Assembly: GCA_021771715.1 (NCBI GenBank)
Contig: JAETOO010000005.1
Coordinates: forward strand, 186,001-250,000
Direction: 5' to 3'
DNA: 64,000 bases
Source: Oscillospiraceae bacterium
GTDB taxonomy: Bacteria > Bacillota > Clostridia > Lachnospirales > Lachnospiraceae
The translations under genes were made by a program, and so were the position numbers. Positions 1-64,000 of the stretch are shown piece after piece. The notes under the pieces are model-generated. The model searched no databases. It was given only the letters and a program-made list of their open reading frames with translations, and was not told where the DNA came from. How positions within the stretch are numbered: the stretch's first letter is position 1; the number at the start of each line of letters is the position of its first letter.

Positions 1-1
1 C

Positions 2-793
2 GAGACGCCAGCGGACGGCAGTGCGGATGTGCAGAGTGAGACGCCTGCAGACGGCAGTGCGGACGTACAGAGTGAAACTCCGGCGGACGGCCAGCCGGTG
101 ACGCTGAATCTGGAGATGATCCCGCTGGATGAGTTTGTGCTTGCACCGGTTACATCCGAGTCGACCGCGTATGAGGTATACCAGGCCGGAATGGATGAGC
201 TGACGGTCAGCTTCGAGCGCGGGGACATCATCGCCGGCTCCGGAACTGTGTCCCTGTACAATGCGGCGGATTCCTCTCTGGTGGAGACGATCAACATGAG
301 TGATCCGAAGAAGGTGTCCATCGTGCCGCTGGACGACGAGGAGCTGCTGGATCTTGGCTGGAGCAGCGGATACAAGGCGGTCATCTCGCTCACAGAGACG
401 CTGAAGCAGGATACGACCTATTTTGTATCGCTCTCGCAGGATGCATTTGCCACGGCGGATGGGATCGGCACTTCCGAGGCGACGCCGGACAGCTACACAT
501 GGATCTTCCAGACCGCCCCGTATGGGTTCCGCATCGTGAAGCCGGAGGACGGGTTTGCGGCAGGCGGCACTGCGGCGGGAGAAATTCTGATGGATGGCAC
601 TGCGGCCGGCTATGCGTGCATTGAGAATGCGGATGCGTCGATGATCAGCTTTGACCAGACCGAGTTCTGGGCGAACGGAAGACTGAATGCGATGTTTGTA
701 CAGCCGGGCGAGACGACCTTCCAGGTGTCCTTCTACGATATCATGGGCGGAACGCTGCTGTACACCGTTAACTATACGGTAGAAGTGCGATAG
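2..793 (+). CDS. C-terminal part of a secreted Ig-like domain protein (5' end outside window)
   Basis: The reading frame is open from base 2, so the gene starts upstream of the window and about 263 residues are visible. It begins with just over two copies of a 12-residue repeat (SETPADGSADVQ; 36-nt units at 2-37 and 38-73, then a partial third), which looks like a flexible linker. The rest (ELTVSFERGDIIAGSG... through LKQDTTYFVSLS) resembles an SbsA/Big_5-type bacterial Ig-like domain, followed by a second beta-rich domain. These domains are typical of surface or secreted proteins. The signal peptide and any enzymatic domain lie outside the window, so the function is unknown. A strong terminator follows the stop. 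Confidence 0.75.
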   Translation, partial: ETPADGSADVQSETPADGSADVQSETPADGQPVTLNLEMIPLDEFVLAPVTSESTAYEVYQAGMDELTVSFERGDIIAGSGTVSLYNAADSSLVETINMSDPKKVSIVPLDDEELLDLGWSSGYKAVISLTETLKQDTTYFVSLSQDAFATADGIGTSEATPDSYTWIFQTAPYGFRIVKPEDGFAAGGTAAGEILMDGTAAGYACIENADASMISFDQTEFWANGRLNAMFVQPGETTFQVSFYDIMGGTLLYTVNYTVEVR

Positions 794-804
794 ACGATTG
801 AATG

Positions 805-854
805 AAAAACCGGATTGCTCCAGGTCAGAAGGGCTTGGGCAATCCGGTTTTTTT
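805..854 (+). terminator. Rho-independent terminator
   Basis: A 14-bp stem pairs 805-818 with 839-852 (core ACCGGATTGC/GCAATCCGGT) and runs into a T-tract ending at 854. It ends the upstream plus-strand gene. Confidence 0.9.
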
Positions 855-899
855 ATGAGGATAGTTTACGTAATATAATTATGTGAAGCAAAGGAACGC

Positions 900-1178
900 T
901 TACTCGTCCCAGCCGTCGGTGAGACGCATGATGGCTGAGATATTGCGGACAAATTCGTTTTCCCTCAGCGAAAGATCCTCGGCGTGGGAGATGGGAGGGA
1001 GGTTCCCCTCAAACTCCGTCAGCTCGACGTAGAGCCAGTCATACATCGCATGGTAGGCATTTTCAAGGCACTCATTTAAATCGTCTCCCTCGGCCTCACA
1101 GGAGGCGAGATCGGGGAAGACGGCCTTGAAGGTACCGGTTTCCGTCTGATGGATCACCGCAGGATATGCAAACGTCAT
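900..1178 (-). CDS. HicB-like antitoxin domain protein, orphan
   Basis: The 92-residue protein (MTFAYPAVIHQTETGTFKA..FPDLASCEAEGDDLNECLENA) has the partial RNase-H-like fold signature of HicB antitoxins: a YPAVI/FPDL strand pair, then a G-(D/E)-x-x-x-E-C/A-L-x-N-A helix. HicB normally neutralises the small HicA mRNA interferase and represses its own operon. No HicA-sized ORF lies on either side, since aspS begins 43 bp away and a terminator lies on the other side. The site AAGGAGAA lies 8 nt before the ATG. It is either a solitary regulator or a protein that only shares the fold. Confidence 0.75.
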   Translation of the reverse strand: MTFAYPAVIHQTETGTFKAVFPDLASCEAEGDDLNECLENAYHAMYDWLYVELTEFEGNLPPISHAEDLSLRENEFVRNISAIMRLTDGWDE

Positions 1179-1220
1179 AAAATTCTCCTTTCTGCGGCAG
1201 TGCCGTCTGTCTGGAAGCTG

Positions 1221-2987
1221 TCAGTTTTCTTCCTCTTTGAGATCCAGCTTGATATGGACGTCTGAGAGCTGCTTCGGGTCCACAGCGGACGGCGCGCCCA
1301 TCATGACATCCTGTGCCGTCTTGTTCATCGGGAACGGGATGATCTCGCGGATGCTGTCCTCACCGGCGAGCAGCATGACCATGCGGTCGACGCCCGGCGC
1401 GATTCCGGCATGCGGCGGAGCGCCGTAGCAGAACGCGTTGTACATAGCCGGGAATTTTGCCTTTACATCGTTTTCACCGAGCCCGACGAGCTCGAACGCC
1501 TTGACCATGATCTCCGGGTCATGGTTCCGGACCGCGCCGGAGGAGAGCTCTACGCCGTTGCAGACCAGGTCATACTGGTAGGCGTTGATGTCGAGCGGGT
1601 TCTGGTTCATCAGGGCATCCAATCCGCCCTGCGGCATCGAGAACGGATTGTGGCAGAACTCGAGCTCGCCGGATTCCTCGCCGATCTCGTACATCGGGAA
1701 GTCGACAATCCAGCAGAACTCGTAGCAGTCTGTCCGCATGTGTCCTTCGGCTGCAGCGCCGAGGTATTTGCGGAGGACGCCGGAGGTCTTCTGGGCCGCC
1801 TGCTTCTTGCCGGCGCACACGCCGATGAAGTCGCCCGGCTTGAGGCCAAGCGCTTCCTTGACAGCCTCGGAGCGCTCCTGGAGGAACTTCGCGATGCCGC
1901 CGGTGAGCGTGCCATTCTCGTCGACCTTGAACCAGTAGCACTTGTTGCCTGCCTGCACCTCGATATCCGCCATCATCTTGTCGATGGCCTTTCTGGTGCC
2001 CTTGTAGCCGTCGGCGACGACTGCCTTCACCACGTTTCCTTCAAACGGTCCGAAGCCGCAGTCTGCCATGCAGGCGGTCGCGTCCTGGACAGTCAGGTCG
2101 ATGCGCAGGTCCGGCTTGTCCGTGCCGTATTTTTCCATCGCGTCCTTGTAGGAGATGCGGGTAAACGGCGCCCTGGAAGCCGTGCGGTATGTGCCGAACT
2201 TCTCAAATACAGGGGGCAGTACGTCCTCGAGCACCGCGAACACGTCCTCCTGGGAGGCAAACGCCATCTCCATGTCGAGCTGATAAAACTCGCCCGGAGA
2301 GCGGTCTGCGCGTGCGTCCTCGTCGCGGAAGCACGGTGCGATCTGGAAGTAGCGGTCGAAGCCGGAGGTCATCAGCAGCTGCTTGAACTGCTGCGGAGCC
2401 TGGGGCAGCGCGTAAAATTTGCCCGGGTGGTTGCGGGAGGGGACAAGGTAGTCCCTGGCTCCCTCGGGGGAGGAGCAGGTCAGGATCGGAGTCGTGATCT
2501 CAAGGAAACCGTGCTCCATCATGCTGCGGCGCAGCTCGGCCACCACATTGCAGCGCAGGACGATCTTTTCCTTTACGGCCGGATTGCGCAGGTCGAGATA
2601 ACGGTATTTCAGGCGGGTGTTCTCATCTGCCTCCTTGGAACGGTTGATCTCGAACGGAAGTTCGTTGTAGATGCACTTGCCGAGCACCTCAATTTTTTCC
2701 GGAACGACCTCGATTTCACCGGTCGGCAGGTTTGCATTTTTGCTGGAGCGCTCGCGGACGACGCCGGAGACGGAGATCGTGGACTCTGTATTCAGTCCGG
2801 AGATCTGATCCATCATTTCCTCGGTCTCGATCACGATCTGCGTTGTCCCGTAGAAATCGCGCAGGATCAGAAAGCCGAGGTTTTTGCTTACCCTTCGTAA
2901 ATTTTCATACCAGCCGACGAGCGTGACCGTTTTGCCCGCATCGGCAAGGCGCAGCTCATTACAGGTATGAGTTCTTGACTGTGTCAT
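1221..2987 (-). CDS. aspS: Aspartate--tRNA ligase
   Basis: Class II aminoacyl-tRNA synthetase that charges tRNA-Asp in the cytoplasm. The OB-fold anticodon-binding domain occupies roughly residues 1-105. Motif 1 is near 161-169 (FLEITTPIL). Motif 2 at 215-240 reads FRDEDARADRSPGEFYQLDM. A bacterial GAD insertion follows, and motif 3 is near 528-540 (GIAPGVDRMVMLLAG). The 588-residue length is typical of bacterial AspRS. The ATG at 2987 was chosen over an in-frame ATG at 3065 because GGAAGG precedes it and the protein then begins in the OB domain. No T-box was seen upstream. The sequence alone does not say whether it also charges tRNA-Asn. Confidence 0.97.
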   Translation of the reverse strand: MTQSRTHTCNELRLADAGKTVTLVGWYENLRRVSKNLGFLILRDFYGTTQIVIETEEMMDQISGLNTESTISVSGVVRERSSKNANLPTGEIEVVPEKIEVLGKCIYNELPFEINRSKEADENTRLKYRYLDLRNPAVKEKIVLRCNVVAELRRSMMEHGFLEITTPILTCSSPEGARDYLVPSRNHPGKFYALPQAPQQFKQLLMTSGFDRYFQIAPCFRDEDARADRSPGEFYQLDMEMAFASQEDVFAVLEDVLPPVFEKFGTYRTASRAPFTRISYKDAMEKYGTDKPDLRIDLTVQDATACMADCGFGPFEGNVVKAVVADGYKGTRKAIDKMMADIEVQAGNKCYWFKVDENGTLTGGIAKFLQERSEAVKEALGLKPGDFIGVCAGKKQAAQKTSGVLRKYLGAAAEGHMRTDCYEFCWIVDFPMYEIGEESGELEFCHNPFSMPQGGLDALMNQNPLDINAYQYDLVCNGVELSSGAVRNHDPEIMVKAFELVGLGENDVKAKFPAMYNAFCYGAPPHAGIAPGVDRMVMLLAGEDSIREIIPFPMNKTAQDVMMGAPSAVDPKQLSDVHIKLDLKEEEN

Positions 2988-3065
2988 GATTTTACCTTCC
3001 TTTTTCTGGTAATTTTTCAGTTCGGGCCACATAGATCCCGGACTGTCGGCTGGAACGCTTTGCAT

Positions 3066-3557
3066 AAAAAAGCATTCATCAAATTATGTATTATACTATG
3101 TTTGAGGGGGCATTGCAAGGAAAAGACGGAGAAGAAATGGGAAAAGGACAAGCAAAAGTTACGGTTCAATGAAATCCGGACGAGAAGGTAGCAGGGCCGT
3201 CCGAAAGCTCCAAATCGCTCGTCTACAAGTTCTAAGGTCTCAAAATACCTGCGCAGCTGCCGCTGGCAACTCGAAAAATGTGCATGATGCACATTTTCCT
3301 CAGACAGAGCCAGCTAAAAATCCTGCTTGAACGCAGGATTTTTACAGTTGCTCCGGCATTCTGAGACCTAAGAACTTGTAAAGACTCGCTACAGTCGCTT
3401 ATTCAAAATCTTCAAGGTTACAGTTTCACTCTCGGCTCTGGTAACTTTTCAAGTCTTGCGTTGTATCTATCATAACAATTTAAGAAAGAAATGAAAAGGA
3501 AATTTGGAAAGAAATAAAAAAGGATAAATAATAAATATAGGAAGGAACTAGGTCAAA
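3066..3557. other. Intergenic region between divergent aspS and recombinase genes
   Basis: This 490-bp stretch holds the degenerate copy A of the structured repeat (3176-3399) and an AT-rich stretch (about 3470-3550) that probably contains the recombinase promoter. No credible gene was found. A 91-residue minus-strand ORF here is simply the translation of the repeat. Confidence 0.6.
3176..3399. repeat. Structured intergenic repeat, copy A (degenerate right end)
   Basis: It is clearly homologous to copies B (16731-16972) and C (20024-20265). It keeps the inner stem (TACAAGTTCTAAGGTCTC against GAGACCTAAGAACTTGTA), the AAAATGTGC/GCACATTTT hairpin and the AAAAATCCTGC/GCAGGATTTTT hairpin. The inner stem differs from copies B and C by compensatory changes (AAGTT/AACTT instead of CGTAC/GTACG). 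The left terminal segment is present but the matching right terminal segment is not recognisable, so the outer stem is broken. It lies between divergent genes. Confidence 0.8.
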
Positions 3558-4616
3558 ATGGAAAATCATACTTACCATGAGCAGGTCACGATTGAAAATG
3601 TACGGAAGCTGCGCGAGGTCTTGAAGACGTTGCCGCCGTTTGCGCGCGACTATTTCCGGGCGATTGAGCCGACGACCTCGGCGCGGACGCGGATTTCGTA
3701 CGCGTATGACATCCGGATCTTTTTCAATTTTCTGCTCGCGGAGAATCCATATTTTAAGAATAAGACAATGAGTGACATCACGGTGGAGGTATTGGATCAG
3801 CTGCAGGCGGTGGATATTGAGGAATATCAGGAATATCTGAAGGTTTACGATTCTGCCGAGGATGACCGGCTGCAGACGAACGGGGAACGCGGGCTGAAGA
3901 GGAAAATGTCTGCGCTGCGCAGTTTTTACGCGTATTATTATAAGAGGGAAATGATTCGGACGAATCCGACGGTGCTCGTGGACATGCCGAAGCTGCATGA
4001 CAAGGAAATCATTCGGCTGGACCCGGATGAGACGGCGGAGCTCCTGGACTATATCGAGCACGCCGGCGATCAGCTGACCGGGCAGAAAAAGGTGTACTAC
4101 GAAAAGACGCGGCTGCGCGATCTCGCGATCGTCACTCTCCTGCTCGGAACCGGAATCCGTGTCTCGGAGTGCGTCGGGTTGGATGTCGGGGACATTGACT
4201 TCAAAAACGGAGGAATCCGCGTGGTGCGCAAGGGCGGCTCGGAGATGATGGTCTATTTCGGCGAGGAGGTCGAGACGGCGCTTTTGAATTATCTCGACGT
4301 GCGCGCCGGGATCACGCCCGTGGCGGGACATGAGAATGCACTCTTCTACTCTACGCAGCGCAGGCGAATCGGCGTGCAGGCCGTCGAGAATATGGTCAAA
4401 AAATATGCGCGCGAGGTGACGACGACAAAAAAAATCACGCCGCATAAGCTGCGCAGTACGTACGGCACGACGCTCTACCAGGAGACGGGCGACATCTATC
4501 TGGTCGCGGATGTCCTGGGACACAAGGACGTGAATACGACGCGGAAGCACTATGCGGCGATGGATGATGACCGGAGGCGGCGGGCTGCCTCGGCGGTGAA
4601 GCTCAGGAAGGCCTGA
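3558..4616 (+). CDS. Tyrosine recombinase, XerS-like
   Basis: The 352-residue site-specific recombinase has an N-terminal SAM-like core-binding domain (about 1-150) and a C-terminal catalytic domain. Visible catalytic residues are the Arg in GTGIRVSEC, a Lys in VVRKGG, the H-x-x-R of HKLRSTY, the His of LGHKDVNTTRKHY, and the Tyr at the end of that motif. Domain spacing and wording resemble the single-recombinase XerS family that resolves chromosome dimers in some Firmicutes more than phage integrases, and no excisionase or phage genes adjoin. A mobile-element integrase is the alternative. Its dif or att site was not identified. Confidence 0.85.
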   Translation: MENHTYHEQVTIENVRKLREVLKTLPPFARDYFRAIEPTTSARTRISYAYDIRIFFNFLLAENPYFKNKTMSDITVEVLDQLQAVDIEEYQEYLKVYDSAEDDRLQTNGERGLKRKMSALRSFYAYYYKREMIRTNPTVLVDMPKLHDKEIIRLDPDETAELLDYIEHAGDQLTGQKKVYYEKTRLRDLAIVTLLLGTGIRVSECVGLDVGDIDFKNGGIRVVRKGGSEMMVYFGEEVETALLNYLDVRAGITPVAGHENALFYSTQRRRIGVQAVENMVKKYAREVTTTKKITPHKLRSTYGTTLYQETGDIYLVADVLGHKDVNTTRKHYAAMDDDRRRRAASAVKLRKA

Positions 4617-4704
4617 GCCCGGAATGACACAGAGTAAGTTTAGACCTTTGAGAATGTCTGAATGTACTCTGTACACAAAATTCATAAATTTTCAGTTCAA
4701 GAAA

Positions 4705-4802
4705 GAGGATGTCGCAAAATGCAGCAAATCCACAATGACTGGTATCTGTGCGATTGATCGTATACTAGTAGTGGTAGTTATCAGCAATTTTGCAACATCC
4801 TC
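4705..4802. repeat. 98-bp inverted-repeat element, MITE-like
   Basis: 16-bp inverted ends (4705-4720 GAGGATGTCGCAAAAT and 4787-4802 ATTTTGCAACATCCTC) match with one mismatch and enclose 66 bp that encode nothing. The GAGG-x-TGT-x-GCAAAAT end is reminiscent of insertion-sequence termini, from memory. No clear target duplication is visible. The stem could also act as a terminator for the sugar isomerase gene that stops 18 bp away. Confidence 0.45.
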
Positions 4803-4820
4803 TTGTCTGCGTATCAGAGA

Positions 4821-6107
4821 TCAGAGGAATTTTTTGTCCTTTACCGCAGGTGCGATGGAAAGCTCCGGTGTGCAGTACGGGATCAGAGTCGCCTGTGTCG
4901 CGTGGTACAAGTCGGATTTGCCCGGCCACACGGTGCCGATGACCTGATTGTTGCGGTCAAGCTGGTGGTACCAGGAGCCGTTGACGTGGTCGAGCACCTT
5001 CTCGTCGAGGTAGCGCATGAACGCGGCGTAGTCCTCGGCGTAGCGCTGCTTTCCGGTCACATGCCAGAGGACGGACGAGGTGTTGATCGCCTCGGCGAGT
5101 GTCCAGTGCATGCGGTCGTGGACGACCGGCTTGCCGGTCCAGTCCGTCGTGTAGACGATTCCCGGCGCGCCGTCCGCGTTCCACGCGTCCGCGATGGCCC
5201 GGCAGTACAGCTGTTCGGAGACCTCTATGTACGGAGCAGCCGCTGCGCTGACCGGGAATGAGTCGCTGCCGGAGACAGCTGTGCAGCCGGATGACGGATG
5301 CGCGGACAGCGCCCACTGTGCGATCAGGCGCGCCCATTCGATGCCGTGTCCCGGCGTCGCTCCGTACGGCTTGAACTGGTCGTCCGGCTTGTCGCGGTTG
5401 CAGTCGAGGTCTGCGATCCAGTCGCTGGAGAAGTGCTCCGGGATGCGCCATTCATTGGCGGCCGCCCAGCCTTTTACGTGGTCAATGATGCGCCCTGCGC
5501 GCACGCGGTAGGTCTCGTCTCCGGTGACGTCGGATGCCGCGAGGAATGCCTCGACGGTGTGCATGTTCGCATTCAGCCCGCGGTAGTCGTCGAGCTTCGT
5601 AAATTCTGTGTTCCAGGTATCGCAGGAAAGCCCCTCCTCTTCGTTCCAGAAGCGCTTGTCGTAGAGCGCCAGCGCCTCGTCGAGCAGCTCCTTTGCGCCC
5701 GGACGGCCTGCGAGCGTCGCGGAGGAGGCGGCGAGGATCACGAACGCGTGCGCATAGCACTGCTTGTTCGGCAGGATCTTGCCGTCCGCGGTCAGCCCTG
5801 CGTACCAGCCGCCGTGCTCCTGGTCGTGCAGCTCGTGAATCAGGCCGCGCAGTCCGGCGTCCACGAGCGCTTCGCTGTCCGGATGGCCCAGAAACATGCC
5901 GAGGCTGTACACGTGAACCATGCGGCTGGTGATCCAGGCCTCACGGCTGCGCTCCTTCCAGGGAGTACCGTCATCTCCGAGATAGTACGAGCTGCCGCCC
6001 GGAGACGGGAAATGATGTCCGAACCGGAGCAGCCCCTCTCTCACCTCTGCGAGAAACTGCCGGTTTTCCTCTGTGTCGATCTGGTAGCGTCTGTTCTGTT
6101 CCTTCAT
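4821..6107 (-). CDS. AGE/YihS-family sugar epimerase or isomerase
   Basis: The 428-residue alpha/alpha-barrel protein belongs to the N-acylglucosamine 2-epimerase superfamily, which interconverts aldoses and ketoses such as mannose/fructose, or epimerises N-acetylglucosamine. Likely catalytic histidines sit in NANMHTVEA, TPGHGIEWARL and SDLYHATQA. The W-x-H-Q-L-D and W-P-G-K-S-D-x-Y-H wording is closest to YihS-type mannose or sulfoquinovose isomerases. No sulfoglycolysis or sialate genes adjoin, so the substrate is unresolved. The ATG at 6107 is preceded by AGGAAA. An Ala/Ser-rich stretch near residue 270 (SSGCTAVSGSDSFPVSAAAA) looks like an insertion. Confidence 0.85.
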   Translation of the reverse strand: MKEQNRRYQIDTEENRQFLAEVREGLLRFGHHFPSPGGSSYYLGDDGTPWKERSREAWITSRMVHVYSLGMFLGHPDSEALVDAGLRGLIHELHDQEHGGWYAGLTADGKILPNKQCYAHAFVILAASSATLAGRPGAKELLDEALALYDKRFWNEEEGLSCDTWNTEFTKLDDYRGLNANMHTVEAFLAASDVTGDETYRVRAGRIIDHVKGWAAANEWRIPEHFSSDWIADLDCNRDKPDDQFKPYGATPGHGIEWARLIAQWALSAHPSSGCTAVSGSDSFPVSAAAAPYIEVSEQLYCRAIADAWNADGAPGIVYTTDWTGKPVVHDRMHWTLAEAINTSSVLWHVTGKQRYAEDYAAFMRYLDEKVLDHVNGSWYHQLDRNNQVIGTVWPGKSDLYHATQATLIPYCTPELSIAPAVKDKKFL

Positions 6108-6175
6108 ATGGTTTCCTATCCTTTCTTGTCCACAGGACAAATCTAAATACGCCTCACACTTCTGCCCTTCTGCAG

Positions 6176-7516
6176 TCAGTCCTGGGCGCTGTTTACGGTG
6201 GTTATACTGCGTGTCCTGCCGATCGTGTCCCTGAGCGGGCGCTCCCGCTTCTGGCGCGTGATTTCGACGAGAGAGAGCTTTGTCATGTCGACCAGGACAG
6301 TGCGGATCGGATCGCGGCTAAGCTCCTGGTCGAGAAGTGAGAGCAGCGCATCGTTGGAGGCGCGGCTCTCCATGTTGATGAAGTCGACGAGGATGATGCC
6401 GCTCAGGTTGCGCAGCCGCAGCTGGCGCGCGATCTCGACGGCGGCCTCCCGGTTGATCCGAAGGAAGGTCGCCTCCTTCTGTTTTCCGCCCTCATACTTT
6501 CCGGTATTGACGTCGATGACGGTCAGCGCCTCGGTCGGCTGGATCACGAGGTAGCCGCCGGATTTGAGCCAGACGCGCTCGCTCAGCGCCTCCTTGAGAT
6601 GGCGCTCCAGCGAATAGAGCTTTGCGAGCGGGAGCAGGCGGTCCTCGTAGCGTGTGAGCTTTGCCAGATCACCGCTCTGGTGCTGCGCGAGATAATCGTG
6701 CATGGCAGCGTAAAGTGCGGGATCGTCGGTGACGATCCGGTCGGCGTCCGTGTCGTAGAGGTCAGTCAGCCGCTTCAGGTAGGCGGGCGGCCTGCCAAGG
6801 AGGCAGGAGCCGCAGGTCCGGTACTGCGCGGTCTTCATGAGATCCAGGTACTGTGCATGCAGCCAGGCAAGGTCCTGTTCCAGCAGCTCGGGTGCAATCC
6901 CCCCGGCATTCGTGCGGATCAGCCAGCCGAATGGGCGGTCGGCGAGCCCGGCGGCCAGCCGTTCTTTTTTTGACGTATCGCTCTCTTGCGTACAGCCAGG
7001 TGGTTCAACAGATGGCTGTGTCGTAGTGGGTTCTTTGTCTGCGTCAGAGAGCTTTGCTTCGTACGCGCGCACGATCCCGAACAAGCGCTCTTTTTCTGAC
7101 TGCGGGAGCTTCGCGGACACGGAGATCCGCGGGTTGCCGGTCGTCAGCAGGGCGTACTTGCCGTGCAGGGACAGATTGGTCGTGACGGCGGGCGCTTTTG
7201 TCTTGATGCTGTCGCGGATGACCTGGACGAGCAGCTCATCTCCTGCCTGCGGATTCCTGGAGGTTCCCTTCCTGGTGTAGACGGGATTCCGGATCTCATC
7301 GAGGGCCAGGTAGCAGGTCAGACCGGGAGTGAGCTCGACGAAGGCAGCGCCGATGTTTTTTGCGATATTTTTGATTCTTCCGATATAAATGTTCTCAAGG
7401 ATGGAGTGATCCTGCTCCTCATCGCAGTGAATCTCGACTGCGCGGGATGCGTGGAGCAGGCAGGACACGATGTGTCCATCCATCTTTGTGACAAGGTAAA
7501 CGCGGTCCGTATTCAT
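6176..7516 (-). CDS. rng: Ribonuclease E/G family protein (RNase G type)
   Basis: Endoribonuclease of rRNA maturation and mRNA decay. The N-terminal S1 domain (SILENIYIGRIKNI..NIGAAFVEL) is followed by the catalytic core with the metal-binding aspartates of VIDVNTGKYEGG and ILVDFINM. At 446 residues it is short, consistent with RNase G rather than E. Residues around 160-190 (EPTTTQPSVEPPGCTQESD) are a Thr/Ser/Pro-rich insertion not expected in the family. Its ATG overlaps the stop of the upstream DUF2344 gene (ATGA), so translation is coupled. A radical-SAM pair followed by rng is a recurrent clostridial order. The rplU-rpmA genes often found next are absent here. Confidence 0.92.
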   Translation of the reverse strand: MNTDRVYLVTKMDGHIVSCLLHASRAVEIHCDEEQDHSILENIYIGRIKNIAKNIGAAFVELTPGLTCYLALDEIRNPVYTRKGTSRNPQAGDELLVQVIRDSIKTKAPAVTTNLSLHGKYALLTTGNPRISVSAKLPQSEKERLFGIVRAYEAKLSDADKEPTTTQPSVEPPGCTQESDTSKKERLAAGLADRPFGWLIRTNAGGIAPELLEQDLAWLHAQYLDLMKTAQYRTCGSCLLGRPPAYLKRLTDLYDTDADRIVTDDPALYAAMHDYLAQHQSGDLAKLTRYEDRLLPLAKLYSLERHLKEALSERVWLKSGGYLVIQPTEALTVIDVNTGKYEGGKQKEATFLRINREAAVEIARQLRLRNLSGIILVDFINMESRASNDALLSLLDQELSRDPIRTVLVDMTKLSLVEITRQKRERPLRDTIGRTRSITTVNSAQD

Positions 7517-8367
7517 GCGCGTTCCTCGCAGGTGACATCGCGTCTGTCATCGCAGTTGTCGCTATGGCCGTCGTCGCAGCTATCGTTATGTCTGTCACTG
7601 CAGTTGTCATTATTGCAGTCGTCGTGGCTGTCGTTATGGCCATCATTGCGGATGACGGCTGCCTCAACATCGTGCCCCAGCGCGCCAAGCGGAACGAGCT
7701 TTCGTTTTCCTTCTCTGCCGATATCGGCGTACAGCTCGGCGCGGTGAATCTCGTAGGAAAACGGCTCCGGGGTAATCCCGAGCGTCGCCAGGTACGTGTC
7801 CATGACGAGCTCCGGCTTCAGGTTCGCCTCGCTGCCGGCGCTCAGCTGCAGATAGACGGTGCCTGCGTTGACGTGCATGTCGTAGATCAGAGGACGGATG
7901 TCGATCTCCTTCTCCCCCTTTTTCGTCTTTTTCAGCGCGGGGATCGACTTCTGCGCCTGGAAGTGGGAGATATTCGACTGCCAGTCCAGCTTCGGCGCGT
8001 AGCCCTTGCGGAAGCGCAGCTGATAGTCGGCGGCGGCGACCAGCGTCATGGCCTTGCTCGCCTTGTCCTGCGGGATTTGCTTCCACTCCGTCACGGTGAT
8101 TCCCTCGACACCGACGCGGTTCAGGCGGTCGATGGCCTCACGGGAGGCGATCGGTGTACGGACCTCGATGTCCATGTACTCCGCGTCACTGGTCAGGCCG
8201 ACACCGAGTGGCTGTGCGAACGACATGATCATGTGCGGGCTGATGCCCTCCGAGTAGGCGATGTCGATGCCGGCGCGCCGGATTGCCTTCTGGAAGTAGC
8301 GCATGACGTCCAGGTGCCCGATAAATTTCATGATGCTGTATTTGGAAAATTTTACTCTTACGCGCAA
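7513..8367 (-). CDS. TIGR03936/DUF2344 radical-SAM-associated protein with repeat tail
   Basis: The start is a TTG at 8367, preceded by a perfect AGGAGG 7 nt away. It gives the family N-terminus (LRVRVKFSKYSIMKFIGHLD). The ATG further upstream (8433) has no such site. The 284-residue protein is a homologue of the domain that follows, or is fused to, B12-binding radical SAM proteins. Its biochemical role is not established. The last 45 or so residues are an Asp/Asn/His/Cys-rich tail built of 8-residue units (24-nt period, 7553-7648), which normal family members lack. It is coupled by a 4-nt overlap to rng. Confidence 0.88.
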   Translation of the reverse strand: MRVRVKFSKYSIMKFIGHLDVMRYFQKAIRRAGIDIAYSEGISPHMIMSFAQPLGVGLTSDAEYMDIEVRTPIASREAIDRLNRVGVEGITVTEWKQIPQDKASKAMTLVAAADYQLRFRKGYAPKLDWQSNISHFQAQKSIPALKKTKKGEKEIDIRPLIYDMHVNAGTVYLQLSAGSEANLKPELVMDTYLATLGITPEPFSYEIHRAELYADIGREGKRKLVPLGALGHDVEAAVIRNDGHNDSHDDCNNDNCSDRHNDSCDDGHSDNCDDRRDVTCEERA

Positions 8368-8520
8368 ACCGGATCCCTCCTGCTTTCCTTGGTCATCTCC
8401 TGCGGCAGCCCAGTCAAAGCCGCTGCATTCCATGCATTTTTTGTTCTGTCAGGCCAGGCTGCCTTGTTCCATATGTCTGTCCGACCGGAAAACAGGGCCA
8501 CCATGACATCTGTATGCCTG

Positions 8521-10386
8521 CTACTTCTTTTCAAGACAGACACCTCCCCCGTAGCTCGCCGCGCCGCAGCCGCTGCAGCGCACCCGGCAGTTCGGCGTGA
8601 CCTCGCGCTCATGCGCCCGCTGCCACTCCCGCCACAGAAATTTCTTCGTGACTCCGATGCGGATGAAATCCCACGGAAAGATCTCGTCCTCCGACCGCTC
8701 GCGCAGCGTGTAGAAATCCATGTCCAGTCCGGCTTCGGCGAACGCGTCCACCCAGCGCTCATAATTCCAGTACTCCGTCCAGGCGTCGAACAGTGCCCCG
8801 TGCTCGTAGGCGATGCGGATGGCCTTGGCCACTCTCCGGTCGCCGCGCGCGAAGATTCCCTCGAGCACCGTCTCGTCTGCCTGGTGCCAGTTGTAGCGGA
8901 TGCTCTTCTGGTTCTTCATCGCCTTGATCTCGTGGTTGACGGTCTTCGCAAAGCCGAGGTAATCGCCGGGCGTGTACATCCTCGCCCACTGGAACGGCGT
9001 GAAAGGCTTTGGCACAAAGAAGGAGGTACTGACGGTGATCTGGCACTTCCCGGCGCGCGCTTCCTTTGGAATCTCGTCATAGTAGGTCGTGGCAATTTTC
9101 TCTGCGAGGTGCGCGATGTCCTTGCGGTCCTCTTCCTCCTCGAGCGGGAGGCCGAGCATGAAGTACAGCTTGACCTTGTTCCAGCCGCCGTGGAAGGCCT
9201 GGGAGGCGCCCACTAAGATGTCTTCCTCGGTCAGCCCCTTGTTGATGACGTTGCGCATGCGCTGCGAGCCGGCCTCCGGGGCAAAGGTCAGGCTGCTCTT
9301 CTTGATGTCCTGCACCTTGCTCATCACGTCGAGCGAAAAGGCGTCGATGCGCAGGGACGGCAGGCAGATGTTGATGTTCTGGTTCTGGAACTCGTCGATC
9401 AGGTAGTTGACGATTCCGGCCAGATCGGAGTAGTCGCTGGAGCTCAGGGAGCTCAGGGAGATCTCCTCGTGTCCGGTATGCTTGAGCATGCGCTCGGCGT
9501 GCTGCTTGAGGATCTCGAGGCTCCGCTCACGCGTGGGCCGGTAGAGCATGCCTGCCTGGCAGAACCGGCAGCCGCGGATGCAGCCGCGCTGGATCTCGAG
9601 TACGACGCGGTCCTGCGTCACCTTGATGTAGGGGACGACGGGCGACTCCGGGTAGGGCGCGTTGGTGACGTCCATCTCCACCTGCTTCTCGACGACGGCC
9701 GGAACGCCCTCCTCGATTGGCGCAAAGGAAGCGATCGTGCCGTCCTCGCGGTAAGTTGTCTCGTAGAGCGAGGGCACGTAGATGCCGGGGATCCGGGAGG
9801 CGCGGCGCAGGAAGTCTCTGCGCGAAACGCCGTTTTGGCGGCACTCCTTGTAGAGGTCGAGCAGCGGATCGTAGACGGTCTCGCCCTCTCCGATGTAGAA
9901 CAGGTCAAAAAATTCCGCGATCGGCTCCGGGTTGTAGGCGCAGGGGCCGCCGCCGATGACGATCGGGCAGTCCTCTCCTCTCCTCGCTGCGGAAAGCGGA
10001 ATGCCGGACAGATCCAGGATCTGCAGGATATTGGTGTAGCACATCTCGTACTGCAGCGTGATCCCGAGAAAATCAAACTCCTTGACCGGGTCCTGGGATT
10101 CGAGTGCAAAGAGCGGGATGTGCTGTTCGCGCATGACCTTGTCGAGGTCGACCCAGGGGGAATAGACGCGCTCGCACCAGACATCTGAGCGCCGGTTGAA
10201 CATGTCGTAGAGGATCTGGATGCCCAGATGCGACATGCCGATCTCGTAGACGTCCGGGAAGCACATGCAGAACCGGATGTCTACGCTTTCTTTGTCCTTC
10301 ATGACGGCATTCACCTCGCCGCCGATGTAGCGGGCAGGCTTTTCAATGCTAAGCAATATTTCATCAGGAAGCGCTAGTTTCCTCAT
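8521..10386 (-). CDS. TIGR03960 B12-binding-like radical SAM protein
   Basis: The 621-residue protein has an N-terminal Rossmann-like cobalamin-binding-type domain (FPDVYEIGMSHLGIQILYDM) and a radical SAM core whose [4Fe-4S] ligands are the three Cys of CIRGCRFC. The C-terminus is Cys-rich (CRVRCSGCGAASYGGGVC). The family is conserved in Clostridia immediately upstream of TIGR03936 and rng, as here. A role in RNA or ribosome maturation has been suggested by context only. The ATG at 10386 with AAGG upstream is preferred to 10437 because it gives the family start MRKLALPDEILLSIEKPARY. Confidence 0.9.
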   Translation of the reverse strand: MRKLALPDEILLSIEKPARYIGGEVNAVMKDKESVDIRFCMCFPDVYEIGMSHLGIQILYDMFNRRSDVWCERVYSPWVDLDKVMREQHIPLFALESQDPVKEFDFLGITLQYEMCYTNILQILDLSGIPLSAARRGEDCPIVIGGGPCAYNPEPIAEFFDLFYIGEGETVYDPLLDLYKECRQNGVSRRDFLRRASRIPGIYVPSLYETTYREDGTIASFAPIEEGVPAVVEKQVEMDVTNAPYPESPVVPYIKVTQDRVVLEIQRGCIRGCRFCQAGMLYRPTRERSLEILKQHAERMLKHTGHEEISLSSLSSSDYSDLAGIVNYLIDEFQNQNINICLPSLRIDAFSLDVMSKVQDIKKSSLTFAPEAGSQRMRNVINKGLTEEDILVGASQAFHGGWNKVKLYFMLGLPLEEEEDRKDIAHLAEKIATTYYDEIPKEARAGKCQITVSTSFFVPKPFTPFQWARMYTPGDYLGFAKTVNHEIKAMKNQKSIRYNWHQADETVLEGIFARGDRRVAKAIRIAYEHGALFDAWTEYWNYERWVDAFAEAGLDMDFYTLRERSEDEIFPWDFIRIGVTKKFLWREWQRAHEREVTPNCRVRCSGCGAASYGGGVCLEKK

Positions 10387-10550
10387 TTTCTTATCCTTAC
10401 CTCGTTTCTGTTGATTGCAGAGGCTGCGTTTTCCCATTAAAAAACAGGGAAGCGCAAACGGCAGCCCCAGACTGTACTAAGTATACCATAGAAGGGGAAA
10501 ATAACAAACAAAATTCTTGTTTTTCGGGAGAAATGTTCTATGACAGAAGA

Positions 10551-10584
10551 AACGACGCCCGTCTGTGCTTAGACGAGCGCCGTT
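10551..10584 (-). terminator. Probable terminator of the PG-binding protein gene
   Basis: A 13-bp stem with wobbles pairs AACGACGCCCGTCT (10551-10564) with AGACGAGCGCCGTT (10571-10584). On the minus strand it is followed by a moderately T-rich run. Confidence 0.55.
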
Positions 10585-10640
10585 CCAAGAAACATAACGT
10601 TACCCTATACGAAAATGAAGGAGTGTAAAATGGTTTCCGC

Positions 10641-12884
10641 TTAGCCGAGCGGTATGGAAATATCACTCACCTCAAAGAGCGGCGTTAAGTTGCCTCTCTG
10701 TGGCCCGCTGACATTCAGGCAGATGCTCAGCGATTCGATCTGATCGATTCCGTTTGCCGCCAGGAAGTCCTGGTTGATGGTTAGACCGCGAAGCCAGGTT
10801 CTTCCTGCCAATTCATAATTCCAGTGATAAAAATCTTCATCCTCAATTCCGTTGATCTTCATATCGTCGATATGAAATCCGGCCGCTTCATTCGAGTCAT
10901 TTTGGAGTGCGCACGCGACGTACGCAGGAGTATCCGCAGTAGCCTCGACGTATTTCGCATACAAGGTAAATCCATTGCCGCTGTAAACGTTCTGCATATC
11001 CTCGCCCAGCTCCGTATCCATCTCCTCATACGCGGAGGTGCGGATCACGGAAGGAGTGATTGGGACAATCGGGTCAAAGTTTTCATCATAGATGGAAAAC
11101 TGCACTTCGATTTCTCCTATGTTCTCGATGCCTGCGGCTTCCAATGCATACGTGTCCAGGAAAACCGCATCCGTAACGGTCTCTTTGGCAGCCACATCAA
11201 TATAGGCGCCCCCGCTCACCTGGAAGCCGTTAATATAAACGTAGTCATCTTCTCCCATCACCTGTCCGTCAACAGAGCTAAAGGAGACCGTCGCGTCCTC
11301 ATCCGTGTTGTTGGTGATCTCCAGATAAAGCTTCAGGGTGCCATCCCAGTTCTGTCCGGCTCCGATCGCCTTGATCACAACCCCATCGCTGTCATAGATG
11401 GTCTGCTTCTCCACCGTAAAGCCAAGAAGCGCCTGCTCCTCTGCCATCGCCGCCTCCGACTGCTCCTGCGCCGCCGCTTCCGCTTCCGCAGCTGCTTCTT
11501 CGGATCGTTCTTTTGCCGCATTCCGGTCTTCTTCCGATCCGAACAGATACTCGATCTCGGCCAGCGTTTCATAGTAGCCGCCTAAAATTTCCAGAGGGCA
11601 ATAGGCATTTGTTATCTCGGATGTTTCGTCGATGCCCTCAAGCTCCAGTCTGAGGTATCCGTAGGTTCTGGTTCCAGGCAATGCTTTTCCATAGCAGTAG
11701 CGATATTCTACCGCTTCTCCGTTTAACACGGCAGCAGAGTCATACCCATAATCCAGACTGACGATGTCCTGGCTGTGATTTTCCAGAACCATGCCAAAAT
11801 AGCAGCTCCCGTTCACTGCACGCATCAGCCCCAGATCGATCAGGCGGACCTGGTCATCCTCATATAAGACGGTCCCTTCCACCTCTGTCCAGACGCCATC
11901 CCACGCGGCATCCGGGATTTCTACCTCGGTCAGAGTGCCGGCATCTGTGAAGAGGGCATCTTCCTCCTCGAATTCATCCGTCCCGTCCAGCAGTAATTCT
12001 TCAGACAGGCCGATCACGCCCACGGAGGTCTCCAGCTTCGAAACCTTCTCATAGGAGAAAATGTCCCTAAGATCCGAATCAACCTCTATCGTAATGTTTT
12101 TGATCGTGCCCGCGTTCACATAGAGCGTTTCATCCGACTCAGAAAACTCGCCGTCTAAAGCAAACATAAGACAGGTACGCAGCTGCATCATATAAAAATA
12201 AGGATCCGGCACTGTTTCCAGTGAAACCTCATTGGCAACCAGCTCTCCGGGCATCACCACCACAGGATATTCCGATGCGTTCTGCACGCGGTACTCCACC
12301 GCCTTCCCGTCCTGGGATAGAGCTGCCGTCACCGCCACCTGGTGGGCATTGTAGATGACCGTTCCCTCTATCTCGATTTCTTCAACCGGGTCAGACGGCG
12401 CTTCCGCCGCAGTTTCTGAAGCTTCCGCGGAAGTCTCTGCTACTTCTGCCGGATTCTCTGTTACTTCCGCCGCATTCTCAGATCCTTCTGCAGCATTCCC
12501 GGATCCCTCCGCTGCGGCTTCCGTTTCCGGGGCTGGGGCGCTTTGGGCGTCAGCGCCGTTTTCTTCGGTTCCCGCCGCCGGAAGCCCCATACTCGCCAGC
12601 AGCGCATCGTCAATCTCCCCGCTTGGCGTCAGCTGATGTTCATTCTGCCAGGCAGCGATTGCCTCCGCCGTTCTGCTGCCGGCAATTCCGTCCGCCGTCC
12701 CGCAGTCAAACCCGGCTTCGTTCAGCTTTTCCTGCACCGCCTGCACCGTATCCGCATCGGAATACACCTGTGCCTGCGCCTGGACGCAGAACAGGGAAAC
12801 TGCCCCGATCACCGCTCCTAAAAATGCGCTTCTTCTGTTCCGTTTTTTCACCATTTCCGCTTCTCCTCTCTTTTTGTCGGTCAT
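10641..12884 (-). CDS. Secreted peptidoglycan-binding protein, function unknown
   Basis: Starting at the ATG at 12884 (GGAGG 7 nt upstream) the protein has about 747 residues. An in-frame ATG at 12854, also with a good site, may be the real start because it directly begins a signal peptide (MVKKRNRRSAFLGAVIGA...AQAQ). Next comes a PG_binding_1 domain (DTVQAVQEKLNEAGFDCG..DGIAGSRTAEAIAAWQ). A 7-residue repeat linker follows (SENAAEV, SETAAEA; exact 21-nt period at 12400-12504). The remaining 550 or so residues are beta-rich with no recognised family, plus a short Ala/Glu coiled segment near 500. It probably acts at the cell wall. It lies beside the kinase operon in the same orientation. Confidence 0.75.
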   Translation of the reverse strand: MTDKKRGEAEMVKKRNRRSAFLGAVIGAVSLFCVQAQAQVYSDADTVQAVQEKLNEAGFDCGTADGIAGSRTAEAIAAWQNEHQLTPSGEIDDALLASMGLPAAGTEENGADAQSAPAPETEAAAEGSGNAAEGSENAAEVTENPAEVAETSAEASETAAEAPSDPVEEIEIEGTVIYNAHQVAVTAALSQDGKAVEYRVQNASEYPVVVMPGELVANEVSLETVPDPYFYMMQLRTCLMFALDGEFSESDETLYVNAGTIKNITIEVDSDLRDIFSYEKVSKLETSVGVIGLSEELLLDGTDEFEEEDALFTDAGTLTEVEIPDAAWDGVWTEVEGTVLYEDDQVRLIDLGLMRAVNGSCYFGMVLENHSQDIVSLDYGYDSAAVLNGEAVEYRYCYGKALPGTRTYGYLRLELEGIDETSEITNAYCPLEILGGYYETLAEIEYLFGSEEDRNAAKERSEEAAAEAEAAAQEQSEAAMAEEQALLGFTVEKQTIYDSDGVVIKAIGAGQNWDGTLKLYLEITNNTDEDATVSFSSVDGQVMGEDDYVYINGFQVSGGAYIDVAAKETVTDAVFLDTYALEAAGIENIGEIEVQFSIYDENFDPIVPITPSVIRTSAYEEMDTELGEDMQNVYSGNGFTLYAKYVEATADTPAYVACALQNDSNEAAGFHIDDMKINGIEDEDFYHWNYELAGRTWLRGLTINQDFLAANGIDQIESLSICLNVSGPQRGNLTPLFEVSDISIPLG

Positions 12885-12996
12885 GAGCAAACCTCCACAT
12901 GGTAAGGTCATGCGAGGCACACGTTTGTCCTCGATCAGTATACCACAGCGCGCTCGTTCTCCCCGTAACATGCAAGGTCCCTTTTCGGGCAATCAT

Positions 12997-13035
12997 ACAG
13001 CCGGGACTCTGCGGCGGATGCAAAGTCCCGGCTGT
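12997..13035. terminator. Hairpin after the kinase gene
   Basis: A perfect 12-bp stem pairs ACAGCCGGGACT (12997-13008) with AGTCCCGGCTGT (13024-13035), directly next to the kinase stop codon. There is no T-tract on either side, so termination or 3'-end protection is possible but not certain. Confidence 0.5.
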
Positions 13036-15225
13036 TTAATAAGTGATATCGATTCCGTTTACTTCAAAGGGGCCGCCCTCCTTCTGCCGCTCCTCCCACC
13101 ACTTTGTGGTGGCCATAGCGCCCCAGCCGATTTCCCTCAGGCTTTGCGGAAATGCAATCTCCTCCAGATTCTCACAGAAGAAAAAGCACCGTTCCCCCAG
13201 ACTGACAATCCCCTCCGGAAGCACCACCTTCTGCAGCTCCATATGCTGCTGGAAAGCATTGTCCGCGATGCGGCGGATCCCCAGATTTTCCGGGATCACA
13301 AGCTCGGTTTCCTCCCCCAGCCATGCGATCAGGAACTCTCCCAGGACAATATAGTCGCTGTTCTTTTTCTGCTCCTCGTACCACGCTGTCCCCTTAAAAG
13401 CATCTTCTCCAATGGAGGACACCGTTTCCGGCAGCCGGATGTCCTTCAGGCTCTGGCAGACCTGAAACGCATTCGCTCCGATTCGTTCCACTTTCGATGG
13501 AATCGTGATCGCCTCCAAAGCGGAACAGTTGTTGAACGTGCTTGCAGGAATTTCCCGCAGGTCGGAGGGAAGGGTGACCGAGGCAAGAGCAGAACAGCAG
13601 AAAAAGACTTCCTCCCCCAATTCCTCCACGGTGTCCCCCAGAGTCACGCTCCTGAGCGTTTCATTTTGCGCAAACGCCCTGCCGCAGATCTTCCGGATGC
13701 CCATATCCTCAGAAATCGTCACAGCCTCCTCGTCTCCGAAGTAGGCCAGCAGGAGGTCGTTTGCGATCAGGAAACCGCCCTCCTTCTTCCGCTCTTCCAG
13801 CCAGATTGTGCTGTTGAATGCGTCCGGACCGATCTCCCTGACAGAGGACGGAATTTCAAGCTCCGCCAGATTAAAGCAGAGCCCGAACGCCATTTCGGAG
13901 ATGGTTTCCAGCCCTTCCGGCAGATCCACCTTTTCCAGCGCCAGACAGTTCAAAAACGCCAATCGCCCGATTTCCTTCAGCGAGGAGGGAAAAGTGATCT
14001 CCTTCAGATTCTGGCAGCCCTGAAATACATACGCTCCGATGGTCCGAAGCCCCTCCGGCAGCTCCACCCTCTGCAGCGACAGGCAATTTCCAAACTGCTG
14101 TTCCACATCCGTCACATTCCCCCGGATCACCAGCTTCTTTATCCCGCCGCTGTTTTTCTGCCAGTCCTGCACTTCCTCCGTATAGGAAGTAAGGACCCCG
14201 TCTCCCTGAAACGTCAGGGTGCCGTCCCGGCCAAGGCTCCAGGTAAACCCATCCTCGCGCTCCTGCTGCATCACCGGCGTGTTCCACCAGGCCAGGGCTC
14301 CGGCTGTGCCGACCACGGCGAGCAAAACGGCTGCAGCAGCAGCTTTCTGCAGACGGCTTAAAGAGCCAACCATCCTGCCCACCCTGCTTTTCTCGTGGCG
14401 CAGACACCGCTCCAGAGCTCTGCGAAGCGTCGCGGCCCTCCGATAACGCTTGTCCGGGCGAAAGGCACAGGCCTTCCCAAGAATCCGGGCGAACTCCGCG
14501 GAGGCATCCGCAGGGGCGGGAAACGGCGCGCCGGCCATCCGCTTTTTCAGAGCCGCCTCGCTGTCCTTGTAGCTGATTATCTGTTTCTCTTTGGAGACAA
14601 AGGGCTCTCTCCCGCGATTCATGATCCGGTAAAATACCATGCCCAGAGAATAGATGTCGGCAGTCCGGTCACATTTTTGTCCATGAAACATTTCCGGAGC
14701 CATATAGGAAAACGTTCCCTGAATCCTATGGCTTTCTTCCGTCTGCGCCGGCTCTGCCGCGATACCGAAATCTCCCAGCTTTGCCCTTCCCTGTGCCGTG
14801 ATCAGGATGTTCTCCGGCTTGATATCTCTGTGGATGATTCGTTCCTGCTCGCATTTCTCCAGTCCCCGGCAGAGATCGATCATCATCCGCAGCGCTTCCT
14901 CCTCCGGGAGCGGCCTTTCATGGAGGAGCTCTGCCAGGCTTTTCAGGTACTCCATCCTCAGAAACACCTTCCATTGTCCCCCATCCGTCTCCTCAATGCG
15001 GGAATCCTCCAGCTCCACGATATACGGGCATCCTCCAAGCCGTGTCAGCGACTGCACCTCAAAGGAATCCGCAGGAACACGCATGACTTTCACGGCTGAG
15101 ACATGCCCGCTTTGATTCTCCGCGCGATAGACGTTCCCGCAGGAACCCTCGCCGATCTTTTCTCTGACGGTCCACGCGGACCATTCTTCCGGCAACTTGC
15201 AGATTTCTGTCTCTCTCTCCTCCAT
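13036..15225 (-). CDS. Transmembrane Ser/Thr kinase with extracellular leucine-rich repeats
   Basis: The 729-residue protein has a PknB-like kinase domain (residues 18-280). It has a glycine loop (GEGSCGNVY, 25-33), catalytic Lys46, HRDIKPEN (132-139), DFG (152-154) and an APE-type motif (MAPEM), all intact. One membrane helix follows (about 294-314). The outer half is BspA-type LRR_5 repeats (LPEGLRTIGAYVFQGCQNL and similar), normally used for protein binding. It would sense something outside and phosphorylate cytoplasmic targets. The ATG at 15225 has AAGGAG upstream and overlaps the TGA of the preceding gene by one base, showing an operon. Kinase-LRR fusions of this order are unusual in bacteria. 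Confidence 0.88.
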   Translation of the reverse strand: MEERETEICKLPEEWSAWTVREKIGEGSCGNVYRAENQSGHVSAVKVMRVPADSFEVQSLTRLGGCPYIVELEDSRIEETDGGQWKVFLRMEYLKSLAELLHERPLPEEEALRMMIDLCRGLEKCEQERIIHRDIKPENILITAQGRAKLGDFGIAAEPAQTEESHRIQGTFSYMAPEMFHGQKCDRTADIYSLGMVFYRIMNRGREPFVSKEKQIISYKDSEAALKKRMAGAPFPAPADASAEFARILGKACAFRPDKRYRRAATLRRALERCLRHEKSRVGRMVGSLSRLQKAAAAAVLLAVVGTAGALAWWNTPVMQQEREDGFTWSLGRDGTLTFQGDGVLTSYTEEVQDWQKNSGGIKKLVIRGNVTDVEQQFGNCLSLQRVELPEGLRTIGAYVFQGCQNLKEITFPSSLKEIGRLAFLNCLALEKVDLPEGLETISEMAFGLCFNLAELEIPSSVREIGPDAFNSTIWLEERKKEGGFLIANDLLLAYFGDEEAVTISEDMGIRKICGRAFAQNETLRSVTLGDTVEELGEEVFFCCSALASVTLPSDLREIPASTFNNCSALEAITIPSKVERIGANAFQVCQSLKDIRLPETVSSIGEDAFKGTAWYEEQKKNSDYIVLGEFLIAWLGEETELVIPENLGIRRIADNAFQQHMELQKVVLPEGIVSLGERCFFFCENLEEIAFPQSLREIGWGAMATTKWWEERQKEGGPFEVNGIDITY

Positions 15226-16418
15226 CACAGTCTCTCCTTGCTGTTTTTCCCGTAAGACATCTCCCACACATCCTGGAAGGTTCCAAGCGGTTCATCCGCC
15301 ATCAGACACATCGTGACAAACGCTTCATAGGGATTGGCAAAATACAGCCCTGCCATATGACATTCCATCAGGATCGCATTCGCTTCCCGGATAAAGTCAT
15401 CCCGCCTCCGATCCGGCGAGCCCTCCTTTTTGCTGTAAAGATAAAATAAAAAGGTAATAAGATCAAACCGGTTCACCGGCCGCTTCCGCCCAAGAAGCAT
15501 ATTCATGCGCTGACGGCTCATCTTATGGCGGAGAAACGCTTTTTCCAGAGAAGATTCTGAAATCGGTTTCAGATTTCCCGCCGGGTCCTTCGGGATCCCG
15601 CAGCCAAATACGTTTTCGATTTCATAGGACAATCCGCTCCCGCTTTTTGCGCAGAGCGCCGCCACCCGGTCGTAGAGCTTTTTAAATTCACGGAAAGCGG
15701 TTTCCTCGCCCTCAGGCCGGTTCCCCTTCAGATAGCGCAGGTAGTCCCTCAGCGTATGCTCCTCCCAGAGACACAGCTTCGGGCTCATGGAGACGCTGTT
15801 CAGATAATCCTTGTCTGCCTTCGGCGTCTCCTTGTCACGCTCAGCTTCCTCCAGCAGCCGTTTTGCCGCGTCAAAGCTCAGATGGTGATGGAGACAATAC
15901 CAGTAGATTGTTTCCGCCGGATCATAGAAATCAAAGTCGGTCTCCTTCAGGCACTTCGTCAGAAAGTCCGTCACATCCCTGTCATCCATACGGAGGCCGA
16001 ACCCGAGGAGAAACACCGTCTTCCGCTGAACCGATTCTCTGGTAAGCCAGCCCCGGATGATTCCGGTGGATCTCTTCTGGGACGGCTGGAAGGAAAACAC
16101 CATGTGATTTTCAAAAAATGCATTGCGTATGATTTCCACATAAACAGAATCCGGGATGCTGTCGAACGGTTCTTCCAGCTCTGCCCGGATATAGATGTAT
16201 CGTTTCAGATAAACAGAAAAGGGGATTGCCGTTGTCTCTCTGGTCAGGTAGCGGTAAATCAGCTGCGCGTCGCAGGTCTCAAACTCCAGAGCGGAGAGGA
16301 TCTGATCCATTTTTTGAATCGCACGTTTTGTATACTTAAAGATACTGACGGTGCGGTCATCCTGAAAATAGTATTGGTTGAGATATTCTTCGTAATTGTC
16401 CAAGCTTGTCACGTTCAT
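15225..16418 (-). CDS. Unknown protein, translationally coupled to the LRR kinase
   Basis: The 397-residue cytoplasmic protein has no signal peptide or membrane helix and matches no family that I recognise. It is predicted mostly helical and charged. A basic segment near residues 288-316 (MSRQRMNMLLGRKRPVNRF) could contact nucleic acid or protein, but this is a guess. It is first in a two-gene operon, and its stop codon overlaps the kinase start (TGATG). That arrangement suggests a dedicated partner such as a substrate, adaptor or regulator. AAGGAAA precedes the ATG. Confidence 0.7.
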   Translation of the reverse strand: MNVTSLDNYEEYLNQYYFQDDRTVSIFKYTKRAIQKMDQILSALEFETCDAQLIYRYLTRETTAIPFSVYLKRYIYIRAELEEPFDSIPDSVYVEIIRNAFFENHMVFSFQPSQKRSTGIIRGWLTRESVQRKTVFLLGFGLRMDDRDVTDFLTKCLKETDFDFYDPAETIYWYCLHHHLSFDAAKRLLEEAERDKETPKADKDYLNSVSMSPKLCLWEEHTLRDYLRYLKGNRPEGEETAFREFKKLYDRVAALCAKSGSGLSYEIENVFGCGIPKDPAGNLKPISESSLEKAFLRHKMSRQRMNMLLGRKRPVNRFDLITFLFYLYSKKEGSPDRRRDDFIREANAILMECHMAGLYFANPYEAFVTMCLMADEPLGTFQDVWEMSYGKNSKERL

Positions 16419-16532
16419 TTGTGTGTTTTCCTTCCGGAAGGATCGTGGGAGCCGTCCTGGAGCATTGGCTGGCCGCTTTACAGGTATGAAAAAATGCGCG
16501 CTTTGGCGCAGGATGTTTTCGAAATTATAGCA

Positions 16533-16613
16533 TTTTTTTTCGGATCATTCAACTTAATAATATTTTGCTTTGCGCATCATTTTTTTCGAATCATGCAACT
16601 TGATAATACTTTG
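16533..16613. repeat. Short direct repeat in the promoter region of the kinase operon
   Basis: Two related 34-bp segments (16533-16567 and 16580-16613) share TTTTTTTCG-AATCAT-CAACTT-ATAAT-TTTG with a few differences, spaced about 47 bp apart. They lie upstream of the kinase operon and could be regulator sites or a simple duplication. Confidence 0.5.
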
Positions 16614-16730
16614 AAGAGATTGCGGAATGATCGGGAACTGTGTGTTTGGGTTTGGTTTGCTGGCGATTTGTTCTTGTTTTTTGGGGGAAAATACGGTAGG
16701 ATAAGGTGACAGGTGCATATGGAACCGGAC

Positions 16731-16972
16731 GAGAATCATGCAGGGCCGCCGGAACGCTCCGAATCGCTCGTCTACACGTGCTAAGGTCTCAGAGAGCCTG
16801 CGCATCTGCCGCCGGCAACTCACAAAATGTGCCGGATGCACATTTTGCTCAGACAATGCCGGCTAAAAATCCTGCAAGAATGCAGGATTTTTGCAGGTGC
16901 TCCGGCTTTCTGAGACCTAAGTACGTGTAAAGACTCGCGATAGTCGCGATCCGGCGGCCCTGCATGATTCTC
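16731..16972. repeat. Structured intergenic repeat, copy B (intact)
   Basis: This 242-bp element has perfect 23-bp inverted ends (16731-16753 and 16950-16972). Inside it a long stem pairs ACACGTGCTAAGGTCTCAG with CTGAGACCTAAGTACGTGT. A branch closed by GCCGGCA/TGCCGGC carries an AAAATGTGC/GCACATTTT hairpin, and a second hairpin is AAAAATCCTGC..GCAGGATTTTT. It is the same length as copy C. The inverted ends differ from copy C at four adjacent positions on the left and the complementary positions on the right. It is located between the divergent kinase operon and dppA. Confidence 0.88.
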
Positions 16973-17079
16973 TGATTGTGGCTGGCATGACGTTTTGGCG
17001 GCTCTGCATGGATTCTCTGGTTGTGGTTGGCATGACGTTCCGGCGGCCTGTATGATTCTCTGGTTGTGGCTGGCATGAA
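16953..17079. repeat. Tandem repeat of 44-45 bp extending from copy B
   Basis: There are nearly three units, starting at GGCGG (16953, 16997 and 17042). Each has the pattern GGCGGC-CTGCATG-ATTCTCTG-TTGTGG-TGGCATGA. The first unit includes most of the right inverted end of copy B, so the repeat arose by amplifying the edge of that element. Confidence 0.85.
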
Positions 17080-17140
17080 CTGGTAACAGAAGGAAGTTGA
17101 AAACAGGATAATTATTATATGTAGAAGGGAAGGATTGGGA

Positions 17141-17935
17141 ATGAAGGTATATATCAGTGTTGATTTTGAAGGGGTGACGGGGTCGACCTCGTGGAGTTCG
17201 ACGAATCTTGGGGATATTGAGCATGCGGCGATCGCTGCGCAGATGAAGGCGGAGGCGATGGCGGCCGCGAAGGGAGCGATCGAGGCGGGGGCCGATGAGG
17301 TCTACATTAAGGACGCGCATGATTCGGGGCGGAATTTTGACATTACGGGGTTTCCGCGGCAGTGCCGGTTTATCCGCGACTGGATGTGCAGTCCGGAGTC
17401 GATGGTCGGCGGACTGACGCCGGAGTTTGACGCGCTGCTGTATGTCGGTTACCACAGTCCGGCGGGCTCGGACGGCAGCCCGCTGAGCCACACGATGAAC
17501 CGCGGGAACAACTATGTGAAGCTCAACGGAGCGCTGTGCAGCGAGTTTTTGATGCACGCCATGTACGGCGCGGAGCTCGGCGTCCCGTCGGTCTTCCTGA
17601 GCGGCGACAAGGCGCTCTGTGAGCATGCTCACGCGTTTGACCCGAAGCTGCGCACTGTGGCGGTCAAGGAGGGCGTCGGCTGCGCGACGATCAGCATCAC
17701 GCCGGAGGAGGCGTGCGAGCGGATCCTAAGCGGCGCAAGGGATGCGGTCGAGCATCGCGGGGAGTGCCACCTGGATGTGCCGGAGACGATCACGATGGAG
17801 ATCTGCTTCAAGGATCACTACCGCGCACGCACGGCCGGCTTCTACCCGGGCGCACGCCAGACCGGGCCGTACACGGTGGAGTACACCGGAAGGACGATGC
17901 GCGAGGTCATGACCTTCCGGATGTTTGTGCTGTAA
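17141..17935 (+). CDS. dppA: M55-family D-aminopeptidase (DppA-like)
   Basis: The 264-residue zinc peptidase releases N-terminal D-amino acids from short peptides. Ligands match those recalled for Bacillus DppA: Asp8 and Glu10 (SVDFEG), His60 (KDAH), His105 (VGYHSPAG) and Glu135 (CSEF). The ATG at 17141 makes the protein begin MKVYISVDFEG as in the family. An in-frame TTG at 17135 is less likely. It is a single gene with copy B and a tandem repeat upstream. A role in recycling D-Ala peptides from peptidoglycan is plausible, and other peptidases lie at 21.6-25.4 kb. Confidence 0.92.
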   Translation: MKVYISVDFEGVTGSTSWSSTNLGDIEHAAIAAQMKAEAMAAAKGAIEAGADEVYIKDAHDSGRNFDITGFPRQCRFIRDWMCSPESMVGGLTPEFDALLYVGYHSPAGSDGSPLSHTMNRGNNYVKLNGALCSEFLMHAMYGAELGVPSVFLSGDKALCEHAHAFDPKLRTVAVKEGVGCATISITPEEACERILSGARDAVEHRGECHLDVPETITMEICFKDHYRARTAGFYPGARQTGPYTVEYTGRTMREVMTFRMFVL

Positions 17936-17981
17936 TCGGTTGTAGGAAAATATAGGGTTTGGTTTCGAATTTGCCTTCCGG

Positions 17982-18641
17982 TCAGAATTCCTTCTGCTCC
18001 ATGATCCTGCCGGAGATGCAGCAGGATGCGGCGAGCGCGAGGATTCCGAGAGCCAGCAAGCCGAGGATCAGGACGGGCGCGGAGGCCGTTTTGATCCAGG
18101 CGGTCAGGGGTGTGAGGTTGATGGGGAATGTTTTGACGTATTTCGCTGCGAGGACGCCCCCGAACACGGACACGCCTATGATGCCAAACAGGACGGTCTG
18201 CGCCTTCTCAGAGCCGAATTTCAGCTTGACCGGGATTGCGAGCGATAAAAACAGGAATGTCCCGATCAGGTATGCCAGGGAGACAAAGAGGTACTCTCCG
18301 ATGTCAAGCGGCGCATCCTGGCGCACACTGGAGAACACAGTGGTCAGGATCAGCGTGAATCCCCAGGAGCAGAGCGCACAGAGGGCGGAGAAGAGGTATT
18401 TCTCTCTCACGTATTGTCCGCGTGTGACCGGCATGGTGAACAGATACGGCATTCCGTTCTCAAACTCGTCGTAGGAGATCGAGTTGAGGGTGAAGCTCGC
18501 GAACAGCAGCGTCATGTAGGCGGTCACGAAGTAGACTTTCGCGCCTGTCGCGAGCATGAAGCAGCTGATCCCCAGGATCATGATGAGAAATCGGAACTGC
18601 ATTTTTAAGAGTTTCAGGTCTTTGATCAGTAAGCCTTGCAT
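17982..18641 (-). CDS. ABC-2 type permease of a GntR-controlled exporter
   Basis: The 219-residue protein has about six hydrophobic helices and the features of the ABC2_membrane_5 family (start MQGLLIKDLKLLKMQFRFL, then ISYDEFENGMPYLFTMPVTR). It is the membrane partner of the ATPase encoded just upstream. The permease-ATPase-GntR(YtrA) layout matches Firmicute exporters that respond to cell-envelope antibiotics or peptides. The site AGGAGG precedes the ATG. Confidence 0.88.
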   Translation of the reverse strand: MQGLLIKDLKLLKMQFRFLIMILGISCFMLATGAKVYFVTAYMTLLFASFTLNSISYDEFENGMPYLFTMPVTRGQYVREKYLFSALCALCSWGFTLILTTVFSSVRQDAPLDIGEYLFVSLAYLIGTFLFLSLAIPVKLKFGSEKAQTVLFGIIGVSVFGGVLAAKYVKTFPINLTPLTAWIKTASAPVLILGLLALGILALAASCCISGRIMEQKEF

Positions 18642-18693
18642 AGCTTGTATTCCTCCTGTCAGATAAAGAGAGTCGGGCGGCTGCGGCGAATGC

Positions 18694-19545
18694 TCAGCAG
18701 GGCTGTTCGCCGCATGCCATCATCAGGATGGTCTCGTCGATGCTGCCGTTTTCGATGACGAGCTGCGGATAGTTGTCGTGGTAAAACTGTTTTTGATTCG
18801 TCAGGCAGTCGTAGCCGTAGCCGGTCTGCTTTGCCCGCAGAAGCTTCGAGCGGTCGATGGTCTGGTACTGCTCCTGTGTCACCTTCAAGAGGCCGTAGTC
18901 GGCGAGCAGCACGTCGGTGTCCTCGTGCAGGACGATTTTGCCGTCGTCGATCAGGTAGAGGTCGTCGCAGAGCCCTTCGAGATCCGCCGAGACGTGGGAG
19001 CTGATCAGGATCGCCCGGTCCTCCTGCTCCATGTAGGCGCGCAGCCGGTTCAGGAGGCGGTCTCTCGCGACGACATCCAGCCCCGCTGTGGGCTCGTCCA
19101 GAATCAGCAAACTTGCGTTGTGAGACAGGGCTGCAAGCAGCTGGAGCTTGCGTTTCATCCCGGTCGAGAACTCCTTGATTTGCTTGTCAAGCGGAAGCCT
19201 GGAGGCTTTACACTCGCGGGTGAAGGCTTCCCGGTCAAAGGCGGAATATATCCGGTCGAGCACGGGAAGATAATCCTGGATCGTCAGATAGCCGTTTAGG
19301 CCAGAGTTTGACAGGACGACGCCGATCCGCTCCCGGTCCGCTGTACTAAGCTCCTGGGGGCTTTTGCCGAACAGCTCCACCGTTCCGCCGTCCGTGGAGA
19401 TCAGGCCCAGGATTGCCTTGAAGCAGGTGGTCTTCCCGGCGCCGTTTTTGCCGATCAAACCGGTGATCCGGCCGCGCTCCAGTTTCATCGAGCAGTCCAG
19501 TGTGAAGCTGCCGTATTGTTTTTGCATATGTTCCAGCTTAATCAT
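18694..19545 (-). CDS. ABC transporter ATP-binding protein
   Basis: The 283-residue ATPase shows Walker A (GLIGKNGAGKTT, about residues 31-42), an LSGGQ-equivalent (EFSTGMKRKLQLL), Walker B with catalytic Glu (LLILDEPTAGLD) and the H-loop (ILISSHV). The ATG at 19545 with GGAGG is used. The upstream in-frame codons extend into the GntR gene. It powers the ABC-2 permease downstream and is the second gene of the GntR operon. Confidence 0.93.
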   Translation of the reverse strand: MIKLEHMQKQYGSFTLDCSMKLERGRITGLIGKNGAGKTTCFKAILGLISTDGGTVELFGKSPQELSTADRERIGVVLSNSGLNGYLTIQDYLPVLDRIYSAFDREAFTRECKASRLPLDKQIKEFSTGMKRKLQLLAALSHNASLLILDEPTAGLDVVARDRLLNRLRAYMEQEDRAILISSHVSADLEGLCDDLYLIDDGKIVLHEDTDVLLADYGLLKVTQEQYQTIDRSKLLRAKQTGYGYDCLTNQKQFYHDNYPQLVIENGSIDETILMMACGEQPC

Positions 19546-19549
19546 AATC

Positions 19550-19921
19550 TTACTCCTCCAGTACAATCAGAAATAGCTCTTTCAGATCGGTATCGCTCAT
19601 ACCGCAGCTTCTGCCCTTCCGGATGGCCGTTTCCAGATCGGCTTCCACCTCTTTTTTCTTCTCCTCGAGCATCCGTTCCTGGTTGGCACAGGCTACGAAG
19701 GTTCCCTTACCGTGTACGGTGATGACGAAGCCCTCCTGCTCCAGCGCGTCGTACGCCTTTTTGACGGTCAGTGCGCTGATCTTCAGATCCTTCGCGAGGG
19801 TGCGCACGGAGGGAAGCATGGTCTCTTCTAAGAGCAGGCCCTTCATAATGTTCTGCCGGATCTGATCGGCGATCTGGTCGTAGATCGGCTGCATCGAGGA
19901 ATGGTTGATAATCAGATTCAT
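19550..19921 (-). CDS. GntR-family regulator, YtrA subfamily
   Basis: The 123-residue repressor-type protein has an N-terminal winged helix (QPIYDQIADQIRQNI..LPSVRTLAKDLKISALTVKKAYDALEQEGF, residues 11-75) and a short helical tail typical of YtrA rather than a ligand-binding FadR/HutC domain. It is the first gene of the ABC exporter operon and ends 4 nt before the ATPase ATG. A palindromic operator overlaps its promoter, so autoregulation is likely. GGAGG precedes its ATG. Confidence 0.93.
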   Translation of the reverse strand: MNLIINHSSMQPIYDQIADQIRQNIMKGLLLEETMLPSVRTLAKDLKISALTVKKAYDALEQEGFVITVHGKGTFVACANQERMLEEKKKEVEADLETAIRKGRSCGMSDTDLKELFLIVLEE

Positions 19922-19945
19922 GGGTATCCTCCTTAAGTAGGTGAT

Positions 19946-19992
19946 AACAGTATATAACAGTGTAGAACTGTTGTCAACTGTTATATACTGTT
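19946..19992 (-). promoter_or_regulatory. Promoter and palindromic GntR operator of the ABC exporter operon
   Basis: A perfect 16-bp inverted repeat (19946-19961 AACAGTATATAACAGT and 19977-19992 ACTGTTATATACTGTT) has its half-sites 31 bp apart, about three helical turns. Within it on the minus strand lies a near-consensus promoter: TTGACA (19972-19977), 17-bp spacer, TATACT (19949-19954). Each half-site covers one promoter box, as expected for repression by the adjacent GntR protein. Confidence 0.82.
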
Positions 19993-20023
19993 AATTTTGG
20001 AAAAGTTCAGTCGCGGTGCGGAC

Positions 20024-20265
20024 GAGAAGATTGCAGGGCCGCCGGAACGCTCCGAATCGCTCGTCTACACGTACTAAGGCCTCAGAATGCCTGCGCATCT
20101 GCCGCCGGCAACTCGCAAAATGTGCCGGATGCACATTTTACTCGGACAGTGCCGGCTAAAAATCCTGCAAGAATGCAGGATTTTTGCGGATGCTCCGGCA
20201 TTCTGAGACCTAAGTACGTGTGAAGACTCGCTATAGTCGCGTTCCGGCGGCCCTGCAATCTTCTC
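20024..20265. repeat. Structured intergenic repeat, copy C (intact)
   Basis: This 242-bp copy has perfect 23-bp inverted ends (20024-20046 and 20243-20265) and the same nested stems and two hairpins as copy B. The end sequence differs from copy B (GAGAAGATTGCAG against GAGAATCATGCAG), but each pairs perfectly with its own partner. It lies between the GntR operon promoter and the terminator of tRNA-Pro. Confidence 0.88.
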
Positions 20266-20335
20266 TGACAGTGAATGGCTGAACTGTATTAAAGGGCGTA
20301 GCGTCTATGTCATAAGGGGACAAATTTTTCTATGA

Positions 20336-20376
20336 CACAAAAAAGAGTCTCCGAATATAGGGAAATCGGAAACTCT
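20336..20376 (-). terminator. Terminator of tRNA-Pro
   Basis: On the minus strand an 11-bp stem (AGAGTTTCCGA/TCGGAGACTCT, 20366-20376 with 20344-20354) is followed by a run of six T. It lies 18 bp beyond the tRNA 3' end. Confidence 0.85.
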
Positions 20377-20393
20377 CTTTATTGCCTGATGAG

Positions 20394-20467
20394 TCGGGGC
20401 AACAGGATTTGAACCTGCGACCTCTCGGCCCCCAGCCGAGCGCGCTACCAAGCTACGCCATACCCCG
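20394..20467 (-). tRNA. tRNA-Pro (UGG)
   Basis: The minus strand reads CGGGGTATGGCGTAGCTTGG... and ends ...CCCCGA. The acceptor stem CGGGGTA pairs with TGCCCCG, the D-loop contains AGCTTGGTAGC, and the anticodon stem CTCGG/CCGAG encloses CTGGGGG with anticodon TGG. The T-loop is GTTCAAATC. The 3' CCA is not encoded. Confidence 0.95.
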
Positions 20468-20536
20468 AAGCAAATCTATTTTACTAGATTATGGGGCATT
20501 TGTAAAGAACTATTTTTCGCAGAACAGGTTCTTGCG

Positions 20537-21457
20537 TCAGAACAGCTTCTTCGGGTAGACGCCGTTTTCTACGAGGGCGTGGAAGGCGTCGCGGACGTAG
20601 GGGACGTCGTTCTTGAAGGTGACGCCGAACCAGTGATCGGAGGAGGCGAGCACGGAGAGGTCGACGCGGTGCTCCTTGAGCAGGCCGTCCACGATCGTCG
20701 GGAGCAGGTACTCTGCTTTGAGGCGGTTCTCTCCGAGGTCCGCGAGGAACGCGGGGAAGCCGGTGGCGAGTTCGTCGATGAAGTCCGGGGTGAAGCCCCA
20801 GAAATTCATGGAGACGAGGCTGTCCGGGTCGACGGGGCGCAGTGTCCCGTCTTCCTGCACGACTGCTGCCCCATCGTCTGTCTTGACAATGCCGCGGGTC
20901 TCCTCGATCGCGATCAGCTCATGCGCCTCGTTGACCTGGCAGATGCCGCGCGTCACGCCGCCGTGCTCGGAGAGGGTGTTTCTGAGGACAAAGCCGGCCA
21001 TGCAGAACTGATATCTGCCGTTCGAAGCCGGATGCTGAGCAACCAGGAAATCGTGCACCTTGCGAAACGCGCTCTTTCCATAATAGTCGTCTGCGTTGAT
21101 CACGGCAAACGGTTCCTTGACGATGCCGCGGCAGGACAGGATCGCCTGGCCGGTTCCCCAGGGCTTTGTGCGGCCCTCGGGCACAGAAAAGCCGTCCGGC
21201 AGGTCATTCATCTCCTGGAAGGCGTACTCGACGGGAATGACCTTCTCAATGCGGTCGCCGATAATTTCTTTAAAATCGTGAAACATATCCCTGCGGGTGA
21301 CAAAGACAACTTTGTTGAAGCCGGCCTCGATGGCATCATAGATGGAATAGTCCATGATAATTTCGCCGCTTGGCCCAAAGGAGGTAAGCTGTTTGATTCC
21401 TCCGCCAAAGCGGCTGCCGATCCCTGCCGCCATGATCACAAGTGTCGTATTTTTCAT
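20537..21457 (-). CDS. Sugar-phosphate nucleotidyltransferase family protein
   Basis: The 306-residue protein has the nucleotide-binding signature AAGIGSRFGGGIKQL near its N-terminus. That signature marks the sugar NTP_transferase fold, which activates sugar 1-phosphates with NTP. The Asp of INADDYYG fits the metal site. No C-terminal left-handed helix (hexapeptide) domain is seen, and the substrate cannot be read from sequence. The ATG at 21457 with GGAGG is preferred to 21556. No sugar-pathway genes adjoin. Confidence 0.85.
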   Translation of the reverse strand: MKNTTLVIMAAGIGSRFGGGIKQLTSFGPSGEIIMDYSIYDAIEAGFNKVVFVTRRDMFHDFKEIIGDRIEKVIPVEYAFQEMNDLPDGFSVPEGRTKPWGTGQAILSCRGIVKEPFAVINADDYYGKSAFRKVHDFLVAQHPASNGRYQFCMAGFVLRNTLSEHGGVTRGICQVNEAHELIAIEETRGIVKTDDGAAVVQEDGTLRPVDPDSLVSMNFWGFTPDFIDELATGFPAFLADLGENRLKAEYLLPTIVDGLLKEHRVDLSVLASSDHWFGVTFKNDVPYVRDAFHALVENGVYPKKLF

Positions 21458-21581
21458 GATATCTCCTTCCAAAGACCCAAAATTGTGCGGAATGTAATGA
21501 GTATGGATCCTATGCTGTCTTGCACGTTTTGTCTTTTTTTGTATTTTATCACACATTTTGAGGTATTGCTACCACAAGTTT

Positions 21582-22619
21582 TCAGCCGTTGAGGAGCTCG
21601 CGGTACAGGTTCAGCACATTGCCAAAAAGGATGTTGTCGATCTGGTCGTCGGATACGTGCAGCTTGTGGAGCGCCCAGGCAAAATCCTGGATTGCGGAGG
21701 CGTCGCGCGGCTGGCTGGGCTCGTCGAAGCCGTCAAAGTCCGTGCCGAGCCCGACACAGGCACTGCCGCCGACCTCCATCATATGTACGGCGTGGCAGGC
21801 AAGGTATTCGAGCAGATTCCTGCCCTCGTGCGTGCGGGAGCCGTCCGCAGATTTTTCTGCGATCACGAAGCCCGGGCAGAGGTTCAGGCCGGAGACGCCG
21901 CCGCGCTCTCCGAGCATCCGGAGCATCTCATCCGTCAGGTTGCGCTTGTGGCCGCAGAGGGCGCGCGCGTTCGAGTGGCTCGCGACGAACGGTTTCTTTG
22001 CGTGCTCGCAGACGTCGAAAAAGCCGTCGTCCGACATGTGTGAGACGTCGACGATCATGCCGAGCGCTTCCATCTCCTCGACAAACCGGATTCCGGTCTC
22101 CGTAAGCCCGAGCGGCCGCTTTTCGCCGGCGCGGTATGCGCTGCTGCCCTCCTGCATACAGGACGGGAAGCCGAGCTCATTTTCGTGGTTCCAGGTGAGC
22201 GTCATCATGCGCGCGCCGCGGCGGTAGAGCTCCCGCAGTTTCTCCACGTCGCCCATGCAGATGCCGCCCTCCTCGAGCGTGAAGAGCGCCGAGATGCGGT
22301 GCTCCTGCTCATTTTGCTGGATGTCTGACCAGGAGGCCACGGGGCGGATCAGGTCGCTGTTGGCGGCCATCTCCGCGTCAAAGGTATCCGCGAGCTCGAG
22401 CGCGAAGCGGTACGGGGCATCCTCCTGCCCCGGAAAGCGCCTGGCTGCCTCCTCAAGTTCCACAAAGGCCGCAAAATTCTGCAGCAGATAGTTGCCCTTC
22501 TGCATTTTTTCGAGGTTGATCTGCAGCTCGGGATCATTGCGCAGGGAGGATTCCTTTCCCTGAAAGCGCTTCTCATGGATCCGGTAAATAGTGTCACAGT
22601 GCATATCTAAAATATTCAT
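21582..22619 (-). CDS. M19 membrane-dipeptidase-type dipeptidase
   Basis: The 345-residue TIM-barrel metallopeptidase family cleaves dipeptides, often those with a C-terminal D-residue. Visible zinc ligands are HxD of LDMHCDT (near residues 5-9), Glu of LFTLEEGG, and histidines in VDVSHMSD and FVASHSNAR, with the Asp of LGTDFDGFD. No signal peptide is present, so it is cytoplasmic. The ATG at 22619 follows GAGG at 10 nt, and a GTG at 22634 is an alternative. It is followed upstream by a serine hydrolase and a P1 peptidase in the same orientation. Confidence 0.9.
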   Translation of the reverse strand: MNILDMHCDTIYRIHEKRFQGKESSLRNDPELQINLEKMQKGNYLLQNFAAFVELEEAARRFPGQEDAPYRFALELADTFDAEMAANSDLIRPVASWSDIQQNEQEHRISALFTLEEGGICMGDVEKLRELYRRGARMMTLTWNHENELGFPSCMQEGSSAYRAGEKRPLGLTETGIRFVEEMEALGMIVDVSHMSDDGFFDVCEHAKKPFVASHSNARALCGHKRNLTDEMLRMLGERGGVSGLNLCPGFVIAEKSADGSRTHEGRNLLEYLACHAVHMMEVGGSACVGLGTDFDGFDEPSQPRDASAIQDFAWALHKLHVSDDQIDNILFGNVLNLYRELLNG

Positions 22620-22658
22620 GGGAGTTGTCCTCACTTTCTGAAAATTGATAGTAAAGTG

Positions 22659-24074
22659 TCAATCGACGCGCTGGTAGATCCTCGTGTAGCACCGCGCGCC
22701 CCAGGCCTGTCCGTCGCGCAGGTAAAATTCAACTGTGCTGATCCGCTGCGTGGGATCGTCGTGGCTGACGATCGCGAAAACTGTTCCGCCGCAGTAGAGG
22801 TAATCCACGCTCTGGTCGCTGTAGGAGCCGGTCAGACGGCCGTGCTCGAGCCGGACGATGCAGTGGGCGGGCACGCCCTCCTTTGCCAGGTAATCTCCGA
22901 CCAGCGCTTCCGGCATGCCAAATTCCTGTCCGATCGGCTCGGCCCAGCGGTGCGTCGTAGCGAGCGGGAGCCCGAGGATAAAGTTGTAGCAGGCCCACTG
23001 AAATTCGTCCATGTCTGCGTCGCCCTCGTTGCAGAGCACCGCCGCAGCGTAGCCGCCCTCGATCAGGCCGCCTTTGGTCGAGACGCCGTGCAGGCCACCC
23101 GCATGCTCGCAGACGATCCTGCCGTCAATCAGCCGCTTCTCGAGTCCGAGGCAGTAGTACGGCTTCTCGGAGACCGGGAAGCGTTCACCGATCAGGAGCT
23201 CGACCGCCTCGCGCGGGATGACCTGCCGGCCCTCCCAGCAGCCTTGATCGCTGAGCATTTTGTAGTAGCGCGTGATATCGCTCGCGGTGGACTTGACACA
23301 GGCACACCCGCGAAATGGCGGGAGGATCGACCAGTTGTCGTCCTGCACCAGGGCGCCTGTCTTCTCGTCCCGCTCGAACAGGCTGGTCATATTGCCGCCG
23401 GAAATCGCGCGCGCCTTGCTCCCGTCCAGATCCATCAGAGTCCGCGTCATGCCGAGCGGCCCGAAAATGCGCTCCTGCATGAACTGCTCGAGCGGGATGG
23501 TTGCGGCCTGGTCGACGACGTAGGAAAGGATCGCGTAGCCCTCGTTGGAGTAGCTCATGTACTCTCCCGGCATGCCGAGCATCCGGTAATGGCCGGCGGC
23601 GATGTAGTCCACGATCTGTTCGATCCGGTCCATCCGGTTCGGGGCGGTCTGCCGCATCTGGCGGTACCAGTCACTGTCCCGCTCGGCGCTGTTCATCGCG
23701 ATCGACCACTCGAGCGGCTCCATCGGCGGGACGCCCCAGCGGTGCATGGCGATGGAGCGCAGCGTCACGCACTCGTCCGGCGTTCCGGGCAGGTGCAGCG
23801 TCGGGAAATATTTGGTGATGGGATCCGACAGGCGGAGCTTCCCCTCGGTCTCGAGGATTGCGAGGCAGAGCGCCGTGATGGATTTGCTCATCGAGGCGAT
23901 CCCGAAGATCGTGTGCTCGTCCGCCGGGAGCCGGTGCTCGATATCGCGGTAGCCGTAGCCATGCTGAAACAGAATCCCTTCCGGGCCGCGGATCGTCACC
24001 GCAATTCCGGGGTGGCCCTTTTTCGCAAAGAGCTGTGCGAGAAACTGTTCGAGCTCTTTTGTATCTCTGGTCAT
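22659..24074 (-). CDS. Beta-lactamase-family (class C-like) serine hydrolase
   Basis: The 471-residue protein has the S-x-x-K nucleophile motif in IASMSKSITAL (near residue 63) and the Y-x-N motif in YMSYSNEGYAI. A HAGG-like third motif (CEHAGGLHG) is also present. It lacks a signal peptide, which argues for a cytoplasmic esterase or D-peptidase rather than a secreted beta-lactamase. The start at 24074 has GGAGG 8 nt upstream. It lies between an M19 dipeptidase and a P1 aminopeptidase gene, a context suggesting peptide or D-amino acid ester turnover. Confidence 0.88.
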   Translation of the reverse strand: MTRDTKELEQFLAQLFAKKGHPGIAVTIRGPEGILFQHGYGYRDIEHRLPADEHTIFGIASMSKSITALCLAILETEGKLRLSDPITKYFPTLHLPGTPDECVTLRSIAMHRWGVPPMEPLEWSIAMNSAERDSDWYRQMRQTAPNRMDRIEQIVDYIAAGHYRMLGMPGEYMSYSNEGYAILSYVVDQAATIPLEQFMQERIFGPLGMTRTLMDLDGSKARAISGGNMTSLFERDEKTGALVQDDNWSILPPFRGCACVKSTASDITRYYKMLSDQGCWEGRQVIPREAVELLIGERFPVSEKPYYCLGLEKRLIDGRIVCEHAGGLHGVSTKGGLIEGGYAAAVLCNEGDADMDEFQWACYNFILGLPLATTHRWAEPIGQEFGMPEALVGDYLAKEGVPAHCIVRLEHGRLTGSYSDQSVDYLYCGGTVFAIVSHDDPTQRISTVEFYLRDGQAWGARCYTRIYQRVD

Positions 24075-24154
24075 GATAGAAACCTCCATGTGATGTTCAG
24101 TATATATGGCACAAAAACAGATCGCCGATTCTGCGGAAACTGGCGAAGGTGATT

Positions 24155-25357
24155 TTATGGCTGAAACCGGTCGGATCCAAGATAGTCCTGCAGTCCGTAC
24201 ACGAGTTTGCCGCGGACGCCCTTTGTCGTCGGTGCGTGGTAGAGGGAGCTGATGACGGACTCCTCCACGGCCTCCACGGTCGCCTCAAAGACCGGGTCGA
24301 TCGCGTCATCGCGGAAAGCTTTTGTCTCGTACAATGCGCTCTGTCCGTAGTGCGGCACGCGGTTTGCCGTGGAAAACGCGATCGCGATATCTCCGCTCCC
24401 GTTCCCGAGATAGGAGCCGGTGCGGCCGAGCGCAGCTGCTGACCGGCGTGCCATCCGCTTGAGCTGGCGGTCCGAGAGCGGCAGGTCAGTCGCGAGGAGG
24501 ATGATGATGGAACCGTGCTCGGCTTGAGATTCACCGGAGTAGAAATCGCTCCACCGCGAGCGGCGCGGCCTGCCTGAACCGACGCTTGTGCAGCTGTCAG
24601 TGTCAGCATTCATGCCGGTGTTTGTACAGCTATCAGCGTCAGTATTTGCGCCGGTATGCGTATCAACATGTATATCGGCACGTCCCGGCGGCAGCGCCGT
24701 CTGCGGCATGCGCACGCCGTCGATCCGGAGGTTGCCGGCTACGCCGAAGTTGGACAGCACGAGCGCGCCGACCGTGTAGGTCTGGCCGTCTATGGGGAGG
24801 AGGCGGGAGGCGGATCCGATGCCGCCCTTGAGGCCCATGCAGCACATGCCGGTTCCGGCGCCGACAGCGCCCTCCTCAAACGACTCCGAGCAGTGCTCCA
24901 GGGCATGGCGCACATGTGCCTCTGTCACGTGCAGCCCGCGGATGTCATTCAGGCTGCCGTCGTTGCACTCGGCTACGATCCCGTTGACGGTGCCTGTCCC
25001 GACGCCGATATCGGGATTCTCCTCGAGCATATAACGCGTCAGAGCGGTCAGAGCGGTGCCGACACTCAAGGTGTTCGTCAGGAGAATCGGGGTCTCGAGC
25101 GTTCCGAGCTCCTCGAGCTGCACAAGGCCGGTCGTCTTCCCGAAGCCGTTGAGCACGGCTGTTCCGGCGGGTACTTTTTCCCGGAATACATTTCCGGGAT
25201 GAGGGCGGACGGCCGTCACGCCGGTGTGAATCCCCCGCGCCTCGTCGGTGAGCGTGACCTGCCCGACTGTGACGCCCTGCACATCCGTGATCAGATTCCG
25301 GGTCCCCTTCTCATAAGCATGGTGAAGTGAAATCGCACAATTTGCCGGTAATCCCAT
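24155..25357 (-). CDS. P1-family (DmpA-like) self-processing aminopeptidase with repeat insertion
   Basis: The 400-residue Ntn-type hydrolase family can release N-terminal D- or beta-amino acids. Typical motifs are NLITDVQGVTVGQVTL, ECNDGSLNDIRGLHV and LKGGIGSASR. The predicted autocleavage Gly-Ser is in EHGSIIILLATDLPL (about residues 282-283, by recalled family similarity). Residues 233-268 are an unusual Thr/Asp/Cys-rich insertion of 12-residue units (36-nt period at 24587-24658), just before the cleavage site. The ATG at 25357 follows AGGAGG; upstream in-frame sequence crosses a terminator-like hairpin. Confidence 0.88.
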   Translation of the reverse strand: MGLPANCAISLHHAYEKGTRNLITDVQGVTVGQVTLTDEARGIHTGVTAVRPHPGNVFREKVPAGTAVLNGFGKTTGLVQLEELGTLETPILLTNTLSVGTALTALTRYMLEENPDIGVGTGTVNGIVAECNDGSLNDIRGLHVTEAHVRHALEHCSESFEEGAVGAGTGMCCMGLKGGIGSASRLLPIDGQTYTVGALVLSNFGVAGNLRIDGVRMPQTALPPGRADIHVDTHTGANTDADSCTNTGMNADTDSCTSVGSGRPRRSRWSDFYSGESQAEHGSIIILLATDLPLSDRQLKRMARRSAAALGRTGSYLGNGSGDIAIAFSTANRVPHYGQSALYETKAFRDDAIDPVFEATVEAVEESVISSLYHAPTTKGVRGKLVYGLQDYLGSDRFQP

Positions 25358-25423
25358 TGTGATTCCTCCCTTTTCGGAGCCTGACTGCGGTCTAAGGTTC
25401 CCGTGGCGAGCCTGTTTCAACCA

Positions 25424-25447
25424 GAAAAAAAGAGACCGCCAGTCTCT
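25424..25447 (-). terminator. Minus-strand terminator between spoIIIAH and the P1 peptidase gene
   Basis: The stem AGAGAC/GTCTCT with a 5-nt loop is followed on the minus strand by seven T (25424-25430). It could end spoIIIA readthrough or act as a leader of the P1 peptidase gene. Confidence 0.65.
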
Positions 25448-25577
25448 GTCTCTTCCCGGATCTGCAGCAGCTCCGTTCGTCCGTATCCTTCCGGACACTT
25501 TTTTTCATTATATAGCAATCGACGGTATATTGCAATTCTCTTTTGCCGGGAATTATTTAATGACTGACTGAAAAACA

Positions 25578-25661
25578 TTGCAGTTCACCCAGGACGCCAT
25601 GCAAGCCGCAGACCGCAAGCTATCCGCCGCTACGCGGCTCCTGTCTGTGGCTGAACTGTAA
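25578..25661. repeat. 84-bp nested inverted repeat
   Basis: The outer ends TTGCAGTTCA (25578-25587) and TGAACTGTAA (25652-25661) pair with one mismatch. An inner stem AGCCGCAGAC/GTCTGTGGCT and an innermost GCCGC/GCGGC complete a cruciform-like structure. It shares GGCTGAACTGTA with the flank of copy C (20278-20289). No coding is visible. Confidence 0.5.
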
Positions 25662-25670
25662 CCCGAAAAT

Positions 25671-25700
25671 GCCGCAGGGTGCGTGTGGCCTCCCTGCGGC
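25671..25700 (-). terminator. Probable spoIIIA operon terminator
   Basis: A perfect 9-bp GC-rich stem pairs GCCGCAGGG (25671-25679) with CCCTGCGGC (25692-25700), 25 bp beyond the spoIIIAH stop. On the minus strand it is followed by ATTTTC. Confidence 0.65.
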
Positions 25701-25724
25701 AAAATGGGTTGTTTCCGGCTGGAG

Positions 25725-26390
25725 TTATTCTTCGGCGCTCACGGCTCCTGTGCGCGGGGTGATCACGATGTTCTCCCCGGAGATGTCGGTCTTCCGCTTC
25801 ACGATATCCTCGATCTGCGCGCGCTGCATGTCGTCGAGGGATGCTGCGTTGACCACGACATCGGCCTCGCCGTCCACGATGCTGACGACACAGCCGTCGA
25901 AGCCCTTTGCCTCGAGCAGCAGCTCCGCGGCGGCCTCCTTCTCCGCGATCTGCGCCAGCTCGGTCATCGCGGACACGGCGGTCGCCTTCTGGTCCTCCGC
26001 GATGTTGGTGTTGTTGATGACCTCGAGCAGCGTCTCCTTGCTCTGCGCGCGCACCTGCTCCCGGTTCAGCTTCGCGGCTGCCAGGATCGTATCGCCGGTC
26101 TGGGTGCTGGCGAGGACGGCCTCACCGACCGCGGTATCCGGATCGGGGAGTTCTGCCGATGCCTGCTCGGATCCGTCCCCGTCCAGACTCGCGATGTCCT
26201 CGTACGTGTCAGCGTATGTATTTACCGCCGCAGCCCCGTCGTCCGTGATGAGCGGGACATTGTCATCTGTTCCCGCAGGCTTCGTCTGATCCTCCAGTAT
26301 TCTTCCTGAATAGTTCAGGTACCCGGCAATCGCAATCATGATTGCCAGCGTCGTAATGATGATCTGATTTTTCTTTAAGATGCGTTTCAC
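25725..26390 (-). CDS. spoIIIAH: Stage III sporulation protein AH
   Basis: The 221-residue bitopic membrane protein has one N-terminal helix (about 8-27, QIIITTLAIMIAIAGYLNY). It also has a conserved C-terminal domain with the ring-building motif found in SpoIIIAH (AAELLLEAKGFDGCVVSIVDG..DVVVNAASLD). It pairs with SpoIIQ or its equivalent across the septum to form the mother-cell to forespore channel needed for late SigG activity. It is the last gene of the eight-gene operon. Confidence 0.92.
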   Translation of the reverse strand: MKRILKKNQIIITTLAIMIAIAGYLNYSGRILEDQTKPAGTDDNVPLITDDGAAAVNTYADTYEDIASLDGDGSEQASAELPDPDTAVGEAVLASTQTGDTILAAAKLNREQVRAQSKETLLEVINNTNIAEDQKATAVSAMTELAQIAEKEAAAELLLEAKGFDGCVVSIVDGEADVVVNAASLDDMQRAQIEDIVKRKTDISGENIVITPRTGAVSAEE

Positions 26391-26400
26391 CTTATCCTCC

Positions 26401-26958
26401 TCATTCCATCTTCATTACTTTGATTTTATGCGCTTCCACCCCGAATAATGCCATCACAGCCTCCGTAATCTCGTTGACGACTACCGCGTTTCCGCCGCCC
26501 TGCGCGATGACGAGCACGCCCGCTATCTCGGGGGCGAGCGTTTCTCTGACATAGGGCTGCTCATTTCCGGACGCATCCTTCTGATATACGGTCGTCTCGT
26601 CGCTGCTGCTGTTCGTCTGCCCGTTTGCGGCATTATTTTCCGTCTTCTGCTCTTTCGCTTCCTGTCGTGAGGTATCCTTCTCCACGATGCGCTGCCCGTC
26701 CGACTTCAGCGTGATCATGACGTCGGTCTTTCCGATGCCCTCCACACGTCCGAGGATGCGGCAGAGCCTCTGCTCGAGCGCTTCACACACGGTTGACTCG
26801 GAGGCCGGCGCATCGGGAGCCTCCGTCTGCGGGCTTTGGTTCCCCTCCGGGCTGGCAGGCTCCGTCGGGATCGCGATCACAAGCAACAGGATTCCTGCGA
26901 GCAGAAGGATCAGGATCCGCTCTTTTTTTTCTCCCCTAAATTGGTCGATCCATTTCAC
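26401..26958 (-). CDS. spoIIIAG: Stage III sporulation protein AG
   Basis: The 185-residue protein has an N-terminal membrane helix (about 15-32, ILILLLAGILLLVIAIP), a Pro/Ser/Glu-rich spacer, and a C-terminal ring-building domain (LEQRLCRILGRVEGIGKTDVMITL). SpoIIIAG forms a large ring in the feeding-tube channel. Its start overlaps the spoIIIAF stop (ATGA). Confidence 0.92.
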   Translation of the reverse strand: MKWIDQFRGEKKERILILLLAGILLLVIAIPTEPASPEGNQSPQTEAPDAPASESTVCEALEQRLCRILGRVEGIGKTDVMITLKSDGQRIVEKDTSRQEAKEQKTENNAANGQTNSSSDETTVYQKDASGNEQPYVRETLAPEIAGVLVIAQGGGNAVVVNEITEAVMALFGVEAHKIKVMKME

Positions 26959-27572
26959 AGCTGTCTGCCTCCCTGCTCCGTTACTGAGATGCGATTCATC
27001 TCCAGCCCATAGACGGATGAAATTTCGCGCCGGATGTCTCCGGCGGCCTCTGAGAGTGCCTTCTGGGCCCCGGCAGTGTCGAGAGAGCCAGTCCCGCCCG
27101 ACGCCTGCGTGCGGCCGTCAGAGCCCGCGGTCTGCCCGTACTGCCCGAGAAAGTCTGAGACGGAAGCAGCCGGGACGGTGATCCGGATCTGGGTGGGCGT
27201 CCAACCGTCTGACGGATCAAAGGCTGCCTCGGCCCGTGCGCCGGGGAGGCCGTAGGCGGAGGCGATCTCCTCGATCTGCCTGAGAATCTCATTTTGGCAG
27301 GCTGCCTGGATGTAGTCGTTTTTGAGATCACTCATGCCCTCCACGGCGGTCTCAAGATCATAGTAATCCTCCCTCAGAAATTCGAGCTCCAGCAGCCGTT
27401 CGAGCTCCCCCGCTCCCGCGAAAAAACGGAGCACGGGCGACACTGCCATGAGGAAAAAGATCAGCCCCGCATAGAATCGGACGTATTTCGTAAATTTGCC
27501 ATCCGGGAGCAGGTTCAGCAGAATCGTGAGGATACAGATTCCGCCGATCAGTGTTTTGAGCCATTCGATCAC
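26955..27572 (-). CDS. spoIIIAF: Stage III sporulation protein AF
   Basis: The 205-residue protein has two N-terminal membrane helices (LIGGICILTILLNLL and YVRFYAGLIFFLMAVSPVL) and a C-terminal domain ending GLEMNRISVTEQGG, as in SpoIIIAF. Residues around 150-170 (SDGRTQASGGTGSLDTAGA) are low-complexity. It starts 4 nt after spoIIIAE. Confidence 0.88.
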   Translation of the reverse strand: MIEWLKTLIGGICILTILLNLLPDGKFTKYVRFYAGLIFFLMAVSPVLRFFAGAGELERLLELEFLREDYYDLETAVEGMSDLKNDYIQAACQNEILRQIEEIASAYGLPGARAEAAFDPSDGWTPTQIRITVPAASVSDFLGQYGQTAGSDGRTQASGGTGSLDTAGAQKALSEAAGDIRREISSVYGLEMNRISVTEQGGRQL

Positions 27573-27575
27573 AGG

Positions 27576-29042
27576 TCAGCCTCCTCTTACTGATGCGGTG
27601 ATCATCGCGAGCGAGATCAGGAAAATCGACATCCCGGAGAGCAGGATCCGAAGGAGCATGGAGGCGCCCGCGGACATGCTCTCGATGCAGCCGACCATCC
27701 GCTTTTCGCTGATCGGCTGGATCAGCGCCATCAGCAGCCGAAACAAAAGCACGTTTGCTGCGAGCTTCAGGAACGGCACGAGGCAGATCAGCAGGACGGC
27801 GAGCATCCCTGCCACTCCGACCGCATTTTTGATCACGAGTGCGGAGCCAAGGACAGTCTCGGCCGCCGCGTCCAGGATGCTGCCGATCCCGGGCAGCGTC
27901 TTCGCGAGCCGGTGCGCCGCCGAGTTTTTCAGGGAATCGACGGCGGGCGCAGTCAGGCACTGTACGGCCTGCAGTCCGATCGCGATGCCCGTCACTGTTT
28001 TGACGCCCCACTCGATCACGGTCCGAAGGAGCTCCGCGGATCTGGAAAAATAGTCCTCCGCGGTCATCTGATTCAGGACCAGCAGGACAAGGTAGAACCG
28101 GATCAATGGCAGTATTATCTTTATGACCAGGACCTGCAGAATATGAATGGTGAGCAGGGAGACCTGGTAGAAGCCGAGCGCGAGCACGCTCCCGGAGGAA
28201 AACACGATCGTGACCAGGTAAGGCGGGAGCAGGACGCGGATGAAATTGTTGAGGTCTCCGAGCGCCTGTGCCGCGAGATCGCTCATGGAGGAGAAGGAGC
28301 GGATCAGCAGCGTCGCGATCATCAGGTACATCATATAGAAGCCGATTTCCGCGATCTGCGCGTTCTCGAACACGCGGATGAAGTTGGAGCAGACAGAGGA
28401 AATCAGCACGATCGCGAGGATTTTTGCTGCGAGCTCCTTCTGGTCCAGCAGCTGTGCGAGCAGCAGGTCGGCCGCGATGCCGGGAAGCTTCTGGATATCG
28501 AACGGGATTTCCCCTCGTAGGAGCGACTTGACGAGATCGGTGAAGGAGACGTCCGTGATGTCGGTCATCTCCCGCAGACTCTCCTGGGCAGCCCGCAGGT
28601 CGAGCTCGTCGAGCAGATCCGCGGCCGTGAGCTCGTCCGTCCCATTCTCGCCGGCAGATCGGTCAGATGATCCCGCTGCAGCTTGCAGTGCAGGTTCGTC
28701 CGGCTCCGCTTCGCAGGCGTCGGATTGGTCAGACGGTCCCGCTGCGGCTTCCAGTGCAGGCTCGTCCGGCTCCGCTTCGCTGACGTCGGATCGGTCAGCC
28801 AACTCCGCTGCCGCTGCCTCGTCATCTGACAGCAAAGCGCGCAGTTCGGTGGTGCGAGTGTCAGGCTCGTCCGACACCGGACCGGGCAGCTCCTGCCCTG
28901 CCGCAGCATGTCCGCCCGAAAGCACAGGGGAAAGCAGGGTCAGCAGAAACAGGGACAGCAAAAGCAGTCCCTTCCGGCGGGTACAGTGAGGTGTGGCCGG
29001 ACGTCCTCGGCGGGCGGCCGGCTGTGTGGGCCGTTTGCGCAT
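27576..29042 (-). CDS. spoIIIAE: Stage III sporulation protein AE with 22-residue repeats
   Basis: The 488-residue polytopic membrane protein of the SpoIIIA channel has a signal-like first helix (LLLLSLFLLTLLSPVLSGG, residues 25-43) and about seven C-terminal membrane helices (YMMYLMIATLLI... to the end). Between them lies an Asp/Glu/Ala-rich segment with two and a fraction 22-residue units (SDACEAEPDEPALQAAAG; exact 66-nt period at 28661, 28727, 28793). This segment is extra relative to usual SpoIIIAE length (about 400). GAGGAG precedes the ATG. Confidence 0.92.
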   Translation of the reverse strand: MRKRPTQPAARRGRPATPHCTRRKGLLLLSLFLLTLLSPVLSGGHAAAGQELPGPVSDEPDTRTTELRALLSDDEAAAAELADRSDVSEAEPDEPALEAAAGPSDQSDACEAEPDEPALQAAAGSSDRSAGENGTDELTAADLLDELDLRAAQESLREMTDITDVSFTDLVKSLLRGEIPFDIQKLPGIAADLLLAQLLDQKELAAKILAIVLISSVCSNFIRVFENAQIAEIGFYMMYLMIATLLIRSFSSMSDLAAQALGDLNNFIRVLLPPYLVTIVFSSGSVLALGFYQVSLLTIHILQVLVIKIILPLIRFYLVLLVLNQMTAEDYFSRSAELLRTVIEWGVKTVTGIAIGLQAVQCLTAPAVDSLKNSAAHRLAKTLPGIGSILDAAAETVLGSALVIKNAVGVAGMLAVLLICLVPFLKLAANVLLFRLLMALIQPISEKRMVGCIESMSAGASMLLRILLSGMSIFLISLAMITASVRGG

Positions 29043-29071
29043 AGTCTGCTCCTCTTGTCATAAAACGGAAC

Positions 29072-29455
29072 TCATAAAAAGGAATAAACGGTTTCCAGCA
29101 GCGCCAGGATGATCGGGGAGCTGACCGCGAGGATCGAGATCTTGCCGAAGAGGTCAATCTGCCCGGCGATCGCGCCGTAGCCGGCATCGCGGCAGACGGA
29201 GGAGGAAAAATCTGCGATGTACGTGATCCCTATGATTTTCAGCAGGATCCTGAAATAGGCGTCCTCGAGCGTGAGGTAGCTCCTCAGCGTGCCGATCAGC
29301 TCGAAGATCGAGGACAGGCGGGTCACGCTGTAGAAAATGATCAGCAGGCAGGTCGCGATGCTGACCAGCTCCGCGTACGGCGCCCTGCTCTGCTTCAGAA
29401 AGAGGCCGAGCAGCACGCCGGAAAAGCCCATGCAGGCAATCTTGATGATATTCAT
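29072..29455 (-). CDS. spoIIIAD: Stage III sporulation protein AD
   Basis: The 127-residue protein is almost wholly hydrophobic, with about four membrane helices (MNIIKIACMGFSGVLLGLFL... to ...FGKISILAVSSPIILALLETV). Size and sequence fit SpoIIIAD. The ATG at 29455 with GAGGAG is used; the longer frame to 29512 overlaps spoIIIAC. Confidence 0.92.
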   Translation of the reverse strand: MNIIKIACMGFSGVLLGLFLKQSRAPYAELVSIATCLLIIFYSVTRLSSIFELIGTLRSYLTLEDAYFRILLKIIGITYIADFSSSVCRDAGYGAIAGQIDLFGKISILAVSSPIILALLETVYSFL

Positions 29456-29501
29456 AGGGACGCTCCTCAAAATCAGCGCGGCGTCTGCGCACCGGCTGTG
29501 G

Positions 29502-29696
29502 CTACAGGGCAAACAGGGACTTTATGGTCTCGAAGAGCTGGCTGATATAGGGGATCAGCCAGAATAGGACGAGCACAAGGCCGGCAATGCCGGTGAGAAA
29601 CGCGTGCTCCTCCCTGCCGCTCTGCTTCAGAATCTGGTTCAGCGCGGATACCAGGATCCCGACCGCCGCAATTTTAAAGATCAGATTTACACTCAT
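29502..29696 (-). CDS. spoIIIAC: Stage III sporulation protein AC
   Basis: The 64-residue membrane protein has two helices (MSVNLIFKIAAVGILVSALN and FLTGIAGLVLVLFWLIPYI), matching the invariant small SpoIIIAC subunit. It sits between spoIIIAB and spoIIIAD. Confidence 0.93.
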   Translation of the reverse strand: MSVNLIFKIAAVGILVSALNQILKQSGREEHAFLTGIAGLVLVLFWLIPYISQLFETIKSLFAL

Positions 29697-29709
29697 ATCC
29701 GCTTCTCTC

Positions 29710-30237
29710 CTATATCAGAATCAGGGAGAGGAAGATCCCGGCTGCCGTTGACAGCTTCCGGTAGAGACTCCCCTTCTCCTTGTACTGGCGCTCCGCCTCG
29801 CGGGTCATCGCAGCAAGGCGGTCTGTGTACTTGTCAAGCAGTGTCTTCTGCATCACGGTGTCCGGGTTGCAGAGGGCTGCGGAGAGCTCCTGCACGGCCA
29901 GAAGCTCCGGCTTTGCGAGCAGCGAGGAGAGATCGGCGTCTGCAAGCGCCTCCTCCCAGATCTCCCCGAACGTGGTGCCTGTCCGCAGCGGGATCAGCTC
30001 TGCCGCGCAAAGCAGCAATTTCCGAACCTCGTCCTGGCTGTGGGCGGCCGCCTCGCGCAGTGCTTCCCCGAGAGGAGTGCGGTGGTACGCCGTCTCCTTC
30101 TCGAGAAAGCGGAGCGCTTCTGTGAAGCCGCGAAGAAACAGCCAGCGCTTTTTGACCCGGCTCTCCAGCTCGAGGCCGGTGAGGACGGAGGCGGCCAGAA
30201 TGCAGAGAATCCCGGCTAGTTTTACATAGAGCCACAC
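29710..30237 (-). CDS. spoIIIAB: Stage III sporulation protein AB
   Basis: The 175-residue protein has helices at both ends (LAGILCILAASVLTGLEL and AAGIFLSLILI) around a cytoplasmic helical domain related to T2SS/T4P GspF-like platforms. The GTG at 30237 is preceded by GGGGGAG. It follows spoIIIAA by 60 bp. Confidence 0.92.
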   Translation of the reverse strand: MWLYVKLAGILCILAASVLTGLELESRVKKRWLFLRGFTEALRFLEKETAYHRTPLGEALREAAAHSQDEVRKLLLCAAELIPLRTGTTFGEIWEEALADADLSSLLAKPELLAVQELSAALCNPDTVMQKTLLDKYTDRLAAMTREAERQYKEKGSLYRKLSTAAGIFLSLILI

Positions 30238-30297
30238 GGCGCTGCTCCCCCTTTCTCCTGCTCCCTGGTATAGCGTACCGCAAATACCTGCGCCAAA

Positions 30298-31260
30298 TCA
30301 CTCGAAAAAGCATTCTGCTGTACCGGACTCGAAGAGGATCTCTCCTCTCCCGTTTTGAATCTGCCAGAGCTGCCCGGGGCGTCCGCCGCCCAGGACGACG
30401 TAGCGCTCAAACATCTGCTCCTCGTACATCCGGCGAAGCAGGGGCCGCCTCCGGATATCGTCGACACAGCTGCCGTGCGCCGTCGCGAGCAGGCGGCAGC
30501 CGCAGTGAAAGACGGATTCGATGGCGTAGCCGTCCTGCGTGCTTCCGAGCTCATCGACGGCGATGACGTGCGGCGACATGGAGCGCAGCAGCATCAGCAT
30601 GCCCTCCGATTTGGAGCAGCAGTCGAGCACGTCAGTGCGCATGCCGAGGTCATTCTGCGGGATACCCAGGTAGCAGCCGGCCAGCTCGGAGCGCTCGTCC
30701 ACGACCCCGACCGTGACCCCTGGCCGCCCCGGCGCTCCGTCGGAGAGCTGCCGGATCACGTCGCGCAGCAGCGTGGTCTTGCCGCAGCGCGGCGCAGAGA
30801 GGATCAGCGTGTGGCAGACCTCGTTGTCCTCGAGGAGGTACGGCAGCAGTGCGTCCGCGCAGCCGCAGATCTCGTGGGAAAAGCGGATGTTGAGGAAAGC
30901 GATGTGGCGGATGCACTGGATCTGGCCGCGGTCCGCCACGATTTTTCCGGCCAGACCGATGCGGTGCCCGCCGGGAATCGTCAGAAAGCCCTGCTTCATC
31001 TCCTCGTCGAACGCGTACATGGAGTAGCCGGAGACGTACTCGAGTGTCTCCTCGATCTCGCGGCGCGAGCAGAGCAGGCTCTCGCCGGGGTTGGCGGTCA
31101 GTGCGCCGCCCTCGGTGATCCCGTGCTCGTGCCCGTCATAGAGCAGAAAAACCGGCCTTTCTGCGCGCAGCCGGATCTCCTGCAGAGACTCCGGGCGCAG
31201 AGGCGAGGCCGCGAGCGCCTGGCGCAGTCTGGCCGGAAGAAACGCGTAGGAATGCAGCAT
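30298..31260 (-). CDS. spoIIIAA: Stage III sporulation protein AA, secretion-type ATPase
   Basis: The 320-residue AAA/secretion ATPase-like protein shows Walker A (SAPRCGKTTLLRD) and Walker B (PHVIAVDELGS), followed by a conserved sensor region (ATAHGSC). It is thought to energise assembly or transport by the SpoIIIA channel. It is first in the operon. A SigE-dependent promoter is expected upstream, but I could not identify the boxes confidently in 31261-31516. Confidence 0.94.
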   Translation of the reverse strand: MLHSYAFLPARLRQALAASPLRPESLQEIRLRAERPVFLLYDGHEHGITEGGALTANPGESLLCSRREIEETLEYVSGYSMYAFDEEMKQGFLTIPGGHRIGLAGKIVADRGQIQCIRHIAFLNIRFSHEICGCADALLPYLLEDNEVCHTLILSAPRCGKTTLLRDVIRQLSDGAPGRPGVTVGVVDERSELAGCYLGIPQNDLGMRTDVLDCCSKSEGMLMLLRSMSPHVIAVDELGSTQDGYAIESVFHCGCRLLATAHGSCVDDIRRRPLLRRMYEEQMFERYVVLGGGRPGQLWQIQNGRGEILFESGTAECFFE

Positions 31261-31516
31261 ATGCCCTCACTGTACATGGAATCGCCGTCCCGGCCGTGCG
31301 GCGGAGACGGTAGCGGTTGCGGGGTGCGGTTCGTGACCGGTGGCCTCGGAAAAAAAGACATTTCGCAGGACAGCGGGTGCGTGAACCGCAGCGGTTACAG
31401 TTTCAGTATATGGGAGGGGGCCTGCAAATATGACTGCCGCCTTGCTTTTTCCGGTGTGAGAGAATATAATAAGAAAAACGATCCGACTATGATTACGAAA
31501 GCAAGAGGGGATTCCT
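31261..31516. other. Divergent intergenic region spoIIIAA / carbamate kinase
   Basis: This 256-bp stretch must hold the operon promoter and that of the kinase gene. TATAAT-like sequence (GAGAATATAATAAG, about 31460-31473) could be the -10 of the plus-strand gene. No gene or repeat was seen. Confidence 0.4.
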
Positions 31517-32446
31517 ATGAGAAAAAGAGTTGTTGTCGCGCTCGGACACAGAGCGCTGGGCACTACGTTTCCCGAGCAGCAGAGGGCGGTCGCCTCGTCC
31601 GCGGCGATTCTCGCCGGGCTCGTGGAGGACGGGGCACAGCTGATTATCACGCACAGTAATGCGCCGCAGGTCGGCATGATCCACACGGCGATGAATGAGT
31701 TTGCCAAGTTTCACGAGACGTACGGGGCGCCGATGTCGGTCTGCTCGGCGATGAGCCAGGGCTACATCGGCTACGACCTGCAGAATGCGCTGCGCGCCGA
31801 GCTGCTCAAGCGGGGGATTTACCGCACGGTGTCGACGGTGCTCACGCAGGTGATCGTCGACCCGTATGACGAGACGTTCTACCATCCAGTCAAGACGGTT
31901 GGCCGCTGCCTGAGCGCGGAGGAGGCCGCCGCGGAGGAGAAAAAGGGAAACTATGTCGTCGAGGAGCCGGGAGGCGGCTTCCGACGGATTGTCGCGGCTC
32001 CGAGACCGCTGGAGATCGTGGAGATTGACGCGATCAATACGCTCGTCTCGGCGGGGCAGATCGTGATCGCGTGCGGGGGCGGCGGAATCCCGGTGCTGCG
32101 GCAGGGCTGCTGCCTCAAGGGAGCCAGCGCGGTGATCGAGAAGGACCTCGCGAGCGGGCTGCTCGCGGATGAGACCGACGCGGACATGCTGATGCTGTTG
32201 ACCAACGAGGAGTTTGTCAACATCCGGTACGGCACCGAGGAGGAGACTTCCCTCGGGACGATCACGGCGGATGAGGCGCGTGCGCACATCGCGAACAAGG
32301 AGTTCGGCGAGAACAAGATGCTGCCGAAGATCGAGGCGTCGGTGAACTTCGTCTCCCGCAAAAAGGGACGGATCGCCGTGATCACCTCGATCGACAAGGC
32401 GTGCGACGCGTACCACGGCAAGACAGGGACGGTCATCACGGCGTAG
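31517..32446 (+). CDS. arcC: Carbamate kinase
   Basis: The 309-residue amino-acid-kinase-fold enzyme reversibly makes ATP from carbamoyl phosphate and ADP. Recognisable segments are THSNAPQVG, the glycine-rich ACGGGGIPV and FVSRKKGRIAVITSI near the C-terminus. The normal N-terminal ALGGNA motif reads ALGHRALG here, a notable departure. No arginine deiminase or ornithine/putrescine transcarbamoylase gene adjoins, so the carbamoyl-phosphate source must be elsewhere. AGAGGGG precedes the ATG. Confidence 0.9.
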   Translation: MRKRVVVALGHRALGTTFPEQQRAVASSAAILAGLVEDGAQLIITHSNAPQVGMIHTAMNEFAKFHETYGAPMSVCSAMSQGYIGYDLQNALRAELLKRGIYRTVSTVLTQVIVDPYDETFYHPVKTVGRCLSAEEAAAEEKKGNYVVEEPGGGFRRIVAAPRPLEIVEIDAINTLVSAGQIVIACGGGGIPVLRQGCCLKGASAVIEKDLASGLLADETDADMLMLLTNEEFVNIRYGTEEETSLGTITADEARAHIANKEFGENKMLPKIEASVNFVSRKKGRIAVITSIDKACDAYHGKTGTVITA

Positions 32447-32525
32447 CGGCAGACCTGTGCGGGAGGCGATCTGTCAGGAGGACAGACGGAGCTTACACTT
32501 CGCTTGATGTAGCAATGTTATGCAG

Positions 32526-32580
32526 AAAAAACGGATATGGGAGTCACAGGATGGAAAACGTGATTCTCATATCCGTTTCT
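32526..32580. terminator. Bidirectional terminator
   Basis: A long stem pairs AAAAACGGATATGGGAGTCAC (about 32527-32547) with GTGATTCTCATATCCGTTT (32560-32578) and has one mismatch. It serves the convergent arcC and HD-GYP genes. Confidence 0.85.
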
Positions 32581-32611
32581 TGTTGGGGTACAGTTGTCGT
32601 GCATCGTGACT

Positions 32612-35158
32612 TCAGGTTTGCTGCGGCTGTTCTGCGTCCTCCTGGGCGATCCGGATGGCGAGATTCCCGGAGCGGACCAGCCGAATGAAGAGCTCGGCGA
32701 GCTTCGGGTCGAACTGCCGCCCCTTCTCCTCCTCCAGGATGGAGAGCGCGCGCTCCACGCTCATCGCCTGTTTGTAGCTGCGCCTGGAGACCATCGCGTC
32801 GAACGAATCGACGACGCAGAGGATCCGGCCCATCACCGGGATGTCCTCGCCCGCGATCTGGCGCGGGTAGCCGTGTCCATCGTAGCGCTCGTGGTGCGCG
32901 AGCACGGCGGGGATCACGTAGTCCAGAGACGGGAGGTGCCGGATAATGCCGATCGAATTTTCCACGTGCGATTTCATGATCTCGTACTCTTCTACCGTGA
33001 GCTTGCCGGGCTTGTTCAGGATATCCTCGGGGATCCCGATTTTGCCGATGTCGTGGAGCAGGCCCGCCTCCTTGACAGTGTCAATGCACTCCTGGTTCAG
33101 CCCGAACGCCCTTGCGAGCTCGCCCGCGTAGTAGGCGACATTCTGCGAGTGGCTGAACGTGTAGTGGTCCTTGGTGTCGATCGCGGCGGTCAGCGCGTAG
33201 ATGGTCGAGGCGTACGTGTCGTAGTAGCTCACGCGCGCCTTGCCCTGGGAGGTCTTCTCCTCGCGGAGCCCGACGTCCTCTGAGTACATGACGACCGTGT
33301 TCTTGCCGGAGCGCTTTGCGCTGTAGACGGCCAGATCCGTGTTCGTGATCAGCTCCTCCGGCGTAGATGCGAGGTAAGGAGCGGCACAGATCCCGCAGCT
33401 TAAGGTCATCGTCTTGAGCTGGTAGAGATGGTCGTGGGAGCCGTTCATGCGCTTCACCTGCGCGCAGACTGACTCGGCGAGAATCTTTGCGGAGTAGAGA
33501 TCGTACCCGGGCAGCAGGATCGCAAATTCCTTTCCGGTCATGCGGAAAGCCATGCCGCGGTCCGCCGTGGTGGCGCGCATGATGTCCGCGAGGCGCTGCA
33601 GTGCCCGGTCTCCCTCCTTCGCCCCGTAGAGCTGGTTGTACAGCTTGAAATCGTCGATGTCCATCATCACGAGCGCGAGGGACTGCTCCTTGTACGAGTC
33701 AAACTGCTCCTGGATCGTCTCGTAGAAGCATTTGCGGTTGTACAGTCCGGTCAGTTCGTCCTTGCGCGCCTCGTCGTACGCCTGCTCGTACATGCGTGAA
33801 TTTTTCACCGCCATTGTGCAGACGGAATTGACGGACATCAGCGCGCTGAAATCGTCGGAATTGTAGGGCTTTCCCTTTGGCTTTCCGGAGAGCATCACGA
33901 TGCCGACGAGGTCGCTGCTGTCCTTCATGGGCGCGAAGCACTCGATCTTCCAGCTGCGAAGCTGCTGCTTCTCGGTCTCCCACATGGAGCGGTAGTCGTT
34001 CGTGCGGCAGAAATCGCGCATCAGGATGCAGCCGTCATGGGTCTGCAGGTAGCGCACGAGCGGATGATCCTGGTTCATGGAGAAGGACTGCTGGTCGAGC
34101 GGGCTGGCCGTCTGCTCCATGACATAGCGCCCGCTCCCGTCGTCGATGCAGACGAAGACGCGCTGTGCGCTGACCATGTTCTGGATGACGTCGGTGAGCT
34201 CGAGCAGGATCGTCTGCTTCTTGAGCGTGCGGGAGACAGAGTAGCTGAAGTTTTTGAGCGTCTCCGCCTGGATCTGCTCTTCCTTCACGAACAGAATGTC
34301 GAGGAAGCGCTTCATGATGAGGTACAGCAGGTAGATCGTGCCGATCATCATCATCGAGATCAGCAGGATCGAGAAGGCCTCGTTCAGCTTCAGGTTCTGC
34401 AGGAAAAAGGTGCGGAGCCAGGGGATCTGCTGGTAAAAAATCAGCATGCAGATCAGGATGGCGACGACATAGCAGTTGGCGCGCGAGGCCAGGAGCGTCA
34501 GCCGGAACATCCGCTTGCGGTACAGCGCGTAGAACAGGCTGTAGACGAAGAGGATGCCGGAGAGCACGTCGACCGGGATCCCGGCGAATACCGGGAAGGT
34601 CGAGATCATGTTTCCGAGGACCACGAGCACGATGCCGACGAGGATCGGGCGGAGCTGGCGCGCGATCAGTGCATCTCCCCTGCTGTACTGGATGAACAGG
34701 CGCAGGATCTGGAAGACGATCACGGCAGCCGCGGCGAACAGGATGTAGATCGGCCAGTGGTAGGTGTAGATAAAGCACACATTTCCGGCGGCGTCCTCAA
34801 TCACCTGCGGGGTCGGGATGAACACCTCGGTGAAGAGGTTCACGAGGTAGGCGAGCACGAAAAACAGCAGCCAGAAATTCTTCCCGTGGCTGCGCTTCTC
34901 CTCGAGAAACGCGAGGAAAAAATTGAAAAATCCGAACGGGGTCAGAAGGATTCCGGCGATGGACACGTAGTGCCAGAGGTTGACGGACGGCCAGAACCGG
35001 ATGCGCATCAGAAAAGAGCCTCCGGTCCACAGGATCATGATCACCTGAAGCAAAATAAACGAATATATCACCTTTGTCCGCTTGGCCGACGCAAAAGCGA
35101 GCAGCAGGAACAGGTAGCCAAACAGTGCGAGCACCGGGACCCAGCTGTAATTTGTCAT
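32612..35158 (-). CDS. Membrane GAF-GGDEF(degenerate)-HD-GYP cyclic-di-GMP protein
   Basis: The 848-residue protein has an N-terminal membrane region of about eight helices (1-300, 7TM-histidine-kinase-type sensor), a GAF-like domain (about 330-490), a GGDEF domain (about 505-660) and an HD-GYP domain (about 665-840). The GGDEF signature is replaced by TGKEF (FRMTGKEFAILLP), so cyclase activity is probably lost. The HD-GYP motifs (GLLHDIGKIGIP, HHERYDGHGYP) are intact, so phosphodiesterase activity is expected. The ATG at 35158 has AGGAGG upstream and overlaps the GH3 stop (ATGA). Confidence 0.9.
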   Translation of the reverse strand: MTNYSWVPVLALFGYLFLLLAFASAKRTKVIYSFILLQVIMILWTGGSFLMRIRFWPSVNLWHYVSIAGILLTPFGFFNFFLAFLEEKRSHGKNFWLLFFVLAYLVNLFTEVFIPTPQVIEDAAGNVCFIYTYHWPIYILFAAAAVIVFQILRLFIQYSRGDALIARQLRPILVGIVLVVLGNMISTFPVFAGIPVDVLSGILFVYSLFYALYRKRMFRLTLLASRANCYVVAILICMLIFYQQIPWLRTFFLQNLKLNEAFSILLISMMMIGTIYLLYLIMKRFLDILFVKEEQIQAETLKNFSYSVSRTLKKQTILLELTDVIQNMVSAQRVFVCIDDGSGRYVMEQTASPLDQQSFSMNQDHPLVRYLQTHDGCILMRDFCRTNDYRSMWETEKQQLRSWKIECFAPMKDSSDLVGIVMLSGKPKGKPYNSDDFSALMSVNSVCTMAVKNSRMYEQAYDEARKDELTGLYNRKCFYETIQEQFDSYKEQSLALVMMDIDDFKLYNQLYGAKEGDRALQRLADIMRATTADRGMAFRMTGKEFAILLPGYDLYSAKILAESVCAQVKRMNGSHDHLYQLKTMTLSCGICAAPYLASTPEELITNTDLAVYSAKRSGKNTVVMYSEDVGLREEKTSQGKARVSYYDTYASTIYALTAAIDTKDHYTFSHSQNVAYYAGELARAFGLNQECIDTVKEAGLLHDIGKIGIPEDILNKPGKLTVEEYEIMKSHVENSIGIIRHLPSLDYVIPAVLAHHERYDGHGYPRQIAGEDIPVMGRILCVVDSFDAMVSRRSYKQAMSVERALSILEEEKGRQFDPKLAELFIRLVRSGNLAIRIAQEDAEQPQQT

Positions 35159-36792
35159 GTTTTTTCCTCCTGTCGGACGTTGAATGTGCTCCCTTCGACG
35201 GTGAGAAAATCGGAAATCGCGTGAGCGTCCGGATTGATTCTGCGGATCGCTGTTTTGTATCTTCTGCGGTACGCTTCGAAGGCGCCGCATTTTACGATCG
35301 TGATATTTAAGGGATCCACGCCGAGGATCTTCTGCAGATCGCTGTAGTCGCTGTCCAGATATTTGAAGTAGACGCCGAGGTGCTCCTTGAGGATCTCGCG
35401 CCCAAGCGCCGCGGAGGTAAGCGAGTGCCGGTCAAGCTCCACATAGAGGTGAAGCTGCGGCCGGTTTTTTGCCGTGTACTCCTTTGCTGCGAACCAGTCC
35501 GTGATCTGCAGGCCAGAGAGCTCGATCGCGTTGCGGATCGAGTTTTCGGTGATCCGCGTGAAGCCGGCGATATCGATCACGTTCGGGACGCGGTCCACGT
35601 AGGAAAAGCGCGGGATGGCGGTGCCGTCCTCCCGGCTGCCGACGGCGATGCAGCGGTATACGTCGCCGACGCGGTAGCGCGCGAACGCGCCGCCCTTGAG
35701 GACGGTGATGACGATCTCATACTTCTCCCCCGGCACGACCTCGTCCATCAGGAAGGTGCGCGGGACGTATGAGGGATCGTCAAGGCTTCTCCACATCTCC
35801 TGCTCTGGGATAAATTCGTAGAAGCACGCGTCCGGGAAAAAGTACATGCCGTTGCGCGACCAGGTCTCGGTGCCGATGCAGGTGGGCTCCGTGCCGGCGA
35901 AGATCTCCATCGGGCGGATGCCCCAGAGCTCCTCGAGGTCGTCGCGGTAGCACCAGTTGTCCGTGCCGGCGCACATGAAGCCCTTCAAGGTGAACAGATC
36001 CTTTGGCATCAGCGCACGGCCTTCTTTTTTGCAGCGGCTCTTCGCGCGCAGGTACCGCGCGAGAATCTTTGGGGAGAAATGCGCCGCCTTCTCGGCGAGG
36101 GAATCGGACTTGCTGCTCTTCTGCATGCTCTCAAGGCTGCGGCTCACGAAGTACGTGACGCTCCCCAGGCCGAAAAAGTACTCGATCCCCTTCTTGAGTC
36201 CCAGCTTGAAGCCCTTCTTGTTGCGCTCACTGAAGGACATGGTGACCGCGTCCTTCACGGCAGGCAGGTACTCGATGTCGATCTCATCGTGGAGCAGGAG
36301 CGGCATCAGGCCGGTCGCGTAGGGAAGCGGGGCAAGCGCATACAGCATGTGGTCCGTCACGGAGATATCAAAATCCCCGCGGCCCTTTCCGGTGGCGATG
36401 ATGAAGCAGGCCATCATGTTGTGCTTGTAGGTGTCGAGCATGCCCTTTGTGTAGGGCGCCACCTTGGTCGGGTGCATGCCGCCCTCCCAGGTGGTCTGAA
36501 TCCAGAGCACGGGCTCCGCCGGGAGCAGGTCTGTCTGCTTGCCGAGCAGGATATCCGCGTAGTCGTCGTACGTCGTCAGAGGCACCATCTGCCGGAACTC
36601 CTCGAGTGTGTGCGGAACCTTACCCTTGAGGATGTGCTGCCCGAGCCCCGAACCGCTCCAGAGCGCAATCTCCTCCATCACGAGGCGCTTCTGCATCGCC
36701 ATGTATTCTTCCAGATTCATATTCAGAAAACCGCAGTATTCTTCCCAGATCTCAGCCTTTGAATAGAGCCGGAGTTTTTCCTGAAAACGCAT
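35155..36792 (-). CDS. GH3-family acyl-adenylate/amido synthetase
   Basis: The 545-residue protein has the wording of bacterial GH3 proteins (ALAPLPYATGLMPL, MCAGTDNWCYRDDLEELWGIRPMEIF, EIVITVLKGGAFARYRVGD). GH3 enzymes adenylate a carboxylic acid and join it to an amino acid; in plants they conjugate auxin or jasmonate, while bacterial substrates are mostly unknown. The ATG at 36792 has AAGGAGG 7 nt upstream. Its stop overlaps the start of the cyclic-di-GMP phosphodiesterase gene, so both are made together. Confidence 0.88.
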   Translation of the reverse strand: MRFQEKLRLYSKAEIWEEYCGFLNMNLEEYMAMQKRLVMEEIALWSGSGLGQHILKGKVPHTLEEFRQMVPLTTYDDYADILLGKQTDLLPAEPVLWIQTTWEGGMHPTKVAPYTKGMLDTYKHNMMACFIIATGKGRGDFDISVTDHMLYALAPLPYATGLMPLLLHDEIDIEYLPAVKDAVTMSFSERNKKGFKLGLKKGIEYFFGLGSVTYFVSRSLESMQKSSKSDSLAEKAAHFSPKILARYLRAKSRCKKEGRALMPKDLFTLKGFMCAGTDNWCYRDDLEELWGIRPMEIFAGTEPTCIGTETWSRNGMYFFPDACFYEFIPEQEMWRSLDDPSYVPRTFLMDEVVPGEKYEIVITVLKGGAFARYRVGDVYRCIAVGSREDGTAIPRFSYVDRVPNVIDIAGFTRITENSIRNAIELSGLQITDWFAAKEYTAKNRPQLHLYVELDRHSLTSAALGREILKEHLGVYFKYLDSDYSDLQKILGVDPLNITIVKCGAFEAYRRRYKTAIRRINPDAHAISDFLTVEGSTFNVRQEEKT

Positions 36793-36936
36793 GTCCGCGC
36801 CTCCTTTCTCGTGTGTGTCTTTTTTGTCTTGCCGTATGAGGCGGTGTATCCCGCGCTGTCTGGCGTATCTGCAGGTAGTGCCGATATACTGCACGGGTCT
36901 CACGCCGTCGTCCATCCGTCCTGTGAAACGGCGCTG

Positions 36937-37506
36937 TCAGCCGCGCCACCTGCGGGTCTGTACGGCCCTGCGGATGCTCGCTGCGCCAGGCAGCAGGAAC
37001 GGGGTGCTGTCTTTATATGTATCGTAGCCTGTGAAGGTACGGGGAAAGGTCCAGAGATCCTGAAAAATCACGTACAAAAGGTCCAGAAAGCTGTAGAACA
37101 TGCCGGCCGGCAGAAGCCGGGACGGACGCACTGCGAGCCCGAGGAATAGATAAAACAGGAAAAACCACAGAACACCCGGATGTCTGCACAGCGCATACAT
37201 CCCCTTATCGTAGACGGCTCTCCTGCCCTCCTGCGACACGTACGTCGCCTCAAAGGGAAGAGCGAAAAACAGGGTGTAGATCAATAGAATCAGGAAAAAA
37301 ACGGCCGCGAAAAAGAGAAGGCAGGGAACCGGCCGAAATGCCCGCAGCGATTCTGCGTGCAATAGCTCATACATGGTCGATGCGCACAGGATCAGGCTGC
37401 CCAAAAGAAAGGTCAGATGCAGAATGCGATTCTGCCAGATGACACTGTTGATATCATATAAAAAATACAAGCCGAAACCAAAGATGCCCGTTATTATGTA
37501 ACTCAC
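36937..37506 (-). CDS. Membrane protein resembling isoprenylcysteine/phospholipid methyltransferases
   Basis: The 189-residue protein has about five hydrophobic helices. The segment KGMYALCRHPGVLWFFLF resembles the R-H-P signature of the ICMT/PEMT methyltransferase superfamily, which methylates membrane lipids or prenyl groups using SAM. The GTG at 37506 with GGAGGG is a better start than the ATG at 37578. The C-terminal E-E motif of the family is not obvious, so the assignment is tentative. Confidence 0.6.
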   Translation of the reverse strand: MSYIITGIFGFGLYFLYDINSVIWQNRILHLTFLLGSLILCASTMYELLHAESLRAFRPVPCLLFFAAVFFLILLIYTLFFALPFEATYVSQEGRRAVYDKGMYALCRHPGVLWFFLFYLFLGLAVRPSRLLPAGMFYSFLDLLYVIFQDLWTFPRTFTGYDTYKDSTPFLLPGAASIRRAVQTRRWRG

Positions 37507-37611
37507 GATACCCTCCGAAAAGAGATGGCGGCAGAAACCGTCCGCCTGTTGGGGTTTACACTCCACACCACCTATCATACTACTCTTTTCGGGATTGGTA
37601 AAGACATTTTG

Positions 37612-38046
37612 TCAGTTTTTGCCGGTACTTCCGATTCCGCCGCGGTCGGGCGCTTCCAGCCGGCTGCACTCCTCGAAGGTCACCTGCGGCTGATGCTCGA
37701 CGATCCGGAACTGGCAGATCCGGTCGTTCACGTGGATCTCGGTGTCGCGCAGCGCGTAGGCCGCCATGTACCACCAGTCGTTCGGCCCCGCGTACGACTC
37801 GTCCACGATGCCGGTGTGGTTGGTCTGGATGATGCCGAAGTTCCGGTAGGTCGAGCTGCGCGGTACAATGTGCGCCTCATACCCCTTCGGAAGCTGCATC
37901 GCGACTCCCAGATGGATCAGGTGAAAATCGCCCTTCTTCATGACGACGTGTTCCGCGGCGCGCAGGTCAATCCAGTCGGATTTGCCGTCAATGTATTCGA
38001 GGCGTTTGATGCTGTCGTTCAGATACTGTATTTTAATGGTCTCCAT
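37612..38046 (-). CDS. dut: dUTP diphosphatase
   Basis: The 144-residue trimeric-type dUTPase keeps uracil out of DNA and supplies dUMP. Family motifs are visible: motif 1 ([11 protein letters not shown]), motif 2 ([11 protein letters not shown]), motif 3 ([15 protein letters not shown]), motif 4 (RICQFRIVE) and motif 5 ([11 protein letters not shown]). The catalytic Asp-equivalent is in GIVDESY. Confidence 0.9.
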
Positions 38047-38212
38047 GCTGTACTCCTGTTCTGCCCTTCGGCGTGGAAGTAACGATCACAACTCTGTCTT
38101 TGCATGGTGGCTGTGAAGTGGTGATCGCGGTTATGTCTTTATCTGTTGCTGCGAATTGCCCATTGTAGCGGGGAACGGCTGATTGCCCTTGCGGCCTATG
38201 TTTTTGCAGCAA

Positions 38213-38704
38213 TCAGTCGCAGTGCAGAATGACCTGGCCGGCGGCGAGCGACGGCTGGACCGCGATCACCCGCTGGTTCGAGCTGCCGCGCCAGTGGAGC
38301 TGTGTGTCGCGCAGCTCTCTTTTGTAGCGGCCGTCCACGAGGACGTCGAGGTACTGCGCGATGTCGCGCTGCCGCACATACTCCCAGTCATATCCGGTGT
38401 AGAGCCAGATCGTCCGGTCCGGGAAGGTCCGGCGTATTTCTCTCGCGAGCGACACGATGTCCGCCTCATTTGACGGGGCGAGCGGGTCGCCGCCGCTCAG
38501 AGTGATTCCGGAGATGTACGGTTTTGCGAGCTCGGCAAAGAGCTCCGCCTTCTCCTTTTCTGTAAACGGAAGGCCGCCGTCGGGATCCCAGGTCAGAGGA
38601 TTCTGGCACTCCGGGCAGTGATGCGGACAGCCGGCCACCCAGAGGACCACCCGCAGGCCGTCCCCGTTGAGCATGTCATCTTTCGTAATGTTGTGGTATC
38701 TCAT
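38213..38704 (-). CDS. nrdG: Anaerobic ribonucleotide reductase activating protein
   Basis: The 163-residue radical SAM activase generates the glycyl radical on NrdD. Cys26, Cys30 and Cys33 (CPHHCPEC) form the CxxxCxxC cluster motif. The ITLSGGDPLAPSN motif fits SAM binding. nrdD is not next to it. The ATG at 38704 gives the family start MRYHNIT. It lies 28 bp downstream of queA. Confidence 0.93.
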   Translation of the reverse strand: MRYHNITKDDMLNGDGLRVVLWVAGCPHHCPECQNPLTWDPDGGLPFTEKEKAELFAELAKPYISGITLSGGDPLAPSNEADIVSLAREIRRTFPDRTIWLYTGYDWEYVRQRDIAQYLDVLVDGRYKRELRDTQLHWRGSSNQRVIAVQPSLAAGQVILHCD

Positions 38705-38732
38705 AACATGTTCCTTCTCTGTAAGCAGTGGT

Positions 38733-39758
38733 TTAATGTATGAGCATCGCATCGCCAAAGGAAAAGAACCGGTACTGCTGCCGGATGGCTTCCTCGTAGG
38801 CGGCCATGATCTTCTCCTTCCCCGCGAGCGCCGACACGAGCATGACGAGCGTGGACTCGGGCAGATGGAAATTGGTGATCAGGCAGTCGAGCACCTTGAA
38901 CTGATAGCCCGGATAGATAAAGATCTCGGTCTGGCCGCTGCACGCGCGAAGCGTGCCGTCCTTGGCCGCTGCGGACTCGACGGTGCGGCAGCTGGTCGTC
39001 CCGACGCAGATCACGCGCCCTCCGCTCTGCTTCGTCTCGTTGATCAATCGTGCGGCCTCCTCGGTGATCTGGTAATACTCGGAGTGCATGTGGTGCTGGG
39101 TCACATCGTCGACCTTGACCGGCCGGAAGGTGCCCAGTCCGACGTGCAGCGTGACCTCGGCGATCTTCACGCCCATATCGCGCACCTGCTGCAGCAGCTC
39201 GGGGGTGAAGTGAAGGCCGGCGGTCGGCGCGGCGGCACTGCCCTCGTATTTCGCGTAGACCGTCTGATAGCGGTTTTTGTCCTTGAGCTCGTGCGTGATG
39301 TACGGCGGAAGCGGCATCTGGCCGAGCTGGTCGAGAATCTCCTCAAAGATTCCCTCGTACGTAAACCGGATCAGACGGTTCCCCTCGTCGACGATGTCGA
39401 GGACCTCTCCGGTCAAAAGCCCGTCGCCAAAGACAAGCCGCGTGCCTGGCCGCGCCTTCTTTCCTGGCTTCACGAGCGTCTCCCACACATCGTGCTCCCT
39501 GCGTTTGAGCAGCAGGATCTCGATCAGCGCGCCGGTCCCCTCGCGGACTCCGTACAGCCGTGCAGGGATGACCTTTGTGTTGTTGAGCACGAGGCAGTCG
39601 CCCTTCTGCAGGTAATCAGTGATGTTGTAAAAATGGCGGTGCTCCATCGCCCCGGTCTTGCGGTCGAGCACGAGCAGGCGGGAGGACGAGCGGTCGTCCA
39701 GCGGATCCTGCGCGATCAGCTCCTTCGGGAGATCAAAATAAAAATCAGAGGTTTTCAT
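38733..39758 (-). CDS. queA: S-adenosylmethionine:tRNA ribosyltransferase-isomerase
   Basis: The 341-residue enzyme transfers the ribosyl of SAM to preQ1 in tRNA to form epoxyqueuosine. Family hallmarks are [17 protein letters not shown] at the start, [35 protein letters not shown] and the C-terminal [18 protein letters not shown]. No tgt adjoins. The ATG at 39758 is used rather than 39803 because it matches the family N-terminus. Confidence 0.96.
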
Positions 39759-39839
39759 AAATTCAACATTCCTTTCGGACAAAGTGTACACAGTGGCAGT
39801 CATCCGTTTTCAGGTGAGATGCGGACGGGAGCCGGGAAA

Positions 39840-40619
39840 TCAGTAAAACAGAAGGTCCTGTGCCTCGATGACCCAGCGCGGCGCGCAGCTCCCGTCCTCT
39901 TCCGCCCCTGATCCGCAGGGATCGAGCCGGACAATGGTGACCGCACAGTTTTTCGGCACCCCGGTGTCCCAGAAATCAGCGAGGGCGCTGCGGCGGATAT
40001 TCGCGAGCAGCGCGCGGGATGCGGCCCCGTGTGTCGAGACGAGAATCGTCTCCTCGGCCAAAGCTGCGGCGTCATCTCCTGCAGCAAGGACTGTGGGCGC
40101 CGTCCCCTCTCCTGCAGCAAGGACCGCGGGCGCCGTCCCCTCTCCCGCGGCAAGATCTGCAGGCGCTGTCTCTCCGCCGCACAGGCTAAGTGGTTTCTCC
40201 ATTCCGGCGAGCTCCCGGAGGAAGTCTCCGGTCCGGGCGAGCAGCGCCTCAAGGCTCTCGCCGCCCTCCGGCGCGACGTAACGGTCAGGCTGCCGGAAGA
40301 AATCATAGTAGCGCGGGACCACGATCGCCCCGTCCTCATTTTTTACGCGCACGCTCTCCTCTGCTCCGAAGCTGATCTCGGCGATCCGTGGATCCTCGAC
40401 GAGCGGGATCTGACGGCCTCCGAGCACGAGCCGCGCCGTCTCCTTTGCGCGGGAGAGCGGGCTGGTGTAGCATTTCGTGAAGGGCACCTTCTGTAAAGCA
40501 CGGGCGGTTACCTGTGCCAGTAATCGCCCGTTTTCATTTAATTCAATATCCGTCTGGCCCTGGAGGCGCAGCAGATGATTCCACTGCGTCTCCCCGTGCC
40601 GGATTATATAGAGCTTCAT
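39840..40619 (-). CDS. Histidine phosphatase family protein with repeat insertion
   Basis: The 259-residue phosphoglycerate-mutase-fold phosphatase has its catalytic His in the N-terminal LYIIRHGETQWN and the second His in VSTHGAASRA. The substrate is unknown; CobC- or GpmB-like roles are possible. Residues about 158-195 are three 11-residue Ala/Gly/Thr units (LAAGEGTAPAV; exact 33-nt period at 40078-40176), inserted between the core and the second catalytic motif and foreign to the family. The ATG at 40619 has AGGAGG close by. Confidence 0.88.
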   Translation of the reverse strand: MKLYIIRHGETQWNHLLRLQGQTDIELNENGRLLAQVTARALQKVPFTKCYTSPLSRAKETARLVLGGRQIPLVEDPRIAEISFGAEESVRVKNEDGAIVVPRYYDFFRQPDRYVAPEGGESLEALLARTGDFLRELAGMEKPLSLCGGETAPADLAAGEGTAPAVLAAGEGTAPTVLAAGDDAAALAEETILVSTHGAASRALLANIRRSALADFWDTGVPKNCAVTIVRLDPCGSGAEEDGSCAPRWVIEAQDLLFY

Positions 40620-40706
40620 AGTACCTCCTGCCCGATTTTCGTGGGCAATGAGCCAGGCAGCCATGTCCGCATGGATATATTTGGCAGCGCTGTGTGTGTT
40701 TTGGAT

Positions 40707-43124
40707 TCACGAACGGATCTCGATGTGCATGGACTCGAGGCCGTTCCAGATCTTCTTCATCGCGGCAGTGATATCCGCCTCCTCGAGCGTGCGGTCTTTT
40801 GCACGGAAGGTGATGGAGTACGCCATCGACTTGCAGCCCATGCGGATCTGTGCGCCTTCGTAGATATCGAAGAGCTGGCAGCTCTCGAGGATCTTGCCGC
40901 CGCGCTGGATGATCATGTCCTCGATCTGCCCCGCAAGGACGGTCTTTGGAACAATCATGCTGATATCTCTTGTGACGGCCGGGAACCTGGCGATGCCCTC
41001 ATACTTGCGGTCGAACGTCGCGAGCTCTGTCACCTCTGGCATGTCGAGCACGGCAATGTATGCTTTCTCGCCGATGCCGTACGTAGCCGCGACGGTCGGG
41101 TGCACCTCCCCGAGGTAACCGATCCGCGTCTTCTTGTAGTAGATATTTGCCTGACGGCCCGGGTGCAGGAACGGACGGTCATGCTCCGGCTGGTAGGAGC
41201 GTCTTCCGCTTATGCCGAGCTTGTCGAGGAACTCCTCGACGACGCCCTTCATCGTGAAGAAGTCCCCCTCCCCGTACATGCCCAGGGTAAACTGCATCCG
41301 CTCATCCGGCAGCTCGCGAAGCGGCAGCTCCTTCGGAAGGTAGATGTTGCCGAGCTCGTAGAGCCGGACATTTTTGTTCCGGTGGCTGTAGTTGAAGGCC
41401 AGGGAGGTCAGCATGCCGTTGACAGACTGGGTCCGCATGATGCTGAAATCCTCGCCGAGCGGATTCATGATCCGGATGGCGTTGCGCAGCGGGGAATCCT
41501 GCGGGATCAGAAGGCGGTCAAACGCCTTGGGGCTCTCGAACGAGTACATCATGCCCTGGGAGAAGCCGCAGAACTCTGCGATCTCCTGTGCGATCTGGCG
41601 CACGCGCAGGTCGAACGGCAGCTTGCCGGTCGTCGCCTCGCCGGTCGGGAGCGTCGTCGGGATGTTGGCGTAGCCGTAAAACCGCGCGACCTCCTCGGCG
41701 AGATCCGCCGTGCGGAAAAGGTCCTGACGGAAGGTCGGCGCGATCACCTCGCGCGTCTCGGGATCGTAGCCGAGATCAATCTTCCTGAAGTAGCCGAGCA
41801 TCTCCTCCTCGGAGAGGTCTGTCCCGAGCAGCGCGTTGATCCGCTCCGGCTCAAACGGGATGCGCACCGGCTGTTTTACGACCGGGTACACGTCGACCAT
41901 GCCGCCGACCACCTCGCCGGCGCCCATCTCCTCCACGAGCTGGCAGGCGCGATTGATCGCCTCCTCGGCATTGTTCGGGTCGAGACCCTTCTCAAACTTC
42001 GCGGACGCCTCCGTGCGCAGGCCGATTCGCTTGGACGAGAGGCGGATGTTCGTGCCGTCGAAGCAGGCCGCCTCGAAGAGCATGGTTGTCACGTTGTCCG
42101 TGATCATCGAGTTCTCGCCGCCCATGATGCCCGCGATGCCGACAGACTTCTCTCCGTCGCAGATCATGAGGACGTTCTCGTCGAGATGGCGCTCCTGGTC
42201 GTCCAGTGTGACGAACGTCTCGCCAGGCTTCGCGCGGCGCACGACGATCTCGCGGCCCGCGATCTGATCGTAGTCGTACGCGTGCATCGGCTGGCCGTAC
42301 TCCTCCATGATGTAGTTCGTGATGTCGACGATGTTGTTGATCGGGCGGATGCCGGCTGCCGCCAGACGGCGCTGCATCCACTTCGGCGACGGGGCGATCC
42401 GGATGTTCTTCACGACTCTCGCGCAGTAGCGCGGGCAGAGGTCGGGATCCTGTACCGTCACTTTGATGTAGTCGGACGCCTGCTCGTCATTTCCGGTCGG
42501 CGTCACGACGGGCGGGTGAAATTCCTTGCCGAAGGTGGCCGCCGCCTCGCGCGCGATGCCGATGACGCCGAAGCAGTCGACACGGTTTGAGGTAATCTCA
42601 TATTCAAATGTGACATCGTGCAGCCCGAGCGCCTCGATCGCGTCTGCGCCGACCTCGGCGTCCTCCGGGAAAAGGTAGATGCCGTATTCCGGAGCCTCCG
42701 GGTACAGGTCACGCGAGGAGCCGAGCTCCTCGATCGAGCACATCATGCCGTTCGACTCGATGCCGCGCAGCTTGCCCTTTTTGATCGGGATGCCACCCTC
42801 GGTCATCTTGCCGTCGTGATTGCCCGCGACTCTTCCGCCGTCGAGCACGACCGGCACCTTGTCGCCGACCTTGACGTTCGGCGCGCCGGTCACGATCTGG
42901 ATCGTCTCAGAGCCGATATTGACCTGGCAGACGATCAGCTTGTCCGCGTCCGGGTGCTGCTCAATTTTCTCGATCTGGCCGATCACGATCTTGTCGAGGT
43001 CGCGGTCGGCAGCTACATAGCCCTCCACCTTTGTCCCGGAGAGCGTCATCGCATCCGTGTACTCCTGGGCTGTGCAGTCCAGATCCGGCACGTATGCTTT
43101 TATCCATGATAACGTTGTATTCAT
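40707..43124 (-). CDS. pheT: Phenylalanine--tRNA ligase beta subunit
   Basis: The 805-residue beta chain of the (alpha-beta)2 synthetase has an N-terminal tRNA-binding (EMAP-like) domain (residues 40-150, VIGQIEKIEQHPDADKL). B3/B4 editing and B5 domains follow, with a C-terminal ferredoxin-like anticodon-binding domain (FPAVTRDISMIVPKTV...ITFRAKDRTLEEADI). It lies downstream of pheS and is controlled by its T-box. Confidence 0.97.
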   Translation of the reverse strand: MNTTLSWIKAYVPDLDCTAQEYTDAMTLSGTKVEGYVAADRDLDKIVIGQIEKIEQHPDADKLIVCQVNIGSETIQIVTGAPNVKVGDKVPVVLDGGRVAGNHDGKMTEGGIPIKKGKLRGIESNGMMCSIEELGSSRDLYPEAPEYGIYLFPEDAEVGADAIEALGLHDVTFEYEITSNRVDCFGVIGIAREAAATFGKEFHPPVVTPTGNDEQASDYIKVTVQDPDLCPRYCARVVKNIRIAPSPKWMQRRLAAAGIRPINNIVDITNYIMEEYGQPMHAYDYDQIAGREIVVRRAKPGETFVTLDDQERHLDENVLMICDGEKSVGIAGIMGGENSMITDNVTTMLFEAACFDGTNIRLSSKRIGLRTEASAKFEKGLDPNNAEEAINRACQLVEEMGAGEVVGGMVDVYPVVKQPVRIPFEPERINALLGTDLSEEEMLGYFRKIDLGYDPETREVIAPTFRQDLFRTADLAEEVARFYGYANIPTTLPTGEATTGKLPFDLRVRQIAQEIAEFCGFSQGMMYSFESPKAFDRLLIPQDSPLRNAIRIMNPLGEDFSIMRTQSVNGMLTSLAFNYSHRNKNVRLYELGNIYLPKELPLRELPDERMQFTLGMYGEGDFFTMKGVVEEFLDKLGISGRRSYQPEHDRPFLHPGRQANIYYKKTRIGYLGEVHPTVAATYGIGEKAYIAVLDMPEVTELATFDRKYEGIARFPAVTRDISMIVPKTVLAGQIEDMIIQRGGKILESCQLFDIYEGAQIRMGCKSMAYSITFRAKDRTLEEADITAAMKKIWNGLESMHIEIRS

Positions 43125-43252
43125 TTTCTTCTCCTATCCTGTTAGTCTGAGTCGGCCTGTGCCATGCTCTTGCCAGAGCCTGGCTGCGCTCAAGCTGTGC
43201 TGCCGCCTCAGCTTGCAATGTGACAGTTCCTGTAGTCAATGAGAGGCGTGTC

Positions 43253-44272
43253 TCAGAACTGCTTCAGGAAACGCACGTCGTTCTCGTAGAGCAGTCTCAT
43301 GTCGTCGATTTCATATTTCAGCAGCGCGATGCGCTCGAGTCCTACGCCGAACGCGAAGCCGGTGTACTCGTCTGGGTCGATGCCGCACATCTCAAGCACG
43401 TGCGGGTGCACCATGCCGCAGCCGAGGATCTCGATCCAGCCGCTGCCCTTACAGAACCGGCAGCCCTTGCCGCCGCACTTGAAGCAGGAGACGTCTACCT
43501 CCGCGCTCGGCTCCGTGAATGGGAAATGGTGCGGGCGGAACTTAGTCCTAGTGTCCGGCCCGAACAGCTGCTTTGCGAACTCCTCTAAGGTGCCCTTGAG
43601 ATCCGCGAACGTGATATGCTTGTCGATGACAAGCCCCTCGATCTGGTGGAAGGACGGGGAGTGCGTCGCGTCGACCTCGTCGGAGCGGAATACGCGGCCC
43701 GGTGCGATCATGCGGATCGGCAGCTTGCCCTGCTCCATGACGCGCGCCTGTACCGGGGAGGTCTGGGTGCGCAGCACGATCTCCTTGTTGATGTAGAAGG
43801 TGTCCTGCTCATCCTTTGCGGGATGGTTTGCAGGGATGTTCAGCTTCTCGAAATTGTAGAGGTCATACTCGATCTCGGGGCCCTCCACGACCTCGTAGCC
43901 CATGCCGATGAAGATGCGCTCTACCTCCTCGAGCGCGATCGTGTTCGGGTGGCGGTGTCCGACGCTGTTCTTTTTCGCCGGGAGCGTCACGTCGATCACC
44001 TCGGATTTGAGCTGCAGCTCAAGCGCCTGCGCCTCCAGCTTCTGCTTCGTCTCATCGAGGAAGGATTCAATCTGCGCTCTCGTCTCGTTTACGAGCTGGC
44101 CGAACGCCGGACGATCCTCCGGTGCGACCTCCTTCATGCTCTTTAATACTGCGGTAAGCTTTCCCTTTTTGCCGAGGAAGTTGACGCGGACGTCATTGAG
44201 CTTGTCCAGCGCGCCGGCCTGCTCGATCTGCGCGAGCGCCTCTTCCCTGATCGCCTTTAATTTGTCTTTCAT
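43253..44272 (-). CDS. pheS: Phenylalanine--tRNA ligase alpha subunit
   Basis: The 339-residue catalytic chain has an N-terminal coiled coil (1-85), motif 2 (PGRVFRSDEVDATHSPSFHQ), and motif 3 near the C-terminus (GFAFGVGLERIALLKYEIDD). The Cys-rich CFKCGGKGCRFC segment is common in this family. The ATG at 44272 is used; the upstream reading frame is the T-box leader, not protein. Confidence 0.97.
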   Translation of the reverse strand: MKDKLKAIREEALAQIEQAGALDKLNDVRVNFLGKKGKLTAVLKSMKEVAPEDRPAFGQLVNETRAQIESFLDETKQKLEAQALELQLKSEVIDVTLPAKKNSVGHRHPNTIALEEVERIFIGMGYEVVEGPEIEYDLYNFEKLNIPANHPAKDEQDTFYINKEIVLRTQTSPVQARVMEQGKLPIRMIAPGRVFRSDEVDATHSPSFHQIEGLVIDKHITFADLKGTLEEFAKQLFGPDTRTKFRPHHFPFTEPSAEVDVSCFKCGGKGCRFCKGSGWIEILGCGMVHPHVLEMCGIDPDEYTGFAFGVGLERIALLKYEIDDMRLLYENDVRFLKQF

Positions 44273-44341
44273 GACCTTATCCTTTCTATAGATAAATTTG
44301 CGGGTGTAAGTTGGATGGCACCCTGCGTCTTTCGGGCAAAC

Positions 44342-44600
44342 AAAAATGCTCCGCCCCATGAAGGGACGAAGCGTAATGTTCCGTGGTACCACCCTGATTC
44401 CTGCCGTGCGGCAGGCACTCCTGTACGCGTAACGTGCGTCTGCGTCGCTGCCTACCGGGAACCGGGTACGGGACTGTTCAGCAGCGAGGCTCCGGTGTGA
44501 AATTCGATCCGCGTCTGAACCTGAGGAGCTTCCAGCCGATGACATCCTCTCTCTGTCGGAAAACGCTGCACTACTTTGCACCATCTGCGCCTGTGACTGT
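44342..44600 (-). promoter_or_regulatory. T-box riboswitch of pheST, Phe specifier
   Basis: On the minus strand the conserved T-box (AGGGTGGTACCACGGAAC, 44378-44395) precedes a terminator stem (GCTTCGTCCC/GGGGCGGAGC) with a T-run ending at 44342. An antiterminator can form through the T-box. The upstream stem I region contains a likely specifier loop GAATTTCACACC, where TTC reads phenylalanine. Uncharged tRNA-Phe should promote readthrough. Confidence 0.93.
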
Positions 44601-44605
44601 CCTTT

Positions 44606-44633
44606 ATTTTACCATAAGAATTTTATCTGTCAA
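44606..44633 (-). promoter_or_regulatory. pheST promoter inside the left direct repeat
   Basis: TTGACA (44628-44633) and TAAAAT (44606-44611) are separated by 16 bp on the minus strand. The -35 box is made by the last codons of the yihY remnant (GCT CTT GAC AGA TAA). Confidence 0.75.
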
Positions 44634-44660
44634 GAGCAAACAGCTCCGGATCGGCAAGAT
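44622..44660. repeat. Left 39-bp direct repeat of the island (att-like)
   Basis: It matches 50399-50437 with a single mismatch (A44635 against C50412). It encodes the minus-strand end of yihY (LADPELFALDR-stop), so it is a duplicated gene 3' end, as left by site-specific integration. Confidence 0.85.
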
Positions 44661-44739
44661 GCTTTCTTGAACGGTGAATTTATGTAGAAGAATGCAGAAA
44701 TTTATGATAACGTATATCATGTATGAGGAGGATGTGTTT

Positions 44740-45636
44740 ATGCCTAAAATAAGTTCAAGAAATTTCAGGGTTTTATGTGATTTTATGGATGTGTATCAGT
44801 TTATGGTTGAGGTATATGAAAAAGATTGGAGGAATGGTGTCCCTGCTCCATTTTTGGAGTATGCACTCTCTAGTGATTGGATGGATAAATCTTTGGTGCA
44901 TCGCTGGAAACTTTGGGAAGATGATGGACGTATCGTGGGTCTTGTCTTTTATGAAAATCCTGTAAATGATGTGTATTTCAGTCTGCGTCCAGGCTATGAA
45001 AAACTGGCAGAGGAAATGGTTGCGTATGCAGTTTCATTTATGCCACGTGTAGAGGGTCATCTCAGATTTGTAATTTTTGGCGGACAAAATGCTATTAAAG
45101 ACGCAGCAACGAAAATTGGTTTCCAACAATCCTTTGACTATGTAGAGAAAGTCTTCGACTTTGAACAATCACTTCATTATACGTTGCCGGATGGATTCCA
45201 TTTTGTGGAGTCTGAAAGGCTCTCTGTGGAAAAAATAGCGGAATGCTGTTGGAAAGGTTTTGACCATGAAAAAGAAGAAGGTTCTTGGAATGGCGATGCT
45301 GAGCATGGATATTATATGTTAATGGCACCGCACATGAAACCGGAGGATTCGATTGTCATTGAAAATGACGAGGGTGAGTACGTCTGTTATGCAGGTATGT
45401 GGTGGACGCCAGAAAATCACCTCGCTTATATGGAACCACTCTGTACGATTCCCAAATATCGAAAGAAAGGCTTGGCAGCAGCGGCACTTTCCGAGCATTA
45501 CCGTAGGCTTAAACCATTAGGAGCAACACATATGACCGGCGGTGATCATACATTTTATGAAAAGATAGGTTTCAAGCCTTTGATTCACTGGACTTTTTGG
45601 GAGCAAAAAACTGTTAAGGGAAATAGGATGAGCTGA
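44740..45636 (+). CDS. GNAT-family N-acetyltransferase
   Basis: The 298-residue protein has a C-terminal GNAT core with the acetyl-CoA loop region (CTIPKYRKKGLAAAALSEHYRRL) and the closing strand (GGDHTFYEKIGF). The N-terminal half may be a degenerate second GNAT fold. The substrate is unknown. The ATG at 44740 follows GAGGAGG. It is the first gene of the AT-rich island and differs in codon use from its neighbours. Confidence 0.85.
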   Translation: MPKISSRNFRVLCDFMDVYQFMVEVYEKDWRNGVPAPFLEYALSSDWMDKSLVHRWKLWEDDGRIVGLVFYENPVNDVYFSLRPGYEKLAEEMVAYAVSFMPRVEGHLRFVIFGGQNAIKDAATKIGFQQSFDYVEKVFDFEQSLHYTLPDGFHFVESERLSVEKIAECCWKGFDHEKEEGSWNGDAEHGYYMLMAPHMKPEDSIVIENDEGEYVCYAGMWWTPENHLAYMEPLCTIPKYRKKGLAAAALSEHYRRLKPLGATHMTGGDHTFYEKIGFKPLIHWTFWEQKTVKGNRMS

Positions 45637-45707
45637 CAAAGATGAGGGGCTTTCTTATCTTGCCCCTCTGTTTTTTACTTAATCTGTATAAAGTTTTAAC
45701 TTATCTG

Positions 45708-46484
45708 TTATATATTTTCTGTCAGCCAGTCCGAAATCTTTTTTCGTCCTTGTTCCCCAAAGTTAAGCTGCCTGTTTTCCAAATCATATATAAGCAACCC
45801 CTCTTCATTTCTTTTAAGCTCATATAATGTACTGCCAGATTTATCATATAAGGCAGTTGGTGCTGTCTGATACGGACAAATTGTGTTTACGGTTATTGTA
45901 TATGTAACATTTTCAACGGCTCTGGTTCTGATATGGGATTTTATCATTTCATATCTTTCCATATCATCATAGTCGGCAACATCATAAAACAGAATAATGT
46001 TTAAATCAGTATGAGCCTTATACAGTTCCCTGAAAAATTCCGGGAACCTAACTTCAAAGCATATTCTTATTCCAACCTTTAAGCCTTCTATGTCAAAAAC
46101 TCCATTGCTGTTTCCTGTATTGAAATTATCTTTATCCCATCCCCACAAGGCTCTTTTGTGATAAACCAACTTTTCTCTATCAGGTGTAAAAATAATGGCG
46201 CTGTTATAATATCTTTTATTTTCTTGTGTAATGGTTCCGACTATTATGTATATCGAATTATCAGTAGCCATTGTTTGCAATTGTTCGTACGCATGATTCA
46301 ATTCATCAAATTTGACTGAAGAGGAACTTTCAATATCATAAGGCGGATATCCAGTCAACGCACACTCCGGAAAGACTAACAGCCTAATCCCCTCTTTAGA
46401 TGCCTGTGTGATAGTTCTTCTGATTATTTCCATATTATGATTGACATTATTTGTGACAGCAAATTGATATGCGCCTATTTTCAT
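45708..46484 (-). CDS. Carbon-nitrogen hydrolase (nitrilase superfamily)
   Basis: The 258-residue amidase-type protein carries the Glu-Lys-Cys triad in LVFPECALTGYPPY (E), YHKRALWGWD (K) and RICFEVRFPEFF (C). It probably hydrolyses a small amide in the cytoplasm; the substrate is unknown. It lies in the AT-rich island, convergent with the GNAT gene. Confidence 0.88.
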   Translation of the reverse strand: MKIGAYQFAVTNNVNHNMEIIRRTITQASKEGIRLLVFPECALTGYPPYDIESSSSVKFDELNHAYEQLQTMATDNSIYIIVGTITQENKRYYNSAIIFTPDREKLVYHKRALWGWDKDNFNTGNSNGVFDIEGLKVGIRICFEVRFPEFFRELYKAHTDLNIILFYDVADYDDMERYEMIKSHIRTRAVENVTYTITVNTICPYQTAPTALYDKSGSTLYELKRNEEGLLIYDLENRQLNFGEQGRKKISDWLTENI

Positions 46485-46575
46485 TACATCACTACCTTTC
46501 ACGATATTATCCTATTGCCATTACATTTTAACAATTGACTATAATCCTCACAATATAGAAGAGCCTAGCGGGCAG

Positions 46576-46791
46576 ATTATATACACTTACACATTCATTG
46601 TTACCACAATGGAGGAACTGGCGCCATACCAAGTACTCCAATTTTACTGCGGTCGCAGCAAAATGGAAAATTTCATCAAAGAAGGGAAAAGCGGCTTTGA
46701 CTTTTCCGCCGTCAGCAGTTCCTCTATGACCGTCAATGCAACCGCCTGCAGATTCATGTGCTGGCGTGCAACTTATTCAACTGATTTGTGA
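46576..46791 (+). pseudogene. IS1380-family transposase fragment
   Basis: The translation TFIVTTMEELAPYQVLQFYC, then CGRSKMENFIKEGKSGFDF, matches the C-terminal catalytic region recalled for IS1380 transposases. After VNA the frame must shift (one A missing near 46739) to continue NRLQIHVLACNLFN. A TGA then stands where Trp is usual. No other part of the IS remains. Confidence 0.8.
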
Positions 46792-46812
46792 ATAATTCAG
46801 GTAAATGATACT

Positions 46813-47694
46813 CTATTGAAATAATAATGTTTTATTTTTTGTATCTAAAACCGCCTTTCTTCCAATAGGAAAAATTGCATGATTGGAACCATGACCAAAA
46901 TCATCACAATAAGCCACAGGAATACTATATTTTTTGCCGAACCTTTCCAGTACTTCAAACAACAGGGGCGAAATATCATCTGAATAGTGTCCAAACAATA
47001 AACCTGTTACTTGTTCCATTAACCGACTTTGTCCTATACAAGTTAAGAACATACTGACATCTTGAACGGATTGAAATTTATCCAACTCTTCAATAAACAA
47101 TATATAATTCCTGTCTGTTTGATAGGGAAAGAATCTGTTACCTAAAGCTAAAACAAAATTAAGCAAATATCCGCCGACAAGGATTCCTTCACAGCATCCC
47201 TCTGTTATAGTATACCAATTACTATTGCTAATATAATCTGTTACAGTTCCATCAACCAAATGCGAAACAAATTGTTTTCTGTCGTATTCGCTGATATTAT
47301 CAAATAATCCCGGAGTCTGCCCGTAGTATGTTGTTATGCCGGTATTAGCGTATATTGCATTAAGGATAGATGTTCCATCACTATAACTCAAAAAAAGCTT
47401 CGGAGTTTCTTTTATTTTGTTATAATCTATATATGGAATTAAGTCTACGCTCCCATATCCCCCGCCAAAGAATACCATCCTTACGGTTTCGTCATATATC
47501 ATTTCGTTCAAATCATCAACACGTTCTTCTATACTTGCAGTAAATTTATAAGTATTTTTGTAAATATTCTTGCCGAATTTGACTTGAAATCCCAATCTTT
47601 CAATACCTTTCGCATATTTTTCATAATCATTTTGATTAGCTACCCAACTTGGTGATATAATTCCAATGACATCTCCACATTTTAGCAAATTCAT
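46813..47694 (-). CDS. S66-family LD-carboxypeptidase / MccF-like serine peptidase
   Basis: The 293-residue protein has the S66 features: catalytic Ser in LFLSYSDGTSILNA, Glu in ILFIEELDKF and His in GHGSNHAIFPIG. Members trim L,D bonds in murein peptides or hydrolyse microcin-C-like nucleotide-peptides (self-immunity). No microcin biosynthesis genes are visible. The ATG at 47694 follows AAAGGGG. It belongs to the AT-rich island. Confidence 0.88.
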   Translation of the reverse strand: MNLLKCGDVIGIISPSWVANQNDYEKYAKGIERLGFQVKFGKNIYKNTYKFTASIEERVDDLNEMIYDETVRMVFFGGGYGSVDLIPYIDYNKIKETPKLFLSYSDGTSILNAIYANTGITTYYGQTPGLFDNISEYDRKQFVSHLVDGTVTDYISNSNWYTITEGCCEGILVGGYLLNFVLALGNRFFPYQTDRNYILFIEELDKFQSVQDVSMFLTCIGQSRLMEQVTGLLFGHYSDDISPLLFEVLERFGKKYSIPVAYCDDFGHGSNHAIFPIGRKAVLDTKNKTLLFQ

Positions 47695-48008
47695 AATTTT
47701 CCCCTTTCGCAACATGCTCGGCTACAGTACATAAAAAGGATTTATCTATTGATATAATCAACTAAACAATTTACCTATCTATCGTTCCAACGATTTTTCT
47801 TCTCTGTATTTCTGCCCTTTCAAGTCATTCTGCTTCCCATATAAATTATTGCGCTCTCTGCGTAACTCTCGATGGCAGTTTACAGATGTGGGTTGATGCA
47901 GAAGATAGTCTTGAACTGTAGTAATTTAATCCCCCCGAAACCGGGGGGATTAAATCATTCCAAGACCTTTGTAGTTTGTTCTTCCAAAATGCTTTTGTAC
48001 TATACAGC
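47695..48008. other. AT-rich gap with a strong palindrome
   Basis: No gene was found in these 314 bp. Near its right side lies a perfect 13-bp inverted repeat (47924-47936 ATTTAATCCCCCC and 47943-47955 GGGGGGATTAAAT) with a 6-nt loop, 54 bp beyond the flavin reductase stop. It could act as that operon's terminator. Confidence 0.6.
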
Positions 48009-48605
48009 TTATTCTTTGGTATTAGCCATATTCTTCATAGGTTCTCCCCATTTTCCAAGATATCTTCCATCAACAGAAGAATATGTTTCTTCGCCCGGAG
48101 ATAATACCGGAGCAGCCTGCATCAATCTCTCCGTAAAGGGAACTGTTGTATTCATCAGTCGTTCATCCTGAGTTACATTACGGATTAAACAGAGAAATAT
48201 ATCTGATCCATCTCCCATAGGAATTGATTTCTTCACTTCCAGTTCAAAAGTAACAGGGCTTTCTGCAATAGTCGGCACGTCCAGCACTTGTCCCCGTTCT
48301 ACCGTAGGCAGGTACTTCATTTTATCAGGTGTGGTTCTGCCGCAGGTACAACCATAATAATCTGCCAGGGGCAGTAGCTTTTCGGATACGAGATTAGCAG
48401 AGAATACACCGTTTTTGCGTATCAAATCCTTGGTCTGCTTTTCCTCACCGATACATGCCATTACCCCGAGCCCCTCTGAGGAATGACAATATCCAAACCA
48501 ACAGAAAAGACCAAAATGGGGCTGCCCGTCTTCCTGTTTTGTGCCATAGAGAAATAACGCCTGCGGACAGAAATCATTATAGATCTTAGTTTTTACCTTT
48601 GCCAT
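48009..48605 (-). CDS. Flavin reductase-like FMN-binding protein
   Basis: The 198-residue protein begins MAKVKTKIYNDFCPQALFLYG and shows the FMN-binding split-barrel character of flavin reductases (GVMACIGEEKQTKDLIRKNGVFSANLV). A Cys-rich CTCGRTT motif is notable. It likely handles NAD(P)H-dependent flavin or quinone chemistry. Its start overlaps the end of the marR gene by about 20 bp, so the two form an operon. Confidence 0.82.
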   Translation of the reverse strand: MAKVKTKIYNDFCPQALFLYGTKQEDGQPHFGLFCWFGYCHSSEGLGVMACIGEEKQTKDLIRKNGVFSANLVSEKLLPLADYYGCTCGRTTPDKMKYLPTVERGQVLDVPTIAESPVTFELEVKKSIPMGDGSDIFLCLIRNVTQDERLMNTTVPFTERLMQAAPVLSPGEETYSSVDGRYLGKWGEPMKNMANTKE

Positions 48606-49065
48606 CGTATACATCCTTTCCTTTTTTTAATGCTTGTTCCGCCCGCTCCAGGTTGGAAACGATACGGTCAAGATACTGTTCTAATTCCTTGATTTCCGCC
48701 TTTTCAAAATCCACAAAAAATAAGCTGTTCATTTGCTGGGAGACTTGGTCATAGCGTTTCTCCAGTGCACGCGCTTTGGGCGTCAGGCTAATCAAGCTTT
48801 GACGCCGATCAGAAGATGAAGCTTCTCGACGGATCAGTCCATTTTCCTCCATTCTGCAAAGCATTACGGTAAGTGTATTTTTTGCCAATCCAGTCTTTTG
48901 TGCAAGTTCCACGATAGGAATGCCTTCACTTTTCCATAACACATAAAGAATATGCCCTTGTGCTCCATTGAATTCTTCTACGCCACACGTCTGTAAAAGA
49001 CGGTCAAAAACTCTCCCCTGAACCTGTCTAATATGGGAAATCAAAAAACCTGTTCGTGTCTCCAA
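48586..49065 (-). CDS. MarR-family transcriptional regulator
   Basis: The 159-residue winged-helix protein has its recognition region in GIPIVELAQKTGLAKNTLTVMLCRMEENGLIRRE and the wing in SSDRRQSLISLTPKA. Dimerisation helices lie at both ends. It is coupled to a flavin reductase, the usual setting for redox or xenobiotic-responsive MarR repressors. Confidence 0.92.
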   Translation of the reverse strand: METRTGFLISHIRQVQGRVFDRLLQTCGVEEFNGAQGHILYVLWKSEGIPIVELAQKTGLAKNTLTVMLCRMEENGLIRREASSSDRRQSLISLTPKARALEKRYDQVSQQMNSLFFVDFEKAEIKELEQYLDRIVSNLERAEQALKKGKDVYDGKGKN

Positions 49066-49164
49066 TTCTTATCAAACCTTCCTTGCTCGCCGCTTCGCAA
49101 GGATAGAAGCGGCAGTTTTGCTGTACAGCATAAAAAAGGACGTCTCCTTTTCACAGTATTAATG

Positions 49165-49191
49165 GTACTATATAGAACTTGTTTTTGTCAA
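49165..49191 (-). promoter_or_regulatory. Putative MarR operator and -35 box
   Basis: A near-palindrome GTACTATATAGAAC (49165-49178) lies beside TTGACA (49186-49191, minus strand), about 100 bp upstream of the marR start. Its position fits autoregulation. Confidence 0.45.
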
Positions 49192-49525
49192 GATGCAAAT
49201 TTAAATAAAGAGTAATTCTTATACCGCCCACTCTCTACACATATATGAACTCATTCAACATTAATTGTTTCCAACTCCATCAGGGTATTTTAATATCAAA
49301 TATACTAAATTCTTTAATATTTAACATATGGTAAAGACCGAAGACTTATCTCGCCCCTCGGTCTTTGTTCTTGATCGTCCTTTGCTGTTGGTACTCTGTT
49401 GTTATTTTTGGATTCTTCAACTGTTCAAGCACACTTTTCTTATTTTGCTCTTGGTTGTCTGTTCCGTAAGTTTTTTCACATTCAGCAACCTGTTCCCTAT
49501 AAATTGCATAGGCGCTTTGGGATTG
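49192..49525. other. AT-rich stretch with a possible gene remnant
   Basis: No intact gene was found. On the minus strand 49346-49513 is open and reads AYAIYREQVAECEKTYG, then a Gln/Lys-rich end and TAA. This could be the tail of a mobilisation protein, but I cannot confirm the family. Confidence 0.3.
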
Positions 49526-50047
49526 GTGAACGGACAGGATGGATCATATTTCAAGAATCAAATAGATTATTTTAGCGACAGATACAGAGTGATCGCTTTA
49601 GATACAAGAGGTCATGGTAAATCGCCAAGAGGTATAAAGCCTTTTACTATTGAGCAGTTTTCCTGTGATTTGGACGAATTTATGAAAGGTCTTGAAATTT
49701 CAGATGCAATTATTTTAGGATTTTCAGACGGAGCTAATAATAGCGTGGATACAAAATAGCAAGACGGTTTGCTTCAAAATCTCATGAAGCAAAAAAAGAA
49801 TGCCGAAATGCTTGGGTTAATGGTCAATGACCCGAACATCGAGAGAAATGAATTGTCAAAAATAACAGTCCCTACGCTCGTGATTTGTGGCAAAAATGAT
49901 ATAATTCGGGAATCCCATACAAAAGAGATTGCAAAAAATATACCGAATGCGAAATTATAGATTGTTAAAGGGAATCCCTTTATTGCAAATAAAAGATACA
50001 TTACATTCAACAAAGAAGTTGAAGACTTTTTACAAACAGTGCAGTAA
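49526..50047 (+). pseudogene. Alpha/beta hydrolase pseudogene
   Basis: Pieces of an alpha/beta hydrolase are in order: NGQDGSYFKNQIDYFSD, VIALDTRGHGKSPRG, ILGFSDGANN (nucleophile elbow region), VPTLVICGKNDIIRE (Asp strand) and NKEVEDFLQTV. The start is missing. TAG stops interrupt it at about 49757 and 49958, and roughly 100 residues after the nucleophile are deleted. Confidence 0.85.
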
Positions 50048-50123
50048 ATTTGTGTCTATCGAGGAAATAGCAAAGTCAGCCGGGATTGGTGTGGTATCTT
50101 TAACTTTGGGAAACTCCACATTC

Positions 50124-50237
50124 CTATTTAGAAATCGTCTTATCGCTGATTGACAGTACATCGGCAAGCTGTTTTTGGGTCATGCTCTGCGCTTTTCTTG
50201 TTTCGGCAATGAATTTGCCAATCTTGATTTGATCCAT
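50124..50237 (-). pseudogene. XRE-family regulator fragment with amber stop
   Basis: After AGGAGG the ATG at 50237 opens MDQIKIGKFIAETRKAQSMT and QKQLADVLSISDKTISK, a clear Cro/CI-type helix-turn-helix. The next codon, normally Trp (K-W-E), is TAG. A second stop follows and no C-terminal part is found. Confidence 0.85.
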
Positions 50238-50398
50238 CCGCGTCCTCCTTTCTGCCAATATTGTACATGATGAATGATTCGATAAACACACACGGAGTGT
50301 AGAGTTTCGTTTATCTACGGAACGTAGAGTAGTGAAAATTCCGATTTAGCAGAGTATCAAATAATTAATATTTTTTTCAAGTGCATCACCTCTGCAAA

Positions 50399-50437
50399 TT
50401 TATCTGTCAAGCGCAAACAGCTCCGGATCGGCAAGAT
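50399..50437. repeat. Right 39-bp direct repeat of the island
   Basis: It partners 44622-44660 and forms the 3' end and stop codon of the intact yihY gene. Confidence 0.85.
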
Positions 50438-51236
50438 AATGGTTGATTTCCGCGCCGAGGAACAGGAGGTACATGCAGAAATACAGCCACAGCATCACGA
50501 CCACGAGCGTCGTCAGGCTGCCGTAGATCGCGGACATGTTGACTGCAAAGTCCAGATAGATCGAGAACGCGTAGGAAAAGACCGCCCAGGAGACGGAGGA
50601 GAACACTGCCCCGGGGAGCTGCCGGAAAAACGGCTGTCTGCGGCTTGGCAGGTACGCGTACAGGACGGTAAACAGCAGCACGAGGAGCAAAAGCGCGATC
50701 CCTGTCGGCAGGATGACCAGCGCGTCCTGATAGCCAACGAGAAGCGGAATCTTCCGCACCAGGAAGGTGGAGATCCCGTAGCCGAACACGAGGATGCCCA
50801 GGCTGACGACGAGCGCGAGGATCAGCACGACCGTGTAGCAGGCGCAGCGCAGCCGGGTAATCACATAATTTCCCGGTTTCTCGATCTGATAGATGGAATT
50901 TAATCCGTCCGAGAGTCCGAGGATCCCCTTTCCCGCCGTCCAGATCGCGACCAGAATCGTCCAGGGCACGACAGCCGTGGACTGCTCGAAGATATCGTTC
51001 ACGATCGGCCGCACCTCGGAGGCGACGGTGAACGGAGTCAGCTCCTCGATCGTGAAGACGATCTGGTCCGGGGTAATCGGTGTGTAGCGCAGCAGGGTGA
51101 GCATCAGCATCAGCAGAGGGAACACGCTCATGATGATGAAAAATGCCGCCTCCGCCGCATGTGCGCGCACGCGGTCTCTGCCGGTCTTCCGGACGAACCG
51201 GAAGATCAGGATGATGATTTTAGAAGTCCTCGACAT
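50400..51236 (-). CDS. YihY/BrkB-family inner membrane protein
   Basis: The 278-residue protein has about six membrane helices and the family landmarks AAFFIIMSVFPLLMLML, WTAGKGILGLSDGLN and AEINHYLADPEL. The family was once annotated as RNase BN; its true function is unsettled. The ATG at 51236 overlaps the end of spoIID. Its last 12 codons are duplicated at the far end of the AT-rich island. Confidence 0.9.
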   Translation of the reverse strand: MSRTSKIIILIFRFVRKTGRDRVRAHAAEAAFFIIMSVFPLLMLMLTLLRYTPITPDQIVFTIEELTPFTVASEVRPIVNDIFEQSTAVVPWTILVAIWTAGKGILGLSDGLNSIYQIEKPGNYVITRLRCACYTVVLILALVVSLGILVFGYGISTFLVRKIPLLVGYQDALVILPTGIALLLLVLLFTVLYAYLPSRRQPFFRQLPGAVFSSVSWAVFSYAFSIYLDFAVNMSAIYGSLTTLVVVMLWLYFCMYLLFLGAEINHYLADPELFALDR

Positions 51237-52860
51237 GTGATAACTCACTTTCTCCGAAATAATAGTTCAGTATCTCCCGGTAGTCTGCGCCGTCCGCCGC
51301 CATCTGCGCCGCCCCGCACTGGCTCATGCCCTTCCCGTGCCCATAGCCGCCGCCGAGAAGCCGGATGAGTTCGTCGTCTGCACTGTCTGAAAGCCAGGCA
51401 GAGGGATCCGTTTCCTTGTGTGGAATGTCGGCCGGGGAGGTCATCATTTCATCCTGGGCGGCATCGTCGGGAGACACGATCGCTTCATTCTGGCCGGCAG
51501 TGTCAGAAAACACGCCATTCGTTTCGTTCTGGGCAGTGGTGTCAGGAGACATATGTTGGCCACTTTGCGAGCCAGATGTCGGCTCTGTGCGCAGAACGAA
51601 CCAGGCGCTTGGCAGCATGGACAGGGAGGCGCTTTGACCGTTGTGCAGCGTCAGACCGCTGTCAGTCGGCGCCAGCGCGCGCCGGATCTGATACTCTCCC
51701 TCGATCGCCAGGGACGCTCCGCCACCGCTTGCGGTCAGCTCCTGTGCCTGGCCGTTTGGCAGCCGTTTCGTGACCTGCAGCCGTTCGACGGAATCGCCCG
51801 GATAACCGAACTCCGCCTGCAGATGCGCGAGCAGTGCATCCTTGGAAAGCACTGCCTCCCAGCGGATCCACGGGGATCCGTACTCCGCATCCGCGCGGGG
51901 CTCCTCTTCCAGGTAGGAGCGGAATGCCGCTTCGTCTGCCAGATCCTCCCGCCCGCAGGTGCCGCAGGAGGTCGAGTAGTACAGAACCTCGTCCAGGGGA
52001 AGAATCTCGCCTGCCGTGGCTGTGACAGCACGGGCGGACGCCTCGGAAGCCTTTTGATTATTATATACTTGAAATGCAACGCTGTCATCTAAATCTGCGC
52101 GATTATCCGAATTTTTTTCCCGCCGGATGCAGTTGGCGGCGTAGGTCCTGGCGCATACGGCCTGCGCCAGCTGTGCCTCCTGCGGGTAATCGGACGGCAT
52201 CTCGGAGGCCACCACACTGCAGAGGTAGGCTTCGAGCGGGAGCAGGTTGACCAGAGCGATCCCGTCCGGCTCCCGGTACAAGAGCAGCTGTCCGTCGTAC
52301 TCAGGAGCCTTCTGCGCCCGCGAAAGCTCCGGCAGCACGAGTAGATCGTCTCCGTCCGGTGTTATGACGCAGGCTTCGCCCTCGGAGAGCTCCTCGGCAG
52401 AAATCTGGAAAGTTCCTTCAGTGCAATACTGCAGCCTGCAGGCAGAGGTCTCGGAGCGCGCTCTGCAGAAGTCCGCCGTTTCCTCGCAGCAGTCTGCGGT
52501 GGTAAATGCGACCGTAAAGGCACTCTTCGATGTGACGGTGAGGGACGAATGGCTGCTGGCCTCATAGTTGTCGCCGAGAATCCGGACGCGGATCATTGCG
52601 GCACCATCGGAAGCTGTCTGCGCTTCTGCCCGATCTCTTGCAGCCGTATCTGTCTGCGCTTCTGTTTGCGCTTCTGTTTGCGCGCCGCTCATGGTTTCCT
52701 CGGCCTGTCTCAGATAGCGCCAGAGGAGCCAGAAGATCAGGAGCGTCATGGCAAACACAAGCGCGGCGGCTGCGCCGCAGGTCAGCCGCTGCTTGAACCG
52801 CAGGCGTTTGTTCGAGACGTCCTCCTCTGATCGAATTTCGTTCGATTGGATGTGCTGCAT
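51220..52860 (-). CDS. spoIID: Stage II sporulation protein D-like lytic transglycosylase
   Basis: The 546-residue protein has an N-terminal membrane anchor (about 32-50) and a SpoIID/LytB domain with the conserved Glu region LCSVVASEMPSDYPQEAQLAQAVCARTYA. The C-terminal GGGYGHGKGMSQCGAAQMA motif is intact. The enzyme cleaves denuded glycan strands during engulfment. Two low-complexity segments are unusual: AQTEAQTEAQTD after the anchor, and a 12-13-residue repeat (TAQNETNGVFSD; 36-39-nt period at 51448-51560) before the last motif. Confidence 0.9.
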   Translation of the reverse strand: MQHIQSNEIRSEEDVSNKRLRFKQRLTCGAAAALVFAMTLLIFWLLWRYLRQAEETMSGAQTEAQTEAQTDTAARDRAEAQTASDGAAMIRVRILGDNYEASSHSSLTVTSKSAFTVAFTTADCCEETADFCRARSETSACRLQYCTEGTFQISAEELSEGEACVITPDGDDLLVLPELSRAQKAPEYDGQLLLYREPDGIALVNLLPLEAYLCSVVASEMPSDYPQEAQLAQAVCARTYAANCIRREKNSDNRADLDDSVAFQVYNNQKASEASARAVTATAGEILPLDEVLYYSTSCGTCGREDLADEAAFRSYLEEEPRADAEYGSPWIRWEAVLSKDALLAHLQAEFGYPGDSVERLQVTKRLPNGQAQELTASGGGASLAIEGEYQIRRALAPTDSGLTLHNGQSASLSMLPSAWFVLRTEPTSGSQSGQHMSPDTTAQNETNGVFSDTAGQNEAIVSPDDAAQDEMMTSPADIPHKETDPSAWLSDSADDELIRLLGGGYGHGKGMSQCGAAQMAADGADYREILNYYFGESELSHVEDF

Positions 52861-52942
52861 GTCGATCCCCCTTGTCCATCTGATGGGTTTTCTGCTTCTC
52901 CTTTCTTATTATATTTCGGATGGGCGGGATTCATTAAGGAAA

Positions 52943-53383
52943 TTACAGATCGAGCCATTGAATAAATGCTGTTTTATCCGTACTGTTATATCCTGCATTT
53001 TTATAGAACTCTAACGTCTTTTGTTCTTTGGAACCTGTCAGCAGCATCAGCTTGTAGCAATGATTCTGTTCCGCTATGGTTTTTGCATAGTTTAAGCATT
53101 CCGTGGCATAGCCATGCCGCCTGTAGTCTGCATGGGTGACAACGTTTTCTACAAAAGCATACGGACGCACATTTCTGGTTAAATTGGGAATAATTACACA
53201 GACACACGAAGAAACAATCGTTCCGTCGATTACATTCACAATAAGATGATGATTTTGATCTTCTATAATTTGATTCCATGTGACAGACAAGTGTTCGGAT
53301 TGTTCCGGAACAGACGTTTCATGAAGATGTAAATACAAATTCAGCACTTCCGCTAATTCTTCTTTTTTCACTTCGCGGACCAT
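52943..53383 (-). CDS. GNAT-family N-acetyltransferase
   Basis: The 146-residue protein has the GNAT motif A (VENVVTHADYRRHGYATECLNYA) and the closing EFYKNAGYN strand. The substrate is unknown. GGGAGG precedes the ATG at 53383. The gene is AT-rich compared with spoIID next door, which suggests later acquisition. Confidence 0.88.
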   Translation of the reverse strand: MVREVKKEELAEVLNLYLHLHETSVPEQSEHLSVTWNQIIEDQNHHLIVNVIDGTIVSSCVCVIIPNLTRNVRPYAFVENVVTHADYRRHGYATECLNYAKTIAEQNHCYKLMLLTGSKEQKTLEFYKNAGYNSTDKTAFIQWLDL

Positions 53384-53797
53384 TTCTGGTCACCTCCCGC
53401 TTTCACAAATTTATTTGTTTTCATCATTCCCATTTATTTTGGCAAACCAGCAGATAGATGTCAATCGGAGATTCCATTTTTTCTTGATTCCTGCATATAC
53501 TATTGATGAACTATGTAACATCCGGGTATTTGGGTAAGCGGGAACCTTTTTCACTTGAAACTGTTGACATCTCTACGGATTTTGTTATATGGTATTCAGT
53601 GATCGTACTGGAGAAACTTGTGAAGCCTCCAGTCCGGAAGGCTCCTGCGGGAGCCTTTCGTTATTTAACCGGGGGATGAAGCATTGTAATGTGCTGCTGT
53701 GGATCATGATTCAGGTACTTATAATCGGGAAGCCTACAGATTAACAGCAAAAAGGAGAGACTCTTAGCCTATTCAAAAACTAAGAGCCTCCTCCTTT
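53384..53797. other. AT-rich intergenic stretch with hairpin
   Basis: No gene was found in these 414 bp. A perfect hairpin AAGGCTCC-TGCG-GGAGCCTT (53638-53657) followed by TCGTTATTT could be a terminator on the plus strand, but no plus-strand gene precedes it. Confidence 0.5.
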
Positions 53798-54094
53798 TCA
53801 CTTAAATTCAGCATGATTTCTTTTCAAAAACGCGATATCATTTCCATATTCATAAGCAAGTTCAGAATCATTTTCAAAGAAGCGTTTATACTCATCCGAT
53901 GTAATTTTTGCAGACTTTTTTCTTTCATAAACAGCAAGATTCCATGAATGCTTACATTTTGCGCATCTGTATATGAGCCATACATCAACACGGCTCCCGT
54001 TGGCATTCACTCTGAATTTACCTGTATTTATGAATACTTGCTTTTTCCCGCACCCTCCGCAGCGATGATATACTTTTATGGTATCTATTTGCAT
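53798..54094 (-). CDS. DUF1062-like zinc-ribbon protein, short
   Basis: The 98-residue protein has two CxxC pairs (RCGGCGKK and RCAKCKHSW) and the DUF1062 wording FINTGKFRVNANGSRVDVWLIYRC. Usual family members are longer, from memory, so the C-terminal part is probably lost. It starts within the end of the preceding helix-turn-helix gene (10-bp overlap), indicating co-expression. Confidence 0.75.
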   Translation of the reverse strand: MQIDTIKVYHRCGGCGKKQVFINTGKFRVNANGSRVDVWLIYRCAKCKHSWNLAVYERKKSAKITSDEYKRFFENDSELAYEYGNDIAFLKRNHAEFK

Positions 54095-54372
54095 CTTTCT
54101 GAATCTGCCGCAGAATTACCCGTTCTTGTGATTCTTTGGATGCTCTTTTGGGATAAGGAATACTCTTCTGCAAGGTCCGCTATGGAAACTCCGCTCCTAT
54201 GTTTTTGACATATTTCGTCGTTTCTTGATTCATAGTATTGCTTCGTTTTGGTCTGGCTGCCCCAATCCTTTTTCTCTCTACATGGAATGTATATGCTTTT
54301 CCCACTGACGTATTGCTGAATCGTTTCTATCAATTCATGTGGCAGAATCTCCTCTGCCCTGACATAGCTCAT
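54085..54372 (-). CDS. CD3324-like helix-turn-helix protein
   Basis: The 95-residue protein starts MSYVRAEEILPHELIETIQQ, then YVSGKSIYIPCREKK, and ends with a helix-turn-helix-like motif (VSIADLAEEYSLSQKSIQRI). That pattern is common in small clostridial proteins annotated as CD3324 family. The last 14 residues (TRTGNSAADSERCK) look unlike the family and may come from sequence decay. AGGAGG precedes the ATG. Confidence 0.75.
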   Translation of the reverse strand: MSYVRAEEILPHELIETIQQYVSGKSIYIPCREKKDWGSQTKTKQYYESRNDEICQKHRSGVSIADLAEEYSLSQKSIQRITRTGNSAADSERCK

Positions 54373-54644
54373 TGCAATCCTCCTGAATGTTTTTCCGGGG
54401 ATTCATCCGAGCTTAATGATTTTTGTTATTTTAAGCTCAGACTACTGAGCGATAACATATCTTCGCCTCATAGATCAGCCACTCCCTTCTGCGTTTCCTT
54501 CCATATGACAGCTGCGGTCTCTGCCATATGATACCTGTATCGTACGATCTTTGCAACCTCATTTTTGTTTATAAGCAACCTTGTTCTACGCAGACCTCTT
54601 GGCTCGTAAAGTCTGCGTGATGGACGGATTCTCCCGGATCAGAT
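54373..54644. other. Intergenic region with small inverted repeats
   Basis: No credible gene was found in these 272 bp. Inverted repeats CATATGACAG/CTGCCATATG (about 54502-54531) and ACGCAGAC/GTCTGCGT (54588-54595 and 54611-54618) are visible. The second may terminate readthrough from the 54645 gene. Confidence 0.45.
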
Positions 54645-55376
54645 TCAGAACTTCAGTATCATTTCCGCTAATGTCAGGATCATCGTTCCAAAGTCTGACG
54701 GCTTCAGTGCCGTTCCGTCTGCACCGCCAAATTTACCTGCAAGGAAGATACTGGTAGGCCCGTCCGCACCGCCAATAATCACATGAGAAGCCGGTTCTTC
54801 ATCCGTTTCCGCTGATTCATCCACGGCTATCCCCTCATCTTCCAACAACTCATCTTCCATTACGTATCCTTCATCTTCAAGATTATACAGAAATTCGTCA
54901 TCCGATGGCTGCCTGTAGAATTTAAAGTATAAAAGGTGATAGTTCTCGTCTCTTACCGCAGACAAGTCAATCCGCAGATGATCGCTGTTCTCTCCCCAGT
55001 TCTCAGTGAGATACTGCAGTGCATTGCCTTCTTCGTATTCGTCCGACAGAGACTGAACTTCCATATCATAAAAGTAGAGCGTTTTCGTTTCATCGTCACA
55101 GGTCAGTCCCAGTTCCTCGTATTCCCTGAACTGTTCGGATGAAATAAGCTGTTCATAATCTACATCCTGATACTGCACGGAAACCGGTTCATCCGTCGCG
55201 TCTATGGCGACGATCTTTCCGGCGCCGTCTCTGATCAGTTTTTCCTCCGGCATATCAAACTCTGATGCTGCCTTTCCCATATTTTCTGTGTCTGTACCAC
55301 TCGCCGTAGCAGTGAATGATGTTCCCATAACCATCACAGTTACAATCGTTCCCATTACAATCGTCTTTCCCGTCAT
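54645..55376 (-). CDS. Secreted protein with GGADGPTSIFLAGK motif
   Basis: The 243-residue protein has a signal peptide (MTGKTIVMGTIVTVMVMGTSFTATASG). An acidic central domain of unknown fold follows, then VIIGGADGPTSIFLAGKFGG near the C-terminus (about residues 200-219), and a hydrophobic tail. The GGADGPT motif resembles one in the membrane subunit of sodium-pumping decarboxylases and recurs in small clostridial proteins of unknown role. It lies just downstream of an ECF sigma/anti-sigma pair and is probably in that operon. Confidence 0.7.
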   Translation of the reverse strand: MTGKTIVMGTIVTVMVMGTSFTATASGTDTENMGKAASEFDMPEEKLIRDGAGKIVAIDATDEPVSVQYQDVDYEQLISSEQFREYEELGLTCDDETKTLYFYDMEVQSLSDEYEEGNALQYLTENWGENSDHLRIDLSAVRDENYHLLYFKFYRQPSDDEFLYNLEDEGYVMEDELLEDEGIAVDESAETDEEPASHVIIGGADGPTSIFLAGKFGGADGTALKPSDFGTMILTLAEMILKF

Positions 55377-55422
55377 ATAATCGAACCTTCCTTTCGTCAA
55401 TAGAAAACTGTTTCAAATCAGA

Positions 55423-56595
55423 TCAATTTCCTGATTCTTCTTTTATCTGAATCCGAAATGCATCCCCAACCGGCTCCCAGCCATAATGATCTTCTTCTGC
55501 ATACACCTCGCTGGGTTCAAGACTTTCCTGCGCATAGCATTCATCATCCAGTTTCTCTGCGGAGTCCGAATCCCACAGGATTTTTCTCTGATAGAGCTGC
55601 AAGTCCAGATACGCGCAGTTTTTGTCAGGCACAGACATCTGAAAACGATCTTCATCAAACACAGCACCGTCTTCATAGTCCCCAAAGAAGCTTGTTTCAA
55701 ACCGCAGTTCGTTTTCCGAGAGGAATCCTGCACTCATAAAGCTTACCGGATTGCCAAAGCTGTCCTGTCCCGTCAGCTTCCATTCGTATTCATTCATCCG
55801 CTTGTCCTCCCAGGTCACACCGGACGCCACGATTCTGGCGCGCAGATCATTCATCACAAGCTCTTTTAAAGTCAGGCTGCAGTCATCCGCTCCCGGAATT
55901 GCCATATTCACTTCCTTTTGTACCGTCTGTGCCTTTAATTGCTCCGCGGTAATGGTAAAATCATAGACAAACTCCGCGATATGCGCAGAATGGTTTTCCT
56001 GAAAGACCGGCGCTCGCTCTCCCGCATCCAGCACAAGATGAACCGCTATTTCACTGTCAGGCAGATCCATATCATCATACTCCTGCGCCAGCACGGTTTC
56101 CGTATTTCTTTCATTGTCCGCAGATGCTTCCAGACCCATCCCTCCTCCGACAGTGCTGCTGATGCTTTGATACCGCTGACCGTTAATCAATGTTTTTTCC
56201 TCATTAATCCACAGATAGGGAGATTCCTTTCGGTTTTCGTAATCCGGCTTTACGGATACGATCAGACTGTAATCGTCCAGAATCACCTCATTGATTGTCA
56301 GCGCTATCCCGTTTTTCGTCTGTGTCTGCTGGATGATTTCCGTATAATCGGACAAATCTTTTGAAAAGCAGAAAATTTCCCCGATTTTCGTGGTAAACTT
56401 TTTTGCCGCCGCCTGAACATGGGAGTTGCCTGCTGCCGCAGCAAAAACCAGAAGGATTGCCGCTGCCTGAACCATTTTCCGTCTGTATAAGCTCAGAATC
56501 CTGCTTCTGTCCGCTGTCCAGGGTTTCCCTGCCTCTGCAATGAGCGTTTCGTCAATCTTTCCAAATGCTTCTGAAAAGTCGAACTCTTTCTTCAA
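55423..56595 (-). CDS. DUF4179-type anti-sigma factor
   Basis: The 390-residue bitopic protein has a cytoplasmic N-terminus (LKKEFDFSEAFGKIDETLIAEA), one membrane helix (about 60-77, AAAILLVFAAAAGNSHVQA) and a large extracellular DUF4179 domain. The start is a TTG at 56595, set by GGGAGG 7 nt upstream and by the TTGA overlap with the sigma-factor stop. It should hold the adjacent sigma factor inactive until an envelope signal arrives. Confidence 0.85.
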   Translation of the reverse strand: MKKEFDFSEAFGKIDETLIAEAGKPWTADRSRILSLYRRKMVQAAAILLVFAAAAGNSHVQAAAKKFTTKIGEIFCFSKDLSDYTEIIQQTQTKNGIALTINEVILDDYSLIVSVKPDYENRKESPYLWINEEKTLINGQRYQSISSTVGGGMGLEASADNERNTETVLAQEYDDMDLPDSEIAVHLVLDAGERAPVFQENHSAHIAEFVYDFTITAEQLKAQTVQKEVNMAIPGADDCSLTLKELVMNDLRARIVASGVTWEDKRMNEYEWKLTGQDSFGNPVSFMSAGFLSENELRFETSFFGDYEDGAVFDEDRFQMSVPDKNCAYLDLQLYQRKILWDSDSAEKLDDECYAQESLEPSEVYAEEDHYGWEPVGDAFRIQIKEESGN

Positions 56596-57146
56596 ATCAA
56601 CACCTCCCGTCGCAGAATACGATATAATTTTTTTCGGTTTCGGCATAAATTTGTCTTGATGCATCCCTGTGATACACCGTGCCGTTTGGCAATGTCTTTG
56701 ATGGAGTCCAGATACCAGTAACGCCTGATAAAAATGTCCCTGTCTGCATCCGGCAGCTTTCTTAAAAAGCGCTCTATGGATGTTATTAATTCTTTTTCCG
56801 CCATCCGTTCCTCCACCGTATAAGAAAAACTCAACGCATCCATCTCGCCGCAGACATCAGCAATATGTCCATCCATGCGTTTTGCCGCCTGTTTTTTTCG
56901 GAAACAGTCAATGGCAAGCCCTCTGGTGATCCTCCCGACAAATGCGGATAATACAGACGGCCTCTTCGGCGGCATATAGCCCCATGCCGCAAACCAGGTA
57001 TCGTTTAAGCATTCTTCTGTATCCTCATGATTCTGCAAAAGATTCCATGCAATTTTATAACAGTAGCCGGAATACTTATGACTCAATTCCTGTATTGCTG
57101 TTTCGTCCCGGTTCCAGAACAGTTCGATAATTTCTGTGTCCTCCAC
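56592..57146 (-). CDS. ECF-type RNA polymerase sigma factor
   Basis: The 184-residue protein has a sigma-2 region (IQELSHKYSGYCYKIAWNLL..EDTEECLNDTWFAAW) and a sigma-4 region with helix-turn-helix (YWYLDSIKDIAKRHGVSQGCIKTNLCRNRKKL). The GTG start at 57146 has AAGGAGG 8 nt upstream. It is coupled to the anti-sigma gene and probably regulates its own promoter in 57150-57340. Confidence 0.92.
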   Translation of the reverse strand: MEDTEIIELFWNRDETAIQELSHKYSGYCYKIAWNLLQNHEDTEECLNDTWFAAWGYMPPKRPSVLSAFVGRITRGLAIDCFRKKQAAKRMDGHIADVCGEMDALSFSYTVEERMAEKELITSIERFLRKLPDADRDIFIRRYWYLDSIKDIAKRHGVSQGCIKTNLCRNRKKLYRILRREVLI

Positions 57147-57342
57147 TGTGTCCCTCCTTTTTGCTGTACTAGAGCATGATTATTCCTGCAGGATATCATC
57201 TTCTCATCCTATAATTCGTAAAAAACATACACAGGTTACAGAAATTATAAATGTAACGCTCGACATTGACAAGACGGCGCAAACAGCTTATGATTTTGGT
57301 GATTGTTTTGCTATTTTTTGGAGAAAGCGATGGGGAAATCGT

Positions 57343-58482
57343 ATGAAGAACGTACTTGTGATCGGTTCTACGGTCGTGGATGTGATTATCAATGTGGAGC
57401 GACTGCCCAGGACACAGGAGGATGTACATGTCCTTGGTCAGCGGATGTCTCTGGGCGGCTGCGCCTACAATGTGTCGGATATGATCCGGCATTTCGGCGT
57501 GCCGTACCTTCTCTTCTCTCCGGTGGGCGCCGGGGCATACGGGGATTTTGTGCGCGCGCAGCTCTCAAAGCGCCGGGTGTCAACGCCCATCCCGGCTGTG
57601 GAGCGCGAAAACGGCTGCTGCTACTGCTTCGTCGAGGCGAACGGGGAGCGCACCTTCATCTCCTACCACGGTGCGGAGTATCTGTTTGAGCGGGAATGGT
57701 TCGAGCTGACGGAGCCATCGGAAATCGACAGCGTCTATATCTGCGGACTTGAGATCGAGGAGACGACCGGCGTGCACATCGTGGACTATCTCGAAGAACA
57801 TCCGGAGTACCGGATCTACTTTGCGCCCGGCCCGCGCATCACAAAGATTGCGCCCGAGCTTCTCGCGCGCCTCTTCAACCTGCATCCGGTTCTGCATTTG
57901 AACGAGGAGGAAGTGCTGGCCTATGCGCGGAACTGTGAGGGGAATTGCGGCGCTGCTGTCGGAACCTGTGAAGCAGACGGTAAAAGTATTGCTGCCGCAG
58001 GAATCTGCGAGGCGGATTGCGAAAGCGCTGCTGTGCCGGAGGACTGCGAGGAAGACTGCAAAAGTGCCGGTGTGTCGGAGTGTGAGGTAGATTGCGGAAG
58101 CGCTGCTGTACCGGGAAGCTGGCTGGCTGCAAAGAGGCTGCGGGCGCTGGAGACGGCGGCGCGGCGGCTGCATGCGCAGACCGGAAACGATGTGATAGTC
58201 ACGCTCGGGGCGGACGGAACATTTTACCGGACGGATGCGGGATCAGGCTATGTTCCGGCAGTGCCCGCCGTGCAGATCGACGCGATCGGAGCAGGTGACT
58301 CGCACATCGGCGCGGTCATCGCCTGCGAGAAGCTCGGCTTGTCCCTGCCGGAGGCGATTCGCGCAGCGAACCGTGTCGCCGCAAAGGTGGTCGAGACGGA
58401 GGGCGCGCTGCTGCCGGACGAGGCTTTCGCAGAGTTGAAAACACGAGGGCAATCCCCTCAGAAAGGAAGTGTACTGCATTGA
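57343..58482 (+). CDS. PfkB-family sugar/nucleoside kinase with Cys-rich repeat insertion
   Basis: The 379-residue ribokinase-fold kinase shows LGGCAYNVSDMIRHFGV near the N-terminus and the catalytic GAGDSHIGAVIAC motif near the C-terminus. Between them, residues about 197-258 form five degenerate 11-13-residue units (ICEADCESAAVPE, DCEEDCKSAGVSE; about 39-nt period at 57931-58116), rich in Cys/Glu/Asp and absent from normal PfkB proteins. Its TGA overlaps the TTG of guanine deaminase, so a nucleoside (guanosine or inosine) kinase role is suggested by context. Confidence 0.88.
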   Translation: MKNVLVIGSTVVDVIINVERLPRTQEDVHVLGQRMSLGGCAYNVSDMIRHFGVPYLLFSPVGAGAYGDFVRAQLSKRRVSTPIPAVERENGCCYCFVEANGERTFISYHGAEYLFEREWFELTEPSEIDSVYICGLEIEETTGVHIVDYLEEHPEYRIYFAPGPRITKIAPELLARLFNLHPVLHLNEEEVLAYARNCEGNCGAAVGTCEADGKSIAAAGICEADCESAAVPEDCEEDCKSAGVSECEVDCGSAAVPGSWLAAKRLRALETAARRLHAQTGNDVIVTLGADGTFYRTDAGSGYVPAVPAVQIDAIGAGDSHIGAVIACEKLGLSLPEAIRAANRVAAKVVETEGALLPDEAFAELKTRGQSPQKGSVLH

Positions 58483-59741
58483 GCACAATTATTTTAAGAG
58501 GAAACATCATCCACACGCCGACGAGGGAGCGGTTTGTGTGTATTCCGGGCGGCTATCTGGTGACTGTCGACAACGAGATCCGGGGCGTTTACGAGGAGCT
58601 GCCGGAAGCTTACCGCTCTCTCCCGGTTCTGGATTACGGGGATCAGCTGATTATCCCGGGGCTTTGCGACATGCATGTCCATGCGCCGCAGTTTGTCTAC
58701 CGCGGGCTCGGGCTGGATCTGCAGCTGATGGACTGGCTGGACCGCTATGCCTTCCCGACGGAGGCCCGGTTCGCGGATCCGGCGTACGCCAGGATCTACT
58801 ACGAGGCGTTTGCGGATGCGATGGCGAAGAACGGCACGACCCGCGCGGTGGTTTTCGGAACGCTGCACGCAGAGGCCACCGAGATCCTGATGGAGGAGCT
58901 GGAGAAAAAGCGCATTGCGGCCTATGTCGGCAAGATCAACATGGACACGCTCTCGCCGGACTATCTGTGTGAGACGCCGAAACAGTCACTCGCCGATACG
59001 GAGCGCTGGATTTTGAAGACAAAAGAAGCCTACCGCCTGGTCAAGCCCGCGATCACCCCGCGCTTCATCCCGACCTGCTCGAGCGAGGTGCTCGAAGGGC
59101 TGGGGCGTCTGCGCGAGACGTATGACCTGCCGGTACACTCGCATCTGTCGGAGGATCTCGGGGAAATGCAGATCGTGCGCGAGCGCTACCCGGAATACGA
59201 CAATGACAGCGATGTGTATGACCGGTTCGGGCTGTTCACCGATCACACGGTGATGGCGCACTTTATTTATCCGACGGAGCACGAGCTGGATCTGGTGGCC
59301 AGGCGCGGTGTGACGATCGCGCACTGCCCGCAGTCCAACGGAAATGTGGCGGCCGGGATCCCTCCGATCCGCCGGATGCTCGACAAGGGGATCAAGGTCG
59401 GGCTTGGCTCCGATGTCGCCGGAGGCTACAGCCTGTGCATGTTGCGCGCGATGTCTGAGGCGGTCTACCTGTCGAAGCTGCAGTGGCTGAAAAGCGAGAA
59501 GCAGGATGCGGCGCTCTCGATCCCGGAAGCGTTCTATCTGGGGACAAAGGGAGGCGGACAGTTCTTCGGGAAGGTCGGCAGCTTCGAGCCGGGCTATGAG
59601 CTCGACGCGCTTGTAATCGATGACGGGAGCCTCGGGGTGGCGGCGGATCATCTCACGCTGGAGGAGCGGATCGAGCGCGTGATGCATCTCGCGGACGACC
59701 GGAACCTCACGGCGCGCTACGTCGCGGGAGAACGGGCATAG
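58479..59741 (+). CDS. guaD: Guanine deaminase
   Basis: The 420-residue amidohydrolase has metal ligands HxH in LCDMHVHAPQF, histidines in PVHSHLSED and MAHF, and Asp in GLGSDVAGG. The GLGLDLQLMDWLDRYAFPTEA segment is typical of guanine deaminase, which converts guanine to xanthine. The start is TTG at 58479, overlapping the kinase stop (TTGA). The kinase, the deaminase and the nearby BMP-type transporter suggest purine salvage. Confidence 0.9.
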   Translation: MSTIILRGNIIHTPTRERFVCIPGGYLVTVDNEIRGVYEELPEAYRSLPVLDYGDQLIIPGLCDMHVHAPQFVYRGLGLDLQLMDWLDRYAFPTEARFADPAYARIYYEAFADAMAKNGTTRAVVFGTLHAEATEILMEELEKKRIAAYVGKINMDTLSPDYLCETPKQSLADTERWILKTKEAYRLVKPAITPRFIPTCSSEVLEGLGRLRETYDLPVHSHLSEDLGEMQIVRERYPEYDNDSDVYDRFGLFTDHTVMAHFIYPTEHELDLVARRGVTIAHCPQSNGNVAAGIPPIRRMLDKGIKVGLGSDVAGGYSLCMLRAMSEAVYLSKLQWLKSEKQDAALSIPEAFYLGTKGGGQFFGKVGSFEPGYELDALVIDDGSLGVAADHLTLEERIERVMHLADDRNLTARYVAGERA

Positions 59742-59757
59742 ATGCCGCATGTTTTTA

Positions 59758-59786
59758 TTGAAATCAGGCAGTCTTTTTAGTATACT
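59758..59786 (+). promoter_or_regulatory. SigA-type promoter of pgi
   Basis: TTGAAA (59758-59763) and TATACT (59781-59786) are separated by 17 bp. They lie about 108 bp before the pgi start. Confidence 0.75.
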
Positions 59787-59893
59787 ATGAAAGTAGACCG
59801 ATAGGTCGGATTGCGAATACCGGGGCGATTGCGGGAGTGCAAAGCACGGAGCAATCGACTTTCATACAAGATCTTTCAAAGGAGGGAATCACA

Positions 59894-61477
59894 ATGGTTT
59901 CATGGAATAATTTTGATACACTTGCTTCTGTGAAGAAGCTCTCTTCTCTGGGTGAGGCGGTCCGTCTTCCGGAGGTGCTCTCGGGTGAGGCCGGAGCTGA
60001 GCGTGTGGCGAAGTATCAGGTGCCGATGTCAAACGGCCTGTCCTACAATTTCGCTGCCAAGCAGGTAGATGACCGTGTGCTGGAGGCTCTCGCCAAGCTG
60101 GCCGGCGAGGCACAGCTCACAGAAAAATATGCGGAGCTGTACAACGGCGCGGTGATCAACACAGGGGAAAAGAGACGTGTGCTGCACCAGCTGACCCGCG
60201 GGCAGCTCGGCGAGGCGGTCGTCGTGGACGGCGTCGACAAGAGAGACTTCTATGTCGCACAGCAGAAGCGCGCGGCGGAGTTTGCGCATCAGGTACATAG
60301 CGGCGCGATTGTGAATGGTGCAGGCGAGAAGTTCACGACGGTCGTTCAGATCGGTATCGGCGGAAGTGACCTCGGCCCGCGCGCGATCTATCTCGCACTC
60401 GAGAACTGGGCGAAGAGAAACGGGACGCTGAAAATGGAAGCCCGCTTCATCAGCAACGTGGACCCGGACGATGCAGTCAGTGTCCTGAATTCGATTGACG
60501 TCGCACACTCCATGTTCGTCCTTGTCTCGAAGTCCGGGACGACGCTGGAGACGCTGACGAACGAGTCCTTCGTGAAGGATGCCCTGAAGAAGGCCGGGCT
60601 TGATCCGGCGAAGCACATGGTGGCTGTCACGAGCGAGACCTCTCCTCTGGCAAAGAGTGAGGACTATCTTGCCGCGTTCTTTATGGATGACTACATCGGC
60701 GGCCGCTACTCCTCCTCTTCTGCGGTCGGCGGCGTGATCCTGTCCCTCGCGTTTGGCCCGGAGGTCTTCGCGCGGTTCCTGGACGGCGCGGCTGCGGAGG
60801 ATCAGAACGCAAAGAATCCGAACCTGCTGGAGAACCCGGCGATGCTGGACGCGCTGATCGGCGTGTACGAGCGGAATGTACTGGGCTATCAGGCGACGGC
60901 GGTGCTGCCGTACTCGCAGGCACTCTCCCGCTTCCCGGCACATCTGCAGCAGCTCGACATGGAGTCCAACGGCAAGAGCGTCAACCGCTTTGGCGAGCCG
61001 ATCGACTACAAGACCGGCCCGGTGATCTTCGGCGAGCCAGGCACGAACGGACAGCACTCCTTCTACCAGCTGCTCCATCAGGGCACGAATATCGTCCCGC
61101 TGCAGTTCATCGGCTTCCGGAAGAGCCAGGCTGAGACGGATGTCGTGATCCAGGGAAGCACGAGCCAGCAGAAGCTCTGCGCGAACGTGGTGGCACAGAT
61201 CATGGCGTTTGCCTGCGGCAAGAAGGATGAGAACCTGAACAAGAACTTCGAGGGCGGAAGACCTTCGAGCATCATCGTCGGCGAGCAGCTGACCCCGGAG
61301 GCAGTCGGAGCGATCCTCGCGCATTTCGAGAATAAGGTCATGTTCCAGGGCTTTGCGTGGAACATCAACAGCTTCGACCAGGAGGGTGTACAGCTCGGAA
61401 AAGTGCTGGCAAAGAAGGTGCTGGCTCACGAGACGGACGGCGCGCTCAAGGCGTACAGCGATCTGTTCGGGATCTGA
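59894..61477 (+). CDS. pgi: Glucose-6-phosphate isomerase
   Basis: The 527-residue glycolytic enzyme interconverts glucose 6-phosphate and fructose 6-phosphate. Phosphate-binding and catalytic regions are visible: VVQIGIGGSDLGPRAIYLAL, VSKSGTTLETL, GEPGTNGQHSFYQLLHQGT (catalytic Glu and His) and INSFDQEGVQLGKVLAKK. The ATG at 59894 follows GGAGGG. It is monocistronic between its promoter and a strong terminator. Confidence 0.97.
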   Translation: MVSWNNFDTLASVKKLSSLGEAVRLPEVLSGEAGAERVAKYQVPMSNGLSYNFAAKQVDDRVLEALAKLAGEAQLTEKYAELYNGAVINTGEKRRVLHQLTRGQLGEAVVVDGVDKRDFYVAQQKRAAEFAHQVHSGAIVNGAGEKFTTVVQIGIGGSDLGPRAIYLALENWAKRNGTLKMEARFISNVDPDDAVSVLNSIDVAHSMFVLVSKSGTTLETLTNESFVKDALKKAGLDPAKHMVAVTSETSPLAKSEDYLAAFFMDDYIGGRYSSSSAVGGVILSLAFGPEVFARFLDGAAAEDQNAKNPNLLENPAMLDALIGVYERNVLGYQATAVLPYSQALSRFPAHLQQLDMESNGKSVNRFGEPIDYKTGPVIFGEPGTNGQHSFYQLLHQGTNIVPLQFIGFRKSQAETDVVIQGSTSQQKLCANVVAQIMAFACGKKDENLNKNFEGGRPSSIIVGEQLTPEAVGAILAHFENKVMFQGFAWNINSFDQEGVQLGKVLAKKVLAHETDGALKAYSDLFGI

Positions 61478-61513
61478 GAAGCGACGCGTTTGCAGATGAA
61501 ATAGAAATAAAAG

Positions 61514-61566
61514 AAGAAAAAACAGAGGGCGAACCGTTTTGATATGATCCGCTCTCTGTTTTTTGA
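61514..61566. terminator. Bidirectional terminator between pgi and the ABC permease gene
   Basis: AAAAAACAGAGGGCG (about 61517-61531) pairs with CGCTCTCTGTTTTTT (61550-61564) with one mismatch. A-run and T-run flanks allow function on both strands. Confidence 0.88.
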
Positions 61567-61570
61567 TGAT

Positions 61571-62488
61571 TTAGTGCGCCCCGAGCCGGTTCCGGCGCTT
61601 CATGACGGTGTAGCTGTAGACGGCCAGGCCGATCAGCGTCGTCAGATACGGGATCATCTGAATCAGCTCAGTCGGGATGGTCGTGAGCTGCATCAGGTTG
61701 CCGAGCGCCTGCGCGATGCCGAAGAGCATGGTCACGAGGAAGCCTCCGATCGGGGTGTCGGCTCCCATCGAGCTCGCGGCGAGCGCGATGAAGCCCTTGC
61801 CGGCCGACATATCCTTGGTGAACATATTCATGTAGCCTCCGGAGAGGAAGTAGCCGCCCATGCTGCAGAGCACGCCGCTCAGGACCAGCGCGATGTACTG
61901 AATCCGCTTCGAGCTGATGCCGACGGACTCCGCCGCGTTTTTATTTTCGCCGACCGCACGGATTTTGAGGCCCATCGGGGTCTTGTACAGAAAGACGTTG
62001 CAGACGACGACGGCGATCAGTGCCAGCCAGGTCATCAGGTTCTGTCCCGAGAGCACCGCCCCGATAAACGGAATCCCTTCTATGAACGGGAGGGCGATGA
62101 CTGGTGCGGACACGCTCGAGATCGAGGTGGAAGCGCCGCGGTCCCCTGAGACTGCTAGGAGCAGAAGCACTGTGCCGCCGGTGGCGATCAGGTTGATCGC
62201 GATCGCAGCGAGGATCTCGTCGGTCTTCAGCTGCAGCACGAAGAATGCGAGGACGAAGCCGATCAGCCCGCCGATCGCCATCGTGATCAGGAGCCCTCCG
62301 AGGAAGCTGTGCGTCAGGGAGCTGAAAATCACACCGAACAAGGATGCGAACAACAGCATGCCCTCAAGCGCCATGTTGGTGATGCCGGCCTTCGCGGCGA
62401 TGCCGGAGGCAAGCGTTGCGAACAGGATCGGCGTCGACGCGCGCAGGATCGCATTCACGAAGTCGGGGGATAAGATATTTTTTAACAT
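61571..62488 (-). CDS. ABC transporter permease, BMP/nucleoside-type (second subunit)
   Basis: The 305-residue polytopic protein has about eight membrane helices of the BPD_transp_2 family (GITNMALEGMLLFASLFGV, MGADTPIGGFLVTMLFGIAQ). The N-terminal N-(M/L)-A-x-E-G signature is typical of the smaller permease of nucleoside ABC importers. It starts directly after the partner permease stop. Confidence 0.9.
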   Translation of the reverse strand: MLKNILSPDFVNAILRASTPILFATLASGIAAKAGITNMALEGMLLFASLFGVIFSSLTHSFLGGLLITMAIGGLIGFVLAFFVLQLKTDEILAAIAINLIATGGTVLLLLAVSGDRGASTSISSVSAPVIALPFIEGIPFIGAVLSGQNLMTWLALIAVVVCNVFLYKTPMGLKIRAVGENKNAAESVGISSKRIQYIALVLSGVLCSMGGYFLSGGYMNMFTKDMSAGKGFIALAASSMGADTPIGGFLVTMLFGIAQALGNLMQLTTIPTELIQMIPYLTTLIGLAVYSYTVMKRRNRLGAH

Positions 62489-63559
62489 TTACTGCACCTC
62501 CTCTTCCTTCAGGGAAGCCATCGCTTCCTTCGCGATCATCTTGTGCTTATAGCCGCTCAGGAACTGCTCTGCGACGACAAGCAGGATGATAATACCCTGC
62601 GTGATCTGCACGATCTCGAGCGTGACGTCTGTGTAGCGTGCCATGATCGAGGCGCCTGTGCGCAAGTACGCGAGAAACAGGGCCGCGAGCGGCGTGTACA
62701 GCGGATTATTTTTTGCCAGGGTGCAGATAATGATGGCATCCCAGCCGTAGCCGAGCAGCGAGGTCCAGGAAAAACGCGTGTAGATCGGGCTGAGCAGCTC
62801 GACACCGCCGCCCACGCCTGCGATGAAACCGCCGAGGAGCTGTGAGATCAATACCACCTTGACGATGCTGACGCCGGAATACCGCGCGAAGCCTTCATTC
62901 TGTCCGGTCAGGCGCAGCTCGTAGCCGATCCTGGACTTGAACAGGAAGATATAGCCGAGGATTGCCGCCGCGAGCGCGACGAACAAGCCGGGATGGATCC
63001 TGGTCCGGTCGATCAGCGTCGGGAGCGTGGATGCTTCCGGGATCAGGTAGGAGGCGGAGCCGATGCTCGGGTCACAGATAAAGTGCATCAGCACAAACAT
63101 CGCAAACCAGAGGGCAATGTAGTTCAGCATCAGAGAGGAGACGAGCACCGACGCGTTCGTCTTGATCTTCAGGATGGCCGGGATCGCCGTGAAGACGGCA
63201 CCCGCAAGTCCGGACAGGAGGATCGCGACGACGGGGCTGACGCCTGCCGGGAGGCCAAACTGCAGCGCGACGACGGCAGCGACCAGGCCGCCTAAGTGGA
63301 AGGCGCCCTCTCCTGCCAGATTGATCTGGTTGGCGGAGAACATGATGCAGACCCCGGTGCCGGTGAATATCAGCGGGATCATCGCCTCGATCACGTTTGC
63401 AAAGTTTCGTTTACTCTTGAATGGGCCGGTGATCAGCGTGTAGATCGCGGTCAGGGGCTGCTCACTCACCAGAAAAATGATGCCGAAGGAGATCAGTAGC
63501 GCGATCACTATGGCAAAAAACATTCGGAATACCTCAAATCGCTTCACACTGCTATTCAT
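62489..63559 (-). CDS. ABC transporter permease, BMP/nucleoside-type (first subunit)
   Basis: The 356-residue polytopic membrane protein of the BPD_transp_2 family contains SANQINLAGEGAFHLGGL and YSGVSIVKVVLISQLLGG. It pairs with the downstream permease. The ATG at 63559 has GGAGG upstream, inside the end of the ATPase gene (8-bp overlap). Confidence 0.9.
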   Translation of the reverse strand: MNSSVKRFEVFRMFFAIVIALLISFGIIFLVSEQPLTAIYTLITGPFKSKRNFANVIEAMIPLIFTGTGVCIMFSANQINLAGEGAFHLGGLVAAVVALQFGLPAGVSPVVAILLSGLAGAVFTAIPAILKIKTNASVLVSSLMLNYIALWFAMFVLMHFICDPSIGSASYLIPEASTLPTLIDRTRIHPGLFVALAAAILGYIFLFKSRIGYELRLTGQNEGFARYSGVSIVKVVLISQLLGGFIAGVGGGVELLSPIYTRFSWTSLLGYGWDAIIICTLAKNNPLYTPLAALFLAYLRTGASIMARYTDVTLEIVQITQGIIILLVVAEQFLSGYKHKMIAKEAMASLKEEEVQ

Positions 63560-64000
63560 GTGACACACCTCCGTTCGCAAAATCATTTTTTAACCCGAGC
63601 ATGTACTGGCCGAGCTCCTCCTCCGTCACATGCGCGACATCCGTGAAGATGCCGGAAAAGTTGCCCTTGTACATCACGGCGAGGCGGTCGCTGAGGGAGA
63701 AGATCTCGTTCAGGTCCGCCGATACTAGGATCACGGCACAGCCCGCGTCCCGGAACTCCAGAAGCTTCCTGCGGATAAACTCGGTCGCGCCGACGTCGAT
63801 GCCGCGCGTGGGCTGGTTCGCGATGATGACATCCGGACCCGTGGAAAATTCCCGCGCCACGATCACCTTCTGGATATTTCCGCCGGAGAGCATGCCGACC
63901 TCCTGCTTCTGGGACTTACATTTGACGAGGTACTCCCGGATCAGCTCGTCGCAGCGCGACTGGATGGCCCTGGACCTGAGCATGAATTTTCCGGAATACC
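63552..64000 (-). CDS. ABC transporter ATP-binding protein (C-terminal part, cut by window end)
   Basis: About 149 residues of the C-terminal ATPase half are visible: signature EVGMLSGGNIQKVIVAREF, degenerate Walker B VIIANQPTRGIDVG, and the H-loop region ILVSADLNEIFSLSDRLAVMYKG. This matches the second nucleotide-binding domain of RbsA/YufO-type two-domain ATPases used with BMP-family lipoproteins. The reading frame stays open to the window edge. Confidence 0.9.
   Translation of the reverse strand, partial: YSGKFMLRSRAIQSRCDELIREYLVKCKSQKQEVGMLSGGNIQKVIVAREFSTGPDVIIANQPTRGIDVGATEFIRRKLLEFRDAGCAVILVSADLNEIFSLSDRLAVMYKGNFSGIFTDVAHVTEEELGQYMLGLKNDFANGGVSHE

What the first reader, a model, noticed from the sequence alone, without database searches (positions are those of the whole stretch)
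16731..20265. 242-bp structured intergenic element with co-varying perfect inverted ends
Copies B (16731-16972) and C (20024-20265) are the same length. Each has 23-bp ends that are perfect inverse complements. The two copies differ at four adjacent positions in the left end, and the right end carries exactly the compensating changes. Inner stems also show wobble and compensatory differences, including in copy A. Preserving pairing rather than sequence is what selection on RNA or cruciform structure, or transposition with intramolecular repair, would leave. I do not recognise the element as a known family.
Basis: partly seen in the sequence, partly recalled or inferred. Interest (0 to 1): 0.8.

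Follow-up and report, generated by a model that had tools for sequence, protein, structure and literature searches.

The report
Mobile DNA hairpin with self-matching arms
A small mobile DNA hairpin is scattered dozens of times through this bacterial genome, and its two arms keep changing together so that they still pair, in a way that looks like DNA copying one arm from the other rather than like an RNA gene.

Summary
BLAST finds 40 places in this genome (40 of 61 candidates scored, so a lower bound); 31 hold complete copies of 241-243 bp. In these, 55 of 94 base pairs have changed on both sides, against 25.8 in shuffles. Young copies lie inside a 290-bp element with terminal repeats (GTTACAGTTCAGCC) shared by other small elements, ten of 24 of which have 7-8 of 8 matching target-duplication bases (control: at most 5). 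So the carrier is MITE-like; I found no transposase. In old copies the terminal repeats have decayed almost to background, yet pairing is unchanged (96.6% against 96.7%) and unpaired core positions stay 88% identical. The covariation does not look like RNA selection: wobble pairs do not exceed A-C mismatches (31 v 48 of 2914 cells; SRP RNA control 440 v 18 of 1989), and half of the double changes are transversion-type (80 of 162; SRP 19 of 82). I favour DNA-level copying of one arm from the other, in a core held by an unknown sequence-specific constraint. Rfam has no match above cut-off.

The parts
16726..16981 (+). Copy B: conserved unit (5-nt tail, 242-bp branched hairpin, 9-nt tail)
   Evidence: limits from conservation in old copies
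16731..16757 (+). Copy B left end arm
   Evidence: 26 of 27 complementary to 16946-16972
16946..16972 (+). Copy B right end arm
16973..17090 (+). Drifted tandem repeats of copy B's right end (period 43-45), outside the hairpin
   Evidence: direct repeats 16966-17002, 17011-17047, 17054-17090; compared
20019..20274 (+). Copy C: conserved unit
20024..20050 (+). Copy C left end arm
   Evidence: 27 of 27 complementary to 20239-20265
20239..20265 (+). Copy C right end arm
20115..20140 (+). Copy C first apical hairpin
   Evidence: helix 5 of the consensus fold
20157..20186 (+). Copy C second apical hairpin
   Evidence: helix 6 of the consensus fold
20276..20290 (-). Decayed right terminal repeat of copy C (13 of 15 to consensus)
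3177..3398 (+). Copy A: left and central parts; right outer arm lost

Best explanation
The element is the folded core of a MITE-like non-autonomous transposon. Shown: it lies between outer inverted repeats that also bound other small elements of this genome and that made 8-bp target duplications. Shown: after insertion the outer repeats decay while a core of about 256 bp keeps its unpaired sequences and its pairing. Shown: the pattern of arm changes is unlike that of the RNA used as control. Inferred: the arms stay complementary because DNA synthesis on the folded strand copies one arm onto the other (quasipalindrome template switching), so that a mutation in one arm is either undone or passed to the other. 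Inferred: a sequence-specific constraint, most likely recognition of the folded DNA by a protein, preserves the loops, the constant base GAGAAG/CTTCTC and the two short tails. The factor and its benefit are not identified.
For: Mobility: of 24 elements bounded by the terminal repeat, 6 have 8/8 and 4 have 7/8 duplicated bases, while 8 bp further out none exceeds 5; the repeat occurs 135 times with up to 3 mismatches, reversed control 19. Maintenance after insertion: 18 old copies, terminal-repeat identity 0.30-0.34 (background 0.27) but Watson-Crick 96.6% (10 young copies 96.7%); no correlation of decay with mispairing, rho -0.02, p 0.92, n 31; old copies still score above shifted-flank controls, 14.4 v 12.2 of 33. 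Not RNA-like: GU 31, AC 48 of 2914 cells; SRP RNA GU 440, AC 18 of 1989. Between nearest neighbours 162 pairs changed on both sides and 119 otherwise, SRP 82 and 216; at divergence up to 0.10, 68/67 v 14/55, p 4e-5. Transversion-type 80 of 162 v 19 of 82 (p 1e-4). 32 double changes are private to one copy. Two loop-less derivatives with decayed terminal repeats, L102 and L104, have private matching arms (24 of 27; 13 base pairs).
Against: Many changed pairs are not both-sided (119; 55 private mismatches), so correction is slow or incomplete. No inverted apical loop among 31 copies, though template switching can invert loops. Clustering of joint changes is weak (25 adjacent v 18.1, sd 3.2, p 0.023). 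An A-A opposition is invariant in 31 of 31, which arm copying alone would erase. L103, a loop-less derivative with fresh terminal repeats (13 and 14 of 15), pairs poorly (12 of 27 ungapped). Wobble leans slightly to the minus strand: G000 48 v 31 (p 0.07), with ten G295 copies 71 v 44 (p 0.015), with five G004 copies as well 84 v 62 (p 0.08). Copies are related, so p values are only guides; SRP is the only control RNA.
Confidence: 0.5

Rival explanations
1. A multi-copy structured non-coding RNA spread by a transposon; selection on the RNA fold makes the compensatory changes.
For: Conserved loops with covarying stems, also in other genera; conserved unpaired positions in old copies; minus-strand wobble lean.
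Against: No wobble excess on the + strand and GU 3.3% at most on the - strand, against 22% in SRP RNA; half of double changes transversion-type; conservation ends about 6 nt before and 9 nt after the hairpin in old copies, leaving no conserved flanking promoter; no orientation bias in tandem gene pairs, 9 v 8; no Rfam match above cut-off.
Confidence: 0.17
2. A DNA cruciform or single-strand DNA fold under selection, with arms changing one at a time and no arm copying.
For: Pairing kept in old copies and loops conserved; absence of wobble is expected if DNA pairing matters; one-sided changes exist.
Against: Double transversions as common as double transitions and many private double changes are hard to reach through mismatched intermediates; loop-less L102 and L104 still have matching private arms.
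Confidence: 0.2
3. Ectopic gene conversion between copies replaces whole cores and keeps them alike and paired.
For: Many similar copies in one genome; some stem variants recur in several copies.
Against: The outermost GGACGAGAA and CTTCTCTG are conserved while the next 20 bp inside vary most, the reverse of a conversion gradient; 32 double changes are private to one of 31 copies. Mosaicism was not tested formally.
Confidence: 0.06

Closest known systems
Prokaryotic MITEs (review PMC10969869, passages seen)
   Same: Small, non-autonomous, terminal inverted repeats, short direct repeats from insertion, intergenic, foldable; the review says conservation of the direct repeats wanes over time
   Different: Here a branched core stays conserved and paired after the terminal repeats have decayed; the passages found with six terms did not mention covariation, compensation or Clostridia
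Quasipalindrome template switching (PMC8794818, passages seen; PMC7202029 and PMC8604942, listing only)
   Same: Perfect stems and multi-base compensatory changes made by copying one arm during DNA replication
   Different: Published there for RNA genes, E. coli reporters and yeast genes; here a dispersed mobile element with dozens of independent copies
REP elements / BIMEs (PMC3733652, PMC2817692, listing only)
   Same: Dispersed extragenic palindromes in high copy number
   Different: REPs are given as 20-40 bp; this unit is about 256 bp, branched, and carried by terminal repeats with 8-bp duplications
Structured bacterial ncRNA families (Rfam)
   Same: Covarying stems and conserved loops
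   Different: No match above cut-off and no wobble signature

Membership tests
MITE | Terminal inverted repeats | tested here: met
   GTTACAGTTCAGCC at both ends of young copies, e.g. L010, L014, L016, L020
MITE | Target-site duplication of fixed length | tested here: met
   8 bp; 10 of 24 terminal-repeat-bounded elements match at 7-8 bases, control at most 5; of the five full 290-bp copies 8, 6, 5, 3 and 1 bases match
MITE | An autonomous relative or transposase with the same ends | tested here: inconclusive
   none seen in about 330 bases inward of 14 solo ends, nor as a pair within 3 kb in 20 fetched stretches with a likely gene; the assembly is in 54 contigs
MITE | Insertion against an empty site in a relative | tested here: inconclusive
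   neighbouring gene and usually tRNA-Pro kept in 15 relatives, but the gntR side is not
Structured ncRNA | Covariation of a consensus fold | tested here: met
Structured ncRNA | Wobble pairs far commoner than A-C mismatches | tested here: not met
   31 v 48 on the + strand; 97 v 29 on the - strand fold; SRP control 440 v 18
Structured ncRNA | Known Rfam family | tested here: not met
Structured ncRNA | A stable transcript | not testable with these tools
   no expression data
Template-switch-maintained palindrome | Both arms change together, transversions included | tested here: met
Template-switch-maintained palindrome | Loop inversions | tested here: not met
   none among the apical loops of 31 copies; selection on loops could remove them
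REP element | Palindrome of 20-40 bp | tested here: not met
   242-bp core

The most novel reading that the evidence does not exclude
A bacterial repeat is kept, insertion by insertion and long after its transposition ends have died, as a folded DNA structure: loops, base and tails are held by a constraint while the arms drift freely but in step by arm-to-arm copying. Strong covariation, the usual proof of a functional RNA, would here be made at the DNA level, in a structured-DNA site of unknown function present dozens of times in one genome and with other stems in other genera.
Probability: 0.3. Interest if true: 0.8.

Novelty: new variant of a known kind. Interest (0 to 1): 0.55.

Why it matters
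Covariation is the standard evidence for functional RNA structure. Here is a family of dispersed copies with very strong covariation whose fine pattern (no wobble excess, transversion-type double changes, both arms at once) differs sharply from a real RNA of the same bacteria. It is a many-replicate natural case for testing whether template switching keeps hairpins, and the wobble test could sort DNA-made from RNA-made covariation in other candidates. The loops kept across genera point to an unknown factor that may read folded DNA.

Tried and rejected
Rfam at gathering threshold on the window and at relaxed thresholds on L010 and L096: nothing above a family cut-off for the element. A relaxed match of L096 to a microRNA precursor family (MIR1437, 53.8 bits, cut-off 168, both strands) was put down to its being a long hairpin. 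A pattern scan of genome contigs gave one match, inside what looks like coding sequence (L049), without the element; viral contigs none; plasmids and phages none. Search for an autonomous transposon: 20 stretches around terminal repeats, pairs listed, inward sequence of 14 solo ends read: only further small elements and solo ends. A gene beside a half element in L184 was looked at and dropped because no right end lies beyond it in the stretch. Neighbour genes: 20 of the 39 listed were scanned with Pfam; no common theme. Terminator idea: 1 of 33 copies lies between convergent genes. Leader-RNA idea: no orientation bias. Empty-site test at copy C failed because gntR is not beside the tRNA in the 15 relatives looked at. 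Six literature searches listed no paper whose title or shown abstract describes this family; most subscription papers are not in that library.

Rows dropped: of 40 BLAST places, 9 were left out of alignment A1 (L015 and L022 right end lost; L040 diverged and partly deleted; L026 and L035-L039 cut by contig ends; some of these six may be halves of one copy, so places exceed copies). Of 30 SRP loci, 24 were used (L138-L142 cut or partial, L143 a second copy in one genome). Old copies are those with a terminal-repeat score of 18 of 33 or less, young those with 22 or more; three of 31 fall between. The Fisher test on both-sided against one-sided changes used counts of mispaired states (123 and 252); recounted as pairs it is 119 and 216, and this is what the report gives. 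The pooled wobble test left G004 out; one search adds it.

Full report
What is there. Copies B and C are as described, except that the left ends differ at three adjacent positions, not four. Copy A at 3182-3398 has lost its right outer arm. A BLAST search of the window's own genome (4.18 Mb, 54 contigs) gives 40 strong places, with 40 of 61 first-look candidates scored, so this is a lower bound. Six lie cut at contig ends, and some of those may be halves of one copy. Of the 40, 31 are complete and 241-243 bp long. A covariance search gives the same 31 full-length forward places with scores above 280 bits, and two truncated ones (150 of 1544 candidates scored).

Structure. The consensus fold is one long hairpin: a constant base GAGAAG/CTTCTC, a variable outer stem of about 20 pairs, an asymmetric internal loop, a second long stem, and a junction with two apical hairpins. 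Of 94 pairs, 55 have changed on both sides in at least one copy; 291 cells carry such changes, against 71.3 in shuffles. The outer stem is rewritten in many copies and still pairs.

Mobility. Young copies continue outward into GTTACAGTTCAGCCAACC on the left and TGGCTGAACTGTAAC on the right. This end occurs 135 times with up to three mismatches, against 19 for a reversed control, and also bounds small elements with other insides. In 24 elements with both ends among the fetched loci, the 8 bp on the two sides match fully in 6 and at 7 of 8 in 4; 8 bp further out the best is 5. For the five full 290-bp copies the matches are 8, 6, 5, 3 and 1. This makes the carrier MITE-like. No transposase was seen near the solo ends read.

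Core outlives ends. Copies form a series of terminal-repeat decay from 32 of 33 down to 10 of 33, chance being about 12. In the 18 oldest the terminal stretches are 0.30-0.34 identical between copies (background 0.27), yet unpaired core positions are 0.88 identical, non-variable paired positions 0.84, the variable stem 0.65, and 96.6% of cells are Watson-Crick, as in the 10 youngest (96.7%). Decay and mispairing do not correlate (rho -0.02, p 0.92, n 31). Old copies still score above shifted-flank controls for the terminal repeat (14.4 against 12.2, p 1e-5), so as a group they had it once; single copies at chance level could have lost or never had it. Conservation ends about 6 nt before and 9 nt after the 242 bp.

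RNA or DNA. If an RNA fold were selected, G-U should be far commoner than A-C. As a control I took SRP RNA of 24 genomes, own genome included, from the genus and the order (24 of 30 loci): GU 440, AC 18, of 1989 cells. The element has GU 31, AC 48, of 2914; folded as the minus strand it has GU 97, AC 29, of 2975. Between nearest neighbours (25 pairs) the element shows 162 pairs changed on both sides and 119 changed otherwise; SRP (17 pairs, reaching larger divergence) 82 and 216. At divergence up to 0.10 the figures are 68 and 67 against 14 and 55 (p 4e-5). Of the both-sided changes 80 of 162 are transversion-type, 19 of 82 in SRP. Against my reading, wobble leans a little to the minus strand: 48 v 31 in G000 (p 0.07), 71 v 44 with ten G295 copies (p 0.015), 84 v 62 with five G004 copies as well (p 0.08). 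Copies are related and SRP is a single, wobble-rich control, so p values are guides only.

Arm copying. Joint changes with transversions, and 32 double changes private to one copy, fit DNA synthesis that copies one arm from the other. Two internal-deletion derivatives that lack the central loops and whose terminal repeats are near chance, L102 and L104, have private matching arms: 24 of 27 in L102, 13 pairs at the base of L104. A third, L103, with fresh terminal repeats, pairs poorly (12 of 27 ungapped), and four young ones match at 24-25 of 27. Tandem ghosts of one end have drifted beside L006 (6 of 60), L034 (7 of 46), L053 (7 of 50) and copy B; L006's own 94 pairs are all intact, while L034 has 4 and copy B 5 mispaired. 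The comparison does not say which of the two repeats changed. Also against: no inverted apical loop among 31 copies, an invariant A-A opposition, and only weak clustering of joint changes; these ask for selection as well. Template switching as a keeper of hairpins is published for RNA genes (PMC8794818, passages seen).

Spread. A covariance model finds the element in 6 of 397 sampled genomes of the family, own genome included (3 of 320 good ones); only five candidates per genome were scored, so this is a lower bound. G004 of the same genus also has it; BLAST found it in 2 of 47 genomes of the genus. G295, another genus, has 21 full-model places. In ten of these that I aligned the loop sequences AACTCG, CTCAGACAG and CCTAAG are kept, and TCCGAACCGCT, GATGC and CTCGCTATAGTC with small variations, while the stems are others; in six stretches two cores stand as an inverted pair about 220-325 bp apart, two of them incomplete or partial. 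Their outer ends differ from those of G000.

Context. Of 33 copies with both neighbours called by a simple codon model (L040 included; in L018 and L040 a called frame overlaps the element), 15 lie between divergent genes, 17 in tandem (9 and 8 in the two orientations) and 1 between convergent genes. Twenty flanking proteins scanned belong to unrelated families. This argues against terminator, leader RNA and regulon.

Verdict. A real, strongly covarying mobile hairpin family, without an Rfam match, of a known general kind (MITE), whose covariation is best explained at the DNA level, with an unexplained constraint on its loops after insertion.

Noticed in passing
G000, 135 sites; L105-L112; window 25577-25662: The same terminal repeat bounds several other small-element families with different insides, from 30 to about 290 bp; one candidate of 86 bp lies in the window without a duplication.
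   Followed up: partly
L104 (G000 C15:323400-323640): A 39-bp internal-deletion derivative whose left arm differs from the usual sequence so as to match a right arm made from another part of the element; it looks like a template-switch footprint.
   Followed up: partly
window 16973-17090; L006; L034; L053: Drifted tandem repeats of one end of the element stand beside several copies.
   Followed up: partly
L090, L095, L096, L167, L172, L174 (G295): In another genus two cores stand in inverted orientation about 220-325 bp apart between different outer ends.
   Followed up: partly
L184 (G000 C31:243500-248000): A half element lies upstream of a gene with a partial duplicate of that gene on its other side.
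   Followed up: partly
window 44359-44596 (-) and 59759-59864 (+): Rfam matches to the T-box leader and to Clostridiales-1 RNA.
   Followed up: no
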